Assembly (NCBI RefSeq): GCF_000382365.1 | Contig: NZ_KB908215.1 | Span: 186,001 to 250,000 of the forward strand | Direction: 5' to 3' | DNA from: Pannonibacter phragmitetus DSM 14782 | Lineage (GTDB): Bacteria > Pseudomonadota > Alphaproteobacteria > Rhizobiales > Stappiaceae | DNA length: 64,000 bases | The notes under the pieces: generated by a model | What the model saw: the letters and a program-made list of their open reading frames with translations, nothing else | Databases searched by the model: none | What the model was told of the DNA's origin: nothing | Position numbers and translations under genes: made by a program | In this document: one piece after another, positions 1 through 64,000 of the stretch | Position numbering within the stretch: the first letter of the stretch is position 1 | Layout: each line of letters opens with the position of its first letter

Positions 1-1210
1 TCAGCAGCACACGGGAAGCACTGGCGAGCGCAGCCGTCATCACCACGCAATAGAGCGAGAAGCCGAGGATCTGACCATCATAAGGCACGCCGAAGTCGAT
101 CAGCCAGCCCGCCAGCCCCGGCCCGAGTGCAGAGGCAAAGACCATGAAGGCAAAGACGACCGAGCGCACTGCGCCCAGGTGCCGGGTGCCGTAAAGCTCC
201 GGCCAGAGCGCACCGGTGAAGGTGGCAACAAAACCATTGGAGAGGCCGATCAGCGCCATGAAGATGAAAGGTGCATAGGCCGCATGCACCAGCGCCAGAA
301 CTGCCGTGCCGCAGGCGAGCGGCACCAGCATGAAAGGCAGGATGCGCCGCGCCGTAAAGCGGTCAATCAGCTGGCCCAGCACCAGCGACGACAGCACCGC
401 CGAAGCAGACATGACGATGAAGGCCATTGCGAAAAGCTCCCTTGTCCAACCGCGCAATTCCACCAGATAGGACTGATGAAACAGCACCGCCGTGACGATG
501 AAAGGCGGAGCCAGTACACCGGCGGAAACAAGATAGAACATCGGATCACGCAACACCTCGGCCCGCGTCCAGTGCCGCCGCTCCACCACCTTCACATCGC
601 TGGCCATGCTCACCGGCACCCGTTCCTTGCGCAGGAGCAGCAGCACGAGCGGCAGCACCACCGCCAGCATGACAGCCACCGCCACCCACCAGCCCTGCCG
701 CCAGCCAAAGGTGGTCATGATGGCAACGAAGGTAACCGGCATGATGGCTTCCGACGCGGGGAAGCCGAGGCCGATCACTGCCACGGCACGGCCGCGCTGC
801 GCATCAAACCAGCGCCCGGCCGCCGTCATGGCAGTGTTGCTCATCATGCCCTGCCCGAAAAGACGCAGCCCATAGAGCGCAATACCGGCCATCCAGATGG
901 AGGTGGCCGACGCCATCAGAGCGCAGAAAAGCCCGAGCATGACCATGACGCCGGCCGCAACCTGCGCCACGGAAAAGCGGTCCAGCACCCGGCCAAGGGT
1001 GGGCAGCGTCAGCGCGCTGCCAAGCGTCGCGGCCATGTAGAGCGAGCCGAAGGCGCCGTTGCTGAGGTCCAGCTCCGCCCGCACATCACCTGCGGACAGG
1101 GAGATGAAGAAGGTCTGCCCGAAACCGGAAAAGGCGGTCATCAGGAAGGCCGCCCCAAGCCAGCGGGCATTGCCGGAGAGAAAGGCACCATAGGTCTGCG
1201 GTTTGCTCAT
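1..1210 (-). CDS. MFS transporter (3' end outside window)
   Basis: Reading from the ATG at 1210 towards position 1 gives an open frame of about 403 codons with no stop before the window edge. It begins MSKPQTYGAFLSGN and is a chain of hydrophobic helices typical of a 12-TM major facilitator. A loop with LGRVLDRF after the second helix resembles the MFS motif A region. It is an inner-membrane secondary transporter; the substrate cannot be read from the sequence, although the overall look is that of the oxalate/formate antiporter-like branch. It lies 75 bp downstream of the NAD synthetase gene on the same strand, so co-transcription is possible. The fold is clear; the function within the family is not. 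Confidence 0.8.
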   Translation of the reverse strand, partial: MSKPQTYGAFLSGNARWLGAAFLMTAFSGFGQTFFISLSAGDVRAELDLSNGAFGSLYMAATLGSALTLPTLGRVLDRFSVAQVAAGVMVMLGLFCALMASATSIWMAGIALYGLRLFGQGMMSNTAMTAAGRWFDAQRGRAVAVIGLGFPASEAIMPVTFVAIMTTFGWRQGWWVAVAVMLAVVLPLVLLLLRKERVPVSMASDVKVVERRHWTRAEVLRDPMFYLVSAGVLAPPFIVTAVLFHQSYLVELRGWTRELFAMAFIVMSASAVLSSLVLGQLIDRFTARRILPFMLVPLACGTAVLALVHAAYAPFIFMALIGLSNGFVATFTGALWPELYGTRHLGAVRSVVFAFMVFASALGPGLAGWLIDFGVPYDGQILGFSLYCVVMTAALASASRVLL

Positions 1211-1285
1211 GGCATGCCACCGGCTCCCGCTCACGGCGGGGCCAGCCCTTTCTTCCCGATGAATCAGAGGCTTGCGCGTGGCGGG

Positions 1286-2974
1286 TCAGCGGTCGCGGAA
1301 GCGGTTGGTGATGGGGTAGCGCCGGTCGCGGCCGAAGTTGCGGCGGGTGATCTTGACGCCCGGAGGGGCCTGACGGCGCTTGTATTCGGCGATGTAGAGA
1401 AGGTGTTCCACACGTTCGATCGTCGCGCGCTCATAGCCCAGCGCCTCGATCTCGCCAATGGAAAGTTCGTTTTCGACCAGCCCCTGCAGGATGGCATCCA
1501 GCACCTCGTAGGGCGGCAGGCTGTCCTGATCGGTCTGGTTCTCGCGCAGCTCCGCCGTGGGGGCCTTGGTGATGACGTGGGCGGGGACCATTTCCCCAGC
1601 CACGCCCTTCGCACCTTGCGGCAGATGGGCATTGCGCCAGGCGGCAAGCCGGTAGACCTCGGTCTTGTAGAGGTCCTTGATCGGGTTATAGCCGCCGTTC
1701 ATGTCGCCATAGAGCGTGGCGTAACCGACCGACATTTCCGACTTGTTGCCCGTGGTCACGACCATGGCGCCGAACTTGTTGGAGATCGCCATGAGAATGA
1801 CGCCGCGGCTGCGCGACTGCAGGTTCTCTTCCGTGATATCCGGCGTGCGGCCTGCAAAGAGAGGTGCAAGAACTTCGGTAAAGCCGGTCATCGGCGCCTC
1901 GATGGGCACGATGTCGTAGCGGATGCCGAGTGCCTTTGCGCTGGCTTCAGCGTCCTTGAGGCTGTCTGATGAGGTGAAGCGATAGGGCATCATCACCCCG
2001 TGTACCCGCTCCGGCCCCAGCGCATCCACCGCCATGGCGGCACAGATGGCAGAATCGATGCCGCCCGAAAGGCCGAGCACGACGCCGGGGAAGCGGTTCT
2101 TCTCCACATAGTCGCGCAGGCCCATGACGCAGGCGAGCCAGTTGGCTTCGTCCGCATCCGGCAGCTTCGCAAATACACCCGGCTCCGCCCGCCAGACGCC
2201 ATCCGTCCCCTCGCGCCAATCGCTGATGGTCAGCGCCGTAGTGAACTGGGGCATCTGGAAGGCGAGCGACCGGTCGGCATTGAGCGCAAAGGAGGCGCCG
2301 TCGAAGACAAGCTCGTCCTGCCCGCCGGTCTGGTTGCAGTAGACAAGCGGCAGGCCGCTTTCCACCACGCGGGCGACCATGATCTGCAGCCGCTCGTCGG
2401 CCTTGTTGGCCCAGTAAGGCGAGCCGTTCGGCACCAGCAGCATCTGCGCGCCGGTTTCCGTCAGGCACTCGACCACTTCATCGGTCCAGGTGTCCTCGCA
2501 GATGGGTAGGCCAAGCCTCAGCCCGCGGAAATCCACCGGTCCCGGCAGCGGGCCCTGATCGAAGACGCGCTTTTCATCGAAGACGCCGTAGTTCGGCAGG
2601 TCATACTTGAAGCGCAGCGCCTGCACCTTGCCGCCATCCAGCAGCGCTACCGCATTGTAGAGCTTGCCGCCTTCGGTCCAGGGCAGGCCAATGACCATTC
2701 CGGGGCCGCCATCTGCGGTCTCTGCCGCGAGGGCTTCCAGCGCGGTGCGGCAGGCGCGCACGAAGGCGGGCTTCAGCACCAGATCTTCCGCCGGATAGCC
2801 GGAGAGGAACATTTCGGACAGCAGCACGAGATGCGCCCCCGCCTTTGCCGCCTCCGCACGGGCCTGGCGGGCCAGATCCGCATTACCGGCGATACCGCCG
2901 ACCGTCGGATTCAGCTGGGCAATGGCAAGGCGAAGGTGGCCGGAAAGGGCCTCGGGGCGGGTGCTTGTGCTCAT
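1286..2974 (-). CDS. nadE: Glutamine-dependent NAD+ synthetase
   Basis: It makes NAD+ from deamido-NAD, ATP and glutamine in the cytoplasm, the last step of NAD synthesis. The 562-residue protein has two domains. The N-terminal nitrilase-type glutaminase carries the expected Glu54 (LLSEMFLSGY), Lys123 (RFKYDLPNYG) and Cys159 (LPICEDTW). The C-terminal ammonia-dependent synthetase has the ATP pyrophosphatase loop SGGIDS at about 303-308. Length is normal for the two-domain form. An in-frame start 17 codons upstream exists, but MSTSTRPEALSG at 2974 fits family N-termini better. It follows the DAHP synthase gene on the same strand with a terminator-like hairpin between them. Confidence 0.95.
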   Translation of the reverse strand: MSTSTRPEALSGHLRLAIAQLNPTVGGIAGNADLARQARAEAAKAGAHLVLLSEMFLSGYPAEDLVLKPAFVRACRTALEALAAETADGGPGMVIGLPWTEGGKLYNAVALLDGGKVQALRFKYDLPNYGVFDEKRVFDQGPLPGPVDFRGLRLGLPICEDTWTDEVVECLTETGAQMLLVPNGSPYWANKADERLQIMVARVVESGLPLVYCNQTGGQDELVFDGASFALNADRSLAFQMPQFTTALTISDWREGTDGVWRAEPGVFAKLPDADEANWLACVMGLRDYVEKNRFPGVVLGLSGGIDSAICAAMAVDALGPERVHGVMMPYRFTSSDSLKDAEASAKALGIRYDIVPIEAPMTGFTEVLAPLFAGRTPDITEENLQSRSRGVILMAISNKFGAMVVTTGNKSEMSVGYATLYGDMNGGYNPIKDLYKTEVYRLAAWRNAHLPQGAKGVAGEMVPAHVITKAPTAELRENQTDQDSLPPYEVLDAILQGLVENELSIGEIEALGYERATIERVEHLLYIAEYKRRQAPPGVKITRRNFGRDRRYPITNRFRDR

Positions 2975-3041
2975 GGCTTCTGATTTAGCGCGCCCGCGCG
3001 GGCCTTGCAATCGGGCTATCACCACTCGTCATGGATAGGCA

Positions 3042-3075
3042 GAAACGAAAAGGGGCAGACCTGCGGCCCGCCCCT
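3042..3075 (-). terminator. Rho-independent terminator after DAHP synthase gene
   Basis: On the minus strand the arms AGGGGC and GCCCCT (3070-3075 and 3051-3056) enclose a GC-rich 13-nt loop. They are followed by a T-rich run read from the complement of 3042-3050. It sits just past the stop of the DAHP synthase gene and before nadE, so the two genes are probably separate transcription units. Confidence 0.65.
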
Positions 3076-3101
3076 CCTGATGCATGTCACAGCAGCTGCG
3101 C

Positions 3102-4481
3102 TCAGGCGCTGGCTGCAATCTTGTCCGTGCGGGCCTCGCGCTCCTTCTTGAGGTTTTCAGCCACAAGGAAGGCAAGCTCGATCGCCTGATCGGCGTTGAG
3201 ACGCGGGTCGCAGTGCGTATGGTAGCGGTCACCCAGCTGATCGGCTGTCAGCGCATGCGCGCCGCCGGTGCATTCGGTGACGTTGCGGCCCGTCATTTCG
3301 ATATGAATGCCGCCGGCATGGGTGCCCTCGGCGCGGTGAACCGCAAAGAAGGCTTCCACTTCCTTCAGGATGCGCTCGAACGGACGGGTCTTGTAGCCGG
3401 CTGCGGTGATGGTGTTGCCATGCATCGGATCGCAGGACCAAACAACCGTGCGCCCTTCCCGCTCCACGGCGCGGATCAGCTGCGGCAGGTGATCGAACAC
3501 CTTGTCCGCGCCGAAACGGCAGATCAGCGTCAGGCGGCCGGCTTCGTTCTCCGGGTTCAGCATGTCGATCAGCTTCAGCAGCCCGTCCGGCGAAAGGGAC
3601 GGACCGCACTTGAGGCCAATCGGGTTCTTGATGCCGCGGAAGAATTCCACATGGGCATGATCCGGCTGGCGGGTGCGGTCGCCGATCCACAGCATGTGGC
3701 CGGAGGTGGCGTACCAGTCGCCCGAGGTGGAATCGACACGGGTGAAGGCCTGCTCGTAGCCGAGCAGCAGCGCCTCGTGGCTGGTGAAGAAATCGGTCGA
3801 GCGCAGCTGCGGCACGCTGTCCGGAGACACACCGCAAGCGCGCATGAAGGCCAGCGATTCCGAAATGCGGTCCGCCAGCTCCTGATAGCGGTGCGACTGC
3901 GGGCTGTCCTTGACGAAGCCCAGCATCCAGCGGTGCACCTGATCAAGGTTGGCAAAGCCGCCCTGCGCGAAGGCGCGCAGCAGGTTCAGCGTCGCGGCCG
4001 ACTGACGGTAGGCCATGGACAGGCGGTTCGGATCCGGGATGCGGCTTTCCGGGGTGAAGGCAATGTCGTTGATGATGTCGCCGCGGTAGCTCGGCAGCTC
4101 CACGTCGCCCAGCTTCTCGATGTCCGAGGAGCGCGGCTTGGCGAACTGGCCGGCGATGCGGCCCACCTTCACCACCGGCTGGGAGGCCGCATAGGTGAGG
4201 ACGACGGCCATCTGCAGGAAGACGCGGAAAAAGTCACGGATGTGGTCCGGATGATGCTCTGCGAAGCTCTCCGCACAGTCACCACCCTGCAGAAGGAATG
4301 CCCGCCCTGCCGCAACATCCGCAAGCTGGCGCTTCAGAAGACGCGCCTCACCTGCAAAAACCAGCGGCGGATAGGTCGACAGACGCTTTTCCACGTCCGC
4401 CAGGGCCTCTTTGTCGGGATAATCCGGCACCTGCAAGATCGGCTTGGATCTCCAGCTGTCCGGTGTCCACTTCTCCGCCAT
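3102..4481 (-). CDS. Class II 3-deoxy-7-phosphoheptulonate (DAHP) synthase
   Basis: It catalyses the first step of the shikimate pathway, condensing phosphoenolpyruvate with erythrose 4-phosphate. The 459-residue protein is the plant/class II type. It contains the metal-site cysteine in [11 protein letters not shown] (Cys69), the PMHGNT histidine motif, the [15 protein letters not shown] glutamate motif and the [10 protein letters not shown] aspartate motif near the C-terminus. The start at 4481 ([10 protein letters not shown]) has a GGAG eight bases upstream; a longer in-frame start at 4571 has no such support. The gene is transcribed away from the diguanylate cyclase across a 517-bp spacer. 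No leader peptide rich in aromatic codons is visible upstream. Confidence 0.95.
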
Positions 4482-4998
4482 CACACAGTCTCCAATACGG
4501 TCCGGCTGCTTTGCCTGCCTTGAGCAAACGGGCGGCAGATCCTGCATCTGCCGTCGGCCCGCTGCCTTCAAAAGAACGGGCGCCGGAACTTCCTCACATC
4601 ACGTGCTGCAAACGTCTCCCCCCGAAGGACAAGAAACGTGCGGCCTTATACACGGGTTGACGGCTCAAGACTACAGTCCAGGACAGTATCCCGCCAGCAA
4701 TCCGGACGACCGTGGCTCAGGTGCCGCAATGCAAGGCAGGCCGATGCCCGCCTGCCCGGCCTGCCGGAACGGCAGGCACGGTCTCCATGACGGCTCCATC
4801 GTAAAAATACGGAGGAATGACAAGAAGAAGAACGCAGACCCAAATCTGGGAGGCAAAGAACCCAAATATCCTTGATGAACTTAAGGGGCTGTTTCCTATT
4901 ATACCCTACAGCATTTTTACAGGTATGTTGTGGCCTGCTAATACTTGCGCAGGCCATCCGCATGGCGCGGACCATCAGATCCAGAAAGGATTGGCAGC
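4482..4998. other. Divergent intergenic spacer with a hairpin
   Basis: This 517-bp spacer separates the divergent DAHP synthase and GGDEF genes. I see no convincing gene in it. A strong hairpin, GCCTGCCG-GAA-CGGCAGGC, lies at 4759-4777; the GGCAGGC word recurs around it (4737-4780). It is not followed by a T-run. The half nearest the GGDEF gene (4800-4990) is clearly AT-richer. It holds a weak promoter-like pair, TTGATG at 4872 and TATTAT at 4897, with 19-bp spacing. Confidence 0.5.
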
Positions 4999-6585
4999 GT
5001 GTCATCCGTGGCAGGCATTGGGAAGAACCCGGCAGGACGCTGGAGTCTGACGTATCAAGTCTATTTTCTCGCTTCGCTCCTCATGGTGCTGGCAACAGCA
5101 TCCCTGCTTTACGTTGGCTACATCGCCTCCCGGGCAGCCGACGAGCAAGCTGTGCGGAACGAAATGCGTCTGATCGAAAGTGCGCTTCACGACCGCCAGC
5201 GGCTGATGGCAAGGGACCAGATGACCCTTGCCCGCTGGGACCGGGCAGTGGCCAACATCTCGGTCAAGTTCAACCCGGCCTTTGTCCGCTACGAACTGCT
5301 TGACTCCCTCTGGTATGACTTCGGGCACGAACGGGCTTTTCTGGTTGATCCGCAAGGCGCATTGCTGGCAGAATCACGCAGAGAGGTCTCCCGCATCGGC
5401 CGCAAGAGCCTGCCGCCGTCTTCCGTGCTTCTGACAGTGTCTCAGGCTGCTGTACGCAAGTACGAAGGGCTGCGCAGCCTCTCGGGGGCGGGGCTCGGCC
5501 GCAGCGGACCGCCCGCCATCGACGATATGGCCACCTTCACATATGTCCTGCTCGACCAGACGCCGACATTCATCAGCGCCATGCCGATTGTGCCGGATGA
5601 CGGAGCCGTGACGCAGCCTCCCGGACCGCCAGTCATCCTGATGTCCGCCCGCCTGATCGACGAAGGCTTCACCGCCGACATCAATTCGCAGCTCGCCTTC
5701 CGCGACATGAAGTTTGTGCCAGGAGAGGTGCCGCCTGCCGGGAGCACGAACTGGCCTATCAAGTCACCAGACGGCACGGTCATCGGCCATTTCCAATGGA
5801 CCAGCGAAACGCCGGGCGAGCATGTCTGGCGCATGATCCTGCCGTCCATCCTGCTGCTTTGGGTCATGCTGGCCGGCTCCGCCTTTGCCGTATCGCGCAA
5901 GGTGGGAACCCTCACCCGTTCACTGGAACAGCGGGAACAGGAGTTTGCCTATCTGGCCGACCATGATCAGCTCACGGGGCTCGCCAACCGGCGGCAAATC
6001 AGTGGCATTCTTGCAAATGCCATATCGGGCCTGCCGGACAAACCCTTCGCCCTGATCGGCTGTGACCTGGACCGCTTCAAGCAGATCAATGACACCTATG
6101 GTCATGCAGCGGGTGACGAAGTTCTCGCGACCGTCGCCCGCCGGATTGAGGCCGCTGTTGGCGATGCTGGCGTTGCCGGCCGCATGGGCGGCGACGAGTT
6201 CGTGATCGTTGTGATTGAATTCGCCGACATCGACCAGCTGGCCGCTCTGGGCCGCCGGATCATGGCCGCACTGGACGAGAAGATCCCGATGCCGAATGGC
6301 ATCCATGCCGAACTCGGCGTCAGCCTCGGCATTGCCATCGCGCCCATTGACGGCAGCACGGATGAGGCCTTGCTCGCAGCGGCAGATGCAGCCCTTTACG
6401 CCGCCAAATCCGCACGTGACGGCACGCTCGTCTTTGCTGCGAGCCTGCCGCGCGCAGAGGATATTGTGCCAGGTACGGACGCCGGCACAAGCACGATACC
6501 GGCTGCCGTTCCAGTGAGATCCCCTCTCGCCATCGGCGATGGGGTGACTGTCGTCAAGCGCCCGCCGAAAGGGCGCGGGCACTGA
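4999..6585 (+). CDS. Membrane diguanylate cyclase, CHASE4-GGDEF
   Basis: A predicted sensor that makes cyclic di-GMP from two GTP. The protein of about 528 residues has an N-terminal membrane helix (FLASLLMVLATASLLYVGYI). An extracytoplasmic region of about 230 residues follows and looks like CHASE4: DRQRLMARDQMTLARWDRAV, then LWYDFGHERAFLVDPQG. A second helix (ILPSILLLWVMLAGSAFAV) precedes a C-terminal GGDEF domain with DHDQLTGLANRR and the intact motif RMGGDEFVIV. The RxxD inhibitory site expected five residues before GGDEF is absent. GTG at 4999 is preferred because AGAAAGGA lies eight bases upstream; a longer start at 4945 lacks this. The ligand is unknown. Confidence 0.85.
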   Translation: MSSVAGIGKNPAGRWSLTYQVYFLASLLMVLATASLLYVGYIASRAADEQAVRNEMRLIESALHDRQRLMARDQMTLARWDRAVANISVKFNPAFVRYELLDSLWYDFGHERAFLVDPQGALLAESRREVSRIGRKSLPPSSVLLTVSQAAVRKYEGLRSLSGAGLGRSGPPAIDDMATFTYVLLDQTPTFISAMPIVPDDGAVTQPPGPPVILMSARLIDEGFTADINSQLAFRDMKFVPGEVPPAGSTNWPIKSPDGTVIGHFQWTSETPGEHVWRMILPSILLLWVMLAGSAFAVSRKVGTLTRSLEQREQEFAYLADHDQLTGLANRRQISGILANAISGLPDKPFALIGCDLDRFKQINDTYGHAAGDEVLATVARRIEAAVGDAGVAGRMGGDEFVIVVIEFADIDQLAALGRRIMAALDEKIPMPNGIHAELGVSLGIAIAPIDGSTDEALLAAADAALYAAKSARDGTLVFAASLPRAEDIVPGTDAGTSTIPAAVPVRSPLAIGDGVTVVKRPPKGRGH

Positions 6586-6687
6586 GCATTTTCAAGGCGT
6601 GATGCGTCAGCATCGAAAGCCTTGGTATGAGACAGCAGTAACAGCACGTCATTCAGCCCCGGCACATCACCCACATCGAAGGCTAAA

Positions 6688-6744
6688 GGGCAGAGCCACC
6701 CGTTCCCGGTGCAACTTGCGCATCTGGAACGGGTGGCCCTGTCC
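6688..6744. terminator. Bidirectional terminator hairpin between convergent genes
   Basis: A 19-bp near-perfect inverted repeat has arms at 6688-6706 (ending GCCACCCGTTCC) and 6726-6744 (starting GGAACGGGTGGC), with two non-complementary positions. It sits between the converging GGDEF and glutathione reductase genes, and TGTTTC follows on the plus side. It probably ends both transcripts. Confidence 0.6.
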
Positions 6745-6768
6745 TGTTTCACATCATATCTGCCAGTT

Positions 6769-8145
6769 TCAGCCGCGCAGCCGTTCTGTTGGCTCGCGCA
6801 TGGTCACCAGTTCCTCTGCAGCCGTCGGGTGCACTGCGACCGTGCGGTCGAAGTCGGCCTTGGTTGCCCCCATCTGCAGCGTGATGCCAAGCACCTGCGC
6901 CAGTTCGCCGGCATCCGGCCCCAGGATATGGGCGCCCAGCACCTTGTCCGTATCCGCATCGACGATCAGCTTCATGACCATCTTCTCGTCACGGCCCGAA
7001 AGGGTGTGCTTCATGGGGCGGAAGCTGGTCTTGTAGATGTCGAGATTTGGCGTGCGCTTCAGGGCCTCTTCCTGAGTCAGGCCAACCGTTCCCATCTCGG
7101 GCTGCGAGAAGACGGCCGTCGCAATGAGGCTGTGGTCCACCGTCCACGGCTTGCCGCCGAAGATAGTGTCAGCGAAAGCATGCCCCTCGCGGATGGCAAC
7201 CGGGGTCAGGTTGGCCCGGTTGGTCACGTCGCCCACGGCATAGATCGAGGGAACGGAGGTGCGTGAGGTTTCATCGACGCGGATTGCCCCGTCCTCTCCC
7301 ACTTCCACGCCTGCCTTCTCCAGACCAAGACCGGCAATGTTCGGACGGCGGCCGATGGCAAAAAGGATCTGGTCAGCAGGCAGCGCCTTGCCGCCCTTGG
7401 TGTGGCCCGTCAGCTTGCCGTCTGCATCCTTCTCGATTGCGGAGAACGTGTCGCCGCAAATGATCTTGATGCCTTTCTTCTCCATCTCTTCATGCACGGC
7501 CTTGCGCAGATCATTGTCAAAGCCGCGCAGGATTTCCTCGCCGCGGTAGATCAATGTCGTCTCGGCGCCGAGGCCGTTGAAGATGCCGGCGAATTCCACG
7601 GCGATGTAGCCGCCGCCGGCGACAATCACCTGCCTCGGCATTTCGGACAGATGGAAGGCCTCGTTGGAGGTGATCACGTGCTCGCAGCCCGGCAGCGAGG
7701 GATCGACATTCGGCGTGCCGCCCGTTGCGATCAGAATGTAGCGGGCAGTGATGACCTGATCCGTTGAGAGCAGCCGCACGCTGTTGGGGCCCTCAATGAC
7801 GGCGCGGCTGTCGAACAGCTCCACGCCGGTCCGGTCAAGGTTGCGCCGGTAAATCCCTTCCAGCCGCGTGATTTCCTTGTCCTTGGCTTCGATCAGGGTC
7901 TGCCAGGAGAAGCTGCGCTCGCCGACCGTCCAGCCAAAGCCCGCGGCGTCCTCGAACTCCTCGGAGAACTTGGAGGCATAGACGAACAGCTTCTTCGGCA
8001 CGCAGCCACGGATGACACACGTTCCGCCGTATCTGTATTCCTCGGCGATCGCGACGCGCGCACCGTGGGTGGCAGCAATCCGTGCAGCCCGCACACCGCC
8101 GGAGCCGCCGCCAATGACGAACAGATCGTAGTTGAACTCGCTCAT
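6769..8145 (-). CDS. gor: Glutathione-disulfide reductase
   Basis: A cytoplasmic FAD enzyme that regenerates reduced glutathione from the disulfide with NADPH. The 458-residue protein has the N-terminal FAD fold (FVIGGGSGGVRAAR) and the redox disulfide GGTCVIRGCVPKK (Cys43, Cys48). A central NADPH-binding segment follows (VAGGGYIAVEFAGIFNGLG). The C-terminal catalytic pair is HPTAAEE. Length and motifs are canonical, and VIRGCVPKK separates it from lipoamide dehydrogenase and mercuric reductase. It lies downstream of rpiA and a DUF2059 gene on the same strand, but a terminator separates it from the DUF2059 gene. Confidence 0.95.
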   Translation of the reverse strand: MSEFNYDLFVIGGGSGGVRAARIAATHGARVAIAEEYRYGGTCVIRGCVPKKLFVYASKFSEEFEDAAGFGWTVGERSFSWQTLIEAKDKEITRLEGIYRRNLDRTGVELFDSRAVIEGPNSVRLLSTDQVITARYILIATGGTPNVDPSLPGCEHVITSNEAFHLSEMPRQVIVAGGGYIAVEFAGIFNGLGAETTLIYRGEEILRGFDNDLRKAVHEEMEKKGIKIICGDTFSAIEKDADGKLTGHTKGGKALPADQILFAIGRRPNIAGLGLEKAGVEVGEDGAIRVDETSRTSVPSIYAVGDVTNRANLTPVAIREGHAFADTIFGGKPWTVDHSLIATAVFSQPEMGTVGLTQEEALKRTPNLDIYKTSFRPMKHTLSGRDEKMVMKLIVDADTDKVLGAHILGPDAGELAQVLGITLQMGATKADFDRTVAVHPTAAEELVTMREPTERLRG

Positions 8146-8171
8146 CCTGTGAGATCCTTCAGGTCACATCC

Positions 8172-8200
8172 AAAAACAAACGGCCCCGTCTCCGGGGCCG
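8172..8200 (-). terminator. Rho-independent terminator after DUF2059 gene
   Basis: A perfect 8-bp stem CGGCCCCG / CGGGGCCG (8181-8188 and 8193-8200) with a TCTC loop is followed, in the minus direction, by TTTGTTTTTG. It lies 19 bp past the stop of the DUF2059 gene and 36 bp before the gor start. Confidence 0.8.
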
Positions 8201-8218
8201 CTGGTAAGCCGGGGCCGC

Positions 8219-8719
8219 TTACGGCTTGATCAGGCCACGCTTCTCAAGTTCGCCGCGCACCTGCACGACCATTTCCTGAGACAGCTTGTCCTGCCACTGG
8301 CGTGCGGCGCCGATCGACAGCGCGCTGATTTCCGGCGACAGCTGGGTCAGCTTCTTGCCGGTCGGGCTTTCATAGAAGTTTGCAATCTCGGTCAGTTCTT
8401 CTTCGCTCAGGCGGCGGGCCCAGACTTCAAAGACCATCTTGTTCAGCTCGGGACGCTCGTCCGTCATCTTGAGAGCGACTTCGGTCACCACTTCATCGAG
8501 CACACCGGTCAGGGATGGATCGGCCTGAATGAAGATGCCCGTGGTCCGCTCCGCCAGCTCGGGAATGATGGCATCAAAGGCGGACAGAGCGTCCGTTGCG
8601 AGCACGGCGCGGCGCGCGGCGGCAAGATGGCTTTCGGTCAGGTCCTGCGCCATGACGGCCGGTGCAAAGGCGAGACCGGCAACCACGACCCCTGCGGAAA
8701 AGAGGGCTTTGAGATTCAT
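8219..8719 (-). CDS. Exported DUF2059 domain protein
   Basis: A 166-residue protein of unknown function. The start at 8719 gives a clean Sec signal peptide (MNLKALFSAGVVVAGLAFAPAVMAQ, cleaved after the AMA-type site), so the mature protein should be periplasmic. The rest is helical and matches DUF2059 in character, including IANFYESPTGKKLTQ, a typical DUF2059 stretch in which a short helix is followed by a conserved SPTGK. An upstream in-frame start at 8782 would bury the signal peptide and is rejected. It lies between rpiA and gor on the same strand; I recall this order from other Rhizobiales but did not check it. Confidence 0.85.
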   Translation of the reverse strand: MNLKALFSAGVVVAGLAFAPAVMAQDLTESHLAAARRAVLATDALSAFDAIIPELAERTTGIFIQADPSLTGVLDEVVTEVALKMTDERPELNKMVFEVWARRLSEEELTEIANFYESPTGKKLTQLSPEISALSIGAARQWQDKLSQEMVVQVRGELEKRGLIKP

Positions 8720-8778
8720 GTGCAAACTCCAGCGTGCATTGTCTGTGCCCGGCTGCGGCAGGTGCCGCGGCCAGTGCT

Positions 8779-9471
8779 TCAATCTTTGATTATAACGTCC
8801 ACACCCTGCGGCCCGGCCACATAAGCCTTGGCCGCCAGCCCGATGAACAGGCCCGTCTCGACGACACCGGGTATGAGGTTCAGGTCAGCGGCCAATTTCG
8901 CAGCATCCGGAATGGCTCCAAGCGAGGCATCCAGGATGTAGTGACCACCATCTGTGACAAAAGGATGGTCTTCGCCGCCGCGCAGCGAGACTTCGCCAGT
9001 CAGTCCGTGGCCATCAAGCACGGCGCGCACAGCAATGCGGGTGGCACCAAGGCCAAAGGGCACGACTTCGACCGGCAGCGGGAACCTGCCCAGCCGCTCC
9101 ACCAGTTTGCCGCTGTCCGCGATAACAATCATCTTGCCGGAGGCAGCCGCGACGATCTTCTCACGAAGCAACGCACCGCCACCGCCCTTGATGAGGGCCA
9201 TGTCCGGATCAATCTCGTCTGCGCCGTCAACGGTCACGTCGAGCACGGGCATGTCTTCGAGCGTGGAAAGCGGGATCCCCTCCTCGCGGGCCAGTGCAGC
9301 GGTGCGCTCCGAAGTCGGCACGCCAGTCACATTGAGCCCGGCGCGGACAGCCTTCCCAAGAGCGCGAACGAAATGCTCTGCAGTTGAACCCGTGCCAATG
9401 CCGACCTTCATGCCGTCACGGATTTCTTCCATAGCCCGCTCGGCGGCCTGGCGCTTGAACTCGTCGCTCAT
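8779..9471 (-). CDS. rpiA: Ribose-5-phosphate isomerase A
   Basis: It interconverts ribose 5-phosphate and ribulose 5-phosphate in the pentose phosphate pathway. The 230-residue product has the phosphate-binding [12 protein letters not shown], the substrate loop [24 protein letters not shown] (catalytic Asp/Glu/Lys region) and a C-terminal [14 protein letters not shown]. The start at 9471 ([14 protein letters not shown]) has AGGGA just upstream. A 57-codon longer frame upstream has no family resemblance. It probably shares a transcript with the DUF2059 gene 59 bp downstream. Confidence 0.95.
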
Positions 9472-9717
9472 CCTGTCCCTTCCGGCAATCGTTGAAAGAC
9501 CCATGGGCGGCGGCAGGAAGAGGCATTCCTGACGGCGCCCCCGGCCGAAGCCGCATGTTGTGCGCGTGATTAGCATGCCGGATTGCGCAGGGCAAAGCCG
9601 AAGTCTGTCCGGCACGGCTTCCACCGGGGAGAATAGTTGCAACGCAGCACCGGAAATTAACCTGCCGTTCAGCTGACGTTGCGAACGTTATATATTCGGC
9701 ATGCTCAGGACAATAAA

Positions 9718-11493
9718 ATGCGCCCGCACTTCAGTTCCAAGCTCTTTTCAAAGCCTCACAAGCCTGAGGCGGCGAATGAACTCGTGCAGAACAGGCAAGT
9801 TGACATCCCTGCCGACACACAAGAAGACCGGGACGAAGCCCTCCACCGGATCGGTAACGCAATCGATATGATAGAAACGGACCTGCGCAGAGCCACTGCA
9901 CAGGTCTCGGCAGAGACGGAAGACCTGAGAAATCTTCTGTCCTCGCAGCAGGATACGCTGAAGACGATACGTGTGGACGCACTAGACCTGCAATCGGAAG
10001 CAGGTAAGGCGACAGGTACGATGTCGGAACTTGCCGCCTCCATCGAAGAACTGGCGGGATCCAGCGGCCAGATTGGTGCACTGGTCGAACGTTCGGGCCA
10101 GCTGGCGCAGGACGCCACCGGCGCCGCGACCGAGGCCAATTCCGGGGTTCTGGAACTGACGGCAGCGATCTCGGATATTGCCAATGTTGTCCGGCTGATT
10201 TCAGGCATTGCCAAGCAGACCAACCTTCTGGCGCTGAATGCCACCATCGAAGCGGCCCGCGCCGGAGACGCCGGACGGGGCTTCGCGGTTGTCGCCAGCG
10301 AAGTGAAGGCGCTTTCCGTGGAAACGCAGAAAGCAACGGAAGAAATCGTCAGCAAGATCGAACGGCTTCAGGCCTCGGCGGATCTGAGCACCACATCGGT
10401 CAGCCGCATCATAGACGCCGTCGCCGAACTGCGGCCAAGTTTTGCAGAAGTTGAGAATGCGATCCGCGAACAGGTGGCAACCACCTCTGACATCAGCCAG
10501 AGAGCCAACCAGACGGCTGCCTTCATCGATGAAGTGGGCAAGCGCATCAGCACCATCAACGACTCCGTCTCCCGCGCCGAAGAAAGCGGAACCAGCGTCC
10601 ACGGCGCTGTCGGCAAGATGGCCGCTTCGGTTTCGGCGCTCGGGCCACGCTTCACGATGATGCTGCGCCAGAGCCCGGCCGGCGACCGCCGGGTCGAAGA
10701 CCGCCTGCCCTGCCGGATCAACGGGACACTTGCCCTGGCAGGACAAACCGCCGCCGTCGAGGCGCGCGACATCTCCCATGCAGGTGTCCTGCTCAAGACG
10801 GGCAACGGCCCGCACATTGCCGCCCCTGCCAGCGCCCGGCTTTCGCTTGACGGTGTTGGCCAGATTGATCTGCGGATCGTCAACAGAAGTGACAATGGCC
10901 TGCATTGCCAGTTCTCCCGTATGGACGACATGACGGGTGCAGCCCTCGACAAGCTCATCCACGGCATTCAGGCAAGGAATGCCACGGCGGTCAACCGGGC
11001 TCAGGAGGGAGCGGCCAGGATCAGCGAGGCGATGCAAAAGCTCGTCGACAATGGCCGCCTCACGCGGGACGCCTTGTTCGACACCGATTACAAAATCATA
11101 CAAGGCTCCAATCCGGTCCAGTACAGCAACCGCGCGCTGGCACAGCTGGAGCAGATCCTGCCGCAGATCCAGGACGCCATCCTCGCGCAAGATACGGCGA
11201 TGACATTCTGTGTGGCGATTGACCGTAACGGCTACCTGCCGGTGCACAATAAAGCCTACTCACATCCGCAGCGGCCGGATGATCCGGTCTGGAATGCGGC
11301 GAACTGCCGGAACAAGCGCATTTTTGATGACAGGGCGGGTCTGAGCGCAGCACGCAACACAAGGCCCGTACTTGTACAGTCTTATGCACGTGATATGGGA
11401 AATGGTAACGTCGTATGGTTGCAGGAAGTCGATGCACCCATAACGGTGTGCGGTATCCACTGGGGCGGTTTCAGGACGGCTTACAGGCTTTGA
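9718..11493 (+). CDS. Soluble methyl-accepting chemotaxis protein with PilZ domain
   Basis: A 591-residue cytoplasmic chemoreceptor with no membrane helices. The MCP signalling domain comes first, with the kinase-control tip [20 protein letters not shown] at about residues 164-183. A PilZ-like domain at about 320-415 follows, with the c-di-GMP motif pair RRVEDR and DISHAGVLL (RxxxR and DxSxxG). The C-terminal 170 residues resemble the sensor domain at the end of some rhizobial cytoplasmic MCPs: [20 protein letters not shown], then a [10 protein letters not shown] and HWGGFRTAY stretch. ATG at 9718 is chosen over an upstream in-frame start. It should link c-di-GMP level to chemotaxis output. 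It lies between rpiA (divergent) and gph. Confidence 0.85.
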
Positions 11494-11568
11494 CAGCAAC
11501 CGTCTGTGCGCTGCACGTTGCAAAACCGGCAGAGAATCAGCTGCAGCACATGACAGGGAGGCCCTCGC

Positions 11569-12267
11569 TTGGCCACGCTCGTATTTGACCTGGATGGAAC
11601 ACTGGCCGATACGGCGGAAGATCTGGTGGCAGCTCTCAATGCAGCGCTCGCCGGCGCAGGATACGGGCCAGTGCCGCTGGAGCTCGCCAGACCGCAGGCC
11701 GGCAATGGTTCGGCAGCACTGATCCGTCTTGGGCTGCTTTTTCACGGCGCAGATCCTGCCCAGGCGCCGCTGGACAAAATGCGGGCTGATTTCCTGGATT
11801 ACTATGAGGCAAACATCGCCGCTTTCAGCCGTCCCTATGAAGGTGTCCCTGAAACACTGGAGAAGCTGGCAGGTGGCGGCTGGCGGCTGGCAATCTGTAC
11901 CAACAAGCCGGAGAATCTGGCCCGCAGGCTGCTCGACGAGCTGTCGCTGACGGGCCTGTTCGGCTCCATCGTTGGCGGCAACACGTATCCGCGGCCCAAA
12001 CCGGACGCCCTGCCGGTGCTCGGCGCCATACGGCGGGCAGGCGGAGAGCCGTGCAAGTCGATCTTGATCGGCGATACGGCGACCGATATTGCTGCGGCCA
12101 AAGCGGCACAAATCCCTGTGATTGCAGTCGATTTCGGCTATGCCAGCGTCCCGGTGGCAGATCTTTCCCCGGACCGGGTCATATCCGCTTTTGCCGACCT
12201 GGCAGCCGCAGTTGAAACACTGGGTATCACCGCCAGACCGCATGGCCCGGACTGTTCACAACCCTGA
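11569..12267 (+). CDS. gph: HAD-family phosphoglycolate phosphatase
   Basis: A 232-residue HAD hydrolase that should remove phosphate from 2-phosphoglycolate. It has the nucleophile motif FDLDGTLADT (Asp7, acid Asp9), the second motif ICTNKP, the Lys motif YPRPKPD and the last motif ILIGDTATDIAAAKAA, with an alpha-helical cap between the first two. The start is TTG at 11569, supported by GGGAGG 8 bases upstream; no in-frame ATG occurs nearby. Substrate assignment among HAD phosphatases is by resemblance only. A tRNA-Val gene follows 71 bp later. Confidence 0.85.
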   Translation: MATLVFDLDGTLADTAEDLVAALNAALAGAGYGPVPLELARPQAGNGSAALIRLGLLFHGADPAQAPLDKMRADFLDYYEANIAAFSRPYEGVPETLEKLAGGGWRLAICTNKPENLARRLLDELSLTGLFGSIVGGNTYPRPKPDALPVLGAIRRAGGEPCKSILIGDTATDIAAAKAAQIPVIAVDFGYASVPVADLSPDRVISAFADLAAAVETLGITARPHGPDCSQP

Positions 12268-12338
12268 AATTCTTGTTCCAGCCCCTCTTGCGCTGGTCTG
12301 CAGAATGTCATAGAAGCCGTCCCACGCTGCACAGCGGC

Positions 12339-12413
12339 GGGCGATTAGCTCAGCGGGAGAGCGTTCCGTTCACACCGGAAAGGTCGCAGGTTCAATCCCT
12401 GCATCGCCCACCA
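12339..12413 (+). tRNA. tRNA-Val (CAC)
   Basis: The 75-nt cloverleaf has acceptor arms GGGCGAT / ATCGCCC, a D-arm GCTC...GAGC and an anticodon stem TTCCG / CGGAA around the loop TTCACAC. This gives anticodon CAC (reads GUG, valine). The T-arm contains GGTTCAATCC. The CCA end is encoded, and TTTT follows immediately. Confidence 0.95.
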
Positions 12414-12688
12414 TTTTCTCTGATTAATGCTTGCAGGTTGCTTGCAAACGGCAAGATCCAACCCAAAGCTGCAATACTTATCAGGCGCCTTACTTCCGGC
12501 ACAACGCAAGCATTAATAAGAGAAATGCTAAGCGACCATAGGTAATTTTTCTAAGCCATTATAAAAGCAACGCGTTTTTTCTGACTTATGCTTGCAAATT
12601 TTACCCCTTACGGCCCTCCACTGCCGCGGATTAACCCTTCCTTCAACGGCACTGCCTACCCTGATTGCAACGAAATCGGGGAGTGATC
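12414..12688. other. AT-rich spacer with repeated GCTTGCA words
   Basis: A 275-bp spacer downstream of tRNA-Val and upstream of the globin chemoreceptor, clearly AT-richer than its surroundings and without a gene. It contains a perfect 12-bp inverted repeat, ATTAATGCTTGC (12423-12434) and GCAAGCATTAAT (12506-12517). Further TTGCTTGCAAA-like copies lie near 12438 and 12588. No integrase or tRNA 3'-end duplication marks it as an attachment site; a regulatory role is possible. Confidence 0.45.
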
Positions 12689-14050
12689 ATGCTACACAGC
12701 AATGAGGAAATGAGAGGCCGCCTGAGCTTCGCAAGGATTGACGCGGAGACGAAGTCGACACTTACGGAACTCTGGCCTTTCGTCCAGAAGGCGCTGCCCG
12801 CAGTGCTTGACGGCTTTTATTCCCACGTGAGGTCACAACCGAAGATGGCGGCTCTTGTCGGCAATCGCGAGGACATGCTCAAGAAGGCCCAGGGCGGACA
12901 CTGGGCCAAGCTGTTCTCCGGCCGGTTTGACCGGGATTACTTCGAGAGCATAGACCGCATTGGCCGGGCCCATGTGCGCATCGGGCTGGAACCGAAGTGG
13001 TATATCGCTGGCTACCAGTATGTCCTGAACGAGCTGGTCAGCATTATCCTCAAGAAGCACCGCTTCTCCCAGCGCAAGGCGCTGACTGCCATGCAGGCGC
13101 TCAACAAGGCAGTGCTGTTCGACCTGGATCTTGCCATCTCGACCTATCAGGACGTGCTGCTGGAGTTGCAACAGGAACAGGAGAGGCAGATCAGCCACGC
13201 CATAGACTCATTCAAGCTCAAGGTGGACGCCTCCATGGCGGAGGTGGGCAACAGCGCCGAAAAGGTCACACGCCAGGCCATCTCCCTCTCGGACATGTCC
13301 GTATCTGCAACGGCTGAAGCTTCCGAAGCTGCACATTCTTCCGTTCAGACGACAAACAACATCCAGACAATCGCGGCCGCGACGGAGGAGCTGTCCAGCT
13401 CCATCGCCGAGATTTCGCGCCAGATCACCGGTGCCTCGGATGTGGCACGCCGGGCGAATGGGGAGACGAACCGGACATCTGCCGAAGTCGGGCGCCTGTC
13501 GGATTCGGCCCAGAAGATCGGTGACGTCATCAGCCTTATCCAGGCGATCGCAGAGCAGACCAATCTCCTCGCCCTCAATGCCACCATCGAGGCAGCCCGT
13601 GCAGGCGAAGCTGGGCGCGGATTTGCCGTCGTGGCAGCCGAAGTGAAGGAACTGGCGAACCAGACATCCAAGGCAACGGAGGAGATTTCGTCCCAGATCT
13701 CCGCCATCCAGTCGGCCACCCAGAACGCCGTGAAGTCGATCAATGCGATTTCCGACACTGTGAAGGAAGTCGACAACATGACCGCCACCATCGCGGCGGC
13801 CGTGGAAGAACAGGGCGCAGCAACGCGCGAGATCTCGTCGAACATCCAGAGCGCGGCCTCCGGTTCCCAGTCTCTGGCCGGAAACGTTGACCGTGTGGCC
13901 GGGGCCATTGCCCAGACGGGCACCGCAGCTGCAGATTTCCAGGTTGCGGCCGATGGGCTCAAGAGTTGCTCGGCGCAGATCGGGAACGATGTGCGCGACT
14001 TCTTCCAGAACCTGCAAAAGATTGCAGCCGCAGCCATCAAGGCAGCCTGA
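12689..14050 (+). CDS. Globin-coupled (HemAT-like) aerotaxis chemoreceptor
   Basis: A 453-residue soluble chemoreceptor. Residues 1-170 form a protoglobin/globin-coupled sensor domain: [20 protein letters not shown], then [20 protein letters not shown], then the proximal-His helix [20 protein letters not shown]. The C-terminal MCP domain has the tip [20 protein letters not shown] at about 288-307 and [16 protein letters not shown] after it. It should bind heme, sense oxygen or another gas ligand, and control CheA. ATG at 12689 has GGGGAG upstream; an in-frame upstream start has none. It ends with a strong terminator. Confidence 0.9.
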
Positions 14051-14069
14051 AGATATCTCTTGAAAATCC

Positions 14070-14100
14070 ACAGGCGGGCCCCACGGGCCTGCCTGTTTGC
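14070..14100 (+). terminator. Rho-independent terminator after globin chemoreceptor
   Basis: Twelve-base arms ACAGGCGGGCCC (14070-14081) and GGGCCTGCCTGT (14085-14096), with one mismatch, enclose a 3-nt loop and are followed by TTGC. It lies 20 bp past the stop codon, so the downstream glycan operon needs its own promoter. Confidence 0.7.
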
Positions 14101-14234
14101 ATCAAGCATTGGCCTCTGCACTCTTTCCAATGGCAATCCGGCAGCAGAACAGGCGAATGCGGACAGCTCACCCATTTGCGAGCTTTTCTTGCTAGACTTT
14201 GGACAGTGATTCTCCGAAGTCAGCGGATGGACGA

Positions 14235-16097
14235 ATGAGCTTCAAGCCGGCGAACGCCGCCAATACGATACTCGATACGATGCGCAAGGCCGTCGCCCTG
14301 CAGCAGGCCGGTGAAATCGAGAAAGCGCAGCGGCTCTACAAGACCGTTCTGAAGAAAAATCCGTCCTCTCCGGATGCCAATCACCTTCTTGGTGTCTGCT
14401 ACCGGCAGCTGGGTTTTCCCAAGCGGGCTGTTGAGTTCATCGGCAAGGCAATCTCCCTCGCCCCCGACCGCGCGCCCTACCATGCCAATCTGGCACGCGC
14501 GCTCTCTGACCTTAATGAAGAAAACCATGCCGCTGTGCTGGCGGCAGCCGAACGGGCAGTCGCACTGGACCCCAGACTAGCCGAAGCGCAAAGCCTGCGC
14601 GCCGTGGCCATGACCAAACTGGACCGGGAGACAGAGGCAGAGGAGATCTTCAAGCAGATCATAGCCGACCACCCGAATTATGGCGACGCCTACCGGAATT
14701 ATGGGGTGCTGCTGCGGGATCAGAAGCGGCACACAGAAGCCGTTGATTTCTTCGACAAGGCGGTTCAGTTCGCTCCCGAAAATCCGGATGTCTGGCTGCA
14801 GCGTGCCCGTTCCCGCATGTCTGCCGAGCAGCTCGAGATTTCCCGCGACGAACTGCAGGACGCAGTCGGCAGATTCCCCGGCAATCACGATCTCAAGCAC
14901 GAAATGGCCCGCGTGCTTTTTGCGCTTGGGGAGCCTGTGGAGGCGCTTCCTTTTGCGGAAGCGGCCGCTTCGGTCCCACACGAACCTCCCGTCGACGTGA
15001 CGCTCGCGATCATTTTGCTGAGACTGGACCGGGCCCAGGAGGGAATTCAGCTTTTGGAGAAGGCCCTGGCGAAAAGCAACGGCAACCAGCCCAATATCGA
15101 ATGGAATCTGGCTCTCGCCTATCTCGGTGCGGGCGACCTGCAAAATGGCTGGAAACACTACGGCGCACGTTTCAGGGCCAATATCGCGTCATGCCTCAAC
15201 CGGAAATTCAACAAGCCTGAATGGGATGGCTCAGATCTGACTGGCAAGACAATCATGATCTGGAATGACCAGGGCGTTGGCGATTGCCTTCGCTACGGAA
15301 TGTTGATCCAAGACATCATGGACGTGGCGGGCAAGGTGATCATCGAACTGCCCCAAAAACTGCTGGCGCCTTTCAGTCTCAGTTTCCCGGATGCCGTCAC
15401 ACGCACGCCCACATTTGAAACGCCAGGACTGACTTCGACTTCGGACGACTACGACTTTCAGATTTCCTCAGCCGACCTTCCGCGGCATCTCCGTCCGGAC
15501 CTGCCGTCATTCCAGAAGACCCGGCATCCCGTGTTCAAGGTAAACCTCGAACGCTCAAGGGAGCTCTACGGCAGAATTCCTGATGCTGACAGCAAGCCTG
15601 TCGTTGGTGTTTCCTGGCGCTCCAGCCGGCTCGCCCCTGCCCGTTCAAAGAACTACCTGTCGGTCATGGATTTTGCACCGATTGTGGAGGTCAAAGACAT
15701 CGTCTTCGTCAATCTGCAGTATACATATCTTGAGCGTGAAATCATCTATTTGCAGCAAGGGCGGGGAGCAAATCTCATCCCCTTCAGTGATATTGATCAG
15801 ATGAACAACATTGAAGACGCGGCAGCGCTCGCAAATTGCTGCGACCTTATCATTACTGCAGCCACAAGTGTCGCTGATATTGCCGGTTGTCATGGCCTTC
15901 CATTCTGGACATTTGGCGAAAACATCAACCACTATCTTTTCGGCAAAGAAGAAAGCCCATGGTATAAGGATACGACCTACACAAGACTTGCCCCGGGTCA
16001 GGCTGTCGCCGAATTGATCCCCGGCTTTGTGTCAAGGCTGGAGAGTTGGAAATCAACATTCTCTCCGGAAGCGCGCATGCTGCGCCTTCAGAAGTGA
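14235..16097 (+). CDS. TPR-glycosyltransferase, FlmG-like
   Basis: A 620-residue protein with two parts. The first 270 residues are tandem tetratricopeptide repeats (ALQQAGEIEKAQRLYKTVLK, then LGVCYRQLGFPKRAVEFIGK, then NYGVLLRDQKRHTEAVDFFD). The C-terminal part from about 330 has a glycosyltransferase B-like fold: MIWNDQGVGDCLRYGMLIQD, GVSWRSSRLAPARSKNY, and a final segment DLIITAATSVADIAGCHGLP. This architecture is that of FlmG, the flagellin glycosyltransferase of Caulobacter, whose TPR part binds flagellin and whose GT part transfers a nonulosonic acid. The neuA/B/C-type genes directly downstream fit that role. The start at 14235 is preferred to an upstream TTG. GC falls towards the 3' end. 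Confidence 0.75.
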   Translation: MSFKPANAANTILDTMRKAVALQQAGEIEKAQRLYKTVLKKNPSSPDANHLLGVCYRQLGFPKRAVEFIGKAISLAPDRAPYHANLARALSDLNEENHAAVLAAAERAVALDPRLAEAQSLRAVAMTKLDRETEAEEIFKQIIADHPNYGDAYRNYGVLLRDQKRHTEAVDFFDKAVQFAPENPDVWLQRARSRMSAEQLEISRDELQDAVGRFPGNHDLKHEMARVLFALGEPVEALPFAEAAASVPHEPPVDVTLAIILLRLDRAQEGIQLLEKALAKSNGNQPNIEWNLALAYLGAGDLQNGWKHYGARFRANIASCLNRKFNKPEWDGSDLTGKTIMIWNDQGVGDCLRYGMLIQDIMDVAGKVIIELPQKLLAPFSLSFPDAVTRTPTFETPGLTSTSDDYDFQISSADLPRHLRPDLPSFQKTRHPVFKVNLERSRELYGRIPDADSKPVVGVSWRSSRLAPARSKNYLSVMDFAPIVEVKDIVFVNLQYTYLEREIIYLQQGRGANLIPFSDIDQMNNIEDAAALANCCDLIITAATSVADIAGCHGLPFWTFGENINHYLFGKEESPWYKDTTYTRLAPGQAVAELIPGFVSRLESWKSTFSPEARMLRLQK

Positions 16098-16103
16098 GAT
16101 GCC

Positions 16104-16784
16104 ATGACAACTGCGGCGCAGGTCACAGCCATCATTCCAGCAAGGGACGGGTCCAAGGGACTTCCGGGTAAGAACGTCCGGCTTCTGGCAGGCAAACCGC
16201 TTTACATGCACAGCGTGGATGCTGCCCTTGCAGCCGGCATTGGCCGGATCATCATCAGCACAGACATTGATGAGATCTTCACTCACCCCCTGCCCCCCGG
16301 GGTAGAGTGCGTGCGGCGCCCGCCTGAACTGGCACAGGACAGCACGGTAATGGCAGAAGTGCTACAAGACCTGCTGCCTCGAACGGGAGTGACCTCAGGC
16401 ATTGCGGTTCTGCTGCAACCTACATCGCCGCTGCGAAGGGCCGAGACCGTGCGCAACGGCATCGGTCTTTTCAGGAAGGGCGGTGCGAGCTTGGTCATGA
16501 GTGTGTCGCCCGCGGATTCTGCGGTTCTGAAATGGGGCTTTGCCGATGGTGACCGTTTTGTGCCTCTGGTCTCACCGGACTTCTGTTTCGCGAACCGCCA
16601 GAGCCTGCCTACCCTGATACGCCCGAATGGCGTTCTTTATGTTTTTGATGCTGCGCAGTTCATGGCTGACGGCAACTTTTCCGCTGAATCGATCCGTGTA
16701 TTGCCGGTCCAGGCAGACGAGGCTCAGGACATTGATACGGCTGAAGACTTTCTGCGCTGCGCAGATCTGATGGCGAAGGGATAA
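16104..16784 (+). CDS. CMP-nonulosonic acid cytidylyltransferase (NeuA-type)
   Basis: A 226-residue nucleotidyltransferase that should activate a nonulosonic (sialic-acid-like) sugar as its CMP derivative. It opens with the cytidylyltransferase signature IIPARDGSKGLPGKNV, followed by ISTDIDEI, RRPPELAQD and VLLQPTSPLR, the usual NeuA/LegF/PseF landmarks. The C-terminal EAQDIDTAEDFLRC stretch is also typical. It starts 6 bp after the FlmG-like gene and is followed by neuB 5 bp later, so this is one operon. The exact sugar (Neu5Ac, legionaminic or other) cannot be read from the sequence. Confidence 0.85.
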   Translation: MTTAAQVTAIIPARDGSKGLPGKNVRLLAGKPLYMHSVDAALAAGIGRIIISTDIDEIFTHPLPPGVECVRRPPELAQDSTVMAEVLQDLLPRTGVTSGIAVLLQPTSPLRRAETVRNGIGLFRKGGASLVMSVSPADSAVLKWGFADGDRFVPLVSPDFCFANRQSLPTLIRPNGVLYVFDAAQFMADGNFSAESIRVLPVQADEAQDIDTAEDFLRCADLMAKG

Positions 16785-16789
16785 CTGAC

Positions 16790-17827
16790 GTGAAAATCGC
16801 CCATAGAGAGATCGGCACCTCCCATCCGCCGCTGGTGATCGCCGAAATCGGCATCAATCACGGCGGCAGCCTGGATGTTGCCAAGGCCATGGTGCGTGCC
16901 GCAGCCCAGAGCGGCTGCGAGATGATCAAGCACCAGACGCATATCGTCGAAGACGAAATGACGGATGAAGCCAGGGAAATCTTTCCACCAAACGCCGATG
17001 TCTCCATCTTCGAGGTGATGCGCCGCTGCGCCCTGCCGCTGGAAGCGGAGAAAGAACTCAAGGCCTATACCGAAAGCCTCGGTCTCATCTACATCTCCAC
17101 GCCCTTCTCGCGTACTGCTGCCGACTTCCTGAACTCCATCGATGTGCCCGGCTTCAAGATCGGCAGCGGTGAATGCGATCACCTGCCGCTGATCCGGCAT
17201 ATCGCCGGTTTCGGCAAGCCGGTGATCATGAGCACGGGCATGCAGACGCTGGAGAGCATCCGCCCGTCGGTCGAGATCCTCGACAAGGCCGGCATTGGCT
17301 ACGCCTTGCTGGAATGCACGAACCTCTATCCCTCCCCGCCCGAGATCGTCTCCCTGCGCGGCGTGACGGATCTGCAGGCGGCGTTTCCCAATGCAGTTGT
17401 CGGCTTCTCCGATCACAGCATCGGTCCGGAGATGGCTCTGGCATCCGTGGCACTCGGTGCCTGCATTCTGGAGCGGCATTTTACGGATACACGCTACCGC
17501 AAGGGGCCGGATATTTCCTGTTCCATGGACCCGTCCGAACTGCGGTTTCTGATCGAGCGCTCCCGGGAGATCCATATTGCGCTTCACAACGAGAAGAAAC
17601 GAACGGCACCGGAAGAAGATGTCTACCGCTTCGCCCGCGGATCCGTTGTGGCCGACAGGGATCTGCCGGAAGGTCATGTGATCACCGAAGCCGATATCTG
17701 GGCGCGGCGTCCGGGCAATGGCGAGATACCAGTCTCCTGCTTTGACGAGGTTACCGGGCGCAGACTGAAGCTGGCCGTGAAGCGCAATCAGCAACTGCGC
17801 TGGAGCGATCTGGAGCCTCGCCAATGA
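16790..17827 (+). CDS. Nonulosonic acid synthase (NeuB-type)
   Basis: It condenses an N-acylated mannosamine-type sugar with phosphoenolpyruvate to give a nonulosonic acid such as N-acetylneuraminate. The 345-residue protein has the NeuB TIM barrel: VIAEIGINHGGSLDVAKAMV, YISTPFSRTAADFL, FKIGSGECDHLPLI and VIMSTGMQTL, then FSDHSIGPEMAL and LERHFTDTRYRKGPD. A C-terminal SAF/antifreeze-like domain follows (DLPEGHVITEADIWARRPG). It starts with GTG at 16790 and its stop overlaps the next gene by four bases. SAF-bearing NeuB, LegI and PseI look alike, so the product sugar is uncertain. Confidence 0.88.
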   Translation: MKIAHREIGTSHPPLVIAEIGINHGGSLDVAKAMVRAAAQSGCEMIKHQTHIVEDEMTDEAREIFPPNADVSIFEVMRRCALPLEAEKELKAYTESLGLIYISTPFSRTAADFLNSIDVPGFKIGSGECDHLPLIRHIAGFGKPVIMSTGMQTLESIRPSVEILDKAGIGYALLECTNLYPSPPEIVSLRGVTDLQAAFPNAVVGFSDHSIGPEMALASVALGACILERHFTDTRYRKGPDISCSMDPSELRFLIERSREIHIALHNEKKRTAPEEDVYRFARGSVVADRDLPEGHVITEADIWARRPGNGEIPVSCFDEVTGRRLKLAVKRNQQLRWSDLEPRQ

Positions 17828-18948
17828 CTGCCCGGCGGCTCCTGTTCCTGACCGGCACCCGGGCCGATTTTGGCAAGCTGGAGCCCCTTGCCATCGCAGC
17901 CAGAGATGCCGGCCACGAGGTGACTTTCTTCGTCACCGGCATGCATATGCTGGAAAAATACGGCCTCACCCGCAATGAAGTGCAGCGGCTTCCCGGAGTG
18001 GTGAAGCACGAATTCATCAATCAGCGTCAAGGCGACCCGCAGGACATCATCCTGTCCAAGACAATCCTGGGTCTCTCGGACTGGGTTCACGAGAACCGGC
18101 CGGATCTGACCATTGTGCATGGTGACCGGATCGAGGCCCTCGCCGGGGCGCTGGTTTGCGCGACGAACTATATCCGCTGCGCGCATATCGAAGGGGGAGA
18201 AGTGTCAGGTACGATCGATGAGGTCTACCGCCACTGCAACACCAAGCTCTGCACCTATCACTTTGTCAGTTCGGAGGCAGCAAAAGCACGTGTCCTGACG
18301 CTTGGGGAAGAGCCGGAGACGGTCTTCAACATCGGCTCTCCGGAGTTGGACTTCCATGGCGGACCATCCGGCGTCACTCTTGATGAAGTCCGCAATCATT
18401 ACGCAATTCCCTTCAAGGATTACGGGATTGCCGTATTTCATCCGGTGACATCGGAGCGGGACACGATCGGCGCGCAGGCTCACAGCCTGTTCTCTGCTCT
18501 CTCCGCGAGCGGCCGGAGTTTTATCGTCATTTCCCCGAACAATGATCCTGGCTCCGAGGATATTTTTGCAGAGATTGAGAAGCTGGATCCGGCACGCTTC
18601 CGGCATCTGCCTAACATGCGCTTTGCCTATTTTTCAGAGCTTATGAAGAACGCGGCTGCCATCATTGGCAACTCCAGTGCAGGCGTGCGCGAAGCGCCCT
18701 TCCTTGGCATCCCGAGTCTCAATCTCGGAACCCGGCAACTCCACAGGTCGGTGGCGCCATCCATCACGGAAACCTCAGCCTTCGACCGTGATGCGATAGC
18801 GGATTTCCTGACAAATAGATGGGGCCAGCGCTTTGCCTCTGACAGAAGTTTTGGACAGGGCAATTCTGCCGCACGTTTCGCCGGGATCCTCAATACCGAT
18901 GGTTTCTGGAGCGCTCCGCTGCAGAAGCACTTCTACAGCGCAGAGTGA
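17824..18948 (+). CDS. UDP-GlcNAc 2-epimerase (hydrolysing), NeuC-type
   Basis: A 374-residue GT-B-fold enzyme expected to convert a UDP-N-acetylglucosamine-type substrate to the free mannosamine-type sugar used by the NeuB enzyme. It opens with FLTGTRADFGKLEPLAIAA and continues with the NeuC/WecB landmarks VHGDRIEALAGALV, RCAHIEGGEVSGTIDE, IGSPELD and, near the C-terminus, NSSAGVREAPFLGIPSLNLG. The start overlaps neuB by ATGA, giving tight translational coupling. With neuA and neuB it forms a minimal three-enzyme route from a UDP-sugar to a CMP-nonulosonic acid. LegG of the legionaminic pathway would look the same. Confidence 0.87.
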   Translation: MTARRLLFLTGTRADFGKLEPLAIAARDAGHEVTFFVTGMHMLEKYGLTRNEVQRLPGVVKHEFINQRQGDPQDIILSKTILGLSDWVHENRPDLTIVHGDRIEALAGALVCATNYIRCAHIEGGEVSGTIDEVYRHCNTKLCTYHFVSSEAAKARVLTLGEEPETVFNIGSPELDFHGGPSGVTLDEVRNHYAIPFKDYGIAVFHPVTSERDTIGAQAHSLFSALSASGRSFIVISPNNDPGSEDIFAEIEKLDPARFRHLPNMRFAYFSELMKNAAAIIGNSSAGVREAPFLGIPSLNLGTRQLHRSVAPSITETSAFDRDAIADFLTNRWGQRFASDRSFGQGNSAARFAGILNTDGFWSAPLQKHFYSAE

Positions 18949-19037
18949 AAGCGGCACGCAATCCCCGCTGCTTGTCCTTTAATACAGACGCTTCCGAGGT
19001 TGACGCATCATGGCTTGAAAGCGTTCAGGCGCCGCAC

Positions 19038-19067
19038 CGCCGCTCACGGCACCGACAGGCGGCGTTT
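19038..19067 (+). terminator. Possible weak terminator after glycan operon
   Basis: Six-base arms CGCCGC (19038-19043) and GCGGCG (19059-19064) with a 15-nt loop are followed by TTT. It sits between the neuC-type gene and the convergent methyltransferase gene and could serve both, but the stem is short. Confidence 0.3.
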
Positions 19068-20104
19068 CACTTGATGAGCTCCACATAGAAGCTGAAATGC
19101 GGGGCTGTCGTGTCGAAAACGCAGGTGTTTCTGAACGGCGCTGCGACCGAGGCCCCCTGATAGCATGGGATGACAAACCGGAACCCCAGTTCCGGGGCAA
19201 GCGATACCAGACTTTCATATGACCAGAATGAAATGTGCCTTTCGGGGTTTGCACCTGAAAAGCTGACATCCACTCCCCTTTCGACGGATACCCTGTAAAA
19301 CTCTGCTGCCTCGAAGTTGACGTCCTTCGCCAGCTTGCTTGCTTCAGCAATATTCAGGGCATCGCCCGCCACAGGAATAATGTGCGGGACGGCATCTTTC
19401 AGAAGGTCCTCTTTCCATTGCTCAGGAGCATTTTCTTGTAAATCCATCAACCGGAGGATCCGGAAATCATTCGTCGTGTTGGGAAGAGCAAGACGCATGA
19501 CGCCGCCCTTCTTGAGTATCCTGGCGCATTCCCTCAGGAATCCAAGTGCACCGTCAGTTTCCAGATGCTCAAGAGTGTGTGAGCAGTAAATCAATGAAAC
19601 GGATTCATTTTCCTCAGGGACAGTCAGTCCCGGAGTGCACAGATCAATCCCGTGAAAATCAACCCCATCCTCTCCTTGAATGGCCTTATAGTAAGAGGAC
19701 TGACCGGGATAGTCATAGTTTTTCCAGCGCCGGTGATGGAAAGCCCCTGAGCCAAAATTGCAGAAAATCTCATCGGCACTATAGTTTCGGTAGAGCATAG
19801 CATCGGAACGGGAAGAATATAGCGTAAATGAATTATCATACCGATTGAGCAACGCGCCAATTCCGAACCTGTAAAGGAATTTATTCACAAACCGGGAAAA
19901 CTTCGCAAGAAAGGTCGAACGGCTGGCGCGCTTCGTAAACAATCTGAGAGCAGGAATATAATTATTCCGCTGGGATGGAAACATCGAGATCCGCGTACTC
20001 AGACTTCCATCGTTTTGAGATTCAGGTGAGAGCATGGCAGAATCCCGCAATATCATTTTGAGATCTAGCCTTACATTCAGAATTCTTAAGATCACATTAT
20101 CCAT
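19067..20104 (-). CDS. SAM-dependent methyltransferase (class I-like)
   Basis: A 345-residue protein of unknown substrate. The middle holds a methyltransferase core: FCNFGSGAFHHRRWKNYD, then DFHGIDLCTPGLTVPEENES, SLIYCSHTLEHLETDGALGF and LRECARILKKGGVMRLALPN. This pattern (SHTLEHL followed by ILKKGG) is common in methyltransferases of surface-glycan loci. The gene is markedly AT-richer than its neighbours and lies convergently beside the nonulosonic acid operon, both suggesting a transferred glycan-modification gene. The start is uncertain: the ATG at 20104 and one at 20056 are both possible and neither has a good ribosome-binding site. Confidence 0.7.
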   Translation of the reverse strand: MDNVILRILNVRLDLKMILRDSAMLSPESQNDGSLSTRISMFPSQRNNYIPALRLFTKRASRSTFLAKFSRFVNKFLYRFGIGALLNRYDNSFTLYSSRSDAMLYRNYSADEIFCNFGSGAFHHRRWKNYDYPGQSSYYKAIQGEDGVDFHGIDLCTPGLTVPEENESVSLIYCSHTLEHLETDGALGFLRECARILKKGGVMRLALPNTTNDFRILRLMDLQENAPEQWKEDLLKDAVPHIIPVAGDALNIAEASKLAKDVNFEAAEFYRVSVERGVDVSFSGANPERHISFWSYESLVSLAPELGFRFVIPCYQGASVAAPFRNTCVFDTTAPHFSFYVELIK

Positions 20105-20480
20105 TATTGGATCTGAAAAACCTGCCCGCAGACACCGGCTGCGCCACTCAAGCTCCCTTTCCGCTGTTTGATCTGCGGCGTCACTCCATCAATTCATGCC
20201 TGAATGTGACGGCAGCATGCGTCTGCTCCGCAGCCGGGAGTAGCCAGAGAAGCTCAGGATTTCCTGCAAGCAGCAAAAAGCGCAGCGACGGCGCGCTTTG
20301 CAGAGACTGACGTACAGTCGCGCTCAAGCATGTCAGATCCGGCCGTCACGGGAAATCACGTGCATTAGGGCCCCAGCATCACACAGGGGCCCTGAACTCT
20401 GAGGCCTTACGCCCTGAAAGCGGGACATGCCGCAAGGGTTAGACCAAGTCCCGACGAGCCAAGCTCGTCAGGATCCGGCC
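20105..20480. other. Intergenic region with a hairpin, no gene seen
   Basis: A 376-bp region between the methyltransferase start and the ferredoxin reductase stop. A 67-codon open frame at 20107-20310 has no ribosome-binding site and no family resemblance. The only clear structure is the hairpin at 20367-20393. The part nearest the methyltransferase is still relatively AT-rich and presumably holds its promoter, which I cannot place. Confidence 0.5.
20367..20393. terminator. Hairpin downstream of ferredoxin reductase gene
   Basis: Perfect 8-bp arms AGGGCCCC and GGGGCCCT surround an 11-nt loop, 88 bp past the reductase stop. Neither side has a clear T-run, so terminator function is only a guess. 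Confidence 0.4.
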
Positions 20481-21293
20481 TCAGCCCACAAACGCCCGTT
20501 CCACGACGAATTCGCCGGGCTTGTTGTTGGCGCCTTCGTTGAGGCCGGCCTTTTCAAGGAGGGCCTTGGTGTCGCGCAGCATTTCCATGGAGCCGCAGAT
20601 CATGCCGCGGTCGATTGCCGGGTCCAGAGGCGGGACGCCGAGGTCGGTGAAGAGCTTGCCGCTCTCGATCAGATCGGTGATGCGGCCCTGGCGCGGGAAG
20701 TCCTCGCGGGTGACGGAGGTGTAGTGCACCAGCTTCTCGCTGGCGAGTTCGCCGATCAGCGGATCGTTCTTCGTGGCCTCGACCAGCTCCTCGCCATAGC
20801 GCAGTTCTGCGACTTCACGGCAGGTGTGGGTCAGGATGACCTGGTCGAACTTCTCGTAGGTCTCCGGATCACGGATCAGGCTGGCGAAGGGCGCAATGCC
20901 GGTGCCGGTGGAGAACATGTAGACGCGCTTTCCCGGCGTCAGGGCGTCGTTGACCAGCGTGCCGGTCGGCTTCTTCTTCAGAAGCAGGGCATCGCCCGGC
21001 TGGATCTTCTGCAGATGCTGGGTCAGCGGGCCATCCGGCACCTTGATGGAGAAGAACTCCAGTTCCTCATCCCAGGACGGGCTGGCGATGGAATAGGCGC
21101 GGTACAGCGGCTTGCCGTCGATCAGCAGGCCGATCATCACGAATTCGCCGGAGCGGAAACGGAATGCAGCAGGCCGCGTGGTGCGGAACTTGAACAGGCG
21201 GTCGGTGTAATGCTTAACCTCCGTCACTTCCTGCACGAAGGCGCTCGGGCCTGCGACAGCTTCCAGGTCGGCGGGTTTGGCAAGAACGTTCAT
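20481..21293 (-). CDS. fpr: Ferredoxin-NADP+ reductase
   Basis: A 270-residue cytoplasmic flavoenzyme that moves electrons between NADPH and ferredoxin or flavodoxin; in bacteria this family often serves oxidative-stress and Fe-S metabolism. Visible elements are the FAD motif RAYSIASPSWDEELEFFSIK, the NADP-binding FSTGTGIAPFASLI and VILTHTCREVAEL, and a C-terminal VERAFVG that ends like the bacterial subclass. The start at 21293 (MNVLAKPADL) gives a normal length. It is divergent from a GlxA-type regulator across a 326-bp region carrying a palindromic site. Confidence 0.92.
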   Translation of the reverse strand: MNVLAKPADLEAVAGPSAFVQEVTEVKHYTDRLFKFRTTRPAAFRFRSGEFVMIGLLIDGKPLYRAYSIASPSWDEELEFFSIKVPDGPLTQHLQKIQPGDALLLKKKPTGTLVNDALTPGKRVYMFSTGTGIAPFASLIRDPETYEKFDQVILTHTCREVAELRYGEELVEATKNDPLIGELASEKLVHYTSVTREDFPRQGRITDLIESGKLFTDLGVPPLDPAIDRGMICGSMEMLRDTKALLEKAGLNEGANNKPGEFVVERAFVG

Positions 21294-21619
21294 GGCGGTC
21301 CAGTCATGTTACGCCGCGACACATCACGTCAACGGCCAGTCCATCGGAACGGCCCGCGCAGGCGCATGAGAGAGTCGCCCCCTCACCGGCAAGACACAGG
21401 CTATTGTGGCGTATCACCTACCACTTTCCTTGCCTTGATATGAAGCAACAAGCGCCCCGGAAAATGCCTCTCGCATAAAAAAAAATCTAATCGTCGGCAG
21501 AATCCAGAAACGGTTTCCGCAGTCGCGGAATTGCGGAAATTTTCATTGACAGACGAACCAGTGATAGCGCTCCATACTGGAAAATACATAATCTTCCAGA
21601 GTTAAGGGTGCCGCGTTCC
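21294..21619. other. Divergent regulatory region between fpr and GlxA-type regulator
   Basis: A 326-bp region without a gene. It contains an A-rich run near 21478-21486 and an inverted repeat at 21514-21539. A TTGACA at 21546 points towards the regulator, but the best downstream hexamer (CATACT at 21573) is 21 bp away, so the promoter is only tentative. AAGGG before the ATG at 21620 is the likely ribosome-binding site. Confidence 0.4.
21514..21539. promoter_or_regulatory. Palindromic operator candidate
   Basis: Perfect inverted 8-mers TTTCCGCA (21514-21521) and TGCGGAAA (21532-21539) are separated by 10 bp, so their centres are about two helical turns apart. A further GCGGAA lies between them. 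The site is just upstream of a TTGACA hexamer and about 80 bp before the GlxA-type regulator, making it a candidate binding site for that regulator or another dimeric protein. Confidence 0.4.
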
Positions 21620-22666
21620 ATGTCCCATTCCGGTCCGCAGCCACACAGGGCAGATGTCGAGGGGCAGACCATTGCCCTCGTGCTCCTTGACCGTTTTTCA
21701 ATGATTGCCTTCACCTCTGTCGTCGAACCTCTGCGCCTTGCCAACCGGGTTCTGGGGCGCGACTTTTACCGCTGGAAAACCTATTCCGTGGATGGCTTGC
21801 CGGTGGCCGCCTCGAATAGCTGCGAGATCAGCGTGAACCATAGCATCAACGAACTGGAGGATGCCGATATCACCCTTCTGTGCAGCGGTATCGATGTGGA
21901 GCGGCTGCCGCTGGACAAGGAACTGGGGACGCGCCTGCGCAAGCTGAATGCGCGCGGACGCACCTTCGGCGCCATCTGCACGGGTGCGTATCTGCTGGCC
22001 CGCTATGGCCTTCTGGAGGGGCGGCGCTGCACGCTCCACTGGGAGAACCTGCGGTCCTTCCGCGAGGAGTTTCCCGGTGTGGACGTATCCTCCGACATTT
22101 TTGCCATTGACCGCAACTGCATCACCTGCGGCGGCGGCATGGCCTCTCTGGACATGATGCTGCGGCTCATCGCCATCCGGCACGGGACTGCGCTGGCGCA
22201 TGAGGTTGCCGAGGTGGCCCTCTACCAGAACATGCGCTCGGGCGAGAGTGCACAGCGCCATGACATCGAGGCGCGCACCGGCATTTCCAATGCCAAGATC
22301 CTCGAAGCCATCCGCATCATGGACATGCATATCGAGGACCCGCTTTCCTGCCAGCAACTGGCAATGACGGTGAACCTGTCACCCCGCCAGCTGGAGCGGC
22401 TGTTCCGGCGCCATTTCAACTGCACGCCGGGGCAGTATTATCTGAAGCTGCGTCTTGAGACGGCCCGTGACCTTCTGCGGCGCACCTCCCGTCCCGTGCT
22501 GGATGTGGCAATCGCCTGCGGCTTTGCCTCCACCTCGCATTTCACCAAATGCTACCGGGAACGCTTCCTCGTGACCCCCACGGAAGAACGCAACACCTAT
22601 CAGGGCGGCAACCGGACTTCGCGCAGCACGCGTACGCAGTTGCGGCAGGCAGCGGTCCCGGTCTGA
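21620..22666 (+). CDS. GlxA-family transcriptional regulator (DJ-1/PfpI + AraC)
   Basis: A 348-residue activator-type regulator. The N-terminal 190 residues are a DJ-1/PfpI-like domain (IALVLLDRFSMIAFTSVVEP, then TFGAICTGAYLLARYGLLEG with the nucleophile-elbow Cys, and CTLHWENL). The C-terminal part is an AraC/XylS helix-turn-helix pair: LSCQQLAMTVNLSPRQLERL, then LDVAIACGFASTSHFTKCYR. The family controls amine, choline/carnitine and related catabolism in proteobacteria, but no catabolic operon adjoins it here, so the target is unknown. ATG at 21620 is preferred to a GTG four codons upstream because AAGGG lies 11 bp before it. Confidence 0.9.
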   Translation: MSHSGPQPHRADVEGQTIALVLLDRFSMIAFTSVVEPLRLANRVLGRDFYRWKTYSVDGLPVAASNSCEISVNHSINELEDADITLLCSGIDVERLPLDKELGTRLRKLNARGRTFGAICTGAYLLARYGLLEGRRCTLHWENLRSFREEFPGVDVSSDIFAIDRNCITCGGGMASLDMMLRLIAIRHGTALAHEVAEVALYQNMRSGESAQRHDIEARTGISNAKILEAIRIMDMHIEDPLSCQQLAMTVNLSPRQLERLFRRHFNCTPGQYYLKLRLETARDLLRRTSRPVLDVAIACGFASTSHFTKCYRERFLVTPTEERNTYQGGNRTSRSTRTQLRQAAVPV

Positions 22667-22959
22667 TACCGCATGACGGACCTGAGACGGTGAGGACCGC
22701 ATCAGCGCGGTAAGCTGGCGCGGTAAATTTCCCGTCCCACGCACACAATTTATCCTCATACGCCAGATTTTACCGTTTCCTTAGCGAGTTGGCCTATTGT
22801 CGGGCACAGCAGCCTCGGGAACGCGCTTTCGCTTTAGGCACGCCTTTGTTTGACGCTAGGTCAGAAAAGGATAATTGCCTAAAATTTTAACGGTTTCCTT
22901 TACCCAGTCTTGGACGGGAGAAGGCTACTCTAATTTTATTCATATTGCGGAGAGTTTCC

Positions 22960-23445
22960 ATGCGCCTCCTTCCTGCTATTTTTGCCAGCGTTGTTTTCTT
23001 CATGTCCATTATTCAAGCTTCATCAACAGCTTCTGCCGGGGCGGTTATCCTTACGATAGACGGGGGCGTACCGTCCGGCCCCTTTTCCATGACCATGGAA
23101 GAGATCGAGGCACTGGGGCTGGAAAGCCTGACAACCTTGACACCATGGCATGATGGCGAGGTAACGTTTGAGGGTGTTCCCTTTGCCAAGCTGATGGCCC
23201 ATGCAGGGGTTCACGGTGGCATGGTCGAGGTGATGGCTCTCAACAGCTACTTCGTCCAGATGCCGTTTGACGACGTCATTCAGGCGAAAGGCCTTCTGGC
23301 AACACGGCAGGACGGCAAGCACATGCCCGTGGCAGACAAAGGACCTCTCTTCCTGATCTTCCCCTTCAGCGACAGGCCAGACCTCAAGACAGAAAGCTAC
23401 TATTCGCGCGCAGTCTGGCAGATACGCCAGATTACCATCAGGTAA
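22960..23445 (+). CDS. PruR-like periplasmic SUOX-fold protein (putative pterin binder)
   Basis: A 161-residue exported protein. The signal peptide is MRLLPAIFASVVFFMSIIQA plus STASA; GGAG precedes the ATG at 22960. The mature part looks like the small 'molybdopterin-binding oxidoreductase' (sulfite-oxidase) fold: FSMTMEEIEALG, TLTPWHDGEVTFEGVPFAKL, and a C-terminal YYSRAVWQIRQITIR. It has no cysteine at all, so it lacks the Cys that ligates molybdenum in true sulfite oxidases. The gene sits 20 bp upstream of a two-TM GGDEF-EAL enzyme. This is the gene order of PruR-DcpA of Agrobacterium tumefaciens, where PruR responds to pterins and controls DcpA. The assignment is by architecture and context. 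Confidence 0.72.
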   Translation: MRLLPAIFASVVFFMSIIQASSTASAGAVILTIDGGVPSGPFSMTMEEIEALGLESLTTLTPWHDGEVTFEGVPFAKLMAHAGVHGGMVEVMALNSYFVQMPFDDVIQAKGLLATRQDGKHMPVADKGPLFLIFPFSDRPDLKTESYYSRAVWQIRQITIR

Positions 23446-23465
23446 CAAGCCCTTTCCTCTTACCG

Positions 23466-25472
23466 GTGACTGTTGCCATGACGATGTGGTTCCGGCGAAT
23501 AACTGTAGTGCTCTTCGTTTGTCTGGCCGCTGCTGCTGTGGTTCAGCCCTATATCACGGCCGCCAACCAGAGCGCCGTCATTCAGGCCAAGCGTTACGAC
23601 ATTGCCTGGACCGGTTTCAACGGCCGTCTGGAAGTCTCGACCCTGCGCGAACTGGTCGCACGCTATGTGGCTACGGGTGACAAATCCGCCGCGAGCGAGG
23701 CGCAGCTCTACTATCAGATCATGATCGGCCGCGTGAAAACCTGGAGCTCCGGACAGTTCCGGACCTTCCTGGAGCTGTCCGCCGAGCGGGTCGCACGGTT
23801 CGAACAGCTGGCAGCTGACCTGGAAGCCCTTGAACCGTTGTTCGACCGGATCGAAGATCCCGCTGCGCAACTTGAGATCATCGACCGTATGGTGCCGGTC
23901 AAGGCTGCAGTCGACCGTATCGGCGGTGAAGCCTACAGCCTGAGCCTTATCGAGGCAGACAATATCCGGGAACGGCTTCAGTCTTCCATGACGGCGGGCA
24001 ACTGGCTGACCTATGCGCTTCTTGCAGTCGGCGGCGTGCTTCTGGCGAGCCTGTTCCTGCAGAACAGAACGCTGGCGGCAGCACGGGCCCAGGCAGAACG
24101 TTCGGCAGCCGATCATGCCTTCGTTGCGCGCCACGACCAGCTCACATCGCTGCCGAACCGCCTGGCCTTCCACGATTTTTTCAGGAGTGAACTGGAGCGC
24201 AAGAGCAGCCGTCCGCTTGCCGTGCTCGCAATTGATCTTGACGGCTTCAAGACCGTCAATGACACGCTCGGCCACGCAGCAGGTGACGCCTTGCTGAACG
24301 GCGTCGGCCAGCGCCTCAGCAGCATCGTCTCGCTCTGGGAAAATGCCATGGCGGCCCGCTTCGGCGGCGATGAGTTCCTCGTCGTGCTGCGCACGGAAAA
24401 CGGGCTGCAGGATGCGCGGCAGAAGGCAGAATTCCTGCTCAAGGCTCTGCGGGAGCCTTATCATCTGAAACACGGAACAGTGCTGGTGGATGCCACCATT
24501 GGTCTTGCCGTCGATGGGCCAGGGCTGCAGGACCGGACGCAGCTTCCGGATAACGCCGACCTTGCCCTCAGCCTTGCCAAGGGCCGGGCAAAGGGGATCG
24601 TACAGCTGTTTGATGCCGGAATGCGGGCGAACCTGTCGCGGCGGCGGCAGATCGAGGCGGATCTGCATCCGGCCATCATGGCTGGCGACATTCTTCCGTT
24701 CTACCAGCCGCAGGTGGAGCTCGGCACCGGACGCATCATCGGTGTGGAGGCACTTGCCCGCTGGACCCATCCCCAGCTGGGGCGCATCGGACCGGACGAA
24801 TTCGTGCCCATAGCCGAGGGCTCGGGCAAGGTTGTCGACATGGGCCGCTCCATTCTGCAGCAGGCCTGTGCGGATGCAGCCCGCGTTCTGGGTACACTGC
24901 CCGTGTCGGTCAATCTGTCCGTCGCCCAGATCCTGCGCGACGACCTTCTCGAGACCGTGCGCCAGATCCTGCTGGACACGGGCCTTGCGCCGGGGCGGCT
25001 GCGGCTGGAAGTGACCGAATCCATTCTGATGAGCGATGCGGCACGCTGTATCTCGACCCTGGACAGGCTGAAGAAGCTTGGCGTGACAATCGCCCTTGAT
25101 GACTTTGGCACCGGCTATTCGTCCCTTTCCTATCTGCGCCAGTTCGACTGGGATGAGCTGAAAGTCGACCGGAGTTTCGTGCGGTCCCTGTCTTCAGACC
25201 CTCAGAGCAAGTCGATCATCGAAGCCGTGGTCAGCCTCGCGCGTGACCTGAACATTGCTGTGACCGTGGAAGGGGTGGAAACCTTGGAGCAGCAGGCGCT
25301 GCTGCAGAAAGCGGGATGCTCCAAGGGACAGGGCTATCTTTTCGGCGCGGCAGTGCCTCTGGAAGCGCTGGCCGCAAAGATCATGGATCAGGCCGGAGGG
25401 CATGGGCTCTTGACACAGGATCCAAGCGGCAGAAGCCGTTTCACCCTGATCGATACCCAGGCAAGCTCGTAA
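23466..25472 (+). CDS. Dual GGDEF-EAL c-di-GMP enzyme, DcpA-like
   Basis: A membrane protein of about 668 residues able in principle to make and degrade c-di-GMP. One helix near 10-30 and another near 180-200 (LTYALLAVGGVLLASLFL) enclose a periplasmic region of about 145 residues with no named domain. The GGDEF domain is intact (RFGGDEFLVVL) without an RxxD inhibitory site. The EAL domain retains EALARW, VNLSVAQ, EVTES, LDDFGTGYSS, LKVDRSF, VEGVET and QGYLFG, so phosphodiesterase activity is expected. The upstream partner resembles PruR, suggesting pterin control of the balance. The start is either GTG 23466 or ATG 23478; neither has a strong ribosome-binding site. Confidence 0.85.
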   Translation: MTVAMTMWFRRITVVLFVCLAAAAVVQPYITAANQSAVIQAKRYDIAWTGFNGRLEVSTLRELVARYVATGDKSAASEAQLYYQIMIGRVKTWSSGQFRTFLELSAERVARFEQLAADLEALEPLFDRIEDPAAQLEIIDRMVPVKAAVDRIGGEAYSLSLIEADNIRERLQSSMTAGNWLTYALLAVGGVLLASLFLQNRTLAAARAQAERSAADHAFVARHDQLTSLPNRLAFHDFFRSELERKSSRPLAVLAIDLDGFKTVNDTLGHAAGDALLNGVGQRLSSIVSLWENAMAARFGGDEFLVVLRTENGLQDARQKAEFLLKALREPYHLKHGTVLVDATIGLAVDGPGLQDRTQLPDNADLALSLAKGRAKGIVQLFDAGMRANLSRRRQIEADLHPAIMAGDILPFYQPQVELGTGRIIGVEALARWTHPQLGRIGPDEFVPIAEGSGKVVDMGRSILQQACADAARVLGTLPVSVNLSVAQILRDDLLETVRQILLDTGLAPGRLRLEVTESILMSDAARCISTLDRLKKLGVTIALDDFGTGYSSLSYLRQFDWDELKVDRSFVRSLSSDPQSKSIIEAVVSLARDLNIAVTVEGVETLEQQALLQKAGCSKGQGYLFGAAVPLEALAAKIMDQAGGHGLLTQDPSGRSRFTLIDTQASS

Positions 25473-25558
25473 CCGGTACTCACAAGAATCCTCTCCCCTG
25501 CACGCCTCTGGCAGGCTACCAAGGACAGACGGGACAAGACTGATTCCAGGGAGCAGAC

Positions 25559-27229
25559 ATGGCGAGCGACATCGAGATCGCGCGGGCAGCGAAATTGCTG
25601 CCGATGAGAGATATTGCCGCGCAGCTTGCCATTCCGGAAGAGGCACTTGAGCCCTTCGGCAAGACAAAGGCCAAGGTCTCCGGCGCGTTCATCGCAGGTG
25701 TGCAGGACCGCCCGAAGGGCCGTCTGATCCTCGTCACCGCCATCAATCCGACGCCCGCCGGGGAAGGCAAGACGACAACAACCGTCGGTCTGGGCGACGG
25801 CATGTCCCGCATCGGCAAGAAGACGGCCATCTGCCTGCGTGAACCTTCGCTTGGCCCCTGCTTCGGTGTCAAAGGTGGCGCGGCAGGCGGCGGCAAGGCG
25901 CAGGTGGTGCCGATGGAGGACATCAATCTCCACTTCACCGGCGATTTCCATGCCATCACATCCGCCCACAACCTGCTGGCCGCGCTGATCGACAACCATC
26001 TGCACTGGGGCAACGCGCTCGGACTGGACCCGCAGCGCATTGCCTTCCGGCGCGTGATGGACATGAACGACCGGGCCCTGCGCTCGATCGTCACCGGCCT
26101 GGGCGGACGGGCGAACGGCACAACGCGGGAAGCCGGCTTCGATATCACCGTTGCCTCGGAGGTGATGGCAATCCTTTGTCTTGCCACCGATCTTGAAGAC
26201 CTGCAGCGCCGTCTTGGCGATATCGTGATTGGCACCCGCGCCGATCGCAGCCCGGTAACAGCGCGCGATCTGGGCGCTGATGGGGCCATGACCGTGCTGC
26301 TGCGCCAGGCCTTCCAGCCCAATCTGGTGCAGACACTGGAACACACGCCCGCCTTCGTCCATGGCGGCCCCTTTGCCAACATCGCCCATGGCTGCAACTC
26401 CGTTGTGGCGACGCAGACGGCCCTGCGGCTGGCTGACTATGTGGTGACGGAAGCAGGCTTCGGCGCGGATCTTGGGGCGGAAAAGTTCTTCGACATCAAA
26501 TGCCGCAAGGCGGGCCTTGAGCCGGCAGCCGTGGTTCTCGTTGCAACCGTACGCGCCCTCAAGATGAACGGCGGCGTAGCCAAGGCCGATCTTGGCCATG
26601 AGAATGTGGCCGCCGTTGAAGCTGGCCTGTGCAATCTCGGCCGCCACATCGAAAACCTGCGCCAGTTCGGCGTTCCGGTGGTGGTGGCGCTCAATCACTT
26701 CACCTCCGACACGGATGCGGAAATCGCTGCAATTACGGCCTATTGCCGCAATCTCGGCGTCGAGGCCATTCTGGCAACCCATTGGGCCGAAGGCTCGAAG
26801 GGCACGGAAGCTCTCGCCCGCAAGGTGGCCGAGCTGGCCGAAGGCGGCAGCGCCCGGTTTGAACCGCTCTATCCTGACGAAATGCCGTTGACGGACAAGA
26901 TCGAAACCGTGGCCCGGAAGATCTACCGTGCTGGCTCGATCTCCTTCGACCCCGCCGCACGCCGCCAGCTGGAGCGCTGGCAGGAGAGCGGCTACGGCCA
27001 CCTGCCGGTCTGCATGGCCAAGACCCAATACTCCTTCTCGTCCAACCCTGCCCTGCTCGGCGCGCCGGAAGGGCACGTACTGCCGGTGCGCGAGGTGCGG
27101 CTGTCGGCAGGTGCCGGGTTCATCGCCGCCATCTGCGGGGACATCATGACCATGCCCGGCCTGCCCCGCCATCCGGCGGCGCTGGACATTCACCTGAATG
27201 CGGAAGGTCAGGTGGAAGGTCTGTTCTGA
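25559..27229 (+). CDS. fhs: Formate-tetrahydrofolate ligase
   Basis: It makes 10-formyl-tetrahydrofolate from formate, ATP and tetrahydrofolate. The 556-residue protein is canonical: P-loop [14 protein letters not shown] at about 65-78, [31 protein letters not shown], and [16 protein letters not shown]. The ATG at 25559 follows AGGGAGCAGAC. Together with folD at 28767 it gives the C1 shuttle between formate and methylene-THF. It follows the DcpA-like gene by 86 bp on the same strand; whether the two are co-transcribed is not evident. Confidence 0.97.
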
Positions 27230-27267
27230 GGCGCAGGAGAGGGTGCGCGTTCTCCAGATAGGCCAGA

Positions 27268-27310
27268 CTGATTGCGGATGGATGCAGCTTTTCAAGCCTC
27301 CGCAAATCAG
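27268..27310 (+). terminator. Stem-loop after fhs
   Basis: CTGATTGCGGA (27268-27278) pairs with TCCGCAAATCAG (27299-27310) with one bulged base and a 20-nt loop, 38 bp past the fhs stop. There is no T-run after it, so it may be an mRNA 3' stabiliser rather than a terminator. Confidence 0.35.
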
Positions 27311-27437
27311 CCAATAACTATGTCTGCTTGTCTGACACCAAGGTTCCGCTGCGGCCTGTCCATCGGGTAGAGGCTGTGCTAGTAGAACTACTGAGAACCG
27401 GCGTAGGCTGCCCCGCCGCAGAGAACTGGATTGCGCT

Positions 27438-28631
27438 ATGATATCATCCGCTTCTACGTCTCCGGCACTCGCCGCCATCAAAGATCTGGACCTGCGCCTG
27501 AGAACATGGCTTTGCGAGAAGGCACTGCCGCTGTGGCTGGAGGCCGGGTTTGATGCGCAGACGGGCCGCTTCGCCGAAACCTTGTCCATAGACGGTGCCC
27601 GGGCACCGGAGAGCGGCATGGTGCGGGCACGTGTTGCCCCGCGGCAGATCTACAGTCTGATTGAGGGAGCCCGGATCGGCTACACGGGAGCGGTGCAGGA
27701 TCAGGTCCATAGGGGTCTCTGCCACTTCCTGAACAATTTTCGCGACGAGAACCGGCTTGCGGTGAATGCTATCAGCTGGGACGGCCGGACCCGCGACACC
27801 ACATTCGATCTCTATAATCAGGCATTCCTGATCTTTGCTCTTGCCCATGGCACGAAAGCCATTCCGCACCGGCATGCAGATCTGCTTGCAAGCGCAGACC
27901 GGACTTTGCTGGAGCTGAGCAACAGCTTTGCTCATCCCGGTGGCGGGTTCCACGAAACCAATCCACCGCAGGCACCGCTCCGCTCCAACCCGCATATGCA
28001 CATGCTGGAGGCCTGTCTTGCCATGGAAGATGCCGGCGGCGGCATGCGCTGGCGCGATCTTGGGGATCAGATCGTCACACTCGCGCTGACCCGGTTCATT
28101 GATCCGGCCACTGGCGCCCTGCACGAATTTTTCGCGCTCGACTGGTCGCTGCCGCAGGACGCGTCCACACAGACGGTAGAGCCTGGTCATCAGTTCGAAT
28201 GGGCTTGGCTGCTGCTGAACTGGGCAAAGCGGCGCGGAAAGACCGCAGAGGTTCTGCCCGCCGCTGTGCGGCTCGCAGCCCTCTCGGAAAGGCATGGAGT
28301 GGATCCGTCCCGTGGGGCGGCTATCATGGAGCTTCATGGCGATCTGTCGCCCCGCGACAAGACCGCACGTCTCTGGGTGCAAACCGAATGGCTGAAGGCT
28401 GCCATTGCCCTTGCCGAAGTACAGGCAGGTGAAGAACGGGAAGCCGCAATCGTCTCAGCCCTGAGAGCCGGCAAGGCACTGGAAACCTATCTCGACGTGC
28501 CGGTTCAGGGTCTGTGGCGCGACAAGTGGCTTGCAGACGGAAGCTTCGTTGCCGAGCCCGCACCGGCAAGTTCGCTCTATCATATCGTCTGCGCCATCTC
28601 CTGCCTCACGTCTTTCGTCCGCAAGCTTTGA
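27438..28631 (+). CDS. AGE-family epimerase/isomerase
   Basis: A 397-residue (alpha/alpha)6-barrel protein of the N-acylglucosamine 2-epimerase family. Landmarks are RVAPRQIYSLIEGARIGYTG, TTFDLYNQAFLIFALAHGTK, SNPHMHMLEACLAMEDAGGG (the conserved His-x-His-x-x-Glu type segment), and VEPGHQFEWAWLLLNWAKR. Related enzymes are N-acetylglucosamine 2-epimerase, mannose isomerase and sulfoquinovose isomerase; the substrate here is unknown. It sits between fhs and folD on the same strand, which is an unexpected neighbour for folate genes. A link to the NeuB-type pathway about 10 kb away (ManNAc supply) is conceivable but unproven. Confidence 0.8.
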   Translation: MISSASTSPALAAIKDLDLRLRTWLCEKALPLWLEAGFDAQTGRFAETLSIDGARAPESGMVRARVAPRQIYSLIEGARIGYTGAVQDQVHRGLCHFLNNFRDENRLAVNAISWDGRTRDTTFDLYNQAFLIFALAHGTKAIPHRHADLLASADRTLLELSNSFAHPGGGFHETNPPQAPLRSNPHMHMLEACLAMEDAGGGMRWRDLGDQIVTLALTRFIDPATGALHEFFALDWSLPQDASTQTVEPGHQFEWAWLLLNWAKRRGKTAEVLPAAVRLAALSERHGVDPSRGAAIMELHGDLSPRDKTARLWVQTEWLKAAIALAEVQAGEEREAAIVSALRAGKALETYLDVPVQGLWRDKWLADGSFVAEPAPASSLYHIVCAISCLTSFVRKL

Positions 28632-28766
28632 TCCGGTTGAGAAGCACCGGCAAAAAGACGAAAGACCGGCCTGAAACCTCTTTTCAGCGCAGGCCTTGCT
28701 GCCTATGGTGCGCGCAAAATCAGCCAGCCGGTGCGCCTCCCGCGCCGCTTGTGAAAGACATGACCC

Positions 28767-29678
28767 ATGAGCAAGGCAAACCTCATTGACGGCAAGGCGG
28801 TTGCCGCCTCCGTGCGCAGCGAAATTACGGCCCGTTCTGCACGGCTTCTGGCAGAAACCGGCAAGCGGCCGGGGCTGGCGGTTGTGCTCGTGGGTGAGGA
28901 TCCGGCCAGCCAGGTCTATGTGCGCAACAAGGACCGCGCGGCGGAGGCCTGCGGCTTTCACTCGGTCAAGCACACCTTGGCCGCAGACACGTCCGAGGCC
29001 AGCCTGCTGGCACTGGTTGCCCAGCTCAACGAAGACGAGGCCATCCATGGCATTCTGGTGCAGCTGCCCCTGCCCGGCCATATCGATGAGAGCAAGGTGC
29101 TGCGCCTGATCCGCCCGGAGAAGGACGTGGACGGCTTCCACCCGGTCAATGTGGGCCTCCTGGCAACCGGTGCCCGCGACACGGCTCTGGTGCCCTGCAC
29201 ACCGGCTGGCAGCCTCGTGCTGCTGAAGCGCACGCTCCAGACACCGCTCGCCGGTCTCAATGCGGTTGTCATCGGCCGCTCCAATATCGTCGGCAAGCCG
29301 ATGGCCGCGCTGCTGCTCGCTGAAAGCTGCACCGTGACCATCGCCCACAGCCGCACGAAGGACCTTCCCGAAGTTGTGCGCGGCGCCGATATTGTCGTGG
29401 CCGCAGTTGGCCGCCCGGAAATGGTGCGCGGCAGCTGGATCAAGCCCGGCGCAACCGTGATCGACGTGGGCATCAACCGCGTGCCCGATCCGGCCAAGGG
29501 CGAAGGCGCAACAAAGCTCGTGGGGGATGTTGCCTTCACAGAAGCTGCCGAGGTGGCAGGCGCTATCACGCCCGTGCCCGGCGGCGTCGGTCCGATGACC
29601 ATCGCCATGCTGATGGCCAACACCCTCACCGCCGCCCGCCGCCAGCTTGGCGTGGCGCCGGAGCCGGAGTTGTTCTGA
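28767..29678 (+). CDS. folD: Methylene-THF dehydrogenase / methenyl-THF cyclohydrolase
   Basis: A bifunctional folate enzyme that interconverts 5,10-methylene-, methenyl- and 10-formyl-tetrahydrofolate with NADP. The 303-residue protein shows [20 protein letters not shown] with the catalytic Lys, [27 protein letters not shown], the cofactor motif [15 protein letters not shown] and the C-terminal [15 protein letters not shown]. Length is normal. It works directly with fhs, two genes upstream. Confidence 0.97.
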
Positions 29679-29923
29679 GATCTCCGGTGTTTTCCCCGCC
29701 CTTTGGCAGGATCGCCAACGCAGTCTCGATCTTTGGAAACTATTGACACTTCTGCGCCAAACTGCTCCCGGGGATAGGGTATCTCCGGGCTCCCGTATGG
29801 TTAGCAAGAGGCTCGCCAACGGCGTCCGGCCGTGCCATACAGGGGCATGACGCTGCGCTTGGCGCGAGGATTTGGGACACGCCGGGTCAATTCCGGCATG
29901 AGGTGTGGGACGGTAGCAGGTTG

Positions 29924-31897
29924 ATGCGTCTTCCGTCAGAAGACAGGTCCGGACGGGATTTCCGGCTCCGCAGTGCTGCGGCCATGCAAGCCGTTTGGCC
30001 GGTGCGGCTGCCGCGTGGTCTCCGGCTGCCGGTGGCATGCCTTGCTGCGGCCCTTGCTCTATCCGCATCACCGCTGACTTATCCTGCTTCCGCTTTCGAA
30101 CTGTTTGGTGTGCACCTGTGGGGCAACAACGAAACGGTTGCAGCTGATGCCCTGCCTTATGAGGCAGAGCTGACTCTTTCCGGTGGATCGGACGACCTGA
30201 AGGACCAGCTGGAATCAGCTTCCGTTCTGATATCCGAGATGAGCTCTCCGCCTTCCGGCAGCGACGGCTTGATCGCACGCGCCCTCAATGATTTCGACAG
30301 GCTGGTGGCTCAGCTCTATCTGCAGGGCTTCTACGGCGGGACCGTCAACATCCAGCTTGGCGGGCAGCCCCTGCAGAGCGTGCTGGAGCGGGGAGACATT
30401 CCAGGGCCGCGCCCCGTGCAGGTGTCGGTCAACGTAGTGGCTGGACCGCTGTTCACCTTCGGCAACCTTCAGGTTTCCACCGGTGCACCGGGTGTTCCCG
30501 ATAGCCCTCAGACCTGGGGCCTTGTGCCAGGAGAAACGGCCAACTCCGCCAAGATCGTTGCTGCTGAACGGCAGATCGTCAATGCCCTGCACCAGAATGG
30601 CTATCCCAAGGCCCGGATCGCGAACCGCGACATCACCGCCGATCATGCCACCGGAAGGCTGGACGTGGAACTGACGGCCGATGCAGGCCCGGCGGCCACT
30701 TTCGGCACGGTGACGGTGGAAGGTACAAACGTCACCGATGCGGCATTTGTTGCAGAAATGGCCAATATCCCGGAGGGAGAACGCTATGATCCGGAAGTTC
30801 TGGCCAAGGCCCAGAAGCGGCTGAACGATCTGGGCATCTTCGCCACCGTCAGCATGGTCGAGGGTGAGGTAGCCGGAGCCGATGGCCGGATGCCCATCAC
30901 CATTCAGGTGGCTGAGCGCAAGCGGCATGTTCTTGGCGCCGGAGCCACATGGTCCAGCTCTGAAGGGGGCGGCGTCGAGGCCTATTGGCGGCGGCGCAAC
31001 CTTTTCGGCAAGGGCGAGCTTCTGAGCGTCGAAGGATCGGTCGGCCGGCTTGGCAATCAGGCGGCCGAGGACATGGAATATGCCGCCCGGATCGCCTTCG
31101 AGAAGCCCGGCGTCTTCGGGCCGCTGACAAGCTTCTCCACGAGCCTCAGCGCCAAGCAGGAAACGCCGGATGCCTATACCAGCCGGTCGGTCTCGGGCGA
31201 TGCCTATCTGAAGCGCACTTTCTCCGACCAGCTGTCCGGGCGGGCGGGGGCGCAGGTCAGCTTCATTGACGAGACGGACGCCTTCGGCAACCGCACGTAT
31301 CTTCTGGCCGGCATCCCGGCGGAACTGACCTATGACACCCGCGATGATGTGTTCAATCCGTCGCGCGGGCTGCTGGCGGTCGCCTTTGCAGAACCAGCCT
31401 ATGACATCCGCAATGGCAACGGCATGATGTTCATGAAAGGCTCCTTCTCCACTTATGCCGCGCTGGATGATGCCAAACGCTTCATCCTTGCCGGACGTGT
31501 GGCGGCAGGCAGCATCGTGGCGCCGGGCGTCGATGATGTGCCGGCAAGCCGCAGGTTCTTTGCAGGTGGCGGCGGCTCGATCCGCGGCTATGCCTACCGC
31601 AACACCGGCCCGCGCCGGAACGGGCAGGTCACCGGCGGGCGCAGCATGGTGGAACTCTCCGGCGAGGTGCGCGTTCGCATCACGGAGAGCTTCGGCGTCG
31701 TCGGCTTTGTCGATGCAGGCAATACCTACAGCGCCATCGCCCCGGACCTTTCCCGCCCCTTCAAGATCGGCGTGGGCGGCGGCATCCGCTATTTCACGCC
31801 GATCGGCCCCTTGCGGCTGGACGTGGCGGTCCCACTTTCGCCGGAAAAAGATGATCCGAAGTTCGGAATCTATCTTGGACTGAGCCAGGCATTCTAA
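29924..31897 (+). CDS. tamA: Outer-membrane assembly protein TamA (BamA family)
   Basis: About 657 residues. An N-terminal export signal (LRLPVACLAAALALSASPL) is followed by POTRA-type repeats (FGTVTVEGTNVTDAAFVAEM, PEVLAKAQKRLNDLGIFATV). The C-terminal 300 residues form an Omp85 barrel with YWRRRNLFGKGELLSVEGSV and the family marker FAGGGGSIRGYAYRNTGPR (the VRGY-like loop), ending in phenylalanine. It inserts beta-barrel or autotransporter-type proteins in the outer membrane together with TamB. The signal-peptide region is preceded by a long stretch, so the ATG at 29924, an upstream GTG and the ATG at 29984 are all possible; I chose 29924. tamB starts 6 bp after the stop. Confidence 0.92.
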   Translation: MRLPSEDRSGRDFRLRSAAAMQAVWPVRLPRGLRLPVACLAAALALSASPLTYPASAFELFGVHLWGNNETVAADALPYEAELTLSGGSDDLKDQLESASVLISEMSSPPSGSDGLIARALNDFDRLVAQLYLQGFYGGTVNIQLGGQPLQSVLERGDIPGPRPVQVSVNVVAGPLFTFGNLQVSTGAPGVPDSPQTWGLVPGETANSAKIVAAERQIVNALHQNGYPKARIANRDITADHATGRLDVELTADAGPAATFGTVTVEGTNVTDAAFVAEMANIPEGERYDPEVLAKAQKRLNDLGIFATVSMVEGEVAGADGRMPITIQVAERKRHVLGAGATWSSSEGGGVEAYWRRRNLFGKGELLSVEGSVGRLGNQAAEDMEYAARIAFEKPGVFGPLTSFSTSLSAKQETPDAYTSRSVSGDAYLKRTFSDQLSGRAGAQVSFIDETDAFGNRTYLLAGIPAELTYDTRDDVFNPSRGLLAVAFAEPAYDIRNGNGMMFMKGSFSTYAALDDAKRFILAGRVAAGSIVAPGVDDVPASRRFFAGGGGSIRGYAYRNTGPRRNGQVTGGRSMVELSGEVRVRITESFGVVGFVDAGNTYSAIAPDLSRPFKIGVGGGIRYFTPIGPLRLDVAVPLSPEKDDPKFGIYLGLSQAF

Positions 31898-31903
31898 AGG
31901 CCC

Positions 31904-34900
31904 ATGACCGCAACACGACGCATCCTGAAGGGTTTTGGCATTGCCGCCCTGACGACGACGGCTCTGACCGGCCTTGCGCTGGCACTGCTGCCGACGCCCC
32001 TTGGCGAGGCTGCGGCCGAGCGGCTGGCCAACCGTTTTCTGGATACGGCAGACGGCGGGGCGCGGCTTTCAGGCCTGACCATCGGCTGGAATGGCAGCAT
32101 TGGGCTCGACAGGCTGGAACTGACGGATCCTGTTGGCACTTATGGCGAAATTGAAAATCTCGGGGTTGTCTGGAGCCCGCTGGCCCTGTTCGGGCTCTCG
32201 CTGAACATCGACAGCGTGAGCGCACAGCGCGTCGCCCTGCAGCGCCGCCCTGCTCTCCCGGAGACGGCCAGCGATGACCAGCAGGACGGCTTCAAGCCGC
32301 CCTTGCGCCGGATCACTCTTGGGCGTCTCAACATCGCCGAGGCCGACCTTGGCGAAGACGTTGCAGGCGCCCCGATGCGCTTTTCCGTCAGGGGGCAGGC
32401 ATCGGCCTCGGGACCGGCTGATTCGGTCAACGCTTCTCTCAACATCGAGCGGACCGACGGCATCCGTGGCGCGATTTCCGGCCAGCTTGCCTATGTCTCC
32501 AAGTCCGGTGCACTGACCCTGTCGCTCAGGGCAAGCGAACCGCGCGGCGGGCTTGTCGCCCGGCTTGCCGGGATCGAGGGTCTTCCTGCGGTTGACCTCA
32601 ACCTCGATGGCTCCGGCCCATTGGACAACTGGTCCGCCAATCTGGCCGTTGCCCTGGATGGCCAGCGCACCGTCACCGGGGCCGCACAACTGGCCCGTAC
32701 CGATGCCGGAAGAGAGCTGAAGCTGGCTTTGACCGGCCAGCTGGAGCCGCTGGTGCGACCGGCTGCCTCGGCGCTGGCGGCAGGCGACACGCAGGCTGAT
32801 CTCAGCCTGATGATGTCGCAGGACTACAAGCCCCTGTCGGCTTCGCTTGCCGTAACCACCCGCACCCTGCAGGCCAATGCCAGCGGCAGCCTCGACCCCG
32901 TGTCCGGGGCCCTTTCGGCAAAAACGGATGCACGGATTGCCGCAGGCGGGGATGCGCTTCTGGCTCTGGAAGCTGACGGCCAGCGCTACATCATGCAGGC
33001 GCTGTCGCTGACAGGAAATATTTCGGGCTCCCTCGCCAAGGCGGACTGGAACCTCAATCTTCAGGGAGACCGCCTTTCGGCGCCACAAGGGGCACTGGAG
33101 CGGCTGCAGCTGTCCGCCACCGGCATCGGCGCCGATCTCAAGGACGAATTCCGGCTTCCCTTCTCTGCCCGGCTCACTCTGGGCGGGCTGCAGCCAGCAG
33201 ACGCCAGCCTCTCCAGTCTGGCAGGCGACTCCAGCCTGGAAGTCGTCGGCCAGCTTCTGGGGAACCAGAAGCTGGTTTCCATCGGCCGTGGCACCCTGAG
33301 CGCTCCGGGCGTACAGATACGCCTGCAGGAAGGCGTGATCGCCCAGTCGAATGCCCGGCTTGCCGCAGAACTGACCCTTGCTGACCTTTCCCGCTTCTCG
33401 GGCATGACCGGCCTTGCGACATCCGGCGCACTGGCGATGAACATCCTGGTGGAAGGCAATCCATCCCAGCAGGCGGGCTCCATCCGCACCTCCATAGCCG
33501 GAACGAATGTCGCCACCGGTCTCGAACAGGTGGACAGGCTGCTGGCGGGCGCGCTGGAAGGACAGCTGGAAGCCGGCATCAACAGCAGCGGGGAGATTGC
33601 CTTCCGGCGGTTTGCGCTTGGCACCTCTGCTCTGAAACTGGATGGAACCGGAAAACTCGGCACAGGCGGAACCACCCCCACTGTCGACGGTGAGGTAAAG
33701 GCAGTGCTGACGCGGGTGGAGGAGATCGACCCGCGGCTGACAGGTGCACTGGAGGCGTCCGTGAGGGCGAATGGCCCTCTGTCCGGCCCGGACGTCAGCC
33801 TCAGCGCCAAATCCGCGCAGCTGACGCTTGCTGGCACGCCCCTGACGGATCTGGTGCTGGAGCTGGACGGCAAGGCCGATGCAGCAGCCCCGGCAGGTGC
33901 TCTGCGCCTGAGCGGCAACCTGAACGGCGCACCGCTGACCGCCCGTGCCGATGTCAGTTCCTCGCAAGGCGCAGCCGAAGTCAGGAACATTTCTTTTGTC
34001 GCGGGGCGCAACGAACTCAATGGCGCCTTGAGCGTTGCAAGCCTCACCCGTGCCCTCGAAACCCTGACGGGCGAGCTCGTCCTCAAGGGTCCTGCGCTTG
34101 AGGACCTGTCGCCGCTGCTCTTGACGCAGGTCTCGGGCACGCTGGATGCAACAGCGCGCATTTCCGCCAATCAGAGCGGCCCGCAGGTCAGCCTGACGGC
34201 CAGCGGTCGCAACGTGGCCTATCAGGACAACCGCGTCGGCACCCTCGCCATCAATGGCGAAGTTTTTGATCTCCTCAGTGTGCCCCAGGCGCGCGGCAAG
34301 CTGGAGGCCCGCCAGATCAGAGCCGGGGCAACCGCTTTGGAGAGCCTCACCCTTTCGGCAGAAAGCGATGGCACGCGCACGGGCTTCACACTGGACACCC
34401 GCCTGCAGGGCGCCGATGGCGTGTCGGCCACCGGCAGTCTGACGGCCACTGCGGCCGGTTTCGATCTTGCGCTGGAACGGCTGCAGGGCAGCTACAGCGG
34501 CTTGAAGACCACCCTCGCCCGCCCGGCCCGGCTGACCTATGAGGGCGCCGTGGCGCGGATCGAGCCGCTGCAGCTGGCGCTCGGCAGCGGGCGGCTTGAC
34601 ATTTCCGGCACGGCGGGCGACAGGCTCGACATCAAGGCGGCGCTGGCCGATGTGCCGCTGGCGCTCGGCAATGCCTTTGCGCCCGGTTACGGCCTCGGCG
34701 GCACGTTAAGCGGTACGGCCACGGTCACGGGTGCGGCCTCAGCGCCGCAAGCGTCGTGGAAGCTCTCCGGGCGGGGACTGACCGCATCCCTGCTCACAGA
34801 GAACGGCATCACCTCGCTCGGGCTGGACAGCACCGGCGCCTATTCCGGCAACCGCATCACCCAGACTACCCGCATTACCGGCGCGGACGGACTGGCGCTG

Positions 34901-36253
34901 ACGGCGGAAGGCCCGGTCAATCTGGCCGGGGCAGGCTCGCTCGATATCGGGGTCAACGGATCGGTGCCGCTGGGCCTTGCCCGCGTGCGCCTGACGGAAA
35001 TGGGCTACCGGGGCGCCGGCACGCTGGCCGTCAGCGGCCGGATCAGCGGGCCGCTGACCAATCCGGCGGTCAATCTTCAGATGCAGCCGCAGGGGCTGGA
35101 ACTGACGGAGCTGGCCACCGGCCTCACCTTGCGCGATTTTGCCGGCTCCATCGGCGTCACGCGCGAGCAGATCACCATCTCCAGCCTCAACGCCGCAATT
35201 TCGGCAGGCGGCCGGGTTTCCGCCAATGGCACGGTCGGACTTGGCGAGGGGCTTCCGGCGGAGTTGGCCATTCAGGCGGTGAATGCACGCTACAGCGACG
35301 GGCGCGTGGTGACGGCGGACCTGAACGCAGACCTCAGGCTCTCCGGCCCTCTGGCTGGGACCGGCACGGGCGGCCGGCTGAGCGGAACCGTCAACATCAG
35401 CACCGCCAACATCAACATTCCGCAAAGCCTGCCGGGTGCCCTGTCGCCCCTCGCCGTGCGGCATGTGAATGCGCCCAAGCCGGTGCGGGCACAGATTGCA
35501 GAGCTGCAGGCGGAAGGCGGCGGCAGCGGCGGACAGCAGAGTTCCGCCTCCGCCCCGATCGGGCTCGACATCACCCTGTCCGCGCCCTCCCGCGTGTTCG
35601 TGCGCGGCCGCGGCGTCGATGCGGAACTGGGTGGCACGCTGCGGCTGACCGGCACCACGGCCAATCCGCAGGCCCTTGGCGGCTTCACCCTGCGCCGTGG
35701 CCTGCTCGACATCCTGACGCGGCGGCTGACCTTCTCGCGCGGCTCCATCGGCTTCACAGGCTCGCTGACGCCAAATCTGGACTTCCTGGCGGCAACGTCA
35801 GCCAGTTCGACCTCGATCAACGTGACGGTGACGGGCAGCGCGGCGGATCCGGTGATCGACCTCACCTCAAGCCCTGCCCTGCCGCAGGACGAGATTCTAG
35901 CGCAGCTGCTGTTCGACCGCTCGGTGACCAACCTGTCGCCGACCCAGATCGCCCAGCTGGCCGCTGCTGTAACGTCTCTGACTGGTGGCAGTGACACTGG
36001 GCCACTGTCACAGCTGCGCAAGTCTCTCGGGCTGGATGCGGTGGATGTGAACCTTGGCGGCGCGGATGGGCCCTCGCTCTCCGCCGGGCGCTACATCAAC
36101 GAGAACATCTATCTGGGGGTGGAACAGGGAACTTCCGCCAATTCCAGCCGGGTGAAGGTGGACATCGACCTCAACCGCAACCTCAAGGCTCGCGGTGAAG
36201 TGGGCGCTGACGGTTCGTCAAAGGCCGGTATCTTCTACGAAAAGGAATATTGA
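31904..36253 (+). CDS. tamB: Translocation/assembly module protein TamB (DUF490)
   Basis: A 1449-residue inner-membrane-anchored periplasmic protein. A single N-terminal helix (IAALTTTALTGLALALLP) is followed by more than 1300 residues of repetitive beta-strand sequence typical of AsmA/TamB bridge proteins. The C-terminal 300 residues are the TamB/DUF490 domain: GFTLRRGLLDILTRRLTFSR, PALPQDEILAQLLFDRSVTN, and a C-terminal LGVEQGTSANSSRVKVDIDL. It spans the periplasm, partners TamA, and has been linked to phospholipid transport. The start follows AAAGG, 6 bp after tamA, so the two are co-translated. Confidence 0.95.
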   Translation: MTATRRILKGFGIAALTTTALTGLALALLPTPLGEAAAERLANRFLDTADGGARLSGLTIGWNGSIGLDRLELTDPVGTYGEIENLGVVWSPLALFGLSLNIDSVSAQRVALQRRPALPETASDDQQDGFKPPLRRITLGRLNIAEADLGEDVAGAPMRFSVRGQASASGPADSVNASLNIERTDGIRGAISGQLAYVSKSGALTLSLRASEPRGGLVARLAGIEGLPAVDLNLDGSGPLDNWSANLAVALDGQRTVTGAAQLARTDAGRELKLALTGQLEPLVRPAASALAAGDTQADLSLMMSQDYKPLSASLAVTTRTLQANASGSLDPVSGALSAKTDARIAAGGDALLALEADGQRYIMQALSLTGNISGSLAKADWNLNLQGDRLSAPQGALERLQLSATGIGADLKDEFRLPFSARLTLGGLQPADASLSSLAGDSSLEVVGQLLGNQKLVSIGRGTLSAPGVQIRLQEGVIAQSNARLAAELTLADLSRFSGMTGLATSGALAMNILVEGNPSQQAGSIRTSIAGTNVATGLEQVDRLLAGALEGQLEAGINSSGEIAFRRFALGTSALKLDGTGKLGTGGTTPTVDGEVKAVLTRVEEIDPRLTGALEASVRANGPLSGPDVSLSAKSAQLTLAGTPLTDLVLELDGKADAAAPAGALRLSGNLNGAPLTARADVSSSQGAAEVRNISFVAGRNELNGALSVASLTRALETLTGELVLKGPALEDLSPLLLTQVSGTLDATARISANQSGPQVSLTASGRNVAYQDNRVGTLAINGEVFDLLSVPQARGKLEARQIRAGATALESLTLSAESDGTRTGFTLDTRLQGADGVSATGSLTATAAGFDLALERLQGSYSGLKTTLARPARLTYEGAVARIEPLQLALGSGRLDISGTAGDRLDIKAALADVPLALGNAFAPGYGLGGTLSGTATVTGAASAPQASWKLSGRGLTASLLTENGITSLGLDSTGAYSGNRITQTTRITGADGLALTAEGPVNLAGAGSLDIGVNGSVPLGLARVRLTEMGYRGAGTLAVSGRISGPLTNPAVNLQMQPQGLELTELATGLTLRDFAGSIGVTREQITISSLNAAISAGGRVSANGTVGLGEGLPAELAIQAVNARYSDGRVVTADLNADLRLSGPLAGTGTGGRLSGTVNISTANINIPQSLPGALSPLAVRHVNAPKPVRAQIAELQAEGGGSGGQQSSASAPIGLDITLSAPSRVFVRGRGVDAELGGTLRLTGTTANPQALGGFTLRRGLLDILTRRLTFSRGSIGFTGSLTPNLDFLAATSASSTSINVTVTGSAADPVIDLTSSPALPQDEILAQLLFDRSVTNLSPTQIAQLAAAVTSLTGGSDTGPLSQLRKSLGLDAVDVNLGGADGPSLSAGRYINENIYLGVEQGTSANSSRVKVDIDLNRNLKARGEVGADGSSKAGIFYEKEY

Positions 36254-36320
36254 GGCGAAGGGGCCGCAGGCCAGCTCCGCCTCTCCCTGTCCAATCAGTT
36301 CAGGTCTGCGGCGCGGGCCA

Positions 36321-36815
36321 TCAGCCCTGACTTTCCGCGCGTGTCTTCTCAACGGGGATGTAGCTCAGCGGCAGTTCCGTCGTGCACTTGATCTGTTCCA
36401 TGGCAAAGGTGGTCGACACATCGGTGATGTCGATCTTCGAGATCAGCTTCTTGTAGAAGGCATCATAGGCGGCGATATCCGGCACGGTAACGCGCAGCAG
36501 ATAGTCCACCTGACCGGCCATGCGGTAGAACTCCACCACTTCCGGCAGTTCCTTGATCACATCGGCAAACTTGCGCAGCCAGTCTTCCGTGTGCTGGTTG
36601 GTGGTGATGGCGACAAAGGCCGTCACCTTGACATTGACCTTCTCCGGATCCAGCAGGGCAACACGGCCCGTGATCACGCCATCCTCCTCCAGCTTCTGGA
36701 TGCGGCGCCAGCAGGGCGTGGTGGACAGGCCGACCCGGCGGCCGATCTCGGCGACGGGAACGGTGCAATCCTCCTGCAGGATGGAGAGAATACGCCGGTC
36801 GATGCGGTCAATCAT
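36321..36815 (-). CDS. Lrp/AsnC family transcriptional regulator
   Basis: A 164-residue DNA-binding protein. The N-terminal winged helix-turn-helix is IDRIDRRILSILQEDCTVPV followed by AEIGRRVGLSTTPCWRRIQK. The C-terminal RAM/ligand domain contains FVAITTNQHTEDWLRKFADV and VEFYRMAGQVDYLLRVTVPD. These proteins usually sense amino acids and regulate metabolic genes as octamers. The start at 36815 (MIDRIDRRIL) gives normal length; a frame extending 48 codons upstream is rejected. No amino-acid gene adjoins it. A perfect 12-bp palindrome lies 50 bp upstream. Confidence 0.92.
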   Translation of the reverse strand: MIDRIDRRILSILQEDCTVPVAEIGRRVGLSTTPCWRRIQKLEEDGVITGRVALLDPEKVNVKVTAFVAITTNQHTEDWLRKFADVIKELPEVVEFYRMAGQVDYLLRVTVPDIAAYDAFYKKLISKIDITDVSTTFAMEQIKCTTELPLSYIPVEKTRAESQG

Positions 36816-36864
36816 GTTCAGGTTCCAGATGCGGTACAACGGCGGCCGGACACTGTCCTGCCAC

Positions 36865-36876
36865 CTCTCATGAGAG
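36865..36876. promoter_or_regulatory. Palindrome upstream of Lrp-type gene
   Basis: CTCTCATGAGAG is a perfect 12-bp palindrome 50 bp before the regulator's start. Lrp-family proteins commonly autoregulate from such sites, so this is a candidate operator. Confidence 0.35.
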
Positions 36877-36984
36877 AATGGATTTTTGTTTCGTTGGCAA
36901 GCGGTAAATGGAAGACTGAACGGGTCCTGACACTGAGTTTGTGACATGCCGGGGAACAATTTTCCTCAACTCAGCACGTCTGCC

Positions 36985-37737
36985 TCAAGACTGAAGCAGT
37001 TGCGCCACCCGGCGGCGCAGTTCCGGGACCAGCTCTTCCTCGAACCAGGGATTGCGGCGCAGCCAGGTGTTGTTGCGCCAGGAGGGATGGGGTAGCGGCA
37101 GATAGGCAGGGCCAGCCTGCCCCTCGCTATCTGCCAGGATGGAGCGCCAGTTGCCGACAATCTCCGTCAATCCGGCCCCCTTGAGATGCGGCAGGTGATA
37201 GGCCTGCGCATAACGGCCGATGACGAGTACCAGCTTCAGCTGGGGCATGGCCGCAAAGAGGCTGTCATGCCAGGTGGCACGGCACTCCGGGCGTGGCGGC
37301 AGATCACCGCCCTTGGCATCGAGGCCCGGAAAGCACAGGCCCATCGGCACGATCGCAACACGTGAGACGTCGTAGAAAACATCATCGCCGATGCCGAGCC
37401 AATTGCGCAGGCGGTCCCCGGAAGGGTCCGTAAAAGGTGCGCCGGACGCATGCACGCGGGTTCCGGGCGCCTGCCCTGCAATGCAGAGCCTTGCGGTCTC
37501 CGACAGGCGGGCAACCGGGCGCGGCTCGTGCGGAAGCGGCCTGCCGCGGGGAGTTTCAAGACATACCCGGCAGAGCGACACCCGCCGGGCCAGCGGAGCG
37601 AGCCCCGGCGAAGCCACGACGCCAACTGCCTTTTCCGGATCACTGTCTGCCGCTGTTTTGCCTTTTTTAACCAAGTCCTTGAGCCGCTTCTTAAGGGTTG
37701 CTGATCCAAAACTCAGAAAGAGGCACAGTTGTGTCAA
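36985..37737 (-). CDS. Uracil-DNA glycosylase family protein
   Basis: Up to 250 residues. The core resembles the COG1573 uracil-DNA glycosylase group: a CRVC pair, the active-site-like loop IAGQAPGTRVHASGAPFTDP, LVLVIGRYAQAYHL and a late HPSWRNNTW motif matching the catalytic HPS loop. It probably excises uracil or another damaged base from DNA. GQAPG replaces the GEAPG of family 4, so the subfamily is uncertain. The start is unclear: the farthest candidate is a TTG at 37737 and no ATG precedes the conserved part, so the true start may be a downstream TTG/GTG. It is divergent from the histidine kinase gene. Confidence 0.8.
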   Translation of the reverse strand: MTQLCLFLSFGSATLKKRLKDLVKKGKTAADSDPEKAVGVVASPGLAPLARRVSLCRVCLETPRGRPLPHEPRPVARLSETARLCIAGQAPGTRVHASGAPFTDPSGDRLRNWLGIGDDVFYDVSRVAIVPMGLCFPGLDAKGGDLPPRPECRATWHDSLFAAMPQLKLVLVIGRYAQAYHLPHLKGAGLTEIVGNWRSILADSEGQAGPAYLPLPHPSWRNNTWLRRNPWFEEELVPELRRRVAQLLQS

Positions 37738-37786
37738 GCATCAGGAAACCACGCGAGGAGGATGGCCGCCTAAGGCCAGAACCGCA

Positions 37787-39340
37787 ATGGCCCAGACTTC
37801 CCCCGGCAGGGGCGACCAAAAGACGGCGATCAACCGCGAGCGTGCCCAGCGCCGCCGTGAGGTTGCGCGCACGGTCAGTCAGGTCCGCGACCGCCTGTCG
37901 GCGAAGGAGGGCCTTCCGCCTGATTTCAACACCGAGCTGCTGCTGCTCTTTGCAAGGGCGCGTGTCAGCGCGGCATTCGCCGGGCCCATGTTCCTCGTCA
38001 TCGTGGCCGCCGTCTCTCTCCTGTGGATTTCTCCAGTTCTGGTGGCCTGCTGGCTCATGTTCACGGTGAGCATCTGGGTCCTGACCGTGTCCACCTGCCG
38101 GCGTTTCGAACGCATGACGCAGGAAGAGCGCCAGACGAGCCCCTGGCGGCGGCGTTTTACGGTTGGCGATTTCCTTTACGGCCTGTGCTGGGGGGCCTTC
38201 TTCCTGCTGCCCGCATCCAGTGGCACGGCAGAAGGCATCGAGATCTTCCAGTTTTCGATCATGCTGATCGTCATTGCCATGGCGACCATGCAGTCTTCCA
38301 CCCTGCCCCATGCTCTGCTGGCCAGCACCCTTCCGGTGACACTGGCCATGTCGCTGGCGCTGCTGCAGCGCCACGCGCCGCTGCATTATGCCATGGCCGC
38401 CATGGCTGTCGGCGCGCAGGGCTTCTTCCTGGTGCTGGGCAACCAGCTGCTGAATTCCTCGCGTGCCATGCTCGCCTTCCGCGCCGAGAAGGACCATCTG
38501 ATCGCGGAACTGGAGCAGGCCAACGCCGTTTCTGATGAATCCCGCCGCCGCGCCGAAGAGGCGAACCTTGCCAAGTCGCGCTTCCTGGCCACCATGAGCC
38601 ATGAGCTGCGCACGCCCCTCAACGCCATTCTCGGTTTCTCCGAAATCATGAAGGATGAGGTGATGGGGCCGATGAACAACAAGATCTACCGGGGCTATGC
38701 CTCCGACATTCACGGCTCCGGCCAGCACCTGCTGAACCTCATCAACGAGATCCTTGACCTGTCGCGCATCGAGGCGGGCAAGTATGAGCTGAATGAGGAA
38801 GCCGTTTCCCTGCAGGATGTGGTGGAAGACTGCCAGAGCATGATGCAGGTGCGCGCAAGGGCCAAGGGGATCGCCATCCGCGAGAGCCACGAGGAAGGCC
38901 TTGCCCGCCTTTGGGCCGACGAGCGCGCGCTGCGTCAGGTGATCCTGAACCTCTTGTCCAATGCGGTGAAGTTCACGCCCTCCAACGGCGAGGTGCTGAT
39001 CCGCATCGGCTCGACAAGCGATGGCGGCCAGTATGTTTCCATCAAGGACAATGGCCCCGGCATTCCGGAAGAGGAAATCCCGATCGTGCTTCAGGCCTTC
39101 GGGCAAGGCTCGATGGCCATCAAGAGCGCAGAGCCCGGCACCGGCCTTGGCCTGTCCATCGTCCAGGCTCTCGTCAACCAGCATGGCGGCACATTCGAGC
39201 TGAAGTCCCGCCTGCGCGAGGGCACCGAGGTGCGTGTCACCCTGCCCTCTGCCCGCGTGCTTCCCGCCATGCCGCAGCTGTTCGACGACATCTATACGCT
39301 GCCAGTCCGGCGGCCCAATCTGCGCCGCCGGGCATCCTGA
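37787..39340 (+). CDS. Membrane sensor histidine kinase
   Basis: A 517-residue kinase. The N-terminal half has about six hydrophobic helices in close order (AGPMFLVIVAAVSLLWISPV, then LVACWLMFTVSIWVLTV, and later MAMSLALLQ-type helices) with no periplasmic sensor domain. A short coiled linker leads to HisKA with ATMSHELRTPLNAILGFSEI (His272). The HATPase domain has NLLSNAVKFTP, KDNGPGIPEEEI and GTGLGLSIV. The HisKA segment GYASDIHGSGQHLLNLINEI resembles the DivJ/PleC/PdhS group of alphaproteobacteria, which feed the DivK-CtrA circuit, but this assignment is tentative. No response regulator is adjacent. An upstream open frame is not part of the gene. Confidence 0.85.
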   Translation: MAQTSPGRGDQKTAINRERAQRRREVARTVSQVRDRLSAKEGLPPDFNTELLLLFARARVSAAFAGPMFLVIVAAVSLLWISPVLVACWLMFTVSIWVLTVSTCRRFERMTQEERQTSPWRRRFTVGDFLYGLCWGAFFLLPASSGTAEGIEIFQFSIMLIVIAMATMQSSTLPHALLASTLPVTLAMSLALLQRHAPLHYAMAAMAVGAQGFFLVLGNQLLNSSRAMLAFRAEKDHLIAELEQANAVSDESRRRAEEANLAKSRFLATMSHELRTPLNAILGFSEIMKDEVMGPMNNKIYRGYASDIHGSGQHLLNLINEILDLSRIEAGKYELNEEAVSLQDVVEDCQSMMQVRARAKGIAIRESHEEGLARLWADERALRQVILNLLSNAVKFTPSNGEVLIRIGSTSDGGQYVSIKDNGPGIPEEEIPIVLQAFGQGSMAIKSAEPGTGLGLSIVQALVNQHGGTFELKSRLREGTEVRVTLPSARVLPAMPQLFDDIYTLPVRRPNLRRRAS

Positions 39341-39353
39341 TCAGAGCGGGCGC

Positions 39354-40373
39354 TCAGTCCTTCTGCGAAACGCCGGCGCTGGCAAAGGTTGCCATGTCCG
39401 CATGAACCTGCGCCGCCGCCTTGACGATGCCTGCGGCCATGGCCGCACCCGTGCCTTCCCCCAGCCGCATGCCGAGATCCAGCAGCGCCGTCTTGCCCAT
39501 GGCCTCCAGCGCCCGGCGGTGCGCCGGTTCTGCCGACACATGACCGAAGAGGCAGTGGTCGAGTGTGGACGGGTCCATCTTGTAAAGCACCGCCGCCGCT
39601 GCCGTGGAGACGAAGCCATCCACGATCACCGGCGTGCGCTGCAGGCGGGCCGCCAGAATGGCACCGGCCATGGCGGCAATCTCGCGCCCACCCACCTTGC
39701 GCAACACTTCCAGCGGGTCCTTCGCGGCCGCGCCCAGGCGTGACACGGCCATTTCCACGGCGACGCGCTTGCGCTCCAGCCCCGCCGCATCCACACCGGT
39801 GCCGGGACCAACCCAGTCAGCCGCCGTGCCGCCGAACAGGCCGTTGAAGACGGCAGCAGCCACGGTGGTGTTGGCAATGCCCATCTCGCCAAGGCACAGG
39901 AGATCCGTGCCGCCGGCTATCGCTTCCATGCCATAGGCCATGGTGGCAGCGCAGTTCGGCTCGTCCAGCGCGTCCTCATCCGTGATGGAAGGCGTGGGCA
40001 TGTCGATGGCCAGATCAAAGATCTTCAGGCCCAGATCATAGGCCGCGCAGATCTGGTTGATGGCCGCGCCGCCTGCCGCGAAATTCTCCAGCATCTGCCG
40101 TGTCACGCTCTGCGGATAGGCCGAAACGCCCTTGTCAGCGACGCCGTGATTGGTGGCGAAGATGGCAACCAGCGGGCGGGTGATCTTCGGCACAGGCTTG
40201 CCGGACCAGGCGGCCAGCCACTCGACAATGCTTTCAAGCTGGCCGAGAGAACCGGCCGGTTTGGTCAGCTGGCTGTCGCGGGCGCGAACGGTTTCCACCG
40301 CCGCCTCATCCGGTCCGGGCATTTCGGCCACAAGATTGCGGATATCATCGAAAGGAAGAGCGGACGGGGACAT
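39354..40373 (-). CDS. cobT: Nicotinate-nucleotide-dimethylbenzimidazole phosphoribosyltransferase
   Basis: It makes alpha-ribazole phosphate for the lower ligand of cobalamin. The 339-residue protein shows DSQLTKPAGSLGQLESIVEW, IFATNHGVADKGVSAYPQSV, LCLGEMGIANTTVAAAVF, TPVIVDGFVSTAAAAVLYKM and the C-terminal GMRLGEGTGAAMA with the catalytic Glu. The start at 40373 (MSPSALPFDD) is chosen; an upstream frame reads through the intergenic region and is rejected. It is divergent from cobS, 111 bp away. No B12-box/cobalamin riboswitch signature is visible between them. Confidence 0.95.
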   Translation of the reverse strand: MSPSALPFDDIRNLVAEMPGPDEAAVETVRARDSQLTKPAGSLGQLESIVEWLAAWSGKPVPKITRPLVAIFATNHGVADKGVSAYPQSVTRQMLENFAAGGAAINQICAAYDLGLKIFDLAIDMPTPSITDEDALDEPNCAATMAYGMEAIAGGTDLLCLGEMGIANTTVAAAVFNGLFGGTAADWVGPGTGVDAAGLERKRVAVEMAVSRLGAAAKDPLEVLRKVGGREIAAMAGAILAARLQRTPVIVDGFVSTAAAAVLYKMDPSTLDHCLFGHVSAEPAHRRALEAMGKTALLDLGMRLGEGTGAAMAAGIVKAAAQVHADMATFASAGVSQKD

Positions 40374-40484
40374 AGACACGAGAGGTGTTCTCCGGACTTG
40401 CGGGCAGCGATTGGCGCCAAAGGTTTGCCGTTCTATAAGGCTCCTCCGGCAAAAGACAACCGCCATGGCAAACAGCGAGGGCGC

Positions 40485-41324
40485 ATGACACCGCAAGGCC
40501 AGCCGCAGGAGCCTGAAAGCACGCCAGAGAGCAGCGGATGGCTGCGGCAACTCGCCGCCGATACGGCCGCCTGCGTCCGCTTCTTTTCACGTCTGCCGCT
40601 GCCTGCCGTCAATAACCTTGATGACCCGGGCTCTGTTCCAGATTTCCGGAAAATCGCAAGGGCCATGCCGCTGGCAGGTGCCGTGACCGGCCTCATTCCG
40701 GCGCTGGTTCTGGGGCTGCTTTCCCTCACCGCCCTGCCCGCTCTTGCGATTGCGGCATTGGCTGTGATGACGGCAGCCGCCGTGACCGGCGCGCTGCATG
40801 AGGACGGGCTGGCGGATGTGGCGGATGGTTTTTTCGGCGGGGCCACGCCGGAACGGCGGCTGGAGATCATGAAGGACAGCCGCATCGGTGCCTTCGGTGC
40901 CATGGCGCTGATCCTGTTCCTGACCCTGCGCATCACGCTGACCGCCGCCCTGCTGGAGCGCACTGGCGCGCCTGCGGCCATGCTGCTGCTGGTTGCAGCG
41001 GAGATGCTGAGCCGCACGCTGATGCTCTGGCAGTGGGCCGCTCAGCCCTCTGCCCGGCCGGACGGGCTGGGCGCGCGCTTCGGCGTGCCGGGAGCGGGCG
41101 CGGCCCTTAAAGGCGGATTGTTTACGCTGCCGGTTTTTCTTTGCCTGTTCAGTGTGCAACCTGTTTTCGGGGTCATACTTGGATTGGCTCTTGCAATTTA
41201 TAGTGCCATGTTCACAGCAAAACTGGCACTCAAAGCAATTGGCGGCGTCACAGGAGACGTGTTAGGAGCCATTCAGCAGGTCACCTTGACCGTTTTTCTT
41301 GGCGGGCTTCTGGCCTGGACTTGA
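40485..41324 (+). CDS. cobS: Adenosylcobinamide-GDP ribazoletransferase
   Basis: A 279-residue polytopic inner-membrane enzyme that joins adenosylcobinamide-GDP and alpha-ribazole in the last step of cobalamin assembly. Family landmarks are RFFSRLPLPAV near the N-terminus, ALHEDGLADVADGFFGGATP with the acidic metal-binding residues, and ERRLEIMKDSRIGAFGAMAL, with several membrane helices. ATG at 40485 follows AGCGAGGGCGC. It uses the product of cobT, its divergent neighbour. Confidence 0.95.
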   Translation: MTPQGQPQEPESTPESSGWLRQLAADTAACVRFFSRLPLPAVNNLDDPGSVPDFRKIARAMPLAGAVTGLIPALVLGLLSLTALPALAIAALAVMTAAAVTGALHEDGLADVADGFFGGATPERRLEIMKDSRIGAFGAMALILFLTLRITLTAALLERTGAPAAMLLLVAAEMLSRTLMLWQWAAQPSARPDGLGARFGVPGAGAALKGGLFTLPVFLCLFSVQPVFGVILGLALAIYSAMFTAKLALKAIGGVTGDVLGAIQQVTLTVFLGGLLAWT

Positions 41325-41341
41325 AGGGGAACAGCCTTCTG

Positions 41342-42511
41342 ATGACAAACCCGGTGCTTCTGTCACGCCGCAGTTTCGGCATGTCTTTTGTGGGGCTTCT
41401 GCTGTGCTCCTGCGCAAGCCGCCCTGTCTCCGGGGCACTGGTGCCCACGGACAAACCCGCCCCCGGCGCAAGGGACCACAAGATTCTCATCGCCACCACC
41501 CGCAGCCGCACGGACACGCCAAACACCCTGTTTGACGGAGAGCGCAGCGGCGGGCGTGATTTTGCGCAGGCTGTCATTTCCGTGCCGCCCACGCATCTGT
41601 CCGGCGCGGTCGAATGGCCAACTGTCCTCCCGGGAGACCCGGCAAAGGAAATGGTCCCCCGGTCCGCCGGTTATCTTCAGGATGCAGCGGCCTTCCGGCG
41701 GGAGCTGAAAGCGGAATTGGCTTTACGCCCGCCCAAGCAGCGCTCCGTGATGCTGTTCATCCATGGTTACAACACGCTGTTTGCCGAAGGGCTCTACCGC
41801 TTCACGCAGGTGGTGCATGATGCTGGTTTCCCCGGCGTGCCGGTGCTGTTCACCTGGGCGTCGCGCGGGGACATCACCGAATATGTCTATGACCTCAACA
41901 GCGCAACGGTTGCGCGTGATGAGCTGCAGGCAACGATCGAGGACATTGCCGCCAGCGGTGCGACGCAAATCAACATACTCGCCCATTCCATGGGCACCTG
42001 GCTGCTGATGGAAACCTTGCGGCAGATGACACCGGCGCAGCGGGGCCGCATCAATCAGGTGATCCTGGCCGCACCCGACATTGACCTTGATGTGTTCAAG
42101 GACCAGATGCAGCGCATCGGCAAGCTGAAAAGCCCCCTGATCCTGCTGCTGTCGCGCGACGATCAGGCACTTGGCATCTCACGGCTGATTGCCGGCGGGA
42201 AGGCACGGGTGGGCGGCTATGACGATGATGCAGCGCTCGCCAAGCTCGGCGCGGTTGTCGTTGATCTCACCGACCTGAAGGGGCCGGACTCGATCAATCA
42301 CTCCAAGTTTGCCGCCCTCGCCGCCATCGCGCCACAATTGTCATCCGTTCTGGGCCAGAACAAGCTGGACGTGCCCAATGCGGACGGCGGTGCCCTGGCC
42401 AGTACGGGCCGCACACTTGGCAGCTTCGTGACAGGCACTGTGAACATCGCTGTGACATTGCCTGTGACTTTGGTGACAACACCGGTTGAGATCGTCACGG
42501 GAGGCCGCTAG
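41342..42511 (+). CDS. Putative Tat-exported lipoprotein, alpha/beta hydrolase (DUF900)
   Basis: A 389-residue protein. The N-terminus [19 protein letters not shown] has a twin-arginine motif (SRRSFGM) and a lipobox ending at Cys (LCSC), so it may be a Tat-dependent lipoprotein. The body is a DUF900-type alpha/beta hydrolase: [53 protein letters not shown], the nucleophile elbow [11 protein letters not shown] and [11 protein letters not shown]. The substrate is unknown, probably an ester or lipid. ATG at 41342 has GAAGGGGA 12 bp upstream. It overlaps nothing but starts 17 bp after cobS on the same strand. Confidence 0.8.
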
Positions 42512-42543
42512 GCCAAGGGTGTTGCAGGAAACAGGACGGACCG

Positions 42544-42762
42544 ATGGCGGGCATTGAAAGCCCTTGTGTGAAAATCTGCATCATGGACCCGCTGAGCGGG
42601 CTGTGCAGGGGCTGTGCCCGGACGCTGGAAGAAATCGCCGGCTGGGCGGGATTTGCCCCTGAGCACCGCCGCGAGGTGATGATGCAGCTTGACGCAAGGC
42701 GGGCGCGGATGAGTGCCTCCCCCGGCACGCCCTGCAGCTCTGACGCTGTTCCGGCCATTTGA
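42544..42762 (+). CDS. DUF1289 small Cys-rich protein
   Basis: A 72-residue protein matching DUF1289: [20 protein letters not shown] then [12 protein letters not shown], with four cysteines near the N-terminus that suggest metal binding. Function is unknown. It lies 32 bp downstream of the hydrolase and 12 bp upstream of the aspartic protease, consistent with a single transcript. Confidence 0.85.
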
Positions 42763-42774
42763 TCAGGAGCACCC

Positions 42775-43479
42775 ATGCGGCAGATCTATGGACTTTCGCT
42801 GGCGGTCATCGTGCTTCTCATGATTGCAGCCGGGCTGACCTATCTCTTCGAGTTTCCGGCTTTCGAGGAGGCGTTTTCCGGCACGTCGGAAACGCCGCGC
42901 ATCGTCGCTATCTCCGCTCTCGGCTTCGTGGTGATGGCAAGCCTCGTGTTTGGCGCTCCGCGCGCGGGCGAAGTGCTGCGGGCTGTGGTGATCTGGGGCC
43001 TGCTCGGCCTCGTGCTCGTGGGCGGCTACACCTACCGGACAGAGCTGGTGGCAGGCGGCTACCGCATTCTGGGGGCGCTGGCGCCGGGCATGACCGTGCC
43101 GCAGACCGATGGCACCGTCGCCGTGATGCGCGATGCCTCCGGCCACTTTCAGCTGGAAGCGCTGGTGAATGACAACAAGGTCCGGTTTCTCGTCGATACT
43201 GGCGCCTCGGCTGTGGTGCTGACAGAACGCGATGCACAGGCCTCGGGTATCGACCCGGAAAGCCTCTCCTATTCCGTGCCCGTGTCCACCGCCAATGGCC
43301 GCACCATGGTGGCGCCGGTTAATCTGGCGCAGGTCAGCATCGGCAGTATATCCCTGTCCAACGTGCGCGGCTTTGTCGCCCGCCCCGGCAGCCTGGAAAC
43401 CAGCCTTCTCGGCATGAGCGCTCTCTCCCGCCTGTCCGGCTGGCAGGTGGAGGGCGAACGGCTGGTGCTGAAGCCGTAA
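42775..43479 (+). CDS. Membrane-anchored retropepsin-like aspartic protease (TIGR02281 type)
   Basis: A 234-residue protein with two or three N-terminal hydrophobic helices (SLAVIVLLMIAAGLTYLF; VAISALGFVVMASLVFGA; VVIWGLLGLVLVGGYTY). The C-terminal single-lobed aspartic protease domain has VRFLVDTGASAVVLTERDA (Asp141) and, at the end, LLGMSALSRLSGWQ. It should dimerise to form the active site and face the periplasm. This clan AA family is widespread in alphaproteobacteria; substrates are unknown. AGGAG lies 6 bp before the ATG. Confidence 0.88.
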   Translation: MRQIYGLSLAVIVLLMIAAGLTYLFEFPAFEEAFSGTSETPRIVAISALGFVVMASLVFGAPRAGEVLRAVVIWGLLGLVLVGGYTYRTELVAGGYRILGALAPGMTVPQTDGTVAVMRDASGHFQLEALVNDNKVRFLVDTGASAVVLTERDAQASGIDPESLSYSVPVSTANGRTMVAPVNLAQVSIGSISLSNVRGFVARPGSLETSLLGMSALSRLSGWQVEGERLVLKP

Positions 43480-43500
43480 GCCGCGCCGCAGCCTCAGACC

Positions 43501-44328
43501 TTACAGCAGGCCAATACCGAAGCGGATGGCGACCAGCATCAGGAAGGTGCCGAAGGCGAGTTCCAGGGCGCGTTTGGGCATGCGATGCGCCAGCTTCACC
43601 CCATAGGGGGCAGCAAGGGTTGTCAGCGGCATGATGACGGCAACACCCAGCAGGTTGACATAGCCCAGAGAAAACTGCGGCAGCAGAGGCTCGCCCCAGC
43701 CGGCCCAGACCATGCCGATGACGCCGGGAATGGAAATGAGCACGCCGGTGCCCGCCGAAGTCGCCACCGCCTGATGGATGGGGCGGCCGTAGAGCGTCAT
43801 GAAGGTGTTGTTCATCACCCCGCCGCCGATGCCCATGAGCGTGGAGAAGAAGCCGATGAGTGCGCCGCAGAGCGGGCGGATGGGAAAGCCCGGAATGTCG
43901 TTGCCGAGGCGCCAGCTGTCCCGGTTGAAGAACATGCGCAGGCTGACGGCCACCGCAATCACCGCAAAGATGCCCTTCAGCCCCTGCCCCGACACATGTG
44001 CGGCCACCAGAGACGCGGCGACAACGCCGAGCGGCAGCGGGATGAGCCAGCTTTTCAGCAGCTCCATGTCCACCGCCCCACGCGCCTTGTGGGCGAAGAA
44101 GGAGCGCAAAGACGTGGGCACGATGATGCCGAGCGAGGTTGCTACCGCCACATGCATGCGCACCGATTCATCCACGCCCAGAATGGCGAGAAACTGATAG
44201 AGCACCGGCACCAGGACCGCCCCGCCGCCAATGCCGAACAGCCCGGCCATGAGCCCGGCGATGATGCCGGAAGCAATGAGCGCGGCAACGAGACCCAGCG
44301 TCTCGCCGGTGAGAAGGGACATGTCCAT
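43501..44328 (-). CDS. TauE/SafE family sulfite exporter-type permease
   Basis: A 275-residue inner-membrane protein with about eight helices in two repeats, each starting with the family glycine-rich loop (GLMAGLFGIGGGAVLVPVLY and GFFSTLMGIGGGVMNNTFMT). Members move sulfite, sulfoacetate or related anions; the substrate here is not evident. It lies 71 bp downstream of dusA on the same strand. Confidence 0.88.
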   Translation of the reverse strand: MDMSLLTGETLGLVAALIASGIIAGLMAGLFGIGGGAVLVPVLYQFLAILGVDESVRMHVAVATSLGIIVPTSLRSFFAHKARGAVDMELLKSWLIPLPLGVVAASLVAAHVSGQGLKGIFAVIAVAVSLRMFFNRDSWRLGNDIPGFPIRPLCGALIGFFSTLMGIGGGVMNNTFMTLYGRPIHQAVATSAGTGVLISIPGVIGMVWAGWGEPLLPQFSLGYVNLLGVAVIMPLTTLAAPYGVKLAHRMPKRALELAFGTFLMLVAIRFGIGLL

Positions 44329-44399
44329 GGGGGCCTCTTGAAAGGACGCTGGCAGGCAGATCGAAAAAATGCGGGCGCGCGGTCAGCCCGCCCGGTCAC

Positions 44400-45491
44400 T
44401 CAGGCGGCGCTGTCCGCCATCCGATCTGCCGCCCTTTCCTGTGCCTCGTCAAGGGCAGCAAGGGCCGAAGTGAGTACTTCGAGGCCCGCTCCGGCCTTGA
44501 CGCCCTCCACCGTGAGGATGCGGCGGAAGAGGCGCGCCCCCGGAACGGCGGTAAATGCCCCCAGCATGTGGCGCGTGATGTGCGACAGGCGGATGCCCCG
44601 CGACATGCAATCCTCGATATAGGGAATATAGGCCTCGATGGCCTGACGCGGGCTCACATCGCCCGTCTCCAGCCCATAGATCCGCCGGTCCACAGCGCCC
44701 ATCAGCGCCGGATCGTGATAGGCAGCGCGGCCCAGCATCACACCGTCAAGACCGGGAAGGCCGTCCGCCTCCGCCAGCAGGGCTTCGCTGGCATCAAGAG
44801 AAGGAATGCCGCCGTTGATGCCGATGAACAGCTGCGGCAGCCGCGCCTTGAGGCGCCGCACCCGGCCATAATCCAGCGGCGGGATATCGCGGTTTTCCTT
44901 GGGGCTGAGTCCCTTGAGCCAGGCCTTGCGCGCATGCACCCAGAGCGCATCCACACCCGCTGCCAGCACCCGGTCTGCCAAGGCATCCAGCGCCTCTTCC
45001 GGGTCCTGATCATCAACGCCGATGCGGCATTTCACCGTAACGGGGATCTTCACCACCGCCTTCATCGCCGCCACGCAATCGGCCACCAGTTGCGGCTCCT
45101 GCATCAGGCATGCGCCGAAAGAGCCGGACTGCACCCGGTCGGACGGGCAGCCGACATTGAGGTTCACCTCGTCATAGCCGAAGTCCTCGACAATCCGCGC
45201 CGCCACCGCCAGATCCTGCGGCTCCGACCCGCCCAGCTGACAGGCCACCGGATGCTCCCCGCCCGAAAAGCCAAGCAGCTTCTCCCGGTCGCCATGAATC
45301 ACCGCCCCGGTGGTCACCATCTCCGTATAGAGCAGCGCCCTCGCCGAAAACTGCCGGTGGAAGCTCCTGCAGTGGGTATCAGTCCAGTCCATCATGGGGG
45401 CGACGGAGAAAACCGGCGTGCCCGGTGTGTAGATTGCGCTGGAGGCATCAGAGGCATTTGCCCCGGCCGCATTGGGTGTCTTGATCGTCAT
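44400..45491 (-). CDS. dusA: tRNA-dihydrouridine synthase A
   Basis: An FMN enzyme that reduces specific uridines in tRNA D-loops. The 363-residue protein has SVAPMMDWTDTHCRSFHRQF, YTEMVTTGAVIHGDREKLL, VNLNVGCPSDRVQSGSFGAC with the catalytic Cys, VTVKCRIGVDDQD and LFIGINGGI; MDWTDTHCR and GSFGACLM are DusA-specific. The start at 45491 (MTIKTPNAAG) is chosen over a longer in-frame start without support. Confidence 0.93.
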   Translation of the reverse strand: MTIKTPNAAGANASDASSAIYTPGTPVFSVAPMMDWTDTHCRSFHRQFSARALLYTEMVTTGAVIHGDREKLLGFSGGEHPVACQLGGSEPQDLAVAARIVEDFGYDEVNLNVGCPSDRVQSGSFGACLMQEPQLVADCVAAMKAVVKIPVTVKCRIGVDDQDPEEALDALADRVLAAGVDALWVHARKAWLKGLSPKENRDIPPLDYGRVRRLKARLPQLFIGINGGIPSLDASEALLAEADGLPGLDGVMLGRAAYHDPALMGAVDRRIYGLETGDVSPRQAIEAYIPYIEDCMSRGIRLSHITRHMLGAFTAVPGARLFRRILTVEGVKAGAGLEVLTSALAALDEAQERAADRMADSAA

Positions 45492-45746
45492 GGCGCCGCA
45501 TATACGCCCATTTCCGCAGAAATTCCAGAATGGCGCCGTCATGGCAGCCTTGCCGCGTCATTTGGCAGCGAACTTCCCCACCGCACTGCCGCATGGGGTT
45601 GCGGCGTTGCAGCATTTGGGGTAGCGGTTTTTGCGGATGGCCCCTCCCGGCTGTCCAGGCACCCAAATTCAAGGGGCGGCAAGCCCCCTTTCCCGGCACA
45701 CCTCCCGGCGCTGCTGGAAACACTCATGACTTCAAGGAGTTGACCC

Positions 45747-46292
45747 ATGCTCGGCAGAAACGTTCCCGATGTGACCTTCCGTACCCGCGTGCGTGACGAA
45801 AGCGTTGGCGGGCCGAACCCGTTCCGCTGGGAAGACAAGACCACGGCCGACTATTTTGGCGGCAAGCGCGTGGTGCTGTTCTCCCTGCCCGGCGCCTTCA
45901 CGCCGACCTGCTCCACCTATCAGCTGCCGGATTTCGAGAAGCTGTTCGGCGAGTTTCAGGCGCTCGGTGTCGATGCCATCTACTGCATCTCGGTCAATGA
46001 TGCCTTCGTGATGAACGCCTGGGCCAAGGCTCAGGAGATCAAGAACGTTCAGGTCATCCCGGATGGCTCGGGCGAATTCACCCGCAAGATGGGCATGCTA
46101 GTCGCCAAGGACAACGTCGGCTTCGGCATGCGCTCCTGGCGCTATGCGGCCGTCGTGGACAATGGCCGCGTCGAGAAGTGGTTCGAGGAAGAAGGTTTCT
46201 CCGACAACTGCGCCACCGACCCCTATGGCGTCTCCTCGCCGCAGAACATCCTCGAAGCCCTGAAGGCGGACGCGGCCACCAAGGCCGCCTGA
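45747..46292 (+). CDS. Peroxiredoxin (Prx5/AhpC-TSA type)
   Basis: A 181-residue peroxidase that should reduce hydrogen peroxide and alkyl hydroperoxides. The peroxidatic Cys55 sits in SLPGAFTPTCSTYQLPDFEK. A second cysteine in IYCISVNDAFVMNAW and one in FSDNCATDPYGVSSPQNILE are in places seen in bacterial Prx5 proteins. AAGGAG precedes the ATG. The gene is divergent from dusA and ends in a strong terminator. In related proteins glutathione/glutaredoxin is the reductant; gor is present in this window. Confidence 0.92.
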   Translation: MLGRNVPDVTFRTRVRDESVGGPNPFRWEDKTTADYFGGKRVVLFSLPGAFTPTCSTYQLPDFEKLFGEFQALGVDAIYCISVNDAFVMNAWAKAQEIKNVQVIPDGSGEFTRKMGMLVAKDNVGFGMRSWRYAAVVDNGRVEKWFEEEGFSDNCATDPYGVSSPQNILEALKADAATKAA

Positions 46293-46317
46293 TCTGGCTT
46301 TCCGGTTCGGCGGACAA

Positions 46318-46360
46318 AACAAACCCCGGCGCGAGACATCACGCCGGGGTTTGTTGTTTG
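46318..46360 (+). terminator. Rho-independent terminator after peroxiredoxin
   Basis: A 14-bp perfect stem (46318-46331 with 46342-46355; core AAACCCCGGCG / CGCCGGGGTTT) has a 10-nt loop and a T-rich tail (TTTGTTGTTTG). It lies 25 bp past the stop. Confidence 0.9.
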
Positions 46361-46390
46361 GGGAGAGGCCGCGCGAGTGGAGAGGCAACG

Positions 46391-46424
46391 GCGTGGATGC
46401 CACGGTCAAAGCCGTGGCATGACG
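46391..46424. repeat. REP-like palindrome, copy A
   Basis: The core is ATGCCACGG (46397-46405), a 6-nt loop TCAAAG, and CCGTGGCAT (46412-46420), flanked by GCGTGG on the left and GACG on the right. The same 9-6-9 geometry with identical arms recurs at 48647 and 55594. Confidence 0.75.
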
Positions 46425-46465
46425 AAAAGCGGAGGGGCTGGCGCTCCGGATTGAGTGCCTGACCA

Positions 46466-46506
46466 GCGGTTACATGCAGTGGCGGTTACATGCAGTGGCG
46501 GTTACA
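46466..46506. repeat. Tandem 16-bp repeat, about 2.6 copies
   Basis: The unit GCGGTTACATGCAGTG occurs at 46466-46481 and 46482-46497, followed by a partial copy at 46498-46506. The last copy overlaps the stop codon of the SDR gene (46502), so the repeat appears to be a tandem duplication of that gene's end. Confidence 0.85.
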
Positions 46507-47281
46507 CTGTTGGCACGGTTCCCCCGTCGATGGTGTATTCGCTGCCGGTGATCGAGGCGGCGCGGCTGGAGGCCAGGAAAGCGATCAGGTTGGCGACCTC
46601 CTCAGGTTTTGCCGGGCGGCCCAGCGGAATGCCGCCCAGCGCGTCCATGATGATCTTCTTTCCGCCCTCAAGGTCTGTGCCCGCTTCCCTCGCAAGGCGC
46701 TCCGCCAGATGAACCGAGGCTTCCGTCTCGATCCAGCCCGGCGACACCCGGACCACCCGGACGCCCTTGGGCGAAACTTCCTTCGAGAGGGCCTTGCTGT
46801 AGGCCGACAGCGCCGCCTTGGCTGCGGCATATCCGGTGGTGGCTTCCGGCAGCGGCATCACGCTCTGGATGGAGGTGACATGCACGACCACGCCACTTCC
46901 CCGGGCTGCCATCTCCGGGACCAGCAGCCGGTCCAGCCGGACGGCAGGCAAAAGATTGAGCGACAGTTCCTGCTGCCAGTGATCTTCCGTCAGCGCTGCA
47001 AAGCCGCCGCCGGGGGCTGACGAGCCCCCCAGCATGTGGACAATAATGTCGGTGCCGCCGAGCCGCTGGCGTGCAGCCTCAGCGACGGTCTGGCAGCCCG
47101 CAGGGGTGGAAAGGTCCGCTTCGACGAAAAGCTCCTCCGGCAGGCTTGCCGGACGCGCCCGCGCCGTGGTCAGGACCTGCGCGCCCAGCTCGCGGAAAAG
47201 GCTCACCACCGCAGCACCCGCCCCCTTGGTTCCGGCGGTGACGAGCACCCGCTTGCCCTCCAGATCGAGGAAGCCGCTCAT
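46502..47281 (-). CDS. SDR-family oxidoreductase
   Basis: A 259-residue NAD(P)-dependent short-chain dehydrogenase. It has the Rossmann motif [20 protein letters not shown], the NNAG-equivalent region near [14 protein letters not shown], catalytic Ser at [11 protein letters not shown], the YxxxK pair in [18 protein letters not shown], and the C-terminal [13 protein letters not shown]. The substrate is unknown. Its ATG overlaps the stop of the upstream SnoaL-like gene by 4 bp, so the two are coupled. The divergent LysR gene is the probable regulator. Confidence 0.9.
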
Positions 47282-47601
47282 GCTGTGATCTCCAGCGCGG
47301 CAATTTCGCCATCCCAGAGGGTAAAAGCATAAGAAAGGGTGAGCGGACTGCCGGGAAAGTCACCGCTCACCTTGGCACGGACGAAAGCCTTGCCATCGCC
47401 AGACTTGGCTTCAAAGGGCTCGGCAACAAACTGGGACGCCGCCTTGGCTGCGCTCCACCAGCTGCGAATGGCGGTCCTGCCTTTGTGGTGGGCGCCTTCG
47501 TCCTGAACGACTGCGTCAGCCGCAAACGCATTCGACAGCGCCTCTGCGTCGTTGCGGCTGTCTGCGTCAAAAAACGCTTTCACGATACCGGGCATTTCCA
47601 T
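47278..47601 (-). CDS. SnoaL-like / NTF2-fold protein
   Basis: A 107-residue protein with an NTF2-like fold: [20 protein letters not shown], then [20 protein letters not shown] and a C-terminal [17 protein letters not shown]. These small proteins act as isomerases, hydrolases or binding partners; the role here is unknown. It overlaps the SDR gene by ATGA, so the pair probably serves one pathway, and both are divergent from the LysR gene. Confidence 0.82.
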
Positions 47602-47696
47602 CGTGTGTCTCCTTTTCCGATGACACGACTTTAGCCCTCAAGCATTGTATGGATAAGCAGGACAAACATGCATGCCGTGATGAACGGAGCGGGACA

Positions 47697-48599
47697 ATGG
47701 AACAGGCCAGCCTGAGGGAACTTGAAGCGGTCATCGCCATTGCACGGCGGAGAACATTCCGGGCAGCGGCCATCGAACTCGGCATGTCGACGACGGCGCT
47801 CAGCCACACGGTCAGCAAGCTGGAGGCGGGGCTGGGGGTACGGCTGTTCAACCGGACCACGCGCAGCGTTTCGCTGACGGAGGCCGGCCGGCTTTTCGTG
47901 CAGCAGATTTCGCCTGCGCTCCAGGATCTGCATACGGCTTTGGATAGCGTGCGTGCGCAACGCGGCACCCCGTCCGGAACGATACGGATCAACGCCGCCC
48001 CCTTTGCAGCCCGCGCGATCCTTTCGCCGCTCGTGCTGGAGTTTCTGCGCCGCTATCCGGAGATGCACGCCGATATCGTCACCGAAGGCAAGATGGTCGA
48101 TATTGTCCGGGACGGGTTCGATCTGGGTGTCAGGGTTGCGGGGCTCGTTCCGAGCGACATGATCGCCGTATCACTGGGCAAGCCCCAGCGGCATGCGGTG
48201 GTGGGAAGCCCTGCCTATTTCGAGAAACATGGCCGGCCGATGGTGCCGCCCGATCTGCTCAATCACCGGTGCATCCGCGTTCGCCTGCCCGATGGCGCGC
48301 TGTTCCGCTGGTGGTTCGAAAAGGAGGGCGAGCAGCTGCATCTTGATGTGCCGGGGCCAATCACCCTCGATGAGGCCAGCCTCGTGCGGGCAGCTGCGCT
48401 TGAAGGCACCGGTGTGGGCTATACGATGGAACAGGAAGCGCTTGCGGACATCGAAGCGGGACGCCTTGTCCGGGTCCTGGAGGACTGGACACCGCCTTAT
48501 CCGGGACTGTGCCTCTATTATCCCGGCCGCCGCAATCTTTCCGCTGGTGTGCGGGCGTTTCTGGACCTTGCCAGGGAATATGCGCGCCGCAGCGGATGA
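47697..48599 (+). CDS. LysR-family transcriptional regulator
   Basis: A 300-residue regulator. The N-terminal winged HTH is [20 protein letters not shown] then [20 protein letters not shown]; a periplasmic-binding-like effector domain follows ([35 protein letters not shown]). It resembles the group that controls adjacent oxidoreductase genes. ATG at 47697 is chosen for GAGCGGGA just upstream; another in-frame ATG exists at 47649. It is divergent from the SnoaL-SDR pair. Confidence 0.9.
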
Positions 48600-48646
48600 A
48601 CGGCGGAACGTTCCGGGACTGCCAGCACAGAGACCACGAAACAAAG

Positions 48647-48670
48647 ATGCCACGGCCGTGGCCGTGGCAT
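48647..48670. repeat. REP-like palindrome, copy B
   Basis: ATGCCACGG (48647-48655), a 6-nt loop CCGTGG and CCGTGGCAT (48662-48670). It is the same element as at 46391 and 55594, between the LysR gene and cydX. Confidence 0.7.
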
Positions 48671-48701
48671 GAGGCAGCACCGGTGGGCTGCTTCTTCGTT
48701 C

Positions 48702-48815
48702 TCAGCTTGCCTTCTTCTGCTTTTCGGTGTCCTCGCGCATTTCAAGCCACATGGCGTTGAGGATGGCGAGGCAGCAGGCCAGAGGCATGCCGAGGATCCA
48801 GGCGAAGTACCACAT
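48702..48815 (-). CDS. cydX: Cytochrome bd oxidase small subunit CydX
   Basis: A 37-residue one-helix protein, MWYFAWILGMPLACCLAILN then AMWLEMREDTEK, which matches the CydX/CbdX family (W-Y-F-A-W-I-L-G start, charged tail). It stabilises the haems of cytochrome bd in the inner membrane. It starts 12 bp downstream of cydB, with AGGAG-like sequence before the ATG at 48815, completing the cydABX unit. Confidence 0.93.
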   Translation of the reverse strand: MWYFAWILGMPLACCLAILNAMWLEMREDTEKQKKAS

Positions 48816-48827
48816 GGGCAGGCTCCT

Positions 48828-49982
48828 TCAGTAAGCCGAATGATCGTTGGCGACGCTCTGCTCGCTCACCTTGCCCCACAGCACCCGGTAGACATAGGCG
48901 GTGTACATGAGGATCAGCGGCAGGAAGATGATGGTCGCAACGAGCATGTTGAACAGGGTGGCGTGGCTTGAGGACGAGTCCCATACCGTCAGTCCGGCCT
49001 GCGGCTGCAGCGAGCTGGGCAGGATGAAGGGGAACATGGACGCGCCCACCGTGGCGATGATGCCGAAGACGGAGAGCTTGGAGGAGATGAATGTCAGCGC
49101 CTCGAAGCGGGTGTTGAGGCCGATGAGCGCGCCAAGTGCCCCGGCAAAGCCGAGCACGGGGGCGATGATCATCCAGGGATAGAGGCTGTAATTCTCCATC
49201 CAGGCGCCAGGCGCCCGTTCCACCACCTTGGCCAGCGGGTTGGCCTGCATCTGCGGGTCAATGGCGCTGGTGATGCGGTAACCCTCGACAAAGCCGGAGG
49301 AGATGGCAAGGCCGCCCAGTGCGAAGAGCGCGATGACCGCGAGCGCGGCAACCGTGCCGTAGAAGCGGCCGCGCCTTGCCACCACGCCATCCGCCTTGAG
49401 GCCGAGCCAGGCTCCGCCGTGCATGACCAGCATGGCGACGGACAACAAGCCGCAGAGCAGCGCGAAGGGCGAGAACAGGCCGAAGAACGAGCCGGAGTAG
49501 GTCATCCGCAGGTCATTGTCGAAGCTGAAGGGCACGCCCTGCAGCGCGTTGCCGACGGCCACGCCAAACACCAGCGCAGGCACGGCACTGCCGGTGAACA
49601 GCGCCCAGTCCCAGCGGCTGCGCCAGGCCGGATCCGGGCTCTTGGAGCGGTACTTGAAGGCGACGGGGCGCAGGATGAGCGCGGCCAGCGCCACGAACAT
49701 GGCAAGGTAGAAGCCGGAGAAGCTGACCGCATAAAGCGCGGGCCAGGCAGCGAAGATGGCCCCGCCCCCCAGCACCAGCCACACCTGATTGCCTTCCCAG
49801 GTGGGGGCGATGGAGTTGATGGCGACGCGGCGCTCGATATCAGTGCGCCCGACCACCGGCAGCAGGGTGCCGACGCCCATATCGAATCCGTCCGTTGCGG
49901 CAAAGGCGATCAGCAGGATGCCGAGCAGACCCCACCAGAGGAGCTTGAGTACGGAATAGTCGATGAGTTCATAAAGGACCAT
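48828..49982 (-). CDS. cydB: Cytochrome bd ubiquinol oxidase subunit II
   Basis: A 384-residue inner-membrane protein with about eight or nine helices, paired with CydA in the high-affinity bd oxidase. It starts MVLYELIDYSVLKLLWWGLL and has the subunit II signature DGFDMGVGTLLPVVG, EGNQVWLVLGGGAIFAAWPA and, near the C-terminus, TAYVYRVLWGKV. The start at 49982 is preferred to one six codons upstream. It lies 4 bp after cydA and 12 bp before cydX. Confidence 0.95.
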   Translation of the reverse strand: MVLYELIDYSVLKLLWWGLLGILLIAFAATDGFDMGVGTLLPVVGRTDIERRVAINSIAPTWEGNQVWLVLGGGAIFAAWPALYAVSFSGFYLAMFVALAALILRPVAFKYRSKSPDPAWRSRWDWALFTGSAVPALVFGVAVGNALQGVPFSFDNDLRMTYSGSFFGLFSPFALLCGLLSVAMLVMHGGAWLGLKADGVVARRGRFYGTVAALAVIALFALGGLAISSGFVEGYRITSAIDPQMQANPLAKVVERAPGAWMENYSLYPWMIIAPVLGFAGALGALIGLNTRFEALTFISSKLSVFGIIATVGASMFPFILPSSLQPQAGLTVWDSSSSHATLFNMLVATIIFLPLILMYTAYVYRVLWGKVSEQSVANDHSAY

Positions 49983-49986
49983 GGTC

Positions 49987-51570
49987 TTACTCCGCAGCAA
50001 TCTGGATGGGACGGGGCGCGCTCATGCCCGTTTCGGGAACGGAAGGCTCCTCGGGCCCCTTGCGGATGAACTTCAGCAGCAGCTTCACTTCGATGACCAG
50101 CAGCACGGTGTAGAGCGTCACGAAGCCGGCCAGCGTCAGCAGCACTTCCGTGACCGTGAGGCTGGAGACACCGGCGGCTGTTGTCAGCACACCTTCGATG
50201 ATCCACGGCTGGCGGCCATATTCGGCGACGAACCAACCCATCTCGCAGGCGAGCCAGGGCAGCGGAATGGACCAGACGGCCACATGCAGCAGCCAGCGCT
50301 GGTTCTGGCGCACCGCTTCCAGCTTGCCTGCGGAGGAGAGATAGAAGAACACTGCCGTCAGCAGGATGAAGAAGAAGCCGCAGGCGACCATGATGCGGAA
50401 GGCATAGAACATCGGCCAGACATTGGGCACCGTGTTCCAGGCGGCAGCATCGATCTGAGCCTCCGTCGCCTGTGTCAGCGTGTCCGTGTGGGGCTCAAGC
50501 AGATAGCCATAGCCCAGATCCTGCACATGCTGCTGGAACAGCTCACGCTTTTCCGGCGTGTCGTCTCCGGCGCGGATCTCGCGCAGGGTCTCAAGGGCAA
50601 TGGCGCCGGAACGGATACGGTCCTTCGACTGCTCCACCAGCTCCTTGATGCCGGGCATTTCCTGATCCAGCGAGCGGGTGGCGATGAGGCCCATCACGTA
50701 AGGCACGTGGATGGCAAAGCTGTTCTCGCGCTTTTCCATGTCCGGAATGGCGATGATGTTGAAGGAGGCGGGTGCGGGCTCTGTCTCCCACATGGCTTCC
50801 ATCACGGCCAGCTTCATCTTCTGGTTCGTGTTGGCCTCGTAGCCGCTTTCATCGCCCAGAACCACCACCGACATGGCCGAGGCAAAGCCGAAGGCAGCGG
50901 CAACGGCGATGGAACGGCGGGCAAGCTCCAGATGACGGCCCTTGAGCATGTACCAGGCCGAAACGCCCAGAACGAACAGCGCCGCCGTGACGTAGCCGGC
51001 GGAGACCGTGTGCACGAACTTGGACTGTGCCACCGGGTTGAAGATCACTTCGTAGAAGCTCGCCACTTCCATGCGCATGGTATCGACATTGAACACCGCA
51101 CCGATGGGGTGCTGCATCCAGCCATTGGCGATGAGGATCCACAGGGCGGAGAAATTGGTGCCGAGCGCCATGGCCCAGGTGGCTGTCAGATGGCCGCGCG
51201 GGGTCATCTTGTCCCAGCCGAAGAAGAACAGGCCGACGAAGGTTGCCTCCAGGAAGAAGGCCATCAGCCCCTCGATGGCCAGCGGCGCACCGAAGATGTC
51301 GCCCACATACTGGCTGTAGTAGCTCCAGTTCATGCCGAACTGGAACTCCATGGTCAGACCCGTGGACACGCCCAGCACGAAGTTGATGCCGAACAGCGTA
51401 CCCCAGAATTTGACCATACGCTTCCAGATCTCGCGGCCCGTCATCACATAGACGGTTTCCATGACCGCCAGAATGACAGAGAGCCCGAGAGTGAGTGGCA
51501 CGAAGAGAAAGTGATAAAGCGCAGTCATGGCAAACTGCAGACGAGAGAGTTCTACGACCCCGATATCCAT
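49987..51570 (-). CDS. cydA: Cytochrome bd ubiquinol oxidase subunit I
   Basis: A 527-residue subunit that binds haems b558, b595 and d and oxidises ubiquinol. Landmarks are the early SRLQFAMTALYHFLFVPLTL with the haem His, VSTGLTMEFQFGMNWSYYSQ, EATFVGLFFFGWDK, and KFVHTVSAGYVTA (haem b558 ligand region), with a long periplasmic Q-loop region. Together with cydB and cydX it forms a low-oxygen terminal oxidase. It is preceded by a 256-bp gap after cydC that contains an FNR-type box. Confidence 0.96.
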   Translation of the reverse strand: MDIGVVELSRLQFAMTALYHFLFVPLTLGLSVILAVMETVYVMTGREIWKRMVKFWGTLFGINFVLGVSTGLTMEFQFGMNWSYYSQYVGDIFGAPLAIEGLMAFFLEATFVGLFFFGWDKMTPRGHLTATWAMALGTNFSALWILIANGWMQHPIGAVFNVDTMRMEVASFYEVIFNPVAQSKFVHTVSAGYVTAALFVLGVSAWYMLKGRHLELARRSIAVAAAFGFASAMSVVVLGDESGYEANTNQKMKLAVMEAMWETEPAPASFNIIAIPDMEKRENSFAIHVPYVMGLIATRSLDQEMPGIKELVEQSKDRIRSGAIALETLREIRAGDDTPEKRELFQQHVQDLGYGYLLEPHTDTLTQATEAQIDAAAWNTVPNVWPMFYAFRIMVACGFFFILLTAVFFYLSSAGKLEAVRQNQRWLLHVAVWSIPLPWLACEMGWFVAEYGRQPWIIEGVLTTAAGVSSLTVTEVLLTLAGFVTLYTVLLVIEVKLLLKFIRKGPEEPSVPETGMSAPRPIQIAAE

Positions 51571-51816
51571 GGCTTGTCTCCCGTCCCGGACTGGCGCGAG
51601 AGCCCCATCTCGCGTTCCGCCGGTGACATAGTTTCGGATTTGACGAACTATAATAGAACGCTGGTGGACGATTTGTTACCAACAGTTGCCGCGGCGGTTT
51701 CGCGCAGGGGCAACAAGGTCCAGCCCGTAGCGTATTTCAGACTGATGACGCCTTGATTTCAAAGGTTTCGCCCCCTCTTGATACGTACAAGCCCCGATTT
51801 CAGACAATTGATGCGC

Positions 51817-51830
51817 CTGATCGAGATCAA
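51817..51830 (-). promoter_or_regulatory. FNR/FnrL-type box upstream of cydA
   Basis: Read on the minus strand the site is TTGATCTCGATCAG, which matches the FNR consensus TTGAT-N4-ATCAA at 9 of 10 defined positions. It overlaps the stop codon of cydC and lies 247 bp upstream of the cydA start, in the right orientation and context for oxygen-dependent control of cydABX. Confidence 0.5.
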
Positions 51831-53491
51831 GACTGGCGGAAGTGCAGAACGCGGGTGGCGCGGTCCATTTCACGTCTGTGATGCGAGATCATCAGAACGG
51901 CAGATTCGCCGCGCAAGCTTTCGATCGTGTCGAGCACGCGGGCAGCGCTTTGCAGGTCAAGCCCTTCCGTCACCTCGTCCAGCAGCCACAGGCGGGGACG
52001 CTGCAAGAGCGCCCGGGCCAGCGTGAAGCGCCGGGCCTCGCCGCCGGAAAGGCCGGTACTGCCCTGCCCCAGGGGGCTCAGCAGCCCTTCCGGCCGGGCA
52101 GCGATGACATCCTGAAGACCCACCCGCTCCAGCGCCTGCCACATCTCGTCCGGAGTTGCCTCCGGGGCGGCAAGGCGCAGGTTTTCGGCCACCGTCCCGG
52201 CGAAGAGGACGGGCTTTTGAGTGACCACGGCGGCAGAGCGGCGCAGCGCTGCCTCATCCAGAGCTTTGAGGGGCTGCCCCTCCAGCCAGATCTGGCCGCT
52301 GTCCGGCGGCATCAGACGGCTGGCGAGGGCCAGAACCGTGGACTTGCCGCAGCCGCTGGGTCCGGCGAGGCAGAGCCATTCGCCCGGGGCAACCGTGAGG
52401 CTGAAATCTTCCAGCACGGGGCGGATGGCGCCGGGATAGGTGAAGCCCACTGACGACAGTGCCAGCACGGCGCCTGCGGGGGCGGTTCCGGCATGAGAGG
52501 CTGCAGCAGGTTCTGCCGGACGGACACCGGCACTGGCGGCAAGCGGCACCAGCCGGTCCGCCGCGCGGCGGGTGCGGGTGAAGGCGGCAAGGCCGGGCAG
52601 CAATCCGGCCAGAGTTTCGGCCAAAGCCAGCGAGGCCAGAATGACACCTGCGGCAATGGCAGCGCCCGCCAGCCCGCCTTCCACTTCACGTGCCATCACG
52701 GCCAGCGCAATGGCGGCAATCGCTTGCCCCGAGGCCATGACGGCAAGTTCCGCGCGGGAGGTGACATGCTCAATGCGGCGGGCAGCCTTGGCGCGGCGCC
52801 GGTCGGCGGAAAGAACCGAACCCACCGGCTGCTCCAGCCCGCCATAGACGGCAAGGTCACGGCGGCCAGCCACGAGATCAACGGTGCGCAGGCGTATCGC
52901 CTCTTCGGCCGCTTCCGCCCTTCGCGCTTCCCCTGCCATGGCGAGCGCCATGACCCGGCGGGCAGCGCCCAGCAGCACCAGCGGGCCAAGCAGCACCAGC
53001 AGCAGGGCCGCAGGCACAAGGCTGGCGGCCATGAGCGCTGCCACCGCCAGCACGGCGGCCAGCGCCGCGGCAGGCACGGCGAGGCGCAGATACACCCGGT
53101 CGAGCTGGTCGATATCCAGCGTCAGGCGCGAGAGCTTCAGACCGCTGCGGCTCTGCAAGGCGCTGGCAGCACGGCGGTGGGAAAAGCCGGCGAAGACACG
53201 GGCGCGCAGATCCGCCAGGAAACGGAAGGTGGCGTCATGGGTCAGCATCCGCTCGCCATAGCGCCCGGCGGTGCGGGCAATGGCAAAGGCGCGGATGAGC
53301 GCGCTGGGGACGAAGAAGTTCAGCAGCGTGCCGGCCACCCCTGCGAGCGCAGAGGCGGTGATGAACCAGCCGGACACGCCAAGCAGCAGGAAACCCGCCA
53401 GCGCGGGAACGAGAGCCGCCGCGAGCCCCAGAAGGAAACTGGCGCGGCCAGCGGCGAATTGCAGGCGCAGGAGCTGAAGGACAGATCTCAT
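51827..53491 (-). CDS. cydC: Heterodimeric ABC exporter CydC
   Basis: A 554-residue half-transporter: six membrane helices, then an ATPase domain with Walker A LAGPSGCGKSTVLA, signature LSGGEARRFTLARALLQ and Walker B LWLLDEVTEGLD. With CydD it exports cysteine or glutathione-type thiols and is needed to assemble cytochrome bd. Its start overlaps cydD by 4 bp. The stop codon overlaps the FNR-type box upstream of cydA. Confidence 0.93.
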   Translation of the reverse strand: MRSVLQLLRLQFAAGRASFLLGLAAALVPALAGFLLLGVSGWFITASALAGVAGTLLNFFVPSALIRAFAIARTAGRYGERMLTHDATFRFLADLRARVFAGFSHRRAASALQSRSGLKLSRLTLDIDQLDRVYLRLAVPAAALAAVLAVAALMAASLVPAALLLVLLGPLVLLGAARRVMALAMAGEARRAEAAEEAIRLRTVDLVAGRRDLAVYGGLEQPVGSVLSADRRRAKAARRIEHVTSRAELAVMASGQAIAAIALAVMAREVEGGLAGAAIAAGVILASLALAETLAGLLPGLAAFTRTRRAADRLVPLAASAGVRPAEPAAASHAGTAPAGAVLALSSVGFTYPGAIRPVLEDFSLTVAPGEWLCLAGPSGCGKSTVLALASRLMPPDSGQIWLEGQPLKALDEAALRRSAAVVTQKPVLFAGTVAENLRLAAPEATPDEMWQALERVGLQDVIAARPEGLLSPLGQGSTGLSGGEARRFTLARALLQRPRLWLLDEVTEGLDLQSAARVLDTIESLRGESAVLMISHHRREMDRATRVLHFRQS

Positions 53492-55296
53492 TCGGCCACC
53501 TCCGGCAGGCTCTGGGGCTCAAGATCTAACACCCGGCCCGGCAGCGCGAGAAGCGCCGGATCGTGGCTGGCGATGAGCGCGCTGCGGCCCCGGCACAGGA
53601 CTTTAAGGCCCGCGATGACGACGGCCGCAGTGTCCTCATCGAGCCCGGCGGTGGGTTCGTCCGCCAGCACCAGCAGCGGATCAGGCCGCAGCATGGCGCG
53701 GGCAAGGGCGATACGGCGCGCCTCGCCAACCGAGAGGCCGAAGCCATCCTCACCGAGGCTGGTCGCAAGGCCGCGCGGCATCTGTTCGACGAGAGACCTT
53801 GCCCCGGCCAGTTCCAGCGCGGCCCAGAGATCCGTGTCGCTTGCCTCCGGCGCCGCACGGCGCAGGTTGGCGCGCACAGAGCCGAAGAACAGGCGCGGGT
53901 CCTGCGACAGCCAGGCAATACGGCTGCGCCAGAGCCGCTGGTCCAGCGCGGAAAGTGGTGTACCGCTGATCAGGATTTCGCCCGACAGCGGCGGATTGAG
54001 GCCGATGAGCGCATCCATCAGGGTGGATTTGCCCGAGCCGCTCGGCCCGCGCAGATGCAGCAGTTCACCCGGGCGCAGATCAAGATCAAGCCCGGCGAGT
54101 ACTGGCCGGTTCTCGTGACCAAGCGTGACAGAGCGGAACGTGACGGCCACCGGCCCGGCAGGCGGCGTCATGGCTGGCTGAGCTGGCGTGATGGCTGCAT
54201 CTGCCTCCGCCATGGGCAGGAGAGCCAGATGCCCGGCTGCGGCCTGCGCGCCCGCCTTGTCGTGATAGGCAGCGGCAAAGGCCCGCAGGGGCGAGAAGAA
54301 CTCCGGCGCCAGCAGCAGCACGAACAGGCCGGACCACAGGTCAACCGGCGCGCCCCATGTGCCGAAATTGAGCTGCCCGAGCAGGGAAAAGCCGACATAG
54401 ACCGCAACAAAGGCAACGCCCAGCGCGCTGAACAGCTCCAGAACCGTGGAGGAGAGGAAGGCGATGCGCAGCACCTTCATGGTCGCCACACGGAAGGACT
54501 GCCCGGCATCTGCCACCTGCCGGCCCGTACGCTCTGCCGCGCCCATAAGCTTGAGGGTTTCGAGACCGGCCAGCCTGTCCATCAAGAACCCGCCAAGCCG
54601 GGTCAGTTCGCCCTGCTGTTCGTCAGAGGCCGATTGTGCCCGCATGCCGATGAGGGCCATGAACAGCGGGATCATGGGACCAGCCACCAGTAGAATCACG
54701 GCCACGAACCAGTTGACCCAGAAGCTGATGAGCAGGATCGCGAGCGGCGCCAGAACCAGCCGGATGCGGATCGGCAGGAAGCGGCGGATATAGGGGCCCA
54801 CGGCCTCCACCTGATCGGTGACGGCGGCCGCCACCGCACCGCTGACCGGCAGTTGTGCGGCAGGACCTGCCTGGGCAAGGCCGGTGAGCAGGCGGCGGCG
54901 CAGGGTGGTTTTCACCCGCTCGGAGGCGTCAAAGGCAAGGCGGCTTGCGGCCAGCGAGAGCGCGTAGCGCAGGACAGCCAGCAGGATGACAATGCCGGCC
55001 ATCACCTGCGCCGTTTCAAGGGAAGACAGCGGCGTGGGCCAGCCGGGAAGTTTCAGGGCAACGGGAAAGGCAATCTGCACCACTGCCGTGGCAATGGCAG
55101 CGGCCTGCGCGATCCAGAGACACTCAGCAAACCCCGCCAGCATCCCGGCACGGGAAATGATCCGCCGCTCCGGCTCTGTCATGGCGCGCAGCAGCGCCGT
55201 TCCGGCCGGAACGGGTTTTGCCGGAGCCTTGCCAGCCTCCACGCCATGCGCCGGGCAGCCGTCCGCTGCCGTATGGGCGCCAGTTTGCTCGCTCAT
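53488..55296 (-). CDS. cydD: Heterodimeric ABC exporter CydD
   Basis: A 602-residue ABC half-transporter paired with CydC. After an N-terminal extension the membrane domain runs through about residue 330. The ATPase domain has Walker A LRGPSGSGKSTLMDALIG, the signature region GLSVGEARRIALARAML and Walker B LLVLADEPTAGLDED. The signature has LSVGE in place of the usual LSGGE. The start at 55296 (MSEQTGAH) is preferred to a longer frame. The order cydD-cydC-cydA-cydB-cydX is the usual alphaproteobacterial arrangement. Confidence 0.93.
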   Translation of the reverse strand: MSEQTGAHTAADGCPAHGVEAGKAPAKPVPAGTALLRAMTEPERRIISRAGMLAGFAECLWIAQAAAIATAVVQIAFPVALKLPGWPTPLSSLETAQVMAGIVILLAVLRYALSLAASRLAFDASERVKTTLRRRLLTGLAQAGPAAQLPVSGAVAAAVTDQVEAVGPYIRRFLPIRIRLVLAPLAILLISFWVNWFVAVILLVAGPMIPLFMALIGMRAQSASDEQQGELTRLGGFLMDRLAGLETLKLMGAAERTGRQVADAGQSFRVATMKVLRIAFLSSTVLELFSALGVAFVAVYVGFSLLGQLNFGTWGAPVDLWSGLFVLLLAPEFFSPLRAFAAAYHDKAGAQAAAGHLALLPMAEADAAITPAQPAMTPPAGPVAVTFRSVTLGHENRPVLAGLDLDLRPGELLHLRGPSGSGKSTLMDALIGLNPPLSGEILISGTPLSALDQRLWRSRIAWLSQDPRLFFGSVRANLRRAAPEASDTDLWAALELAGARSLVEQMPRGLATSLGEDGFGLSVGEARRIALARAMLRPDPLLVLADEPTAGLDEDTAAVVIAGLKVLCRGRSALIASHDPALLALPGRVLDLEPQSLPEVAE

Positions 55297-55390
55297 GCGT
55301 TTCCTGACCGGCCGCACGAAGCAGCCTTGTCTGTCCCCCAACAGGGCCAGCCGCCATGCGGGTCACGGCAGCCAGCTTTACCTTAGTCCG

Positions 55391-55418
55391 GTTATAGACT
55401 GGCCACGGAAGGAGGCAA
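55391..55418 (-). promoter_or_regulatory. Candidate sigma-70 promoter of cydDC
   Basis: On the minus strand TTGCCT (55413-55418) and TATAAC (55391-55396) are separated by 16 bp, about 95 bp upstream of the cydD start. Hexamers and spacing are plausible; transcription start unknown. Confidence 0.4.
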
Positions 55419-55495
55419 CTTGGGAAAAAAACGCGTTTTGTCGCATTTGGACAGGAAACTTCCGATGGCCTGCCACCCTTCCCCTCGCTCCGTCC

Positions 55496-55620
55496 TGCCA
55501 TGACTTGATCATGGCATCCATGCCGTGCCGTTCCAGCCCGCGCCGGGGTGCGCAAGTTTCCGGGGCACCCCGCAGAGAGAGGGCACGGCATGGATGCCAC
55601 GGGCGGGACCGTGGCATGAC
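55496..55620. repeat. Compound palindromic element with REP-like copy C
   Basis: A 125-bp stretch of nested inverted repeats. TGCCATGA / TCATGGCA flank a 5-nt loop (55496-55516). A perfect 18-bp pair, TGGCATCCATGCCGTGCC (55512-55529) and its complement (55582-55599), encloses 52 nt. Inside that is an 8-bp hairpin CGGGGTGC / GCACCCCG (55544-55572). The REP-like core ATGCCACGG (55594-55602), a 6-nt loop and CCGTGGCAT (55609-55617) follows. Confidence 0.8.
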
Positions 55621-55724
55621 GGAGGTGGAGGGGCAGTGGAGGTGTAGACGCCGCTGTGGTGATCGCATCGGTCAGAAGCAGAAAGGGCGGCATGGCCGCC
55701 CTTTCCATCTCAATCCAGATCCGA

Positions 55725-57224
55725 TCAGCGCATCGTCGGGATGACGAATTCAGCGCCGTCCTTGATGCCCGAGGGCCAGCGGGAGGTGACCGTCTTGGTG
55801 CGGGTGTAGAACTTGAAGGCATCCGGGCCGTGCTGGTTCAGGTCGCCGAAGCCGGACTTCTTCCAGCCGCCGAAGGTGTGGTAGGCGAGCGGAACCGGGA
55901 TCGGCACGTTGATGCCGACCATGCCGATGTTGATGCGCGAGGCAAAGTCGCGGGCCGCATCACCATCACGGGTGAAGATGGCAGCGCCATTGCCGTATTC
56001 ATGGCTCATCGGCAGGTCGATGGCTTCCTCATAGGTCTTGGCGCGGACAACAGAAAGGACCGGGCCGAAGATCTCGGTCTTGTAGATCTCCATGTCCTTG
56101 GTGACGTTGTCGAACAGGCAGCCGCCGATGAAATAGCCATTCTCATAGCCCTGGAGCCTGAAGTTACGGCCATCGACAACGAGCTTGGCGCCTTCCGCAA
56201 CGCCCTTGTCCACGAGGCCCTTGACGCGGGTGTAGGCGTCCTTTGTGACCAGCGGGCCGAAGTCGATGTCGTTGCCGCCGGTGTAAGGCCCGATCTTGAG
56301 GCTTTCAACGCGGGGAGCAAGCTTGGCGATGAGGCGGTCGGCCGTGTCTTCGCCCACCGGAACGGCAACGGAAATCGCCATGCAGCGCTCGCCTGCCGCG
56401 CCATAGCCGGCGCCGACCAGAGCATCCACCGCCTGATCCATGTCAGCATCCGGCATGATGATCATGTGGTTCTTGGCGCCGCCGAAGCACTGCACGCGCT
56501 TGCCGGCCGCGCAGCCGCGCGAATAGACGTAATGGGCGATTGCGGTGGAGCCGACGAAGCCGACGGCCTGGATGATATCGTCATCCAGAATTGCGTCCAC
56601 GCTGTCCTTGTCGCCGTTGACCACGTTAAGGATACCAGCTGGCAGGCCAGCCTCGATCATCAGCTCGGCCAGCATCAGCGGCACGGAAGGATCGCGCTCG
56701 GACGGCTTCAGAATGAAGGCATTGCCCGCTGCGATGGCCGGGCAGAACTTCCACATCGGGATCATGGCCGGGAAGTTGAACGGGGTGATGCCAGCGACAA
56801 CGCCCAGCGCCTGGCGCATGGAATACATGTCGATGCCGGGGCCAGCACCTTCGGTGAACTCACCCTTCATCAGGTGCGGCACGCCGATGCAGAACTCGGC
56901 CACTTCGAGACCGCGGATCACGTCGCCCTTGGCGTCGGGAATGGTCTTGCCATGCTCGCGGGACAGGGCCTCGGCCAGCTTGTCCATGTCGCGGTGCAGA
57001 AGGTCGACGAACTTCATCAGCACGCGGGCGCGCTTCTGCGGGTTCTGGGCGGCCCAGGCAGGCTGGGCAGCAGCGGCATTTTCGACGGCAGCGCGCAGCT
57101 CGGCCTTGGTGGCCAGCGCCACCTGCGCCTGAACTTCACCGGTTGCCGGGTTGAAGACATCGGCAAAGCGGCCAGAGGTGCCCTCCACGTGCTTGCCGCC
57201 GATGAAATGTCCGATCTTGCGCAT
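55725..57224 (-). CDS. mmsA: Methylmalonate-semialdehyde dehydrogenase (acylating)
   Basis: A CoA-dependent aldehyde dehydrogenase that acts in valine and myo-inositol catabolism. The 499-residue protein has GITPFNFPAMIPMWKFCPAI, NAFILKPSERDPSVP, FVGSTAIAHYVYSRGCAAGK, FGGAKNHMIIMPDADM and the catalytic Cys in GAAGERCMAISVAV. FGGAKNH separates MMSDH from most other aldehyde dehydrogenases. GGAGG lies just before the ATG at 57224; the open frame upstream of it is rejected. A divergent LysR regulator follows across 133 bp. Confidence 0.93.
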   Translation of the reverse strand: MRKIGHFIGGKHVEGTSGRFADVFNPATGEVQAQVALATKAELRAAVENAAAAQPAWAAQNPQKRARVLMKFVDLLHRDMDKLAEALSREHGKTIPDAKGDVIRGLEVAEFCIGVPHLMKGEFTEGAGPGIDMYSMRQALGVVAGITPFNFPAMIPMWKFCPAIAAGNAFILKPSERDPSVPLMLAELMIEAGLPAGILNVVNGDKDSVDAILDDDIIQAVGFVGSTAIAHYVYSRGCAAGKRVQCFGGAKNHMIIMPDADMDQAVDALVGAGYGAAGERCMAISVAVPVGEDTADRLIAKLAPRVESLKIGPYTGGNDIDFGPLVTKDAYTRVKGLVDKGVAEGAKLVVDGRNFRLQGYENGYFIGGCLFDNVTKDMEIYKTEIFGPVLSVVRAKTYEEAIDLPMSHEYGNGAAIFTRDGDAARDFASRINIGMVGINVPIPVPLAYHTFGGWKKSGFGDLNQHGPDAFKFYTRTKTVTSRWPSGIKDGAEFVIPTMR

Positions 57225-57292
57225 CTGCTTTCCTCCGGGCTGGTGATGCCTCGCATGGCATCCATTTTGATGCCCTTGTCTTGCCTTTGTTA

Positions 57293-57343
57293 TTTTGCAA
57301 AAACAACAGCGCATTTCCCGTAACCGCTGTGCATTTTTGCACA
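57293..57343. promoter_or_regulatory. Palindromic operator candidates between mmsA and LysR gene
   Basis: TTTTGCAAAA (57293-57302) is a perfect 10-bp palindrome, and TGTGCA-TTTT-TGCACA (57328-57343) is a 6-4-6 inverted repeat. Both lie in the 133-bp divergent spacer and share the TTTGCA core. They are good candidate sites for the LysR protein controlling mmsA and its own gene. Confidence 0.45.
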
Positions 57344-57357
57344 TCAAGGAGCGCAGC

Positions 57358-58239
57358 ATGAACTGGGATGACCTGAGGATCTTTCTGGCCGTGGCCCGGG
57401 CGGGCCAGATGCTGGGCGCCGCAAAGCGGCTGGGGGTGAACCATGCCACGGTCGCCCGGCGGCTGACCGCGCTGGAAGACAGCCTCAACACACGGCTGGT
57501 GGAGCGCGGCACCACCGGCTGCAGCCTGACGGAAGCGGGCGAACGGCTGCTGCCCGCAGCCGAGCGGATGGAGGCGGAATTGCTGGCGGCCAGTTCCGGC
57601 CTCTCCGGCACGCATCCAGGCATCAGCGGCACGGTGCGCATCGGCGCGCCGGATGGCTTCGGCGTCACCTATCTCGCTCCGCGCCTTGCCCGGCTGACGC
57701 GGGCGCATCCGGGGCTGACCATCCAGCTTGTGCCAATGCCGCGCTCCTTCTCGCTCTCCCGGCGCGAGGCGGATATTGCGGTGACCATCGAACGGCCGGA
57801 GCATGGGCGGCTGGTGGCGGCGAAACTGGTGGATTATGCCCTCGGCCTTTATGCCTCCACGGAGTATCTCGCCCGGCGCGGCACACCGCAGACGCTGGCG
57901 GATCTTTCAGAGCATGATCTCGTCGGCTCGGTGGAAGACCTCATCTATTCCCCTGCCCTCAACTATGCAGCCGATTTTACCCGCAACTGGACATCGCGCT
58001 TCGAGATCGCCTCGGCCCTTGGCCAGACGGAGGCGGTGCGGGCGGGCGCAGGCATCGGCATCCTGCATGCCTTTATTGCCCGCAATGACGCAAACCTCCG
58101 CCCCGTTCTGCCAGAAGTGCAGGTGAAGCGGGCCTACTGGATGGTGACGCACGAAAGCTCCCGCCCGCTGCGCCACATCGCCGCCGTTCAAGACTTCCTG
58201 CGCGCCTGCGTGGCGGAGGACAGGGCGATGTTCGGGTGA
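57358..58239 (+). CDS. LysR-family transcriptional regulator
   Basis: A 293-residue regulator starting MNWDDLRIFLAVARAG, with the HTH segment AAKRLGVNHATVARRLTALE and EDSLNTRLVERGTTGCSLTE. The effector domain follows (TVRIGAPDGFGVTYLAPRLA). AAGGAG precedes the ATG at 57358. Divergent position and operator-like palindromes make control of mmsA likely. Confidence 0.9.
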   Translation: MNWDDLRIFLAVARAGQMLGAAKRLGVNHATVARRLTALEDSLNTRLVERGTTGCSLTEAGERLLPAAERMEAELLAASSGLSGTHPGISGTVRIGAPDGFGVTYLAPRLARLTRAHPGLTIQLVPMPRSFSLSRREADIAVTIERPEHGRLVAAKLVDYALGLYASTEYLARRGTPQTLADLSEHDLVGSVEDLIYSPALNYAADFTRNWTSRFEIASALGQTEAVRAGAGIGILHAFIARNDANLRPVLPEVQVKRAYWMVTHESSRPLRHIAAVQDFLRACVAEDRAMFG

Positions 58240-58251
58240 GGAATGCTGGGC

Positions 58252-58773
58252 CTATGGCCGCTCCACGGTTTCGAGAAAGGCCCTGACCTCAGCAAGGTTT
58301 TTCAGGCGGTGCACAGTCAGATGCGGCGGCGGGGATTGCCAGACCTCCAGGAGCTTAGCGCGGGCCGAGTGCCGGGTTGTCCAGATGAAATGCAGGAACT
58401 TCAGCGTTTCCTTGCTGAACTGTTCGGGACAGCCTTCCGTCAGATCCGGACGGCTTTGCCCGCGGTAGCGCCAGCTGCGGCGCAGCACCCGGACCATGCG
58501 CAGCCAGACCGGCACATCAAGCCAGATGAAGGTATCTGCCCGCGCAATCCGCTCCGGATAGGTGCGCGAATGGCCGCCCTCGAAGATCCAGCACTCCTGC
58601 TGGTGGACTTCGCTGCTCAGCCGGTCCTTGTCCTCCTTGCTGCGCTCGACCCAGCCCGGCAGCCAGTGGATCTTGTCCATGTGAAAGACCGGCAGGCCCG
58701 TGCGCTCGCCCAGCTGCCGGGCGAGGATGCTTTTGCCTGAACCGGGGCCGCCAACAATCATCACGCGCTGCAT
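58252..58773 (-). CDS. P-loop nucleoside/adenylate kinase-like protein (FlaR-like)
   Basis: A 173-residue protein with Walker A GGPGSGKSILARQL at the N-terminus, FHMDKIHWLPGWVERSKEDK, and ECWIFEGGHSRTYPERIARA. It matches the P-loop group often annotated as 'DNA topology modulation protein FlaR' or adenylate kinase-like. The real activity is unknown. It is convergent with the LysR gene and divergent from pirin. Confidence 0.8.
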   Translation of the reverse strand: MQRVMIVGGPGSGKSILARQLGERTGLPVFHMDKIHWLPGWVERSKEDKDRLSSEVHQQECWIFEGGHSRTYPERIARADTFIWLDVPVWLRMVRVLRRSWRYRGQSRPDLTEGCPEQFSKETLKFLHFIWTTRHSARAKLLEVWQSPPPHLTVHRLKNLAEVRAFLETVERP

Positions 58774-58895
58774 GTTCGGTCTCTGCTGAAATGGAATTGA
58801 ACGGGAGAGGAAACAGACTGTTCAATGGACAGGTTTGGCGAAGAAGGCCACCTTAAAGGTGAAATATGGCAAGGTTTCGCACGAGGAGAGAGACA

Positions 58896-59822
58896 ATGAC
58901 CTGGCTGAATGCACCTGACCCGGTTCCCGGTGATGCAGCGAGCTGCGACCAGATCGAGACGGTGATCATGCCGCGCACGTCGGATCTTGGCGGCTTCGAG
59001 GTGCGGCGGGCGCTGCCCTCCAGCCGGCGGCGCATGGTCGGGCCTTTCATCTTCTTCGATCAGATCGGCCCGGCAGAACTGATTGTCGGCGGTGGCGTGG
59101 ATGTGCGGCCGCATCCGCATATCGGCCTTGCCACCGTCACCTACCTGCTGGAAGGCGAGCTCTACCACCGCGACAGCCTCGGCTCAGACCAGTTGATCAA
59201 GCCGGGTGAACTGAACTGGATGTCCTCCGGGCGCGGCATCGTGCATTCGGAACGGGAGCGGGACGAGCGCAAGGCGGCGCCACGGCCCCTGTTCGGCACC
59301 CAGAGCTGGGTGGCGCTGCCCAAACACCTGGAGGAGAGCGAGCCCTTCTTTGCCCACCATTCCGATGCGGCCTTGCCTGCCCTGAGTGATCAGGGAGCAA
59401 CCGTTCGCATTGTTGCGGGCGGGCTTTACGGGGCGCAGTCGCCGGTGAAGACGGCAACCGATCTCTTCTTCGCCGATGTGCATCTGAAGGCAGGCGCCCG
59501 CATTCCGCTGGATGCTGGTTATGAGGAGCGCGCAATCTATATGCTGCAAGGCGAAGTCGAGGTGTCCGGCCAGACCTTTGGCCCGGCGCAGCTGCTCGTC
59601 TTCAAGCCCGGCGACCGGCTGGAGATCCGCGCCACGGCGAAGGGCCCTGCCCGCTTCATGCTGCTGGGCGGCGAGCCGATGGACGGGCGGCGCTACATCT
59701 GGTGGAATTTCGTCTCCTCGTCGAAGGAACGGATCGAACAAGCCAAGGAAGACTGGCGCAAGGGCCGCTTCGACATTGTGCCGGGCGATGAGGAAGACTT
59801 CATTCCGCTGCCCGAGGCATGA
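58896..59822 (+). CDS. Pirin family protein
   Basis: A 308-residue bicupin. The N-terminal metal-binding cupin has [20 protein letters not shown] and [20 protein letters not shown], then SGRGIVHSE with the third His/Glu ligands. The C-terminal cupin follows ([20 protein letters not shown]). Pirins may act as quercetinases or redox-sensing regulators; function here is open. GAGGAGAG precedes the ATG at 58896. Confidence 0.9.
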
Positions 59823-59938
59823 GCGGAGAGGCCTGACGGACAGGGCAGATAGTTTTGCCGAGTTTTCACTTCCCTTCCCCGGCAGGCTGGTTAAACTCCT
59901 GAACACAAAGCGGAGTTCAACCGTTGGGGGAATGGGAA

Positions 59939-61441
59939 ATGACGCGGATTTCAGCCCTTGGCCTGCGCCGGATGGCGCTTTGCAGTCTCTCGGCGTTTGC
60001 AATCCTTGCTGCAGCCCCCGCAGAGGCAGCGCGCACGGACGTGACGCTCGGCGTACGGCTGGAGCCGCCCCATCTTGACCCCACTGCAGGCGCGGCAGCC
60101 GCCATTGACGAGGTGGTGTTCATCAACCTCTTTGAAGGCCTGACGCAGGTTGCGGCCGATGGCACGGTGAAGCCCACGCTGGCCGAAAGCTGGACCATCT
60201 CGGACGATGGCAAGACTTACACATTCAAGCTGCGCGAAGGCGTGACCTTCCATGACGGCACCAGCTTTGATGCCGGGGACGTGAAGTTTTCGCTGGAGCG
60301 GGCCAAGGCAGACGGCAGCGTCAACGCCCAGAAAGCCCGTTTCGAGGCGGTCGAAAGCGTCGAGGTCTCCAGCCCCTCCGAAGTAACGATCACCCTGAAA
60401 CAGCCTGTTGGTGACTTCATCACCCTTCTGGGCACGGGCGATGCCGTGATCGTGGCGCCGGAAAGCGCGGCGACCAACAAGACGGCTCCCGTCGGCACCG
60501 GGCCTTTCCGCTTCGGCCAGTGGGTGCAGGGTGACCGGGTGGAACTGCAGAAGAATGCGGACTACTGGGGCACACCGGTGAAGCTGGACAAGGCCGCATT
60601 CAAGATCATTGGCGACAATGCGGCCTCCTTCTCGGCGCTGATGTCGGGCGATGTGGACGGTTTCCCGATCTATCCGGCGCCGGAAAACCTGCCGCAATTC
60701 GAGGCTGATCCGCGCTTTGCCGTGGTGGTGGGCACGACAGAGGGCGAGACGGTGCTGGCCACCAACAATGCCCGCAAACCGTTTGATGACCTGCGGGTGC
60801 GGCAGGCCATCGCGCATCTGATCGACCGGCAGGCGCTGATTGACGGGGCACAGTTCGGCTATGGCACGCCCATCGGCTCGCATTTTGCCCCGCATGCTCC
60901 GGCCTATGAAGATCTGACCGGCACCTATCCCTTCGACGTCGAAAACGCCAAGGCCCTGCTGGCGGAGGCCGGCTATGCGGATGGCTTCAAGGCAACGCTG
61001 AAACTGCCGCCCCCGGCCTATGCCCGCCGCAGCGGGGAAATTCTGGCCGCCCAGTTCAAGGAAGCGGGCATTGAGCTGGAAATCATTCCGCTGGAATGGG
61101 CGCAGTGGCTGGAGCAGGTGTTCAAGGGCAAGGACTATGACCTCAGCATCGTTGCCCATACCGAAGCCAATGATATCGATATCTATGGGCGCGATGACTA
61201 CTACTTCAATTACAAGAACCCCGCCTTCAACGAGCTGATGGCAAAGGTCAGCGTCACCAGCGATGAGGCGGAGCGCAATGCGCTGCTGCGGCAGGCGCAG
61301 GAAATGCTGGCGAAGGATGCCGTCAACGGCTTCCTGTTCCAGCTGCCCAAGACCGGCGTTTGGGACGTGAAGCTGAAGGGCCTTTGGGAAAACGCGCCCG
61401 TGCAGGCCAATGACCTGACCGGCGTCTATTGGGAAGACTGA
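59939..61441 (+). CDS. Peptide-type ABC transporter substrate-binding protein
   Basis: A 500-residue exported family 5 binding protein (dipeptide/oligopeptide/nickel type). The Sec signal (LCSLSAFAILAAAPAEAA) is followed by LGVRLEPPHLDPTAGAAAAI, LAESWTISDDGKTYTFKLRE, GVTFHDGTSFDAGDVKFSLE and, later, DLRVRQAIAHLIDRQALIDG. It delivers its ligand to the permease pair encoded next. The ligand cannot be read from the sequence. ATG at 59939 follows GGGGAATGGGA. Confidence 0.9.
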   Translation: MTRISALGLRRMALCSLSAFAILAAAPAEAARTDVTLGVRLEPPHLDPTAGAAAAIDEVVFINLFEGLTQVAADGTVKPTLAESWTISDDGKTYTFKLREGVTFHDGTSFDAGDVKFSLERAKADGSVNAQKARFEAVESVEVSSPSEVTITLKQPVGDFITLLGTGDAVIVAPESAATNKTAPVGTGPFRFGQWVQGDRVELQKNADYWGTPVKLDKAAFKIIGDNAASFSALMSGDVDGFPIYPAPENLPQFEADPRFAVVVGTTEGETVLATNNARKPFDDLRVRQAIAHLIDRQALIDGAQFGYGTPIGSHFAPHAPAYEDLTGTYPFDVENAKALLAEAGYADGFKATLKLPPPAYARRSGEILAAQFKEAGIELEIIPLEWAQWLEQVFKGKDYDLSIVAHTEANDIDIYGRDDYYFNYKNPAFNELMAKVSVTSDEAERNALLRQAQEMLAKDAVNGFLFQLPKTGVWDVKLKGLWENAPVQANDLTGVYWED

Positions 61442-61502
61442 GGCGCATGGGGGCCAGCACGCAGAAGGGGCGCTGCCTCTCCGCGCCCTGCAGGATGGCC
61501 GC

Positions 61503-62453
61503 ATGACCGGCTTCCTGCTTCGCCGGTTCGTGAGCCTGTGCCTGACGCTGCTGGCGGCGGCGCTGGCGGTGTTCCTGATACTGGAAGTCATCCCCGGCGA
61601 CCCGGCCCAGCTGATGCTGGGCGTGGAGGCGCGGCCCGACACGCTGGAGGCCCTGCGTAACCAGATGGGGCTCGACCGCCCGGCGGCGGAGCGGTTTCTG
61701 CTCTGGATCGCAGGCCTTCTGCAAGGCGATCTGGGCGTCAGCTACACCTACTCGGTGCCCGTGCGCGATCTGGTGGCCGCCCGGCTGCCCGTCACCTTGC
61801 CGCTGGCCCTCATCGCGCTGCTTCTGAGCGTTGTCATCGCCATCCCCGCAGGCGTCTGGGCGGCGAGCCGCAGGGGCCGGGCGGCGGATACCGGCATCAT
61901 GGCGCTGACGCAGGTGGGCGTGGCCGTGCCGAATTTCTGGTTCGCCATGCTGATGGTCTATGTCTTTGCCGTCAGCCTGCGGCTGCTGCCCTCCGGCGGT
62001 TTTCCGGGCTGGGACAAGGGCGTTGGCGCTGCGCTGGCCGCGCTGATCATGCCGGCTGTGGCGCTCGCCCTGCCGCAGGCATCCATCCTTGCCCGCATCA
62101 TGCGCTCGGCGCTGGTCGACACGCTGCACGAGGACTACATCCGCACCGCCCGTGCCAAGGGACTGACGGAGCGTGCGGCGCTGTGGGGCCACGCGCTGCG
62201 TAACGCAATGATCCCGGTCCTTACCATCCTTGGCCTGCAGCTGTCGTTTCTGGTGACGGGCACGATCATCATCGAGAACGTCTTCTATCTGCCGGGGCTC
62301 GGGCGGCTGATCTTCCAGGCCATCACCCAGCGCGATCTGATCGTCGTCAAAAGCGTCGTGGTGCTGATGGTCGGCTTCGTCATCTTCGTGACCTTCCTCG
62401 TGGATGCAGCCTATGCGCTGGCGGATCCGCGGCTGCGGCGGAGGGCGGCGTGA
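61503..62453 (+). CDS. ABC transporter permease (DppB-like)
   Basis: A 316-residue inner-membrane permease with six helices: FVSLCLTLLAAALAVFLILE, the conserved YTYSVPVRDLVAARLPVTLP, and the EAA loop region DTLHEDYIRTARAKGLTERA before the LRNAMIPVLTILGLQLSFLV helix. It forms half of the channel with the next gene. It starts 61 bp after the binding protein and its stop overlaps the next start. Confidence 0.93.
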   Translation: MTGFLLRRFVSLCLTLLAAALAVFLILEVIPGDPAQLMLGVEARPDTLEALRNQMGLDRPAAERFLLWIAGLLQGDLGVSYTYSVPVRDLVAARLPVTLPLALIALLLSVVIAIPAGVWAASRRGRAADTGIMALTQVGVAVPNFWFAMLMVYVFAVSLRLLPSGGFPGWDKGVGAALAALIMPAVALALPQASILARIMRSALVDTLHEDYIRTARAKGLTERAALWGHALRNAMIPVLTILGLQLSFLVTGTIIIENVFYLPGLGRLIFQAITQRDLIVVKSVVVLMVGFVIFVTFLVDAAYALADPRLRRRAA

Positions 62454-63268
62454 GCAGACGGCATCTATCCTTCGCACTTGGCCTGGCGCTGACGCTGCTG
62501 TTCCTCGGCGCGGCCCTGCTGTCGCTGGTGTGGACGCCGCACGACATTGCCACCTTCAAGGTGTCCGCCAAGCTGCAGGGCCCCAGCCTCACCTATTGGC
62601 TGGGCACCGACCACTATGGCCGGGATGTGCTCTCCATGCTCATGGTGGGCGCGCGCACCTCGATTGCCGTGGCGCTGGTGGCGGTGGGCATCGGCATGGC
62701 GATCGGCATTCCGCTGGGGCTGTGGGCGGCCAACCGGCGGGGGCTGATGGACGAGGCGATCATGCGCTTCAACGATCTGGTCTTTGCCTTTCCCGCCCTG
62801 CTGTCCGCCGTGCTGATCACGGCGCTGGCCGGTCCCGGAGCCTTTAATGCCATCATTGCCATCGGCCTGTTCAACATCCCCGTCTTCGCCCGCGTCGCAC
62901 GCGGGGCGGCGCTGGCCCTCTCCTCGCGCGAATATCTGATGGCGGCGCGGGTGGCGGGAAAGGGCGAGGTGCGGGTGACGATGGAACATGTGCTGCCGAA
63001 CATCGCCAACCTGCTGATCGTGCAGGCGACCATCCAGTTCTCCCTCGGCATTCTGGCAGAAGCCTCGCTGTCCTACATCGGCCTTGGCGCCCAGCCGCCG
63101 CAGACGAGCTGGGGGCGGATGCTGAACGAGGCGCAGACGATGATGGCCTTTGCCCCGCAACTGGCGCTTTACCCCGGCCTTGCCATCGTGCTGACGGTGA
63201 TGGGGCTCAACCTGCTGGGGGATGGCCTGCGCGACCTGACCGACCCGAAACTGCGGGGACGCGCATGA
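62450..63268 (+). CDS. ABC transporter permease (DppC-like)
   Basis: A 272-residue permease, partner of the preceding one. It has LGTDHYGRDVLSMLMVGART, the typical DppC/OppC motif, and the coupling loop REYLMAARVAGKGEVRVTME. The start is GTG at 62450, overlapping the upstream stop by 4 bp. Confidence 0.93.
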   Translation: MSRRHLSFALGLALTLLFLGAALLSLVWTPHDIATFKVSAKLQGPSLTYWLGTDHYGRDVLSMLMVGARTSIAVALVAVGIGMAIGIPLGLWAANRRGLMDEAIMRFNDLVFAFPALLSAVLITALAGPGAFNAIIAIGLFNIPVFARVARGAALALSSREYLMAARVAGKGEVRVTMEHVLPNIANLLIVQATIQFSLGILAEASLSYIGLGAQPPQTSWGRMLNEAQTMMAFAPQLALYPGLAIVLTVMGLNLLGDGLRDLTDPKLRGRA

Positions 63269-64000
63269 CCGGACCGCTGCTGAGCGTCAACAACCTGTCG
63301 CTGGACATTGGTTCCCGGCAGATCATCCGCGATCTCAGCCTTGAGATCCGCGCGGGCGAAGTGCTGGGGCTGGTGGGGGAAAGCGGATCGGGCAAGTCGC
63401 TGACAGCGCTCTCGATCCTGCGCCTGCTGCCGCACAGGGCAAGGCTCTCCGGCTCCATCCGGCTGGATGGGGAGGAACTGACGGACAAGAGCGAGGCTGC
63501 CATGTGCGCCTTGCGCGGCAACGTCGTTTCGATGGTGTTTCAGGAGCCGATGACGGCACTGAACCCGGTGAAGACCATCGGCGCACAGGTGGCGGAAAGC
63601 CTCGCCGTGCATGGCAAGGTGAGCCGCACGGAAGCAGCGCGGGAAGCGTCCCTGCTGCTGGACCGGGTAGGCCTTACGCGCGCCCGTGTCTCGCCGGACC
63701 GGTTCCCGCATGAACTGTCAGGCGGGCAGCGCCAGCGCGTGGTCATCGCCATGGCCATCGCCTGCCGCCCGAAGCTGCTGATTGCCGATGAGCCGACAAC
63801 AGCCCTCGATGTAACCGTTCAGGCGCAGATCCTCGATCTGCTGAAGGAAATCGTCGGCCGCGAGAAGATCGCGCTGCTGCTGATCAGCCATGATCTGGCG
63901 GTGGTGGCCGACATGGCCGCCCGTATCGCCATCATGAAGGACGGGGAACTGGTGGAGGAAGGCCCCACCCGCCAGCTGTTGCGCGGCTTCAATGCCCCCT
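63265..64000 (+). CDS. ABC transporter ATP-binding protein (DppD-like), cut by window
   Basis: The first 245 codons of an ATPase starting MTGPLLSVNNLSLDIGSRQI. Walker A is GESGSGKSLTALSIL, the Q-loop contains MVFQEPMTALNPV, the signature is LSGGQRQRVVIAMAIACRP, Walker B is LLIADEPTTALD and the H-loop is ISHDLAVV. These are DppD/OppD features. The ATG overlaps the DppC-like stop by 4 bp. The rest lies outside the window. Confidence 0.93.
   Translation, partial: MTGPLLSVNNLSLDIGSRQIIRDLSLEIRAGEVLGLVGESGSGKSLTALSILRLLPHRARLSGSIRLDGEELTDKSEAAMCALRGNVVSMVFQEPMTALNPVKTIGAQVAESLAVHGKVSRTEAAREASLLLDRVGLTRARVSPDRFPHELSGGQRQRVVIAMAIACRPKLLIADEPTTALDVTVQAQILDLLKEIVGREKIALLLISHDLAVVADMAARIAIMKDGELVEEGPTRQLLRGFNAP

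Follow-up and report, generated by a model that had tools for sequence, protein, structure and literature searches.

Four co-directional genes at positions 14235-18948 of the 64,000-nucleotide stretch of Pannonibacter phragmitetus DSM 14782 DNA analysed here (the window) encode, in order, a TPR protein with a glycosyltransferase domain (TPR-GT), a CMP-sugar synthetase, NeuB and NeuC (Table 1). We believe they form a self-contained cytoplasmic pathway that sialylates flagellin, and we put the probability of this reading at about 0.68. Comparison of sequences establishes what the enzymes are and to which specificity class they belong, the operon, its conservation in the genus, the orthologues in flagellin loci and the chromosomal slot in which the genes lie.

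The pathway would work as follows. NeuC would hydrolyse and epimerise UDP-GlcNAc to ManNAc, NeuB would make N-acetylneuraminic acid (Neu5Ac) from ManNAc and PEP, and NeuA would turn this into CMP-Neu5Ac. The TPR superhelix of TPR-GT would bind flagellin monomers, in all likelihood the products of the four flagellin genes on contig C5, and the enzyme would move Neu5Ac onto their Ser/Thr residues before export. Motility would depend on this glycosylation. The genes occupy a slot where relatives hold other cassettes of the nonulosonate (NulO) type, the sugar apparently having been swapped and the transferase kept.

Table 1. Genes of the operon and its surroundings, in window positions
Feature	Position	Strand	Remarks
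TPR-GT (FlmG-like)	14235..16097	+	620 aa; putative flagellin nonulosonate transferase
neuA-like CMP-N-acetylneuraminate synthetase	16104..16784	+	226 aa; CTP_transf_3
neuB, N-acetylneuraminate synthase	16790..17827	+	345 aa; NeuB + SAF; GTG start
neuC, hydrolysing UDP-GlcNAc 2-epimerase	17824..18948	+	374 aa; motif HIEGGEVSGTIDE
protoglobin-MCP chemoreceptor	12710..14050	+	upstream neighbour
second MCP, with PilZ	9718-11493		further upstream; gph-like gene between the MCPs
SAM-dependent methyltransferase	19067..20104	-	GC 48.7% vs 62.7% for the window
ferredoxin-NADP reductase-like gene (named from sequence)	20481..21293	-	far border of cassette slot

The operon and its neighbours

A first-pass annotation of the window had described four genes separated by 6 bp, then 5 bp, then a 4-bp overlap, and the reading frames and spacing are as it said. 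Its family assignments also hold, given matches to TPR, CTP_transf_3, NeuB + SAF and TIGR03568 models and a predicted GT-B structure. All 5 Pannonibacter (Stappiaceae) genomes examined have these genes adjacent and in this order; since the order is kept in four genomes besides this one, the arrangement is not due to chance. Between the protoglobin-MCP gene and TPR-GT there is a hairpin that resembles a terminator (GGCGGGCCC...GGGCCTGCC), so the chemoreceptor is probably outside the operon and the four genes are probably a unit of their own. A scan for sigma-70 promoters gave no more matches than chance. Two chemoreceptors had been placed immediately upstream; this is true of the protoglobin-MCP, but the PilZ protein is set apart by the gph-like gene.

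Beyond neuC, the site of the window's SAM-dependent methyltransferase is taken in the four other Pannonibacter genomes by a TylF-type methyltransferase, right after neuC in three of them and two genes further on in P. indicus. The window methyltransferase is a possible candidate for a gene that decorates the glycan, and its membership in the system is only putative. The product could then be a decorated sialic acid such as O-methyl-Neu5Ac, made by the adjacent TylF-type or another methyltransferase, which is a variant that overlaps our main explanation. The TylF-family genes near neuC speak for it, as do the different methyltransferase at that place in the window and the methyltransferases in several Roseibium cassettes. 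Against this, the window has no TylF gene at the site, and its own methyltransferase lies on the opposite strand and has a foreign base composition, so we regard the decorated product as somewhat doubtful.

Which sugar is made

The first-pass annotation had argued that NeuC, NeuB and NeuA would by themselves be enough for a sugar of the Neu5Ac type, and the trees, active-site residues, NeuC motif and genome content all strengthen this view. For sorting Neu from Leg enzymes, NeuC-family loci were drawn from 398 genomes of the phylum and their neighbourhoods fetched. Loci were labelled by the presence of a nearby DegT-type aminotransferase, which is required for Leg and Pse and dispensable for Neu5Ac. 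The neu-only reference loci are assigned in this way by gene context, not by biochemistry, except for the N. meningitidis NeuB.

NeuC scores 339 bits against TIGR03568, above the cut-off of 235.9. In the NeuC tree a 100% clade unites the 5 Pannonibacter proteins with 8 loci that have no DegT aminotransferase, and every Leg-context protein, as well as the A. baumannii enzyme (5zlr), falls outside it. The motif HIEGGEVSGTIDE has the same form in alignment as HIEGGEVSGTIDD of human GNE, which makes ManNAc, whereas most Leg loci have an HxHGGExxEGxxDE-type motif. Both the clade and a motif common to neu-only loci and GNE thus place the protein with NeuC rather than LegG.

The evidence from NeuB points the same way. 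The protein scores 345 bits against TIGR03569, below the cut-off of 399.65, and 242.9 bits against the PseI model TIGR03586, where the cut-off of 340.25 is not reached; by these models it is a member of the NeuB/Leg family and not PseI. In the PDB it comes closest to the Neu5Ac synthase of N. meningitidis, with which it shares 50% identity. Placing the protein in a NeuB tree had been proposed as a check, and it falls in a 100% clade that holds the meningococcal enzyme (1xuu), with the Leg-context NeuBs outside. We also compared 27 positions within or beside the active site, including the loop proposed to recognise the substrate at C4-C6 (PMC7371886). At 24 of the 27, N74, N184 and F288 among them, the window NeuB has the residue of the meningococcal enzyme, and Leg-context NeuBs (n=25) do so at only 11-17. 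Residues and clade alike make this a Neu-type NeuB, as opposed to LegI or PseI.

For the CMP-synthetase the best PDB match is 1eyr, the CMP-Neu5Ac synthetase of N. meningitidis (101 bits), and the PseF model gives 86 bits, far under its cut-off of 205.7. Q104, K142, R165, Y179, D209 and D211, which we take to be the substrate-binding residues of the meningococcal enzyme, are all retained in the alignment.

The genome as a whole has a single NeuB. Its sole full-length DegT aminotransferase scores 198 against a LegC cut-off of 420 and 235 against a PseC cut-off of 423.5. A search of the genome's aminotransferases for a legionaminic acid pathway found none above the LegC cut-off. Of the homologs that had been suggested as a check, the genome has four flagellins on C5 and no aminotransferase above the LegC or PseC cut-off. 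That DegT gene belongs to an LPS-type cluster, together with genes resembling PglC, PglD and PglF. The earlier remark that no Pse or other Leg genes are present is correct for the window; the genome, however, carries a PglF/PglC/PglD/PglE-like set on contig C4.

This set deserves attention since it might make UDP-N,N'-diacetylbacillosamine (UDP-diNAcBac), which makes a Leg route conceivable. Some bacteria supply Leg synthesis from UDP-diNAcBac. NeuC would then really be LegG, fed by the C4 PglF/PglE/PglD-like genes, and legionaminic acid would go onto flagellin; as genes resembling PglF, PglC, PglD and PglE are clustered in the genome, the cell may contain the precursor. The evidence from trees and residues is against this route. 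Both NeuC and NeuB lie inside Neu clades apart from all Leg-context sequences, N74, N184 and F288 of NeuB are of the Neu5Ac type, and the Pgl-like set sits among rhamnose, ManNAcA and glycosyltransferase genes in what looks like an O-antigen cluster. We reject the legionaminic reading on tree and active site despite the Pgl-like genes, and consider it very improbable. The Pse reading is also rejected, as the PseI and PseF models score far below cut-off and there is no PseC.

No match to Maf (PF01973, MptE-like) was found in the five Pannonibacter genomes by a search that did match four archaeal controls and one Roseibium. Searches for GT42 and GT52 sialyltransferases gave no match in Pannonibacter and likewise none in any control genome; a consumer of CMP-Neu5Ac that competes with TPR-GT may exist. 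Taking together the NeuB and NeuC clades, the agreement at the 27 positions, the one NeuB, the Maf result and the lack of an aminotransferase at LegC or PseC level, N-acetylneuraminate is the best-supported product of the operon, and Neu5Ac is presumably made in vivo.

The transferase and its probable acceptor

TPR-GT has nine predicted TPRs (about residues 12-313) followed by a C-terminal GT-B domain (about 330-606). The latter has no Pfam match and no PDB match by sequence. The AlphaFold model is confident (pLDDT 92.6): over the whole chain it is most like the solved structures of SPINDLY and OGT, and the GT domain alone resembles GT9 heptosyltransferases and TibC (VIA Z 16-19; 19.1 to 3tov). 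The predicted structure confirms the C-terminal domain as GT-B and GT9-like. By analogy with WaaC, the invariant DQGxGD motif (D345-D350) would presumably hold the catalytic base.

The architecture, an N-terminal TPR region and a C-terminal GT-B domain in about 600 aa, is that of FlmG, and the association with a NeuB-family nonulosonate pathway is present here and kept in relatives. Association with flagellin genes is seen in the Stappia orthologues and is absent in Pannonibacter, whose flagellins are on C5. As far as sequence tells, TPR-GT is FlmG-like in that it would work like FlmG. Its placement in the FlmG clade, on which the first-pass annotation had let its reading depend, is a separate matter. 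Caulobacter flmG adjoins flbT-flaF, so we used adjacency to FlbT as a proxy for Caulobacter-type FlmG in a tree that lacks the Caulobacter sequence itself. The FlbT-adjacent TPR-GTs form one 99% clade and those of Stappiaceae a separate 99% clade. The AU test does not reject a clade made up of these two alone (p = 0.094), and the free tree gives it no support; a grouping of the Stappiaceae proteins with a third set from flagellin loci is not rejected either (p = 0.56). A single clade for all flagellin-locus TPR-GTs is rejected (p = 4e-5), so these proteins are not one lineage.

The argument for flagellin as the acceptor comes from Stappia. There the order is flgI-flgJ-flgN-flaG-TPR-GT-NulO genes-flagellins, then flbT where the contig reaches. 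The four Pannonibacter flagellins lie with flgN, flaG, flaF and flbT on C5, away from the operon, and in that locus flaG and the first flagellin have no TPR-GT gene between them. Of the Stappiaceae orthologues that lie in the slot or at a flagellin locus, nearly all have a CTP transferase and a member of the NeuB family as neighbours. Because the Stappia orthologues are inside the flagellin locus, we infer that flagellin is the acceptor in Pannonibacter as well. The original idea of a flagellin glycosylation locus is strengthened by these orthologues between flaG and the flagellin genes and by the missing Maf match. TPR-GT would use the CMP-sugar that the operon makes and would attach it by O-linkage; the glycan may affect motility or hosts. 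Among the titles and abstracts listed by a literature search on Pannonibacter and flagella, none mentions flagellin glycans.

One could object that Neu5Ac is made but put to another use, with TPR-GT acting on some other secreted protein, the hook protein or a surface glycan, or with the sugar going mainly to LPS or capsule. The operon is indeed distant from the flagellin genes and has chemoreceptors among its neighbours, and the TPR-GT superfamily is large, with many members, including paralogues, away from flagellin loci. However, the Stappia orthologues within the flagellin locus, the lack of a Maf match and the position of TPR-GT at the head of the neu operon in 5/5 Pannonibacter genomes count against such a target, and we think it unlikely. 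Flagellin is the acceptor we prefer.

A slot with differing cassettes

In Pannonibacter and Roseibium the operon region has a common layout: rpiA-MCP-gph-(second MCP)-TPR-GT-cassette-ferredoxin reductase-like-transcription regulator, with gene names assigned from sequence. Synteny of the ferredoxin-NADP reductase-like border gene is kept across both genera. What lies in the cassette differs. In Pannonibacter it is NeuA/NeuB/NeuC. One Roseibium group has a short NeuB without SAF together with other genes, as does Stappia at its flagellin locus, and in another a 607-aa NeuB carries a fused xylose-isomerase-like domain and is accompanied by a GMD-like dehydratase. R. hamelinense has a 765-aa CBS-NeuB-SAF-TIM-barrel protein, and three slot loci (L110, L131, L150) have no NulO genes at all. 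In the NeuB tree these types stand well apart.

For both NeuB and NeuC of Pannonibacter, the nearest kin belong to another alphaproteobacterial family and to another class (NeuB 76-78% identical). This is consistent with horizontal gain of NeuB and NeuC while TPR-GT follows Stappiaceae. Since the cassette varies or is missing by lineage, that of Pannonibacter looks like a natural donor swap, and the genus appears to have changed its sugar and kept its transferase. Between cassette types in the slot group, GT-domain identity is lower than TPR identity; within most types it is about equal or higher, and Stappia shows the opposite trend. As the pairs are not independent and Stappia runs the other way, this divergence is only suggestive. 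On the whole we think it reasonably probable that this is a natural flagellin system with true Neu5Ac, or an O-methyl form of it, that arose by cassette replacement at a dedicated slot and has a GT9-like protein sialyltransferase.

Significance and comparison with known systems

The sugars usually described in O-glycans of flagellin are pseudaminic and legionaminic acids; where the same literature has Neu5Ac on flagellin, the cells are engineered ones (PMC11339370). The Discussion of the Caulobacter FlmG paper leaves open whether FlmG-type enzymes accept a sialic acid donor (PMC7591256). The operon looks like a natural instance of such donor use, so this question can be tested with four genes. 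If we are right, Pannonibacter would hold a natural answer on the use of a true sialic acid, the sugar that animal cells bear, by enzymes that relatives pair with other sugars. In Pannonibacter and Roseibium the exchange of NulO cassettes at a fixed slot offers a natural series for studying how GT domains adapt to donors. Glycoengineering would profit from a GT9-like protein sialyltransferase. Pannonibacter has clinical isolates (PMC5727363, PMC11051880) and includes opportunistic human pathogens; a sialylated filament in such a genus would suggest a simple way in which innate recognition might be altered.

FlmG of C. crescentus binds flagellins via its TPR domain and is required, with pseudaminic acid, for their modification (PMC7591256). 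It is like the Pannonibacter protein in having TPRs and a C-terminal GT-B domain in about 600 aa, a paired NeuB-family synthase, no Maf and a probably cytoplasmic transfer to several flagellins. The two differ in donor genes, NeuA/NeuB/NeuC for Neu5Ac in Pannonibacter and the Pse set FlmA, FlmB, FlmH, FlmD, NeuB and FlmC in Caulobacter. Pannonibacter has its four genes in one operon away from flbT, whereas those of Caulobacter are dispersed, and its GT domain is in another clade than Caulobacter-type FlmG as judged by the FlbT-adjacent proxy. Work by Kint, Dubois and Viollier in 2023 on reprogramming of flagellin sialyltransferases reportedly combined FlmG-type transferases with donors of different NulO stereoisomers and found specificity in the GT domain; it is said to deal with Pse and Leg.

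The siaA-D/neuDBACES systems of N. meningitidis and E. coli K1 share the NeuC, NeuB and NeuA chemistry, but there a polysialyltransferase puts the sugar onto a capsular polysaccharide instead of a protein. The C. botulinum Maf, given CMP-Neu5Ac in engineered E. coli, indicates that putting Neu5Ac onto flagellin Ser/Thr is chemically possible (PMC11339370). It differs from the Pannonibacter system in that Maf belongs to an unrelated transferase family, its native sugar is a legionaminic acid derivative, and Neu5Ac was used in the engineered host only.

Variable cassettes beside the TPR-glycosyltransferase

The slot, a conserved chromosomal place in Pannonibacter and Roseibium, holds a FlmG-like TPR-glycosyltransferase (TPR-GT) and then a variable nonulosonate (NulO) cassette. 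One Roseibium type of cassette (loci L067, L119, L121, L122, L124, L125, L128-L130, L132, L133, L135 and L138) carries a 607-aa NeuB-family protein with NeuB, a truncated SAF match and a xylose-isomerase-like TIM barrel; its partners are a GMD-like dehydratase, a CTP transferase and a methyltransferase. These cassettes are apparently an undescribed NulO-like pathway. The larger fusion of Roseibium hamelinense is adjoined by a TylF-type methyltransferase gene. NeuB-family synthases of about 290-320 aa lack SAF altogether (L065, L066, L075-L078, L112-L118, L139-L141), and at L065 the neighbours are a polysaccharide pyruvyl transferase-like protein, a class IV aminotransferase, an SDR, a methyltransferase and a SpsF-like CTP transferase.

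Three slots retain the TPR-GT with NulO genes absent and are natural cassette-less sites: the cassette place is empty in L110, holds one methyltransferase in L150 and a single 311-aa gene in L131. The window methyltransferase stands where other Pannonibacter carry a TylF-like one; this site is a possible variable decoration slot.

Coordinates of the features discussed
Locus	Position	Strand	Feature
L067, Roseibium	13991-15814	-	TPR-GT cassette with 607-aa NeuB-family protein
L074, R. hamelinense	2932-5229	-	CBS, NeuB, SAF and xylose-isomerase-like TIM barrel in one 765-aa protein
L065	11583-17051		NeuB-family synthase without SAF, and neighbours, adjoining TPR-GT
L110	9983-12736		Slot without NulO genes
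Window	19067-20104	-	Methyltransferase; GC 48.7% vs 62.7% for window
L224	9268-18843		Flagellin gene near NeuB/NeuC-like pair
L247	9246-14276		TPR-GT with Leg-type genes

Flagellar sets and other classes

The Pannonibacter phragmitetus genome has two flagellar gene sets (L023 on contig C2, L020 on contig C5), each with separate copies of FlbT and FlaF-like genes; comparing the two, four long flagellins occur only in the C5 set. The NeuB/NeuC-like pair of L224, from another alphaproteobacterium, falls outside both the main Neu and main Leg clades.

Outside the Alphaproteobacteria, LegC-, LegI- and LegG-like genes adjoin TPR-GT genes in L247, L249 and L153, an adjacency that suggests FlmG-like systems using legionaminic acid in other classes.
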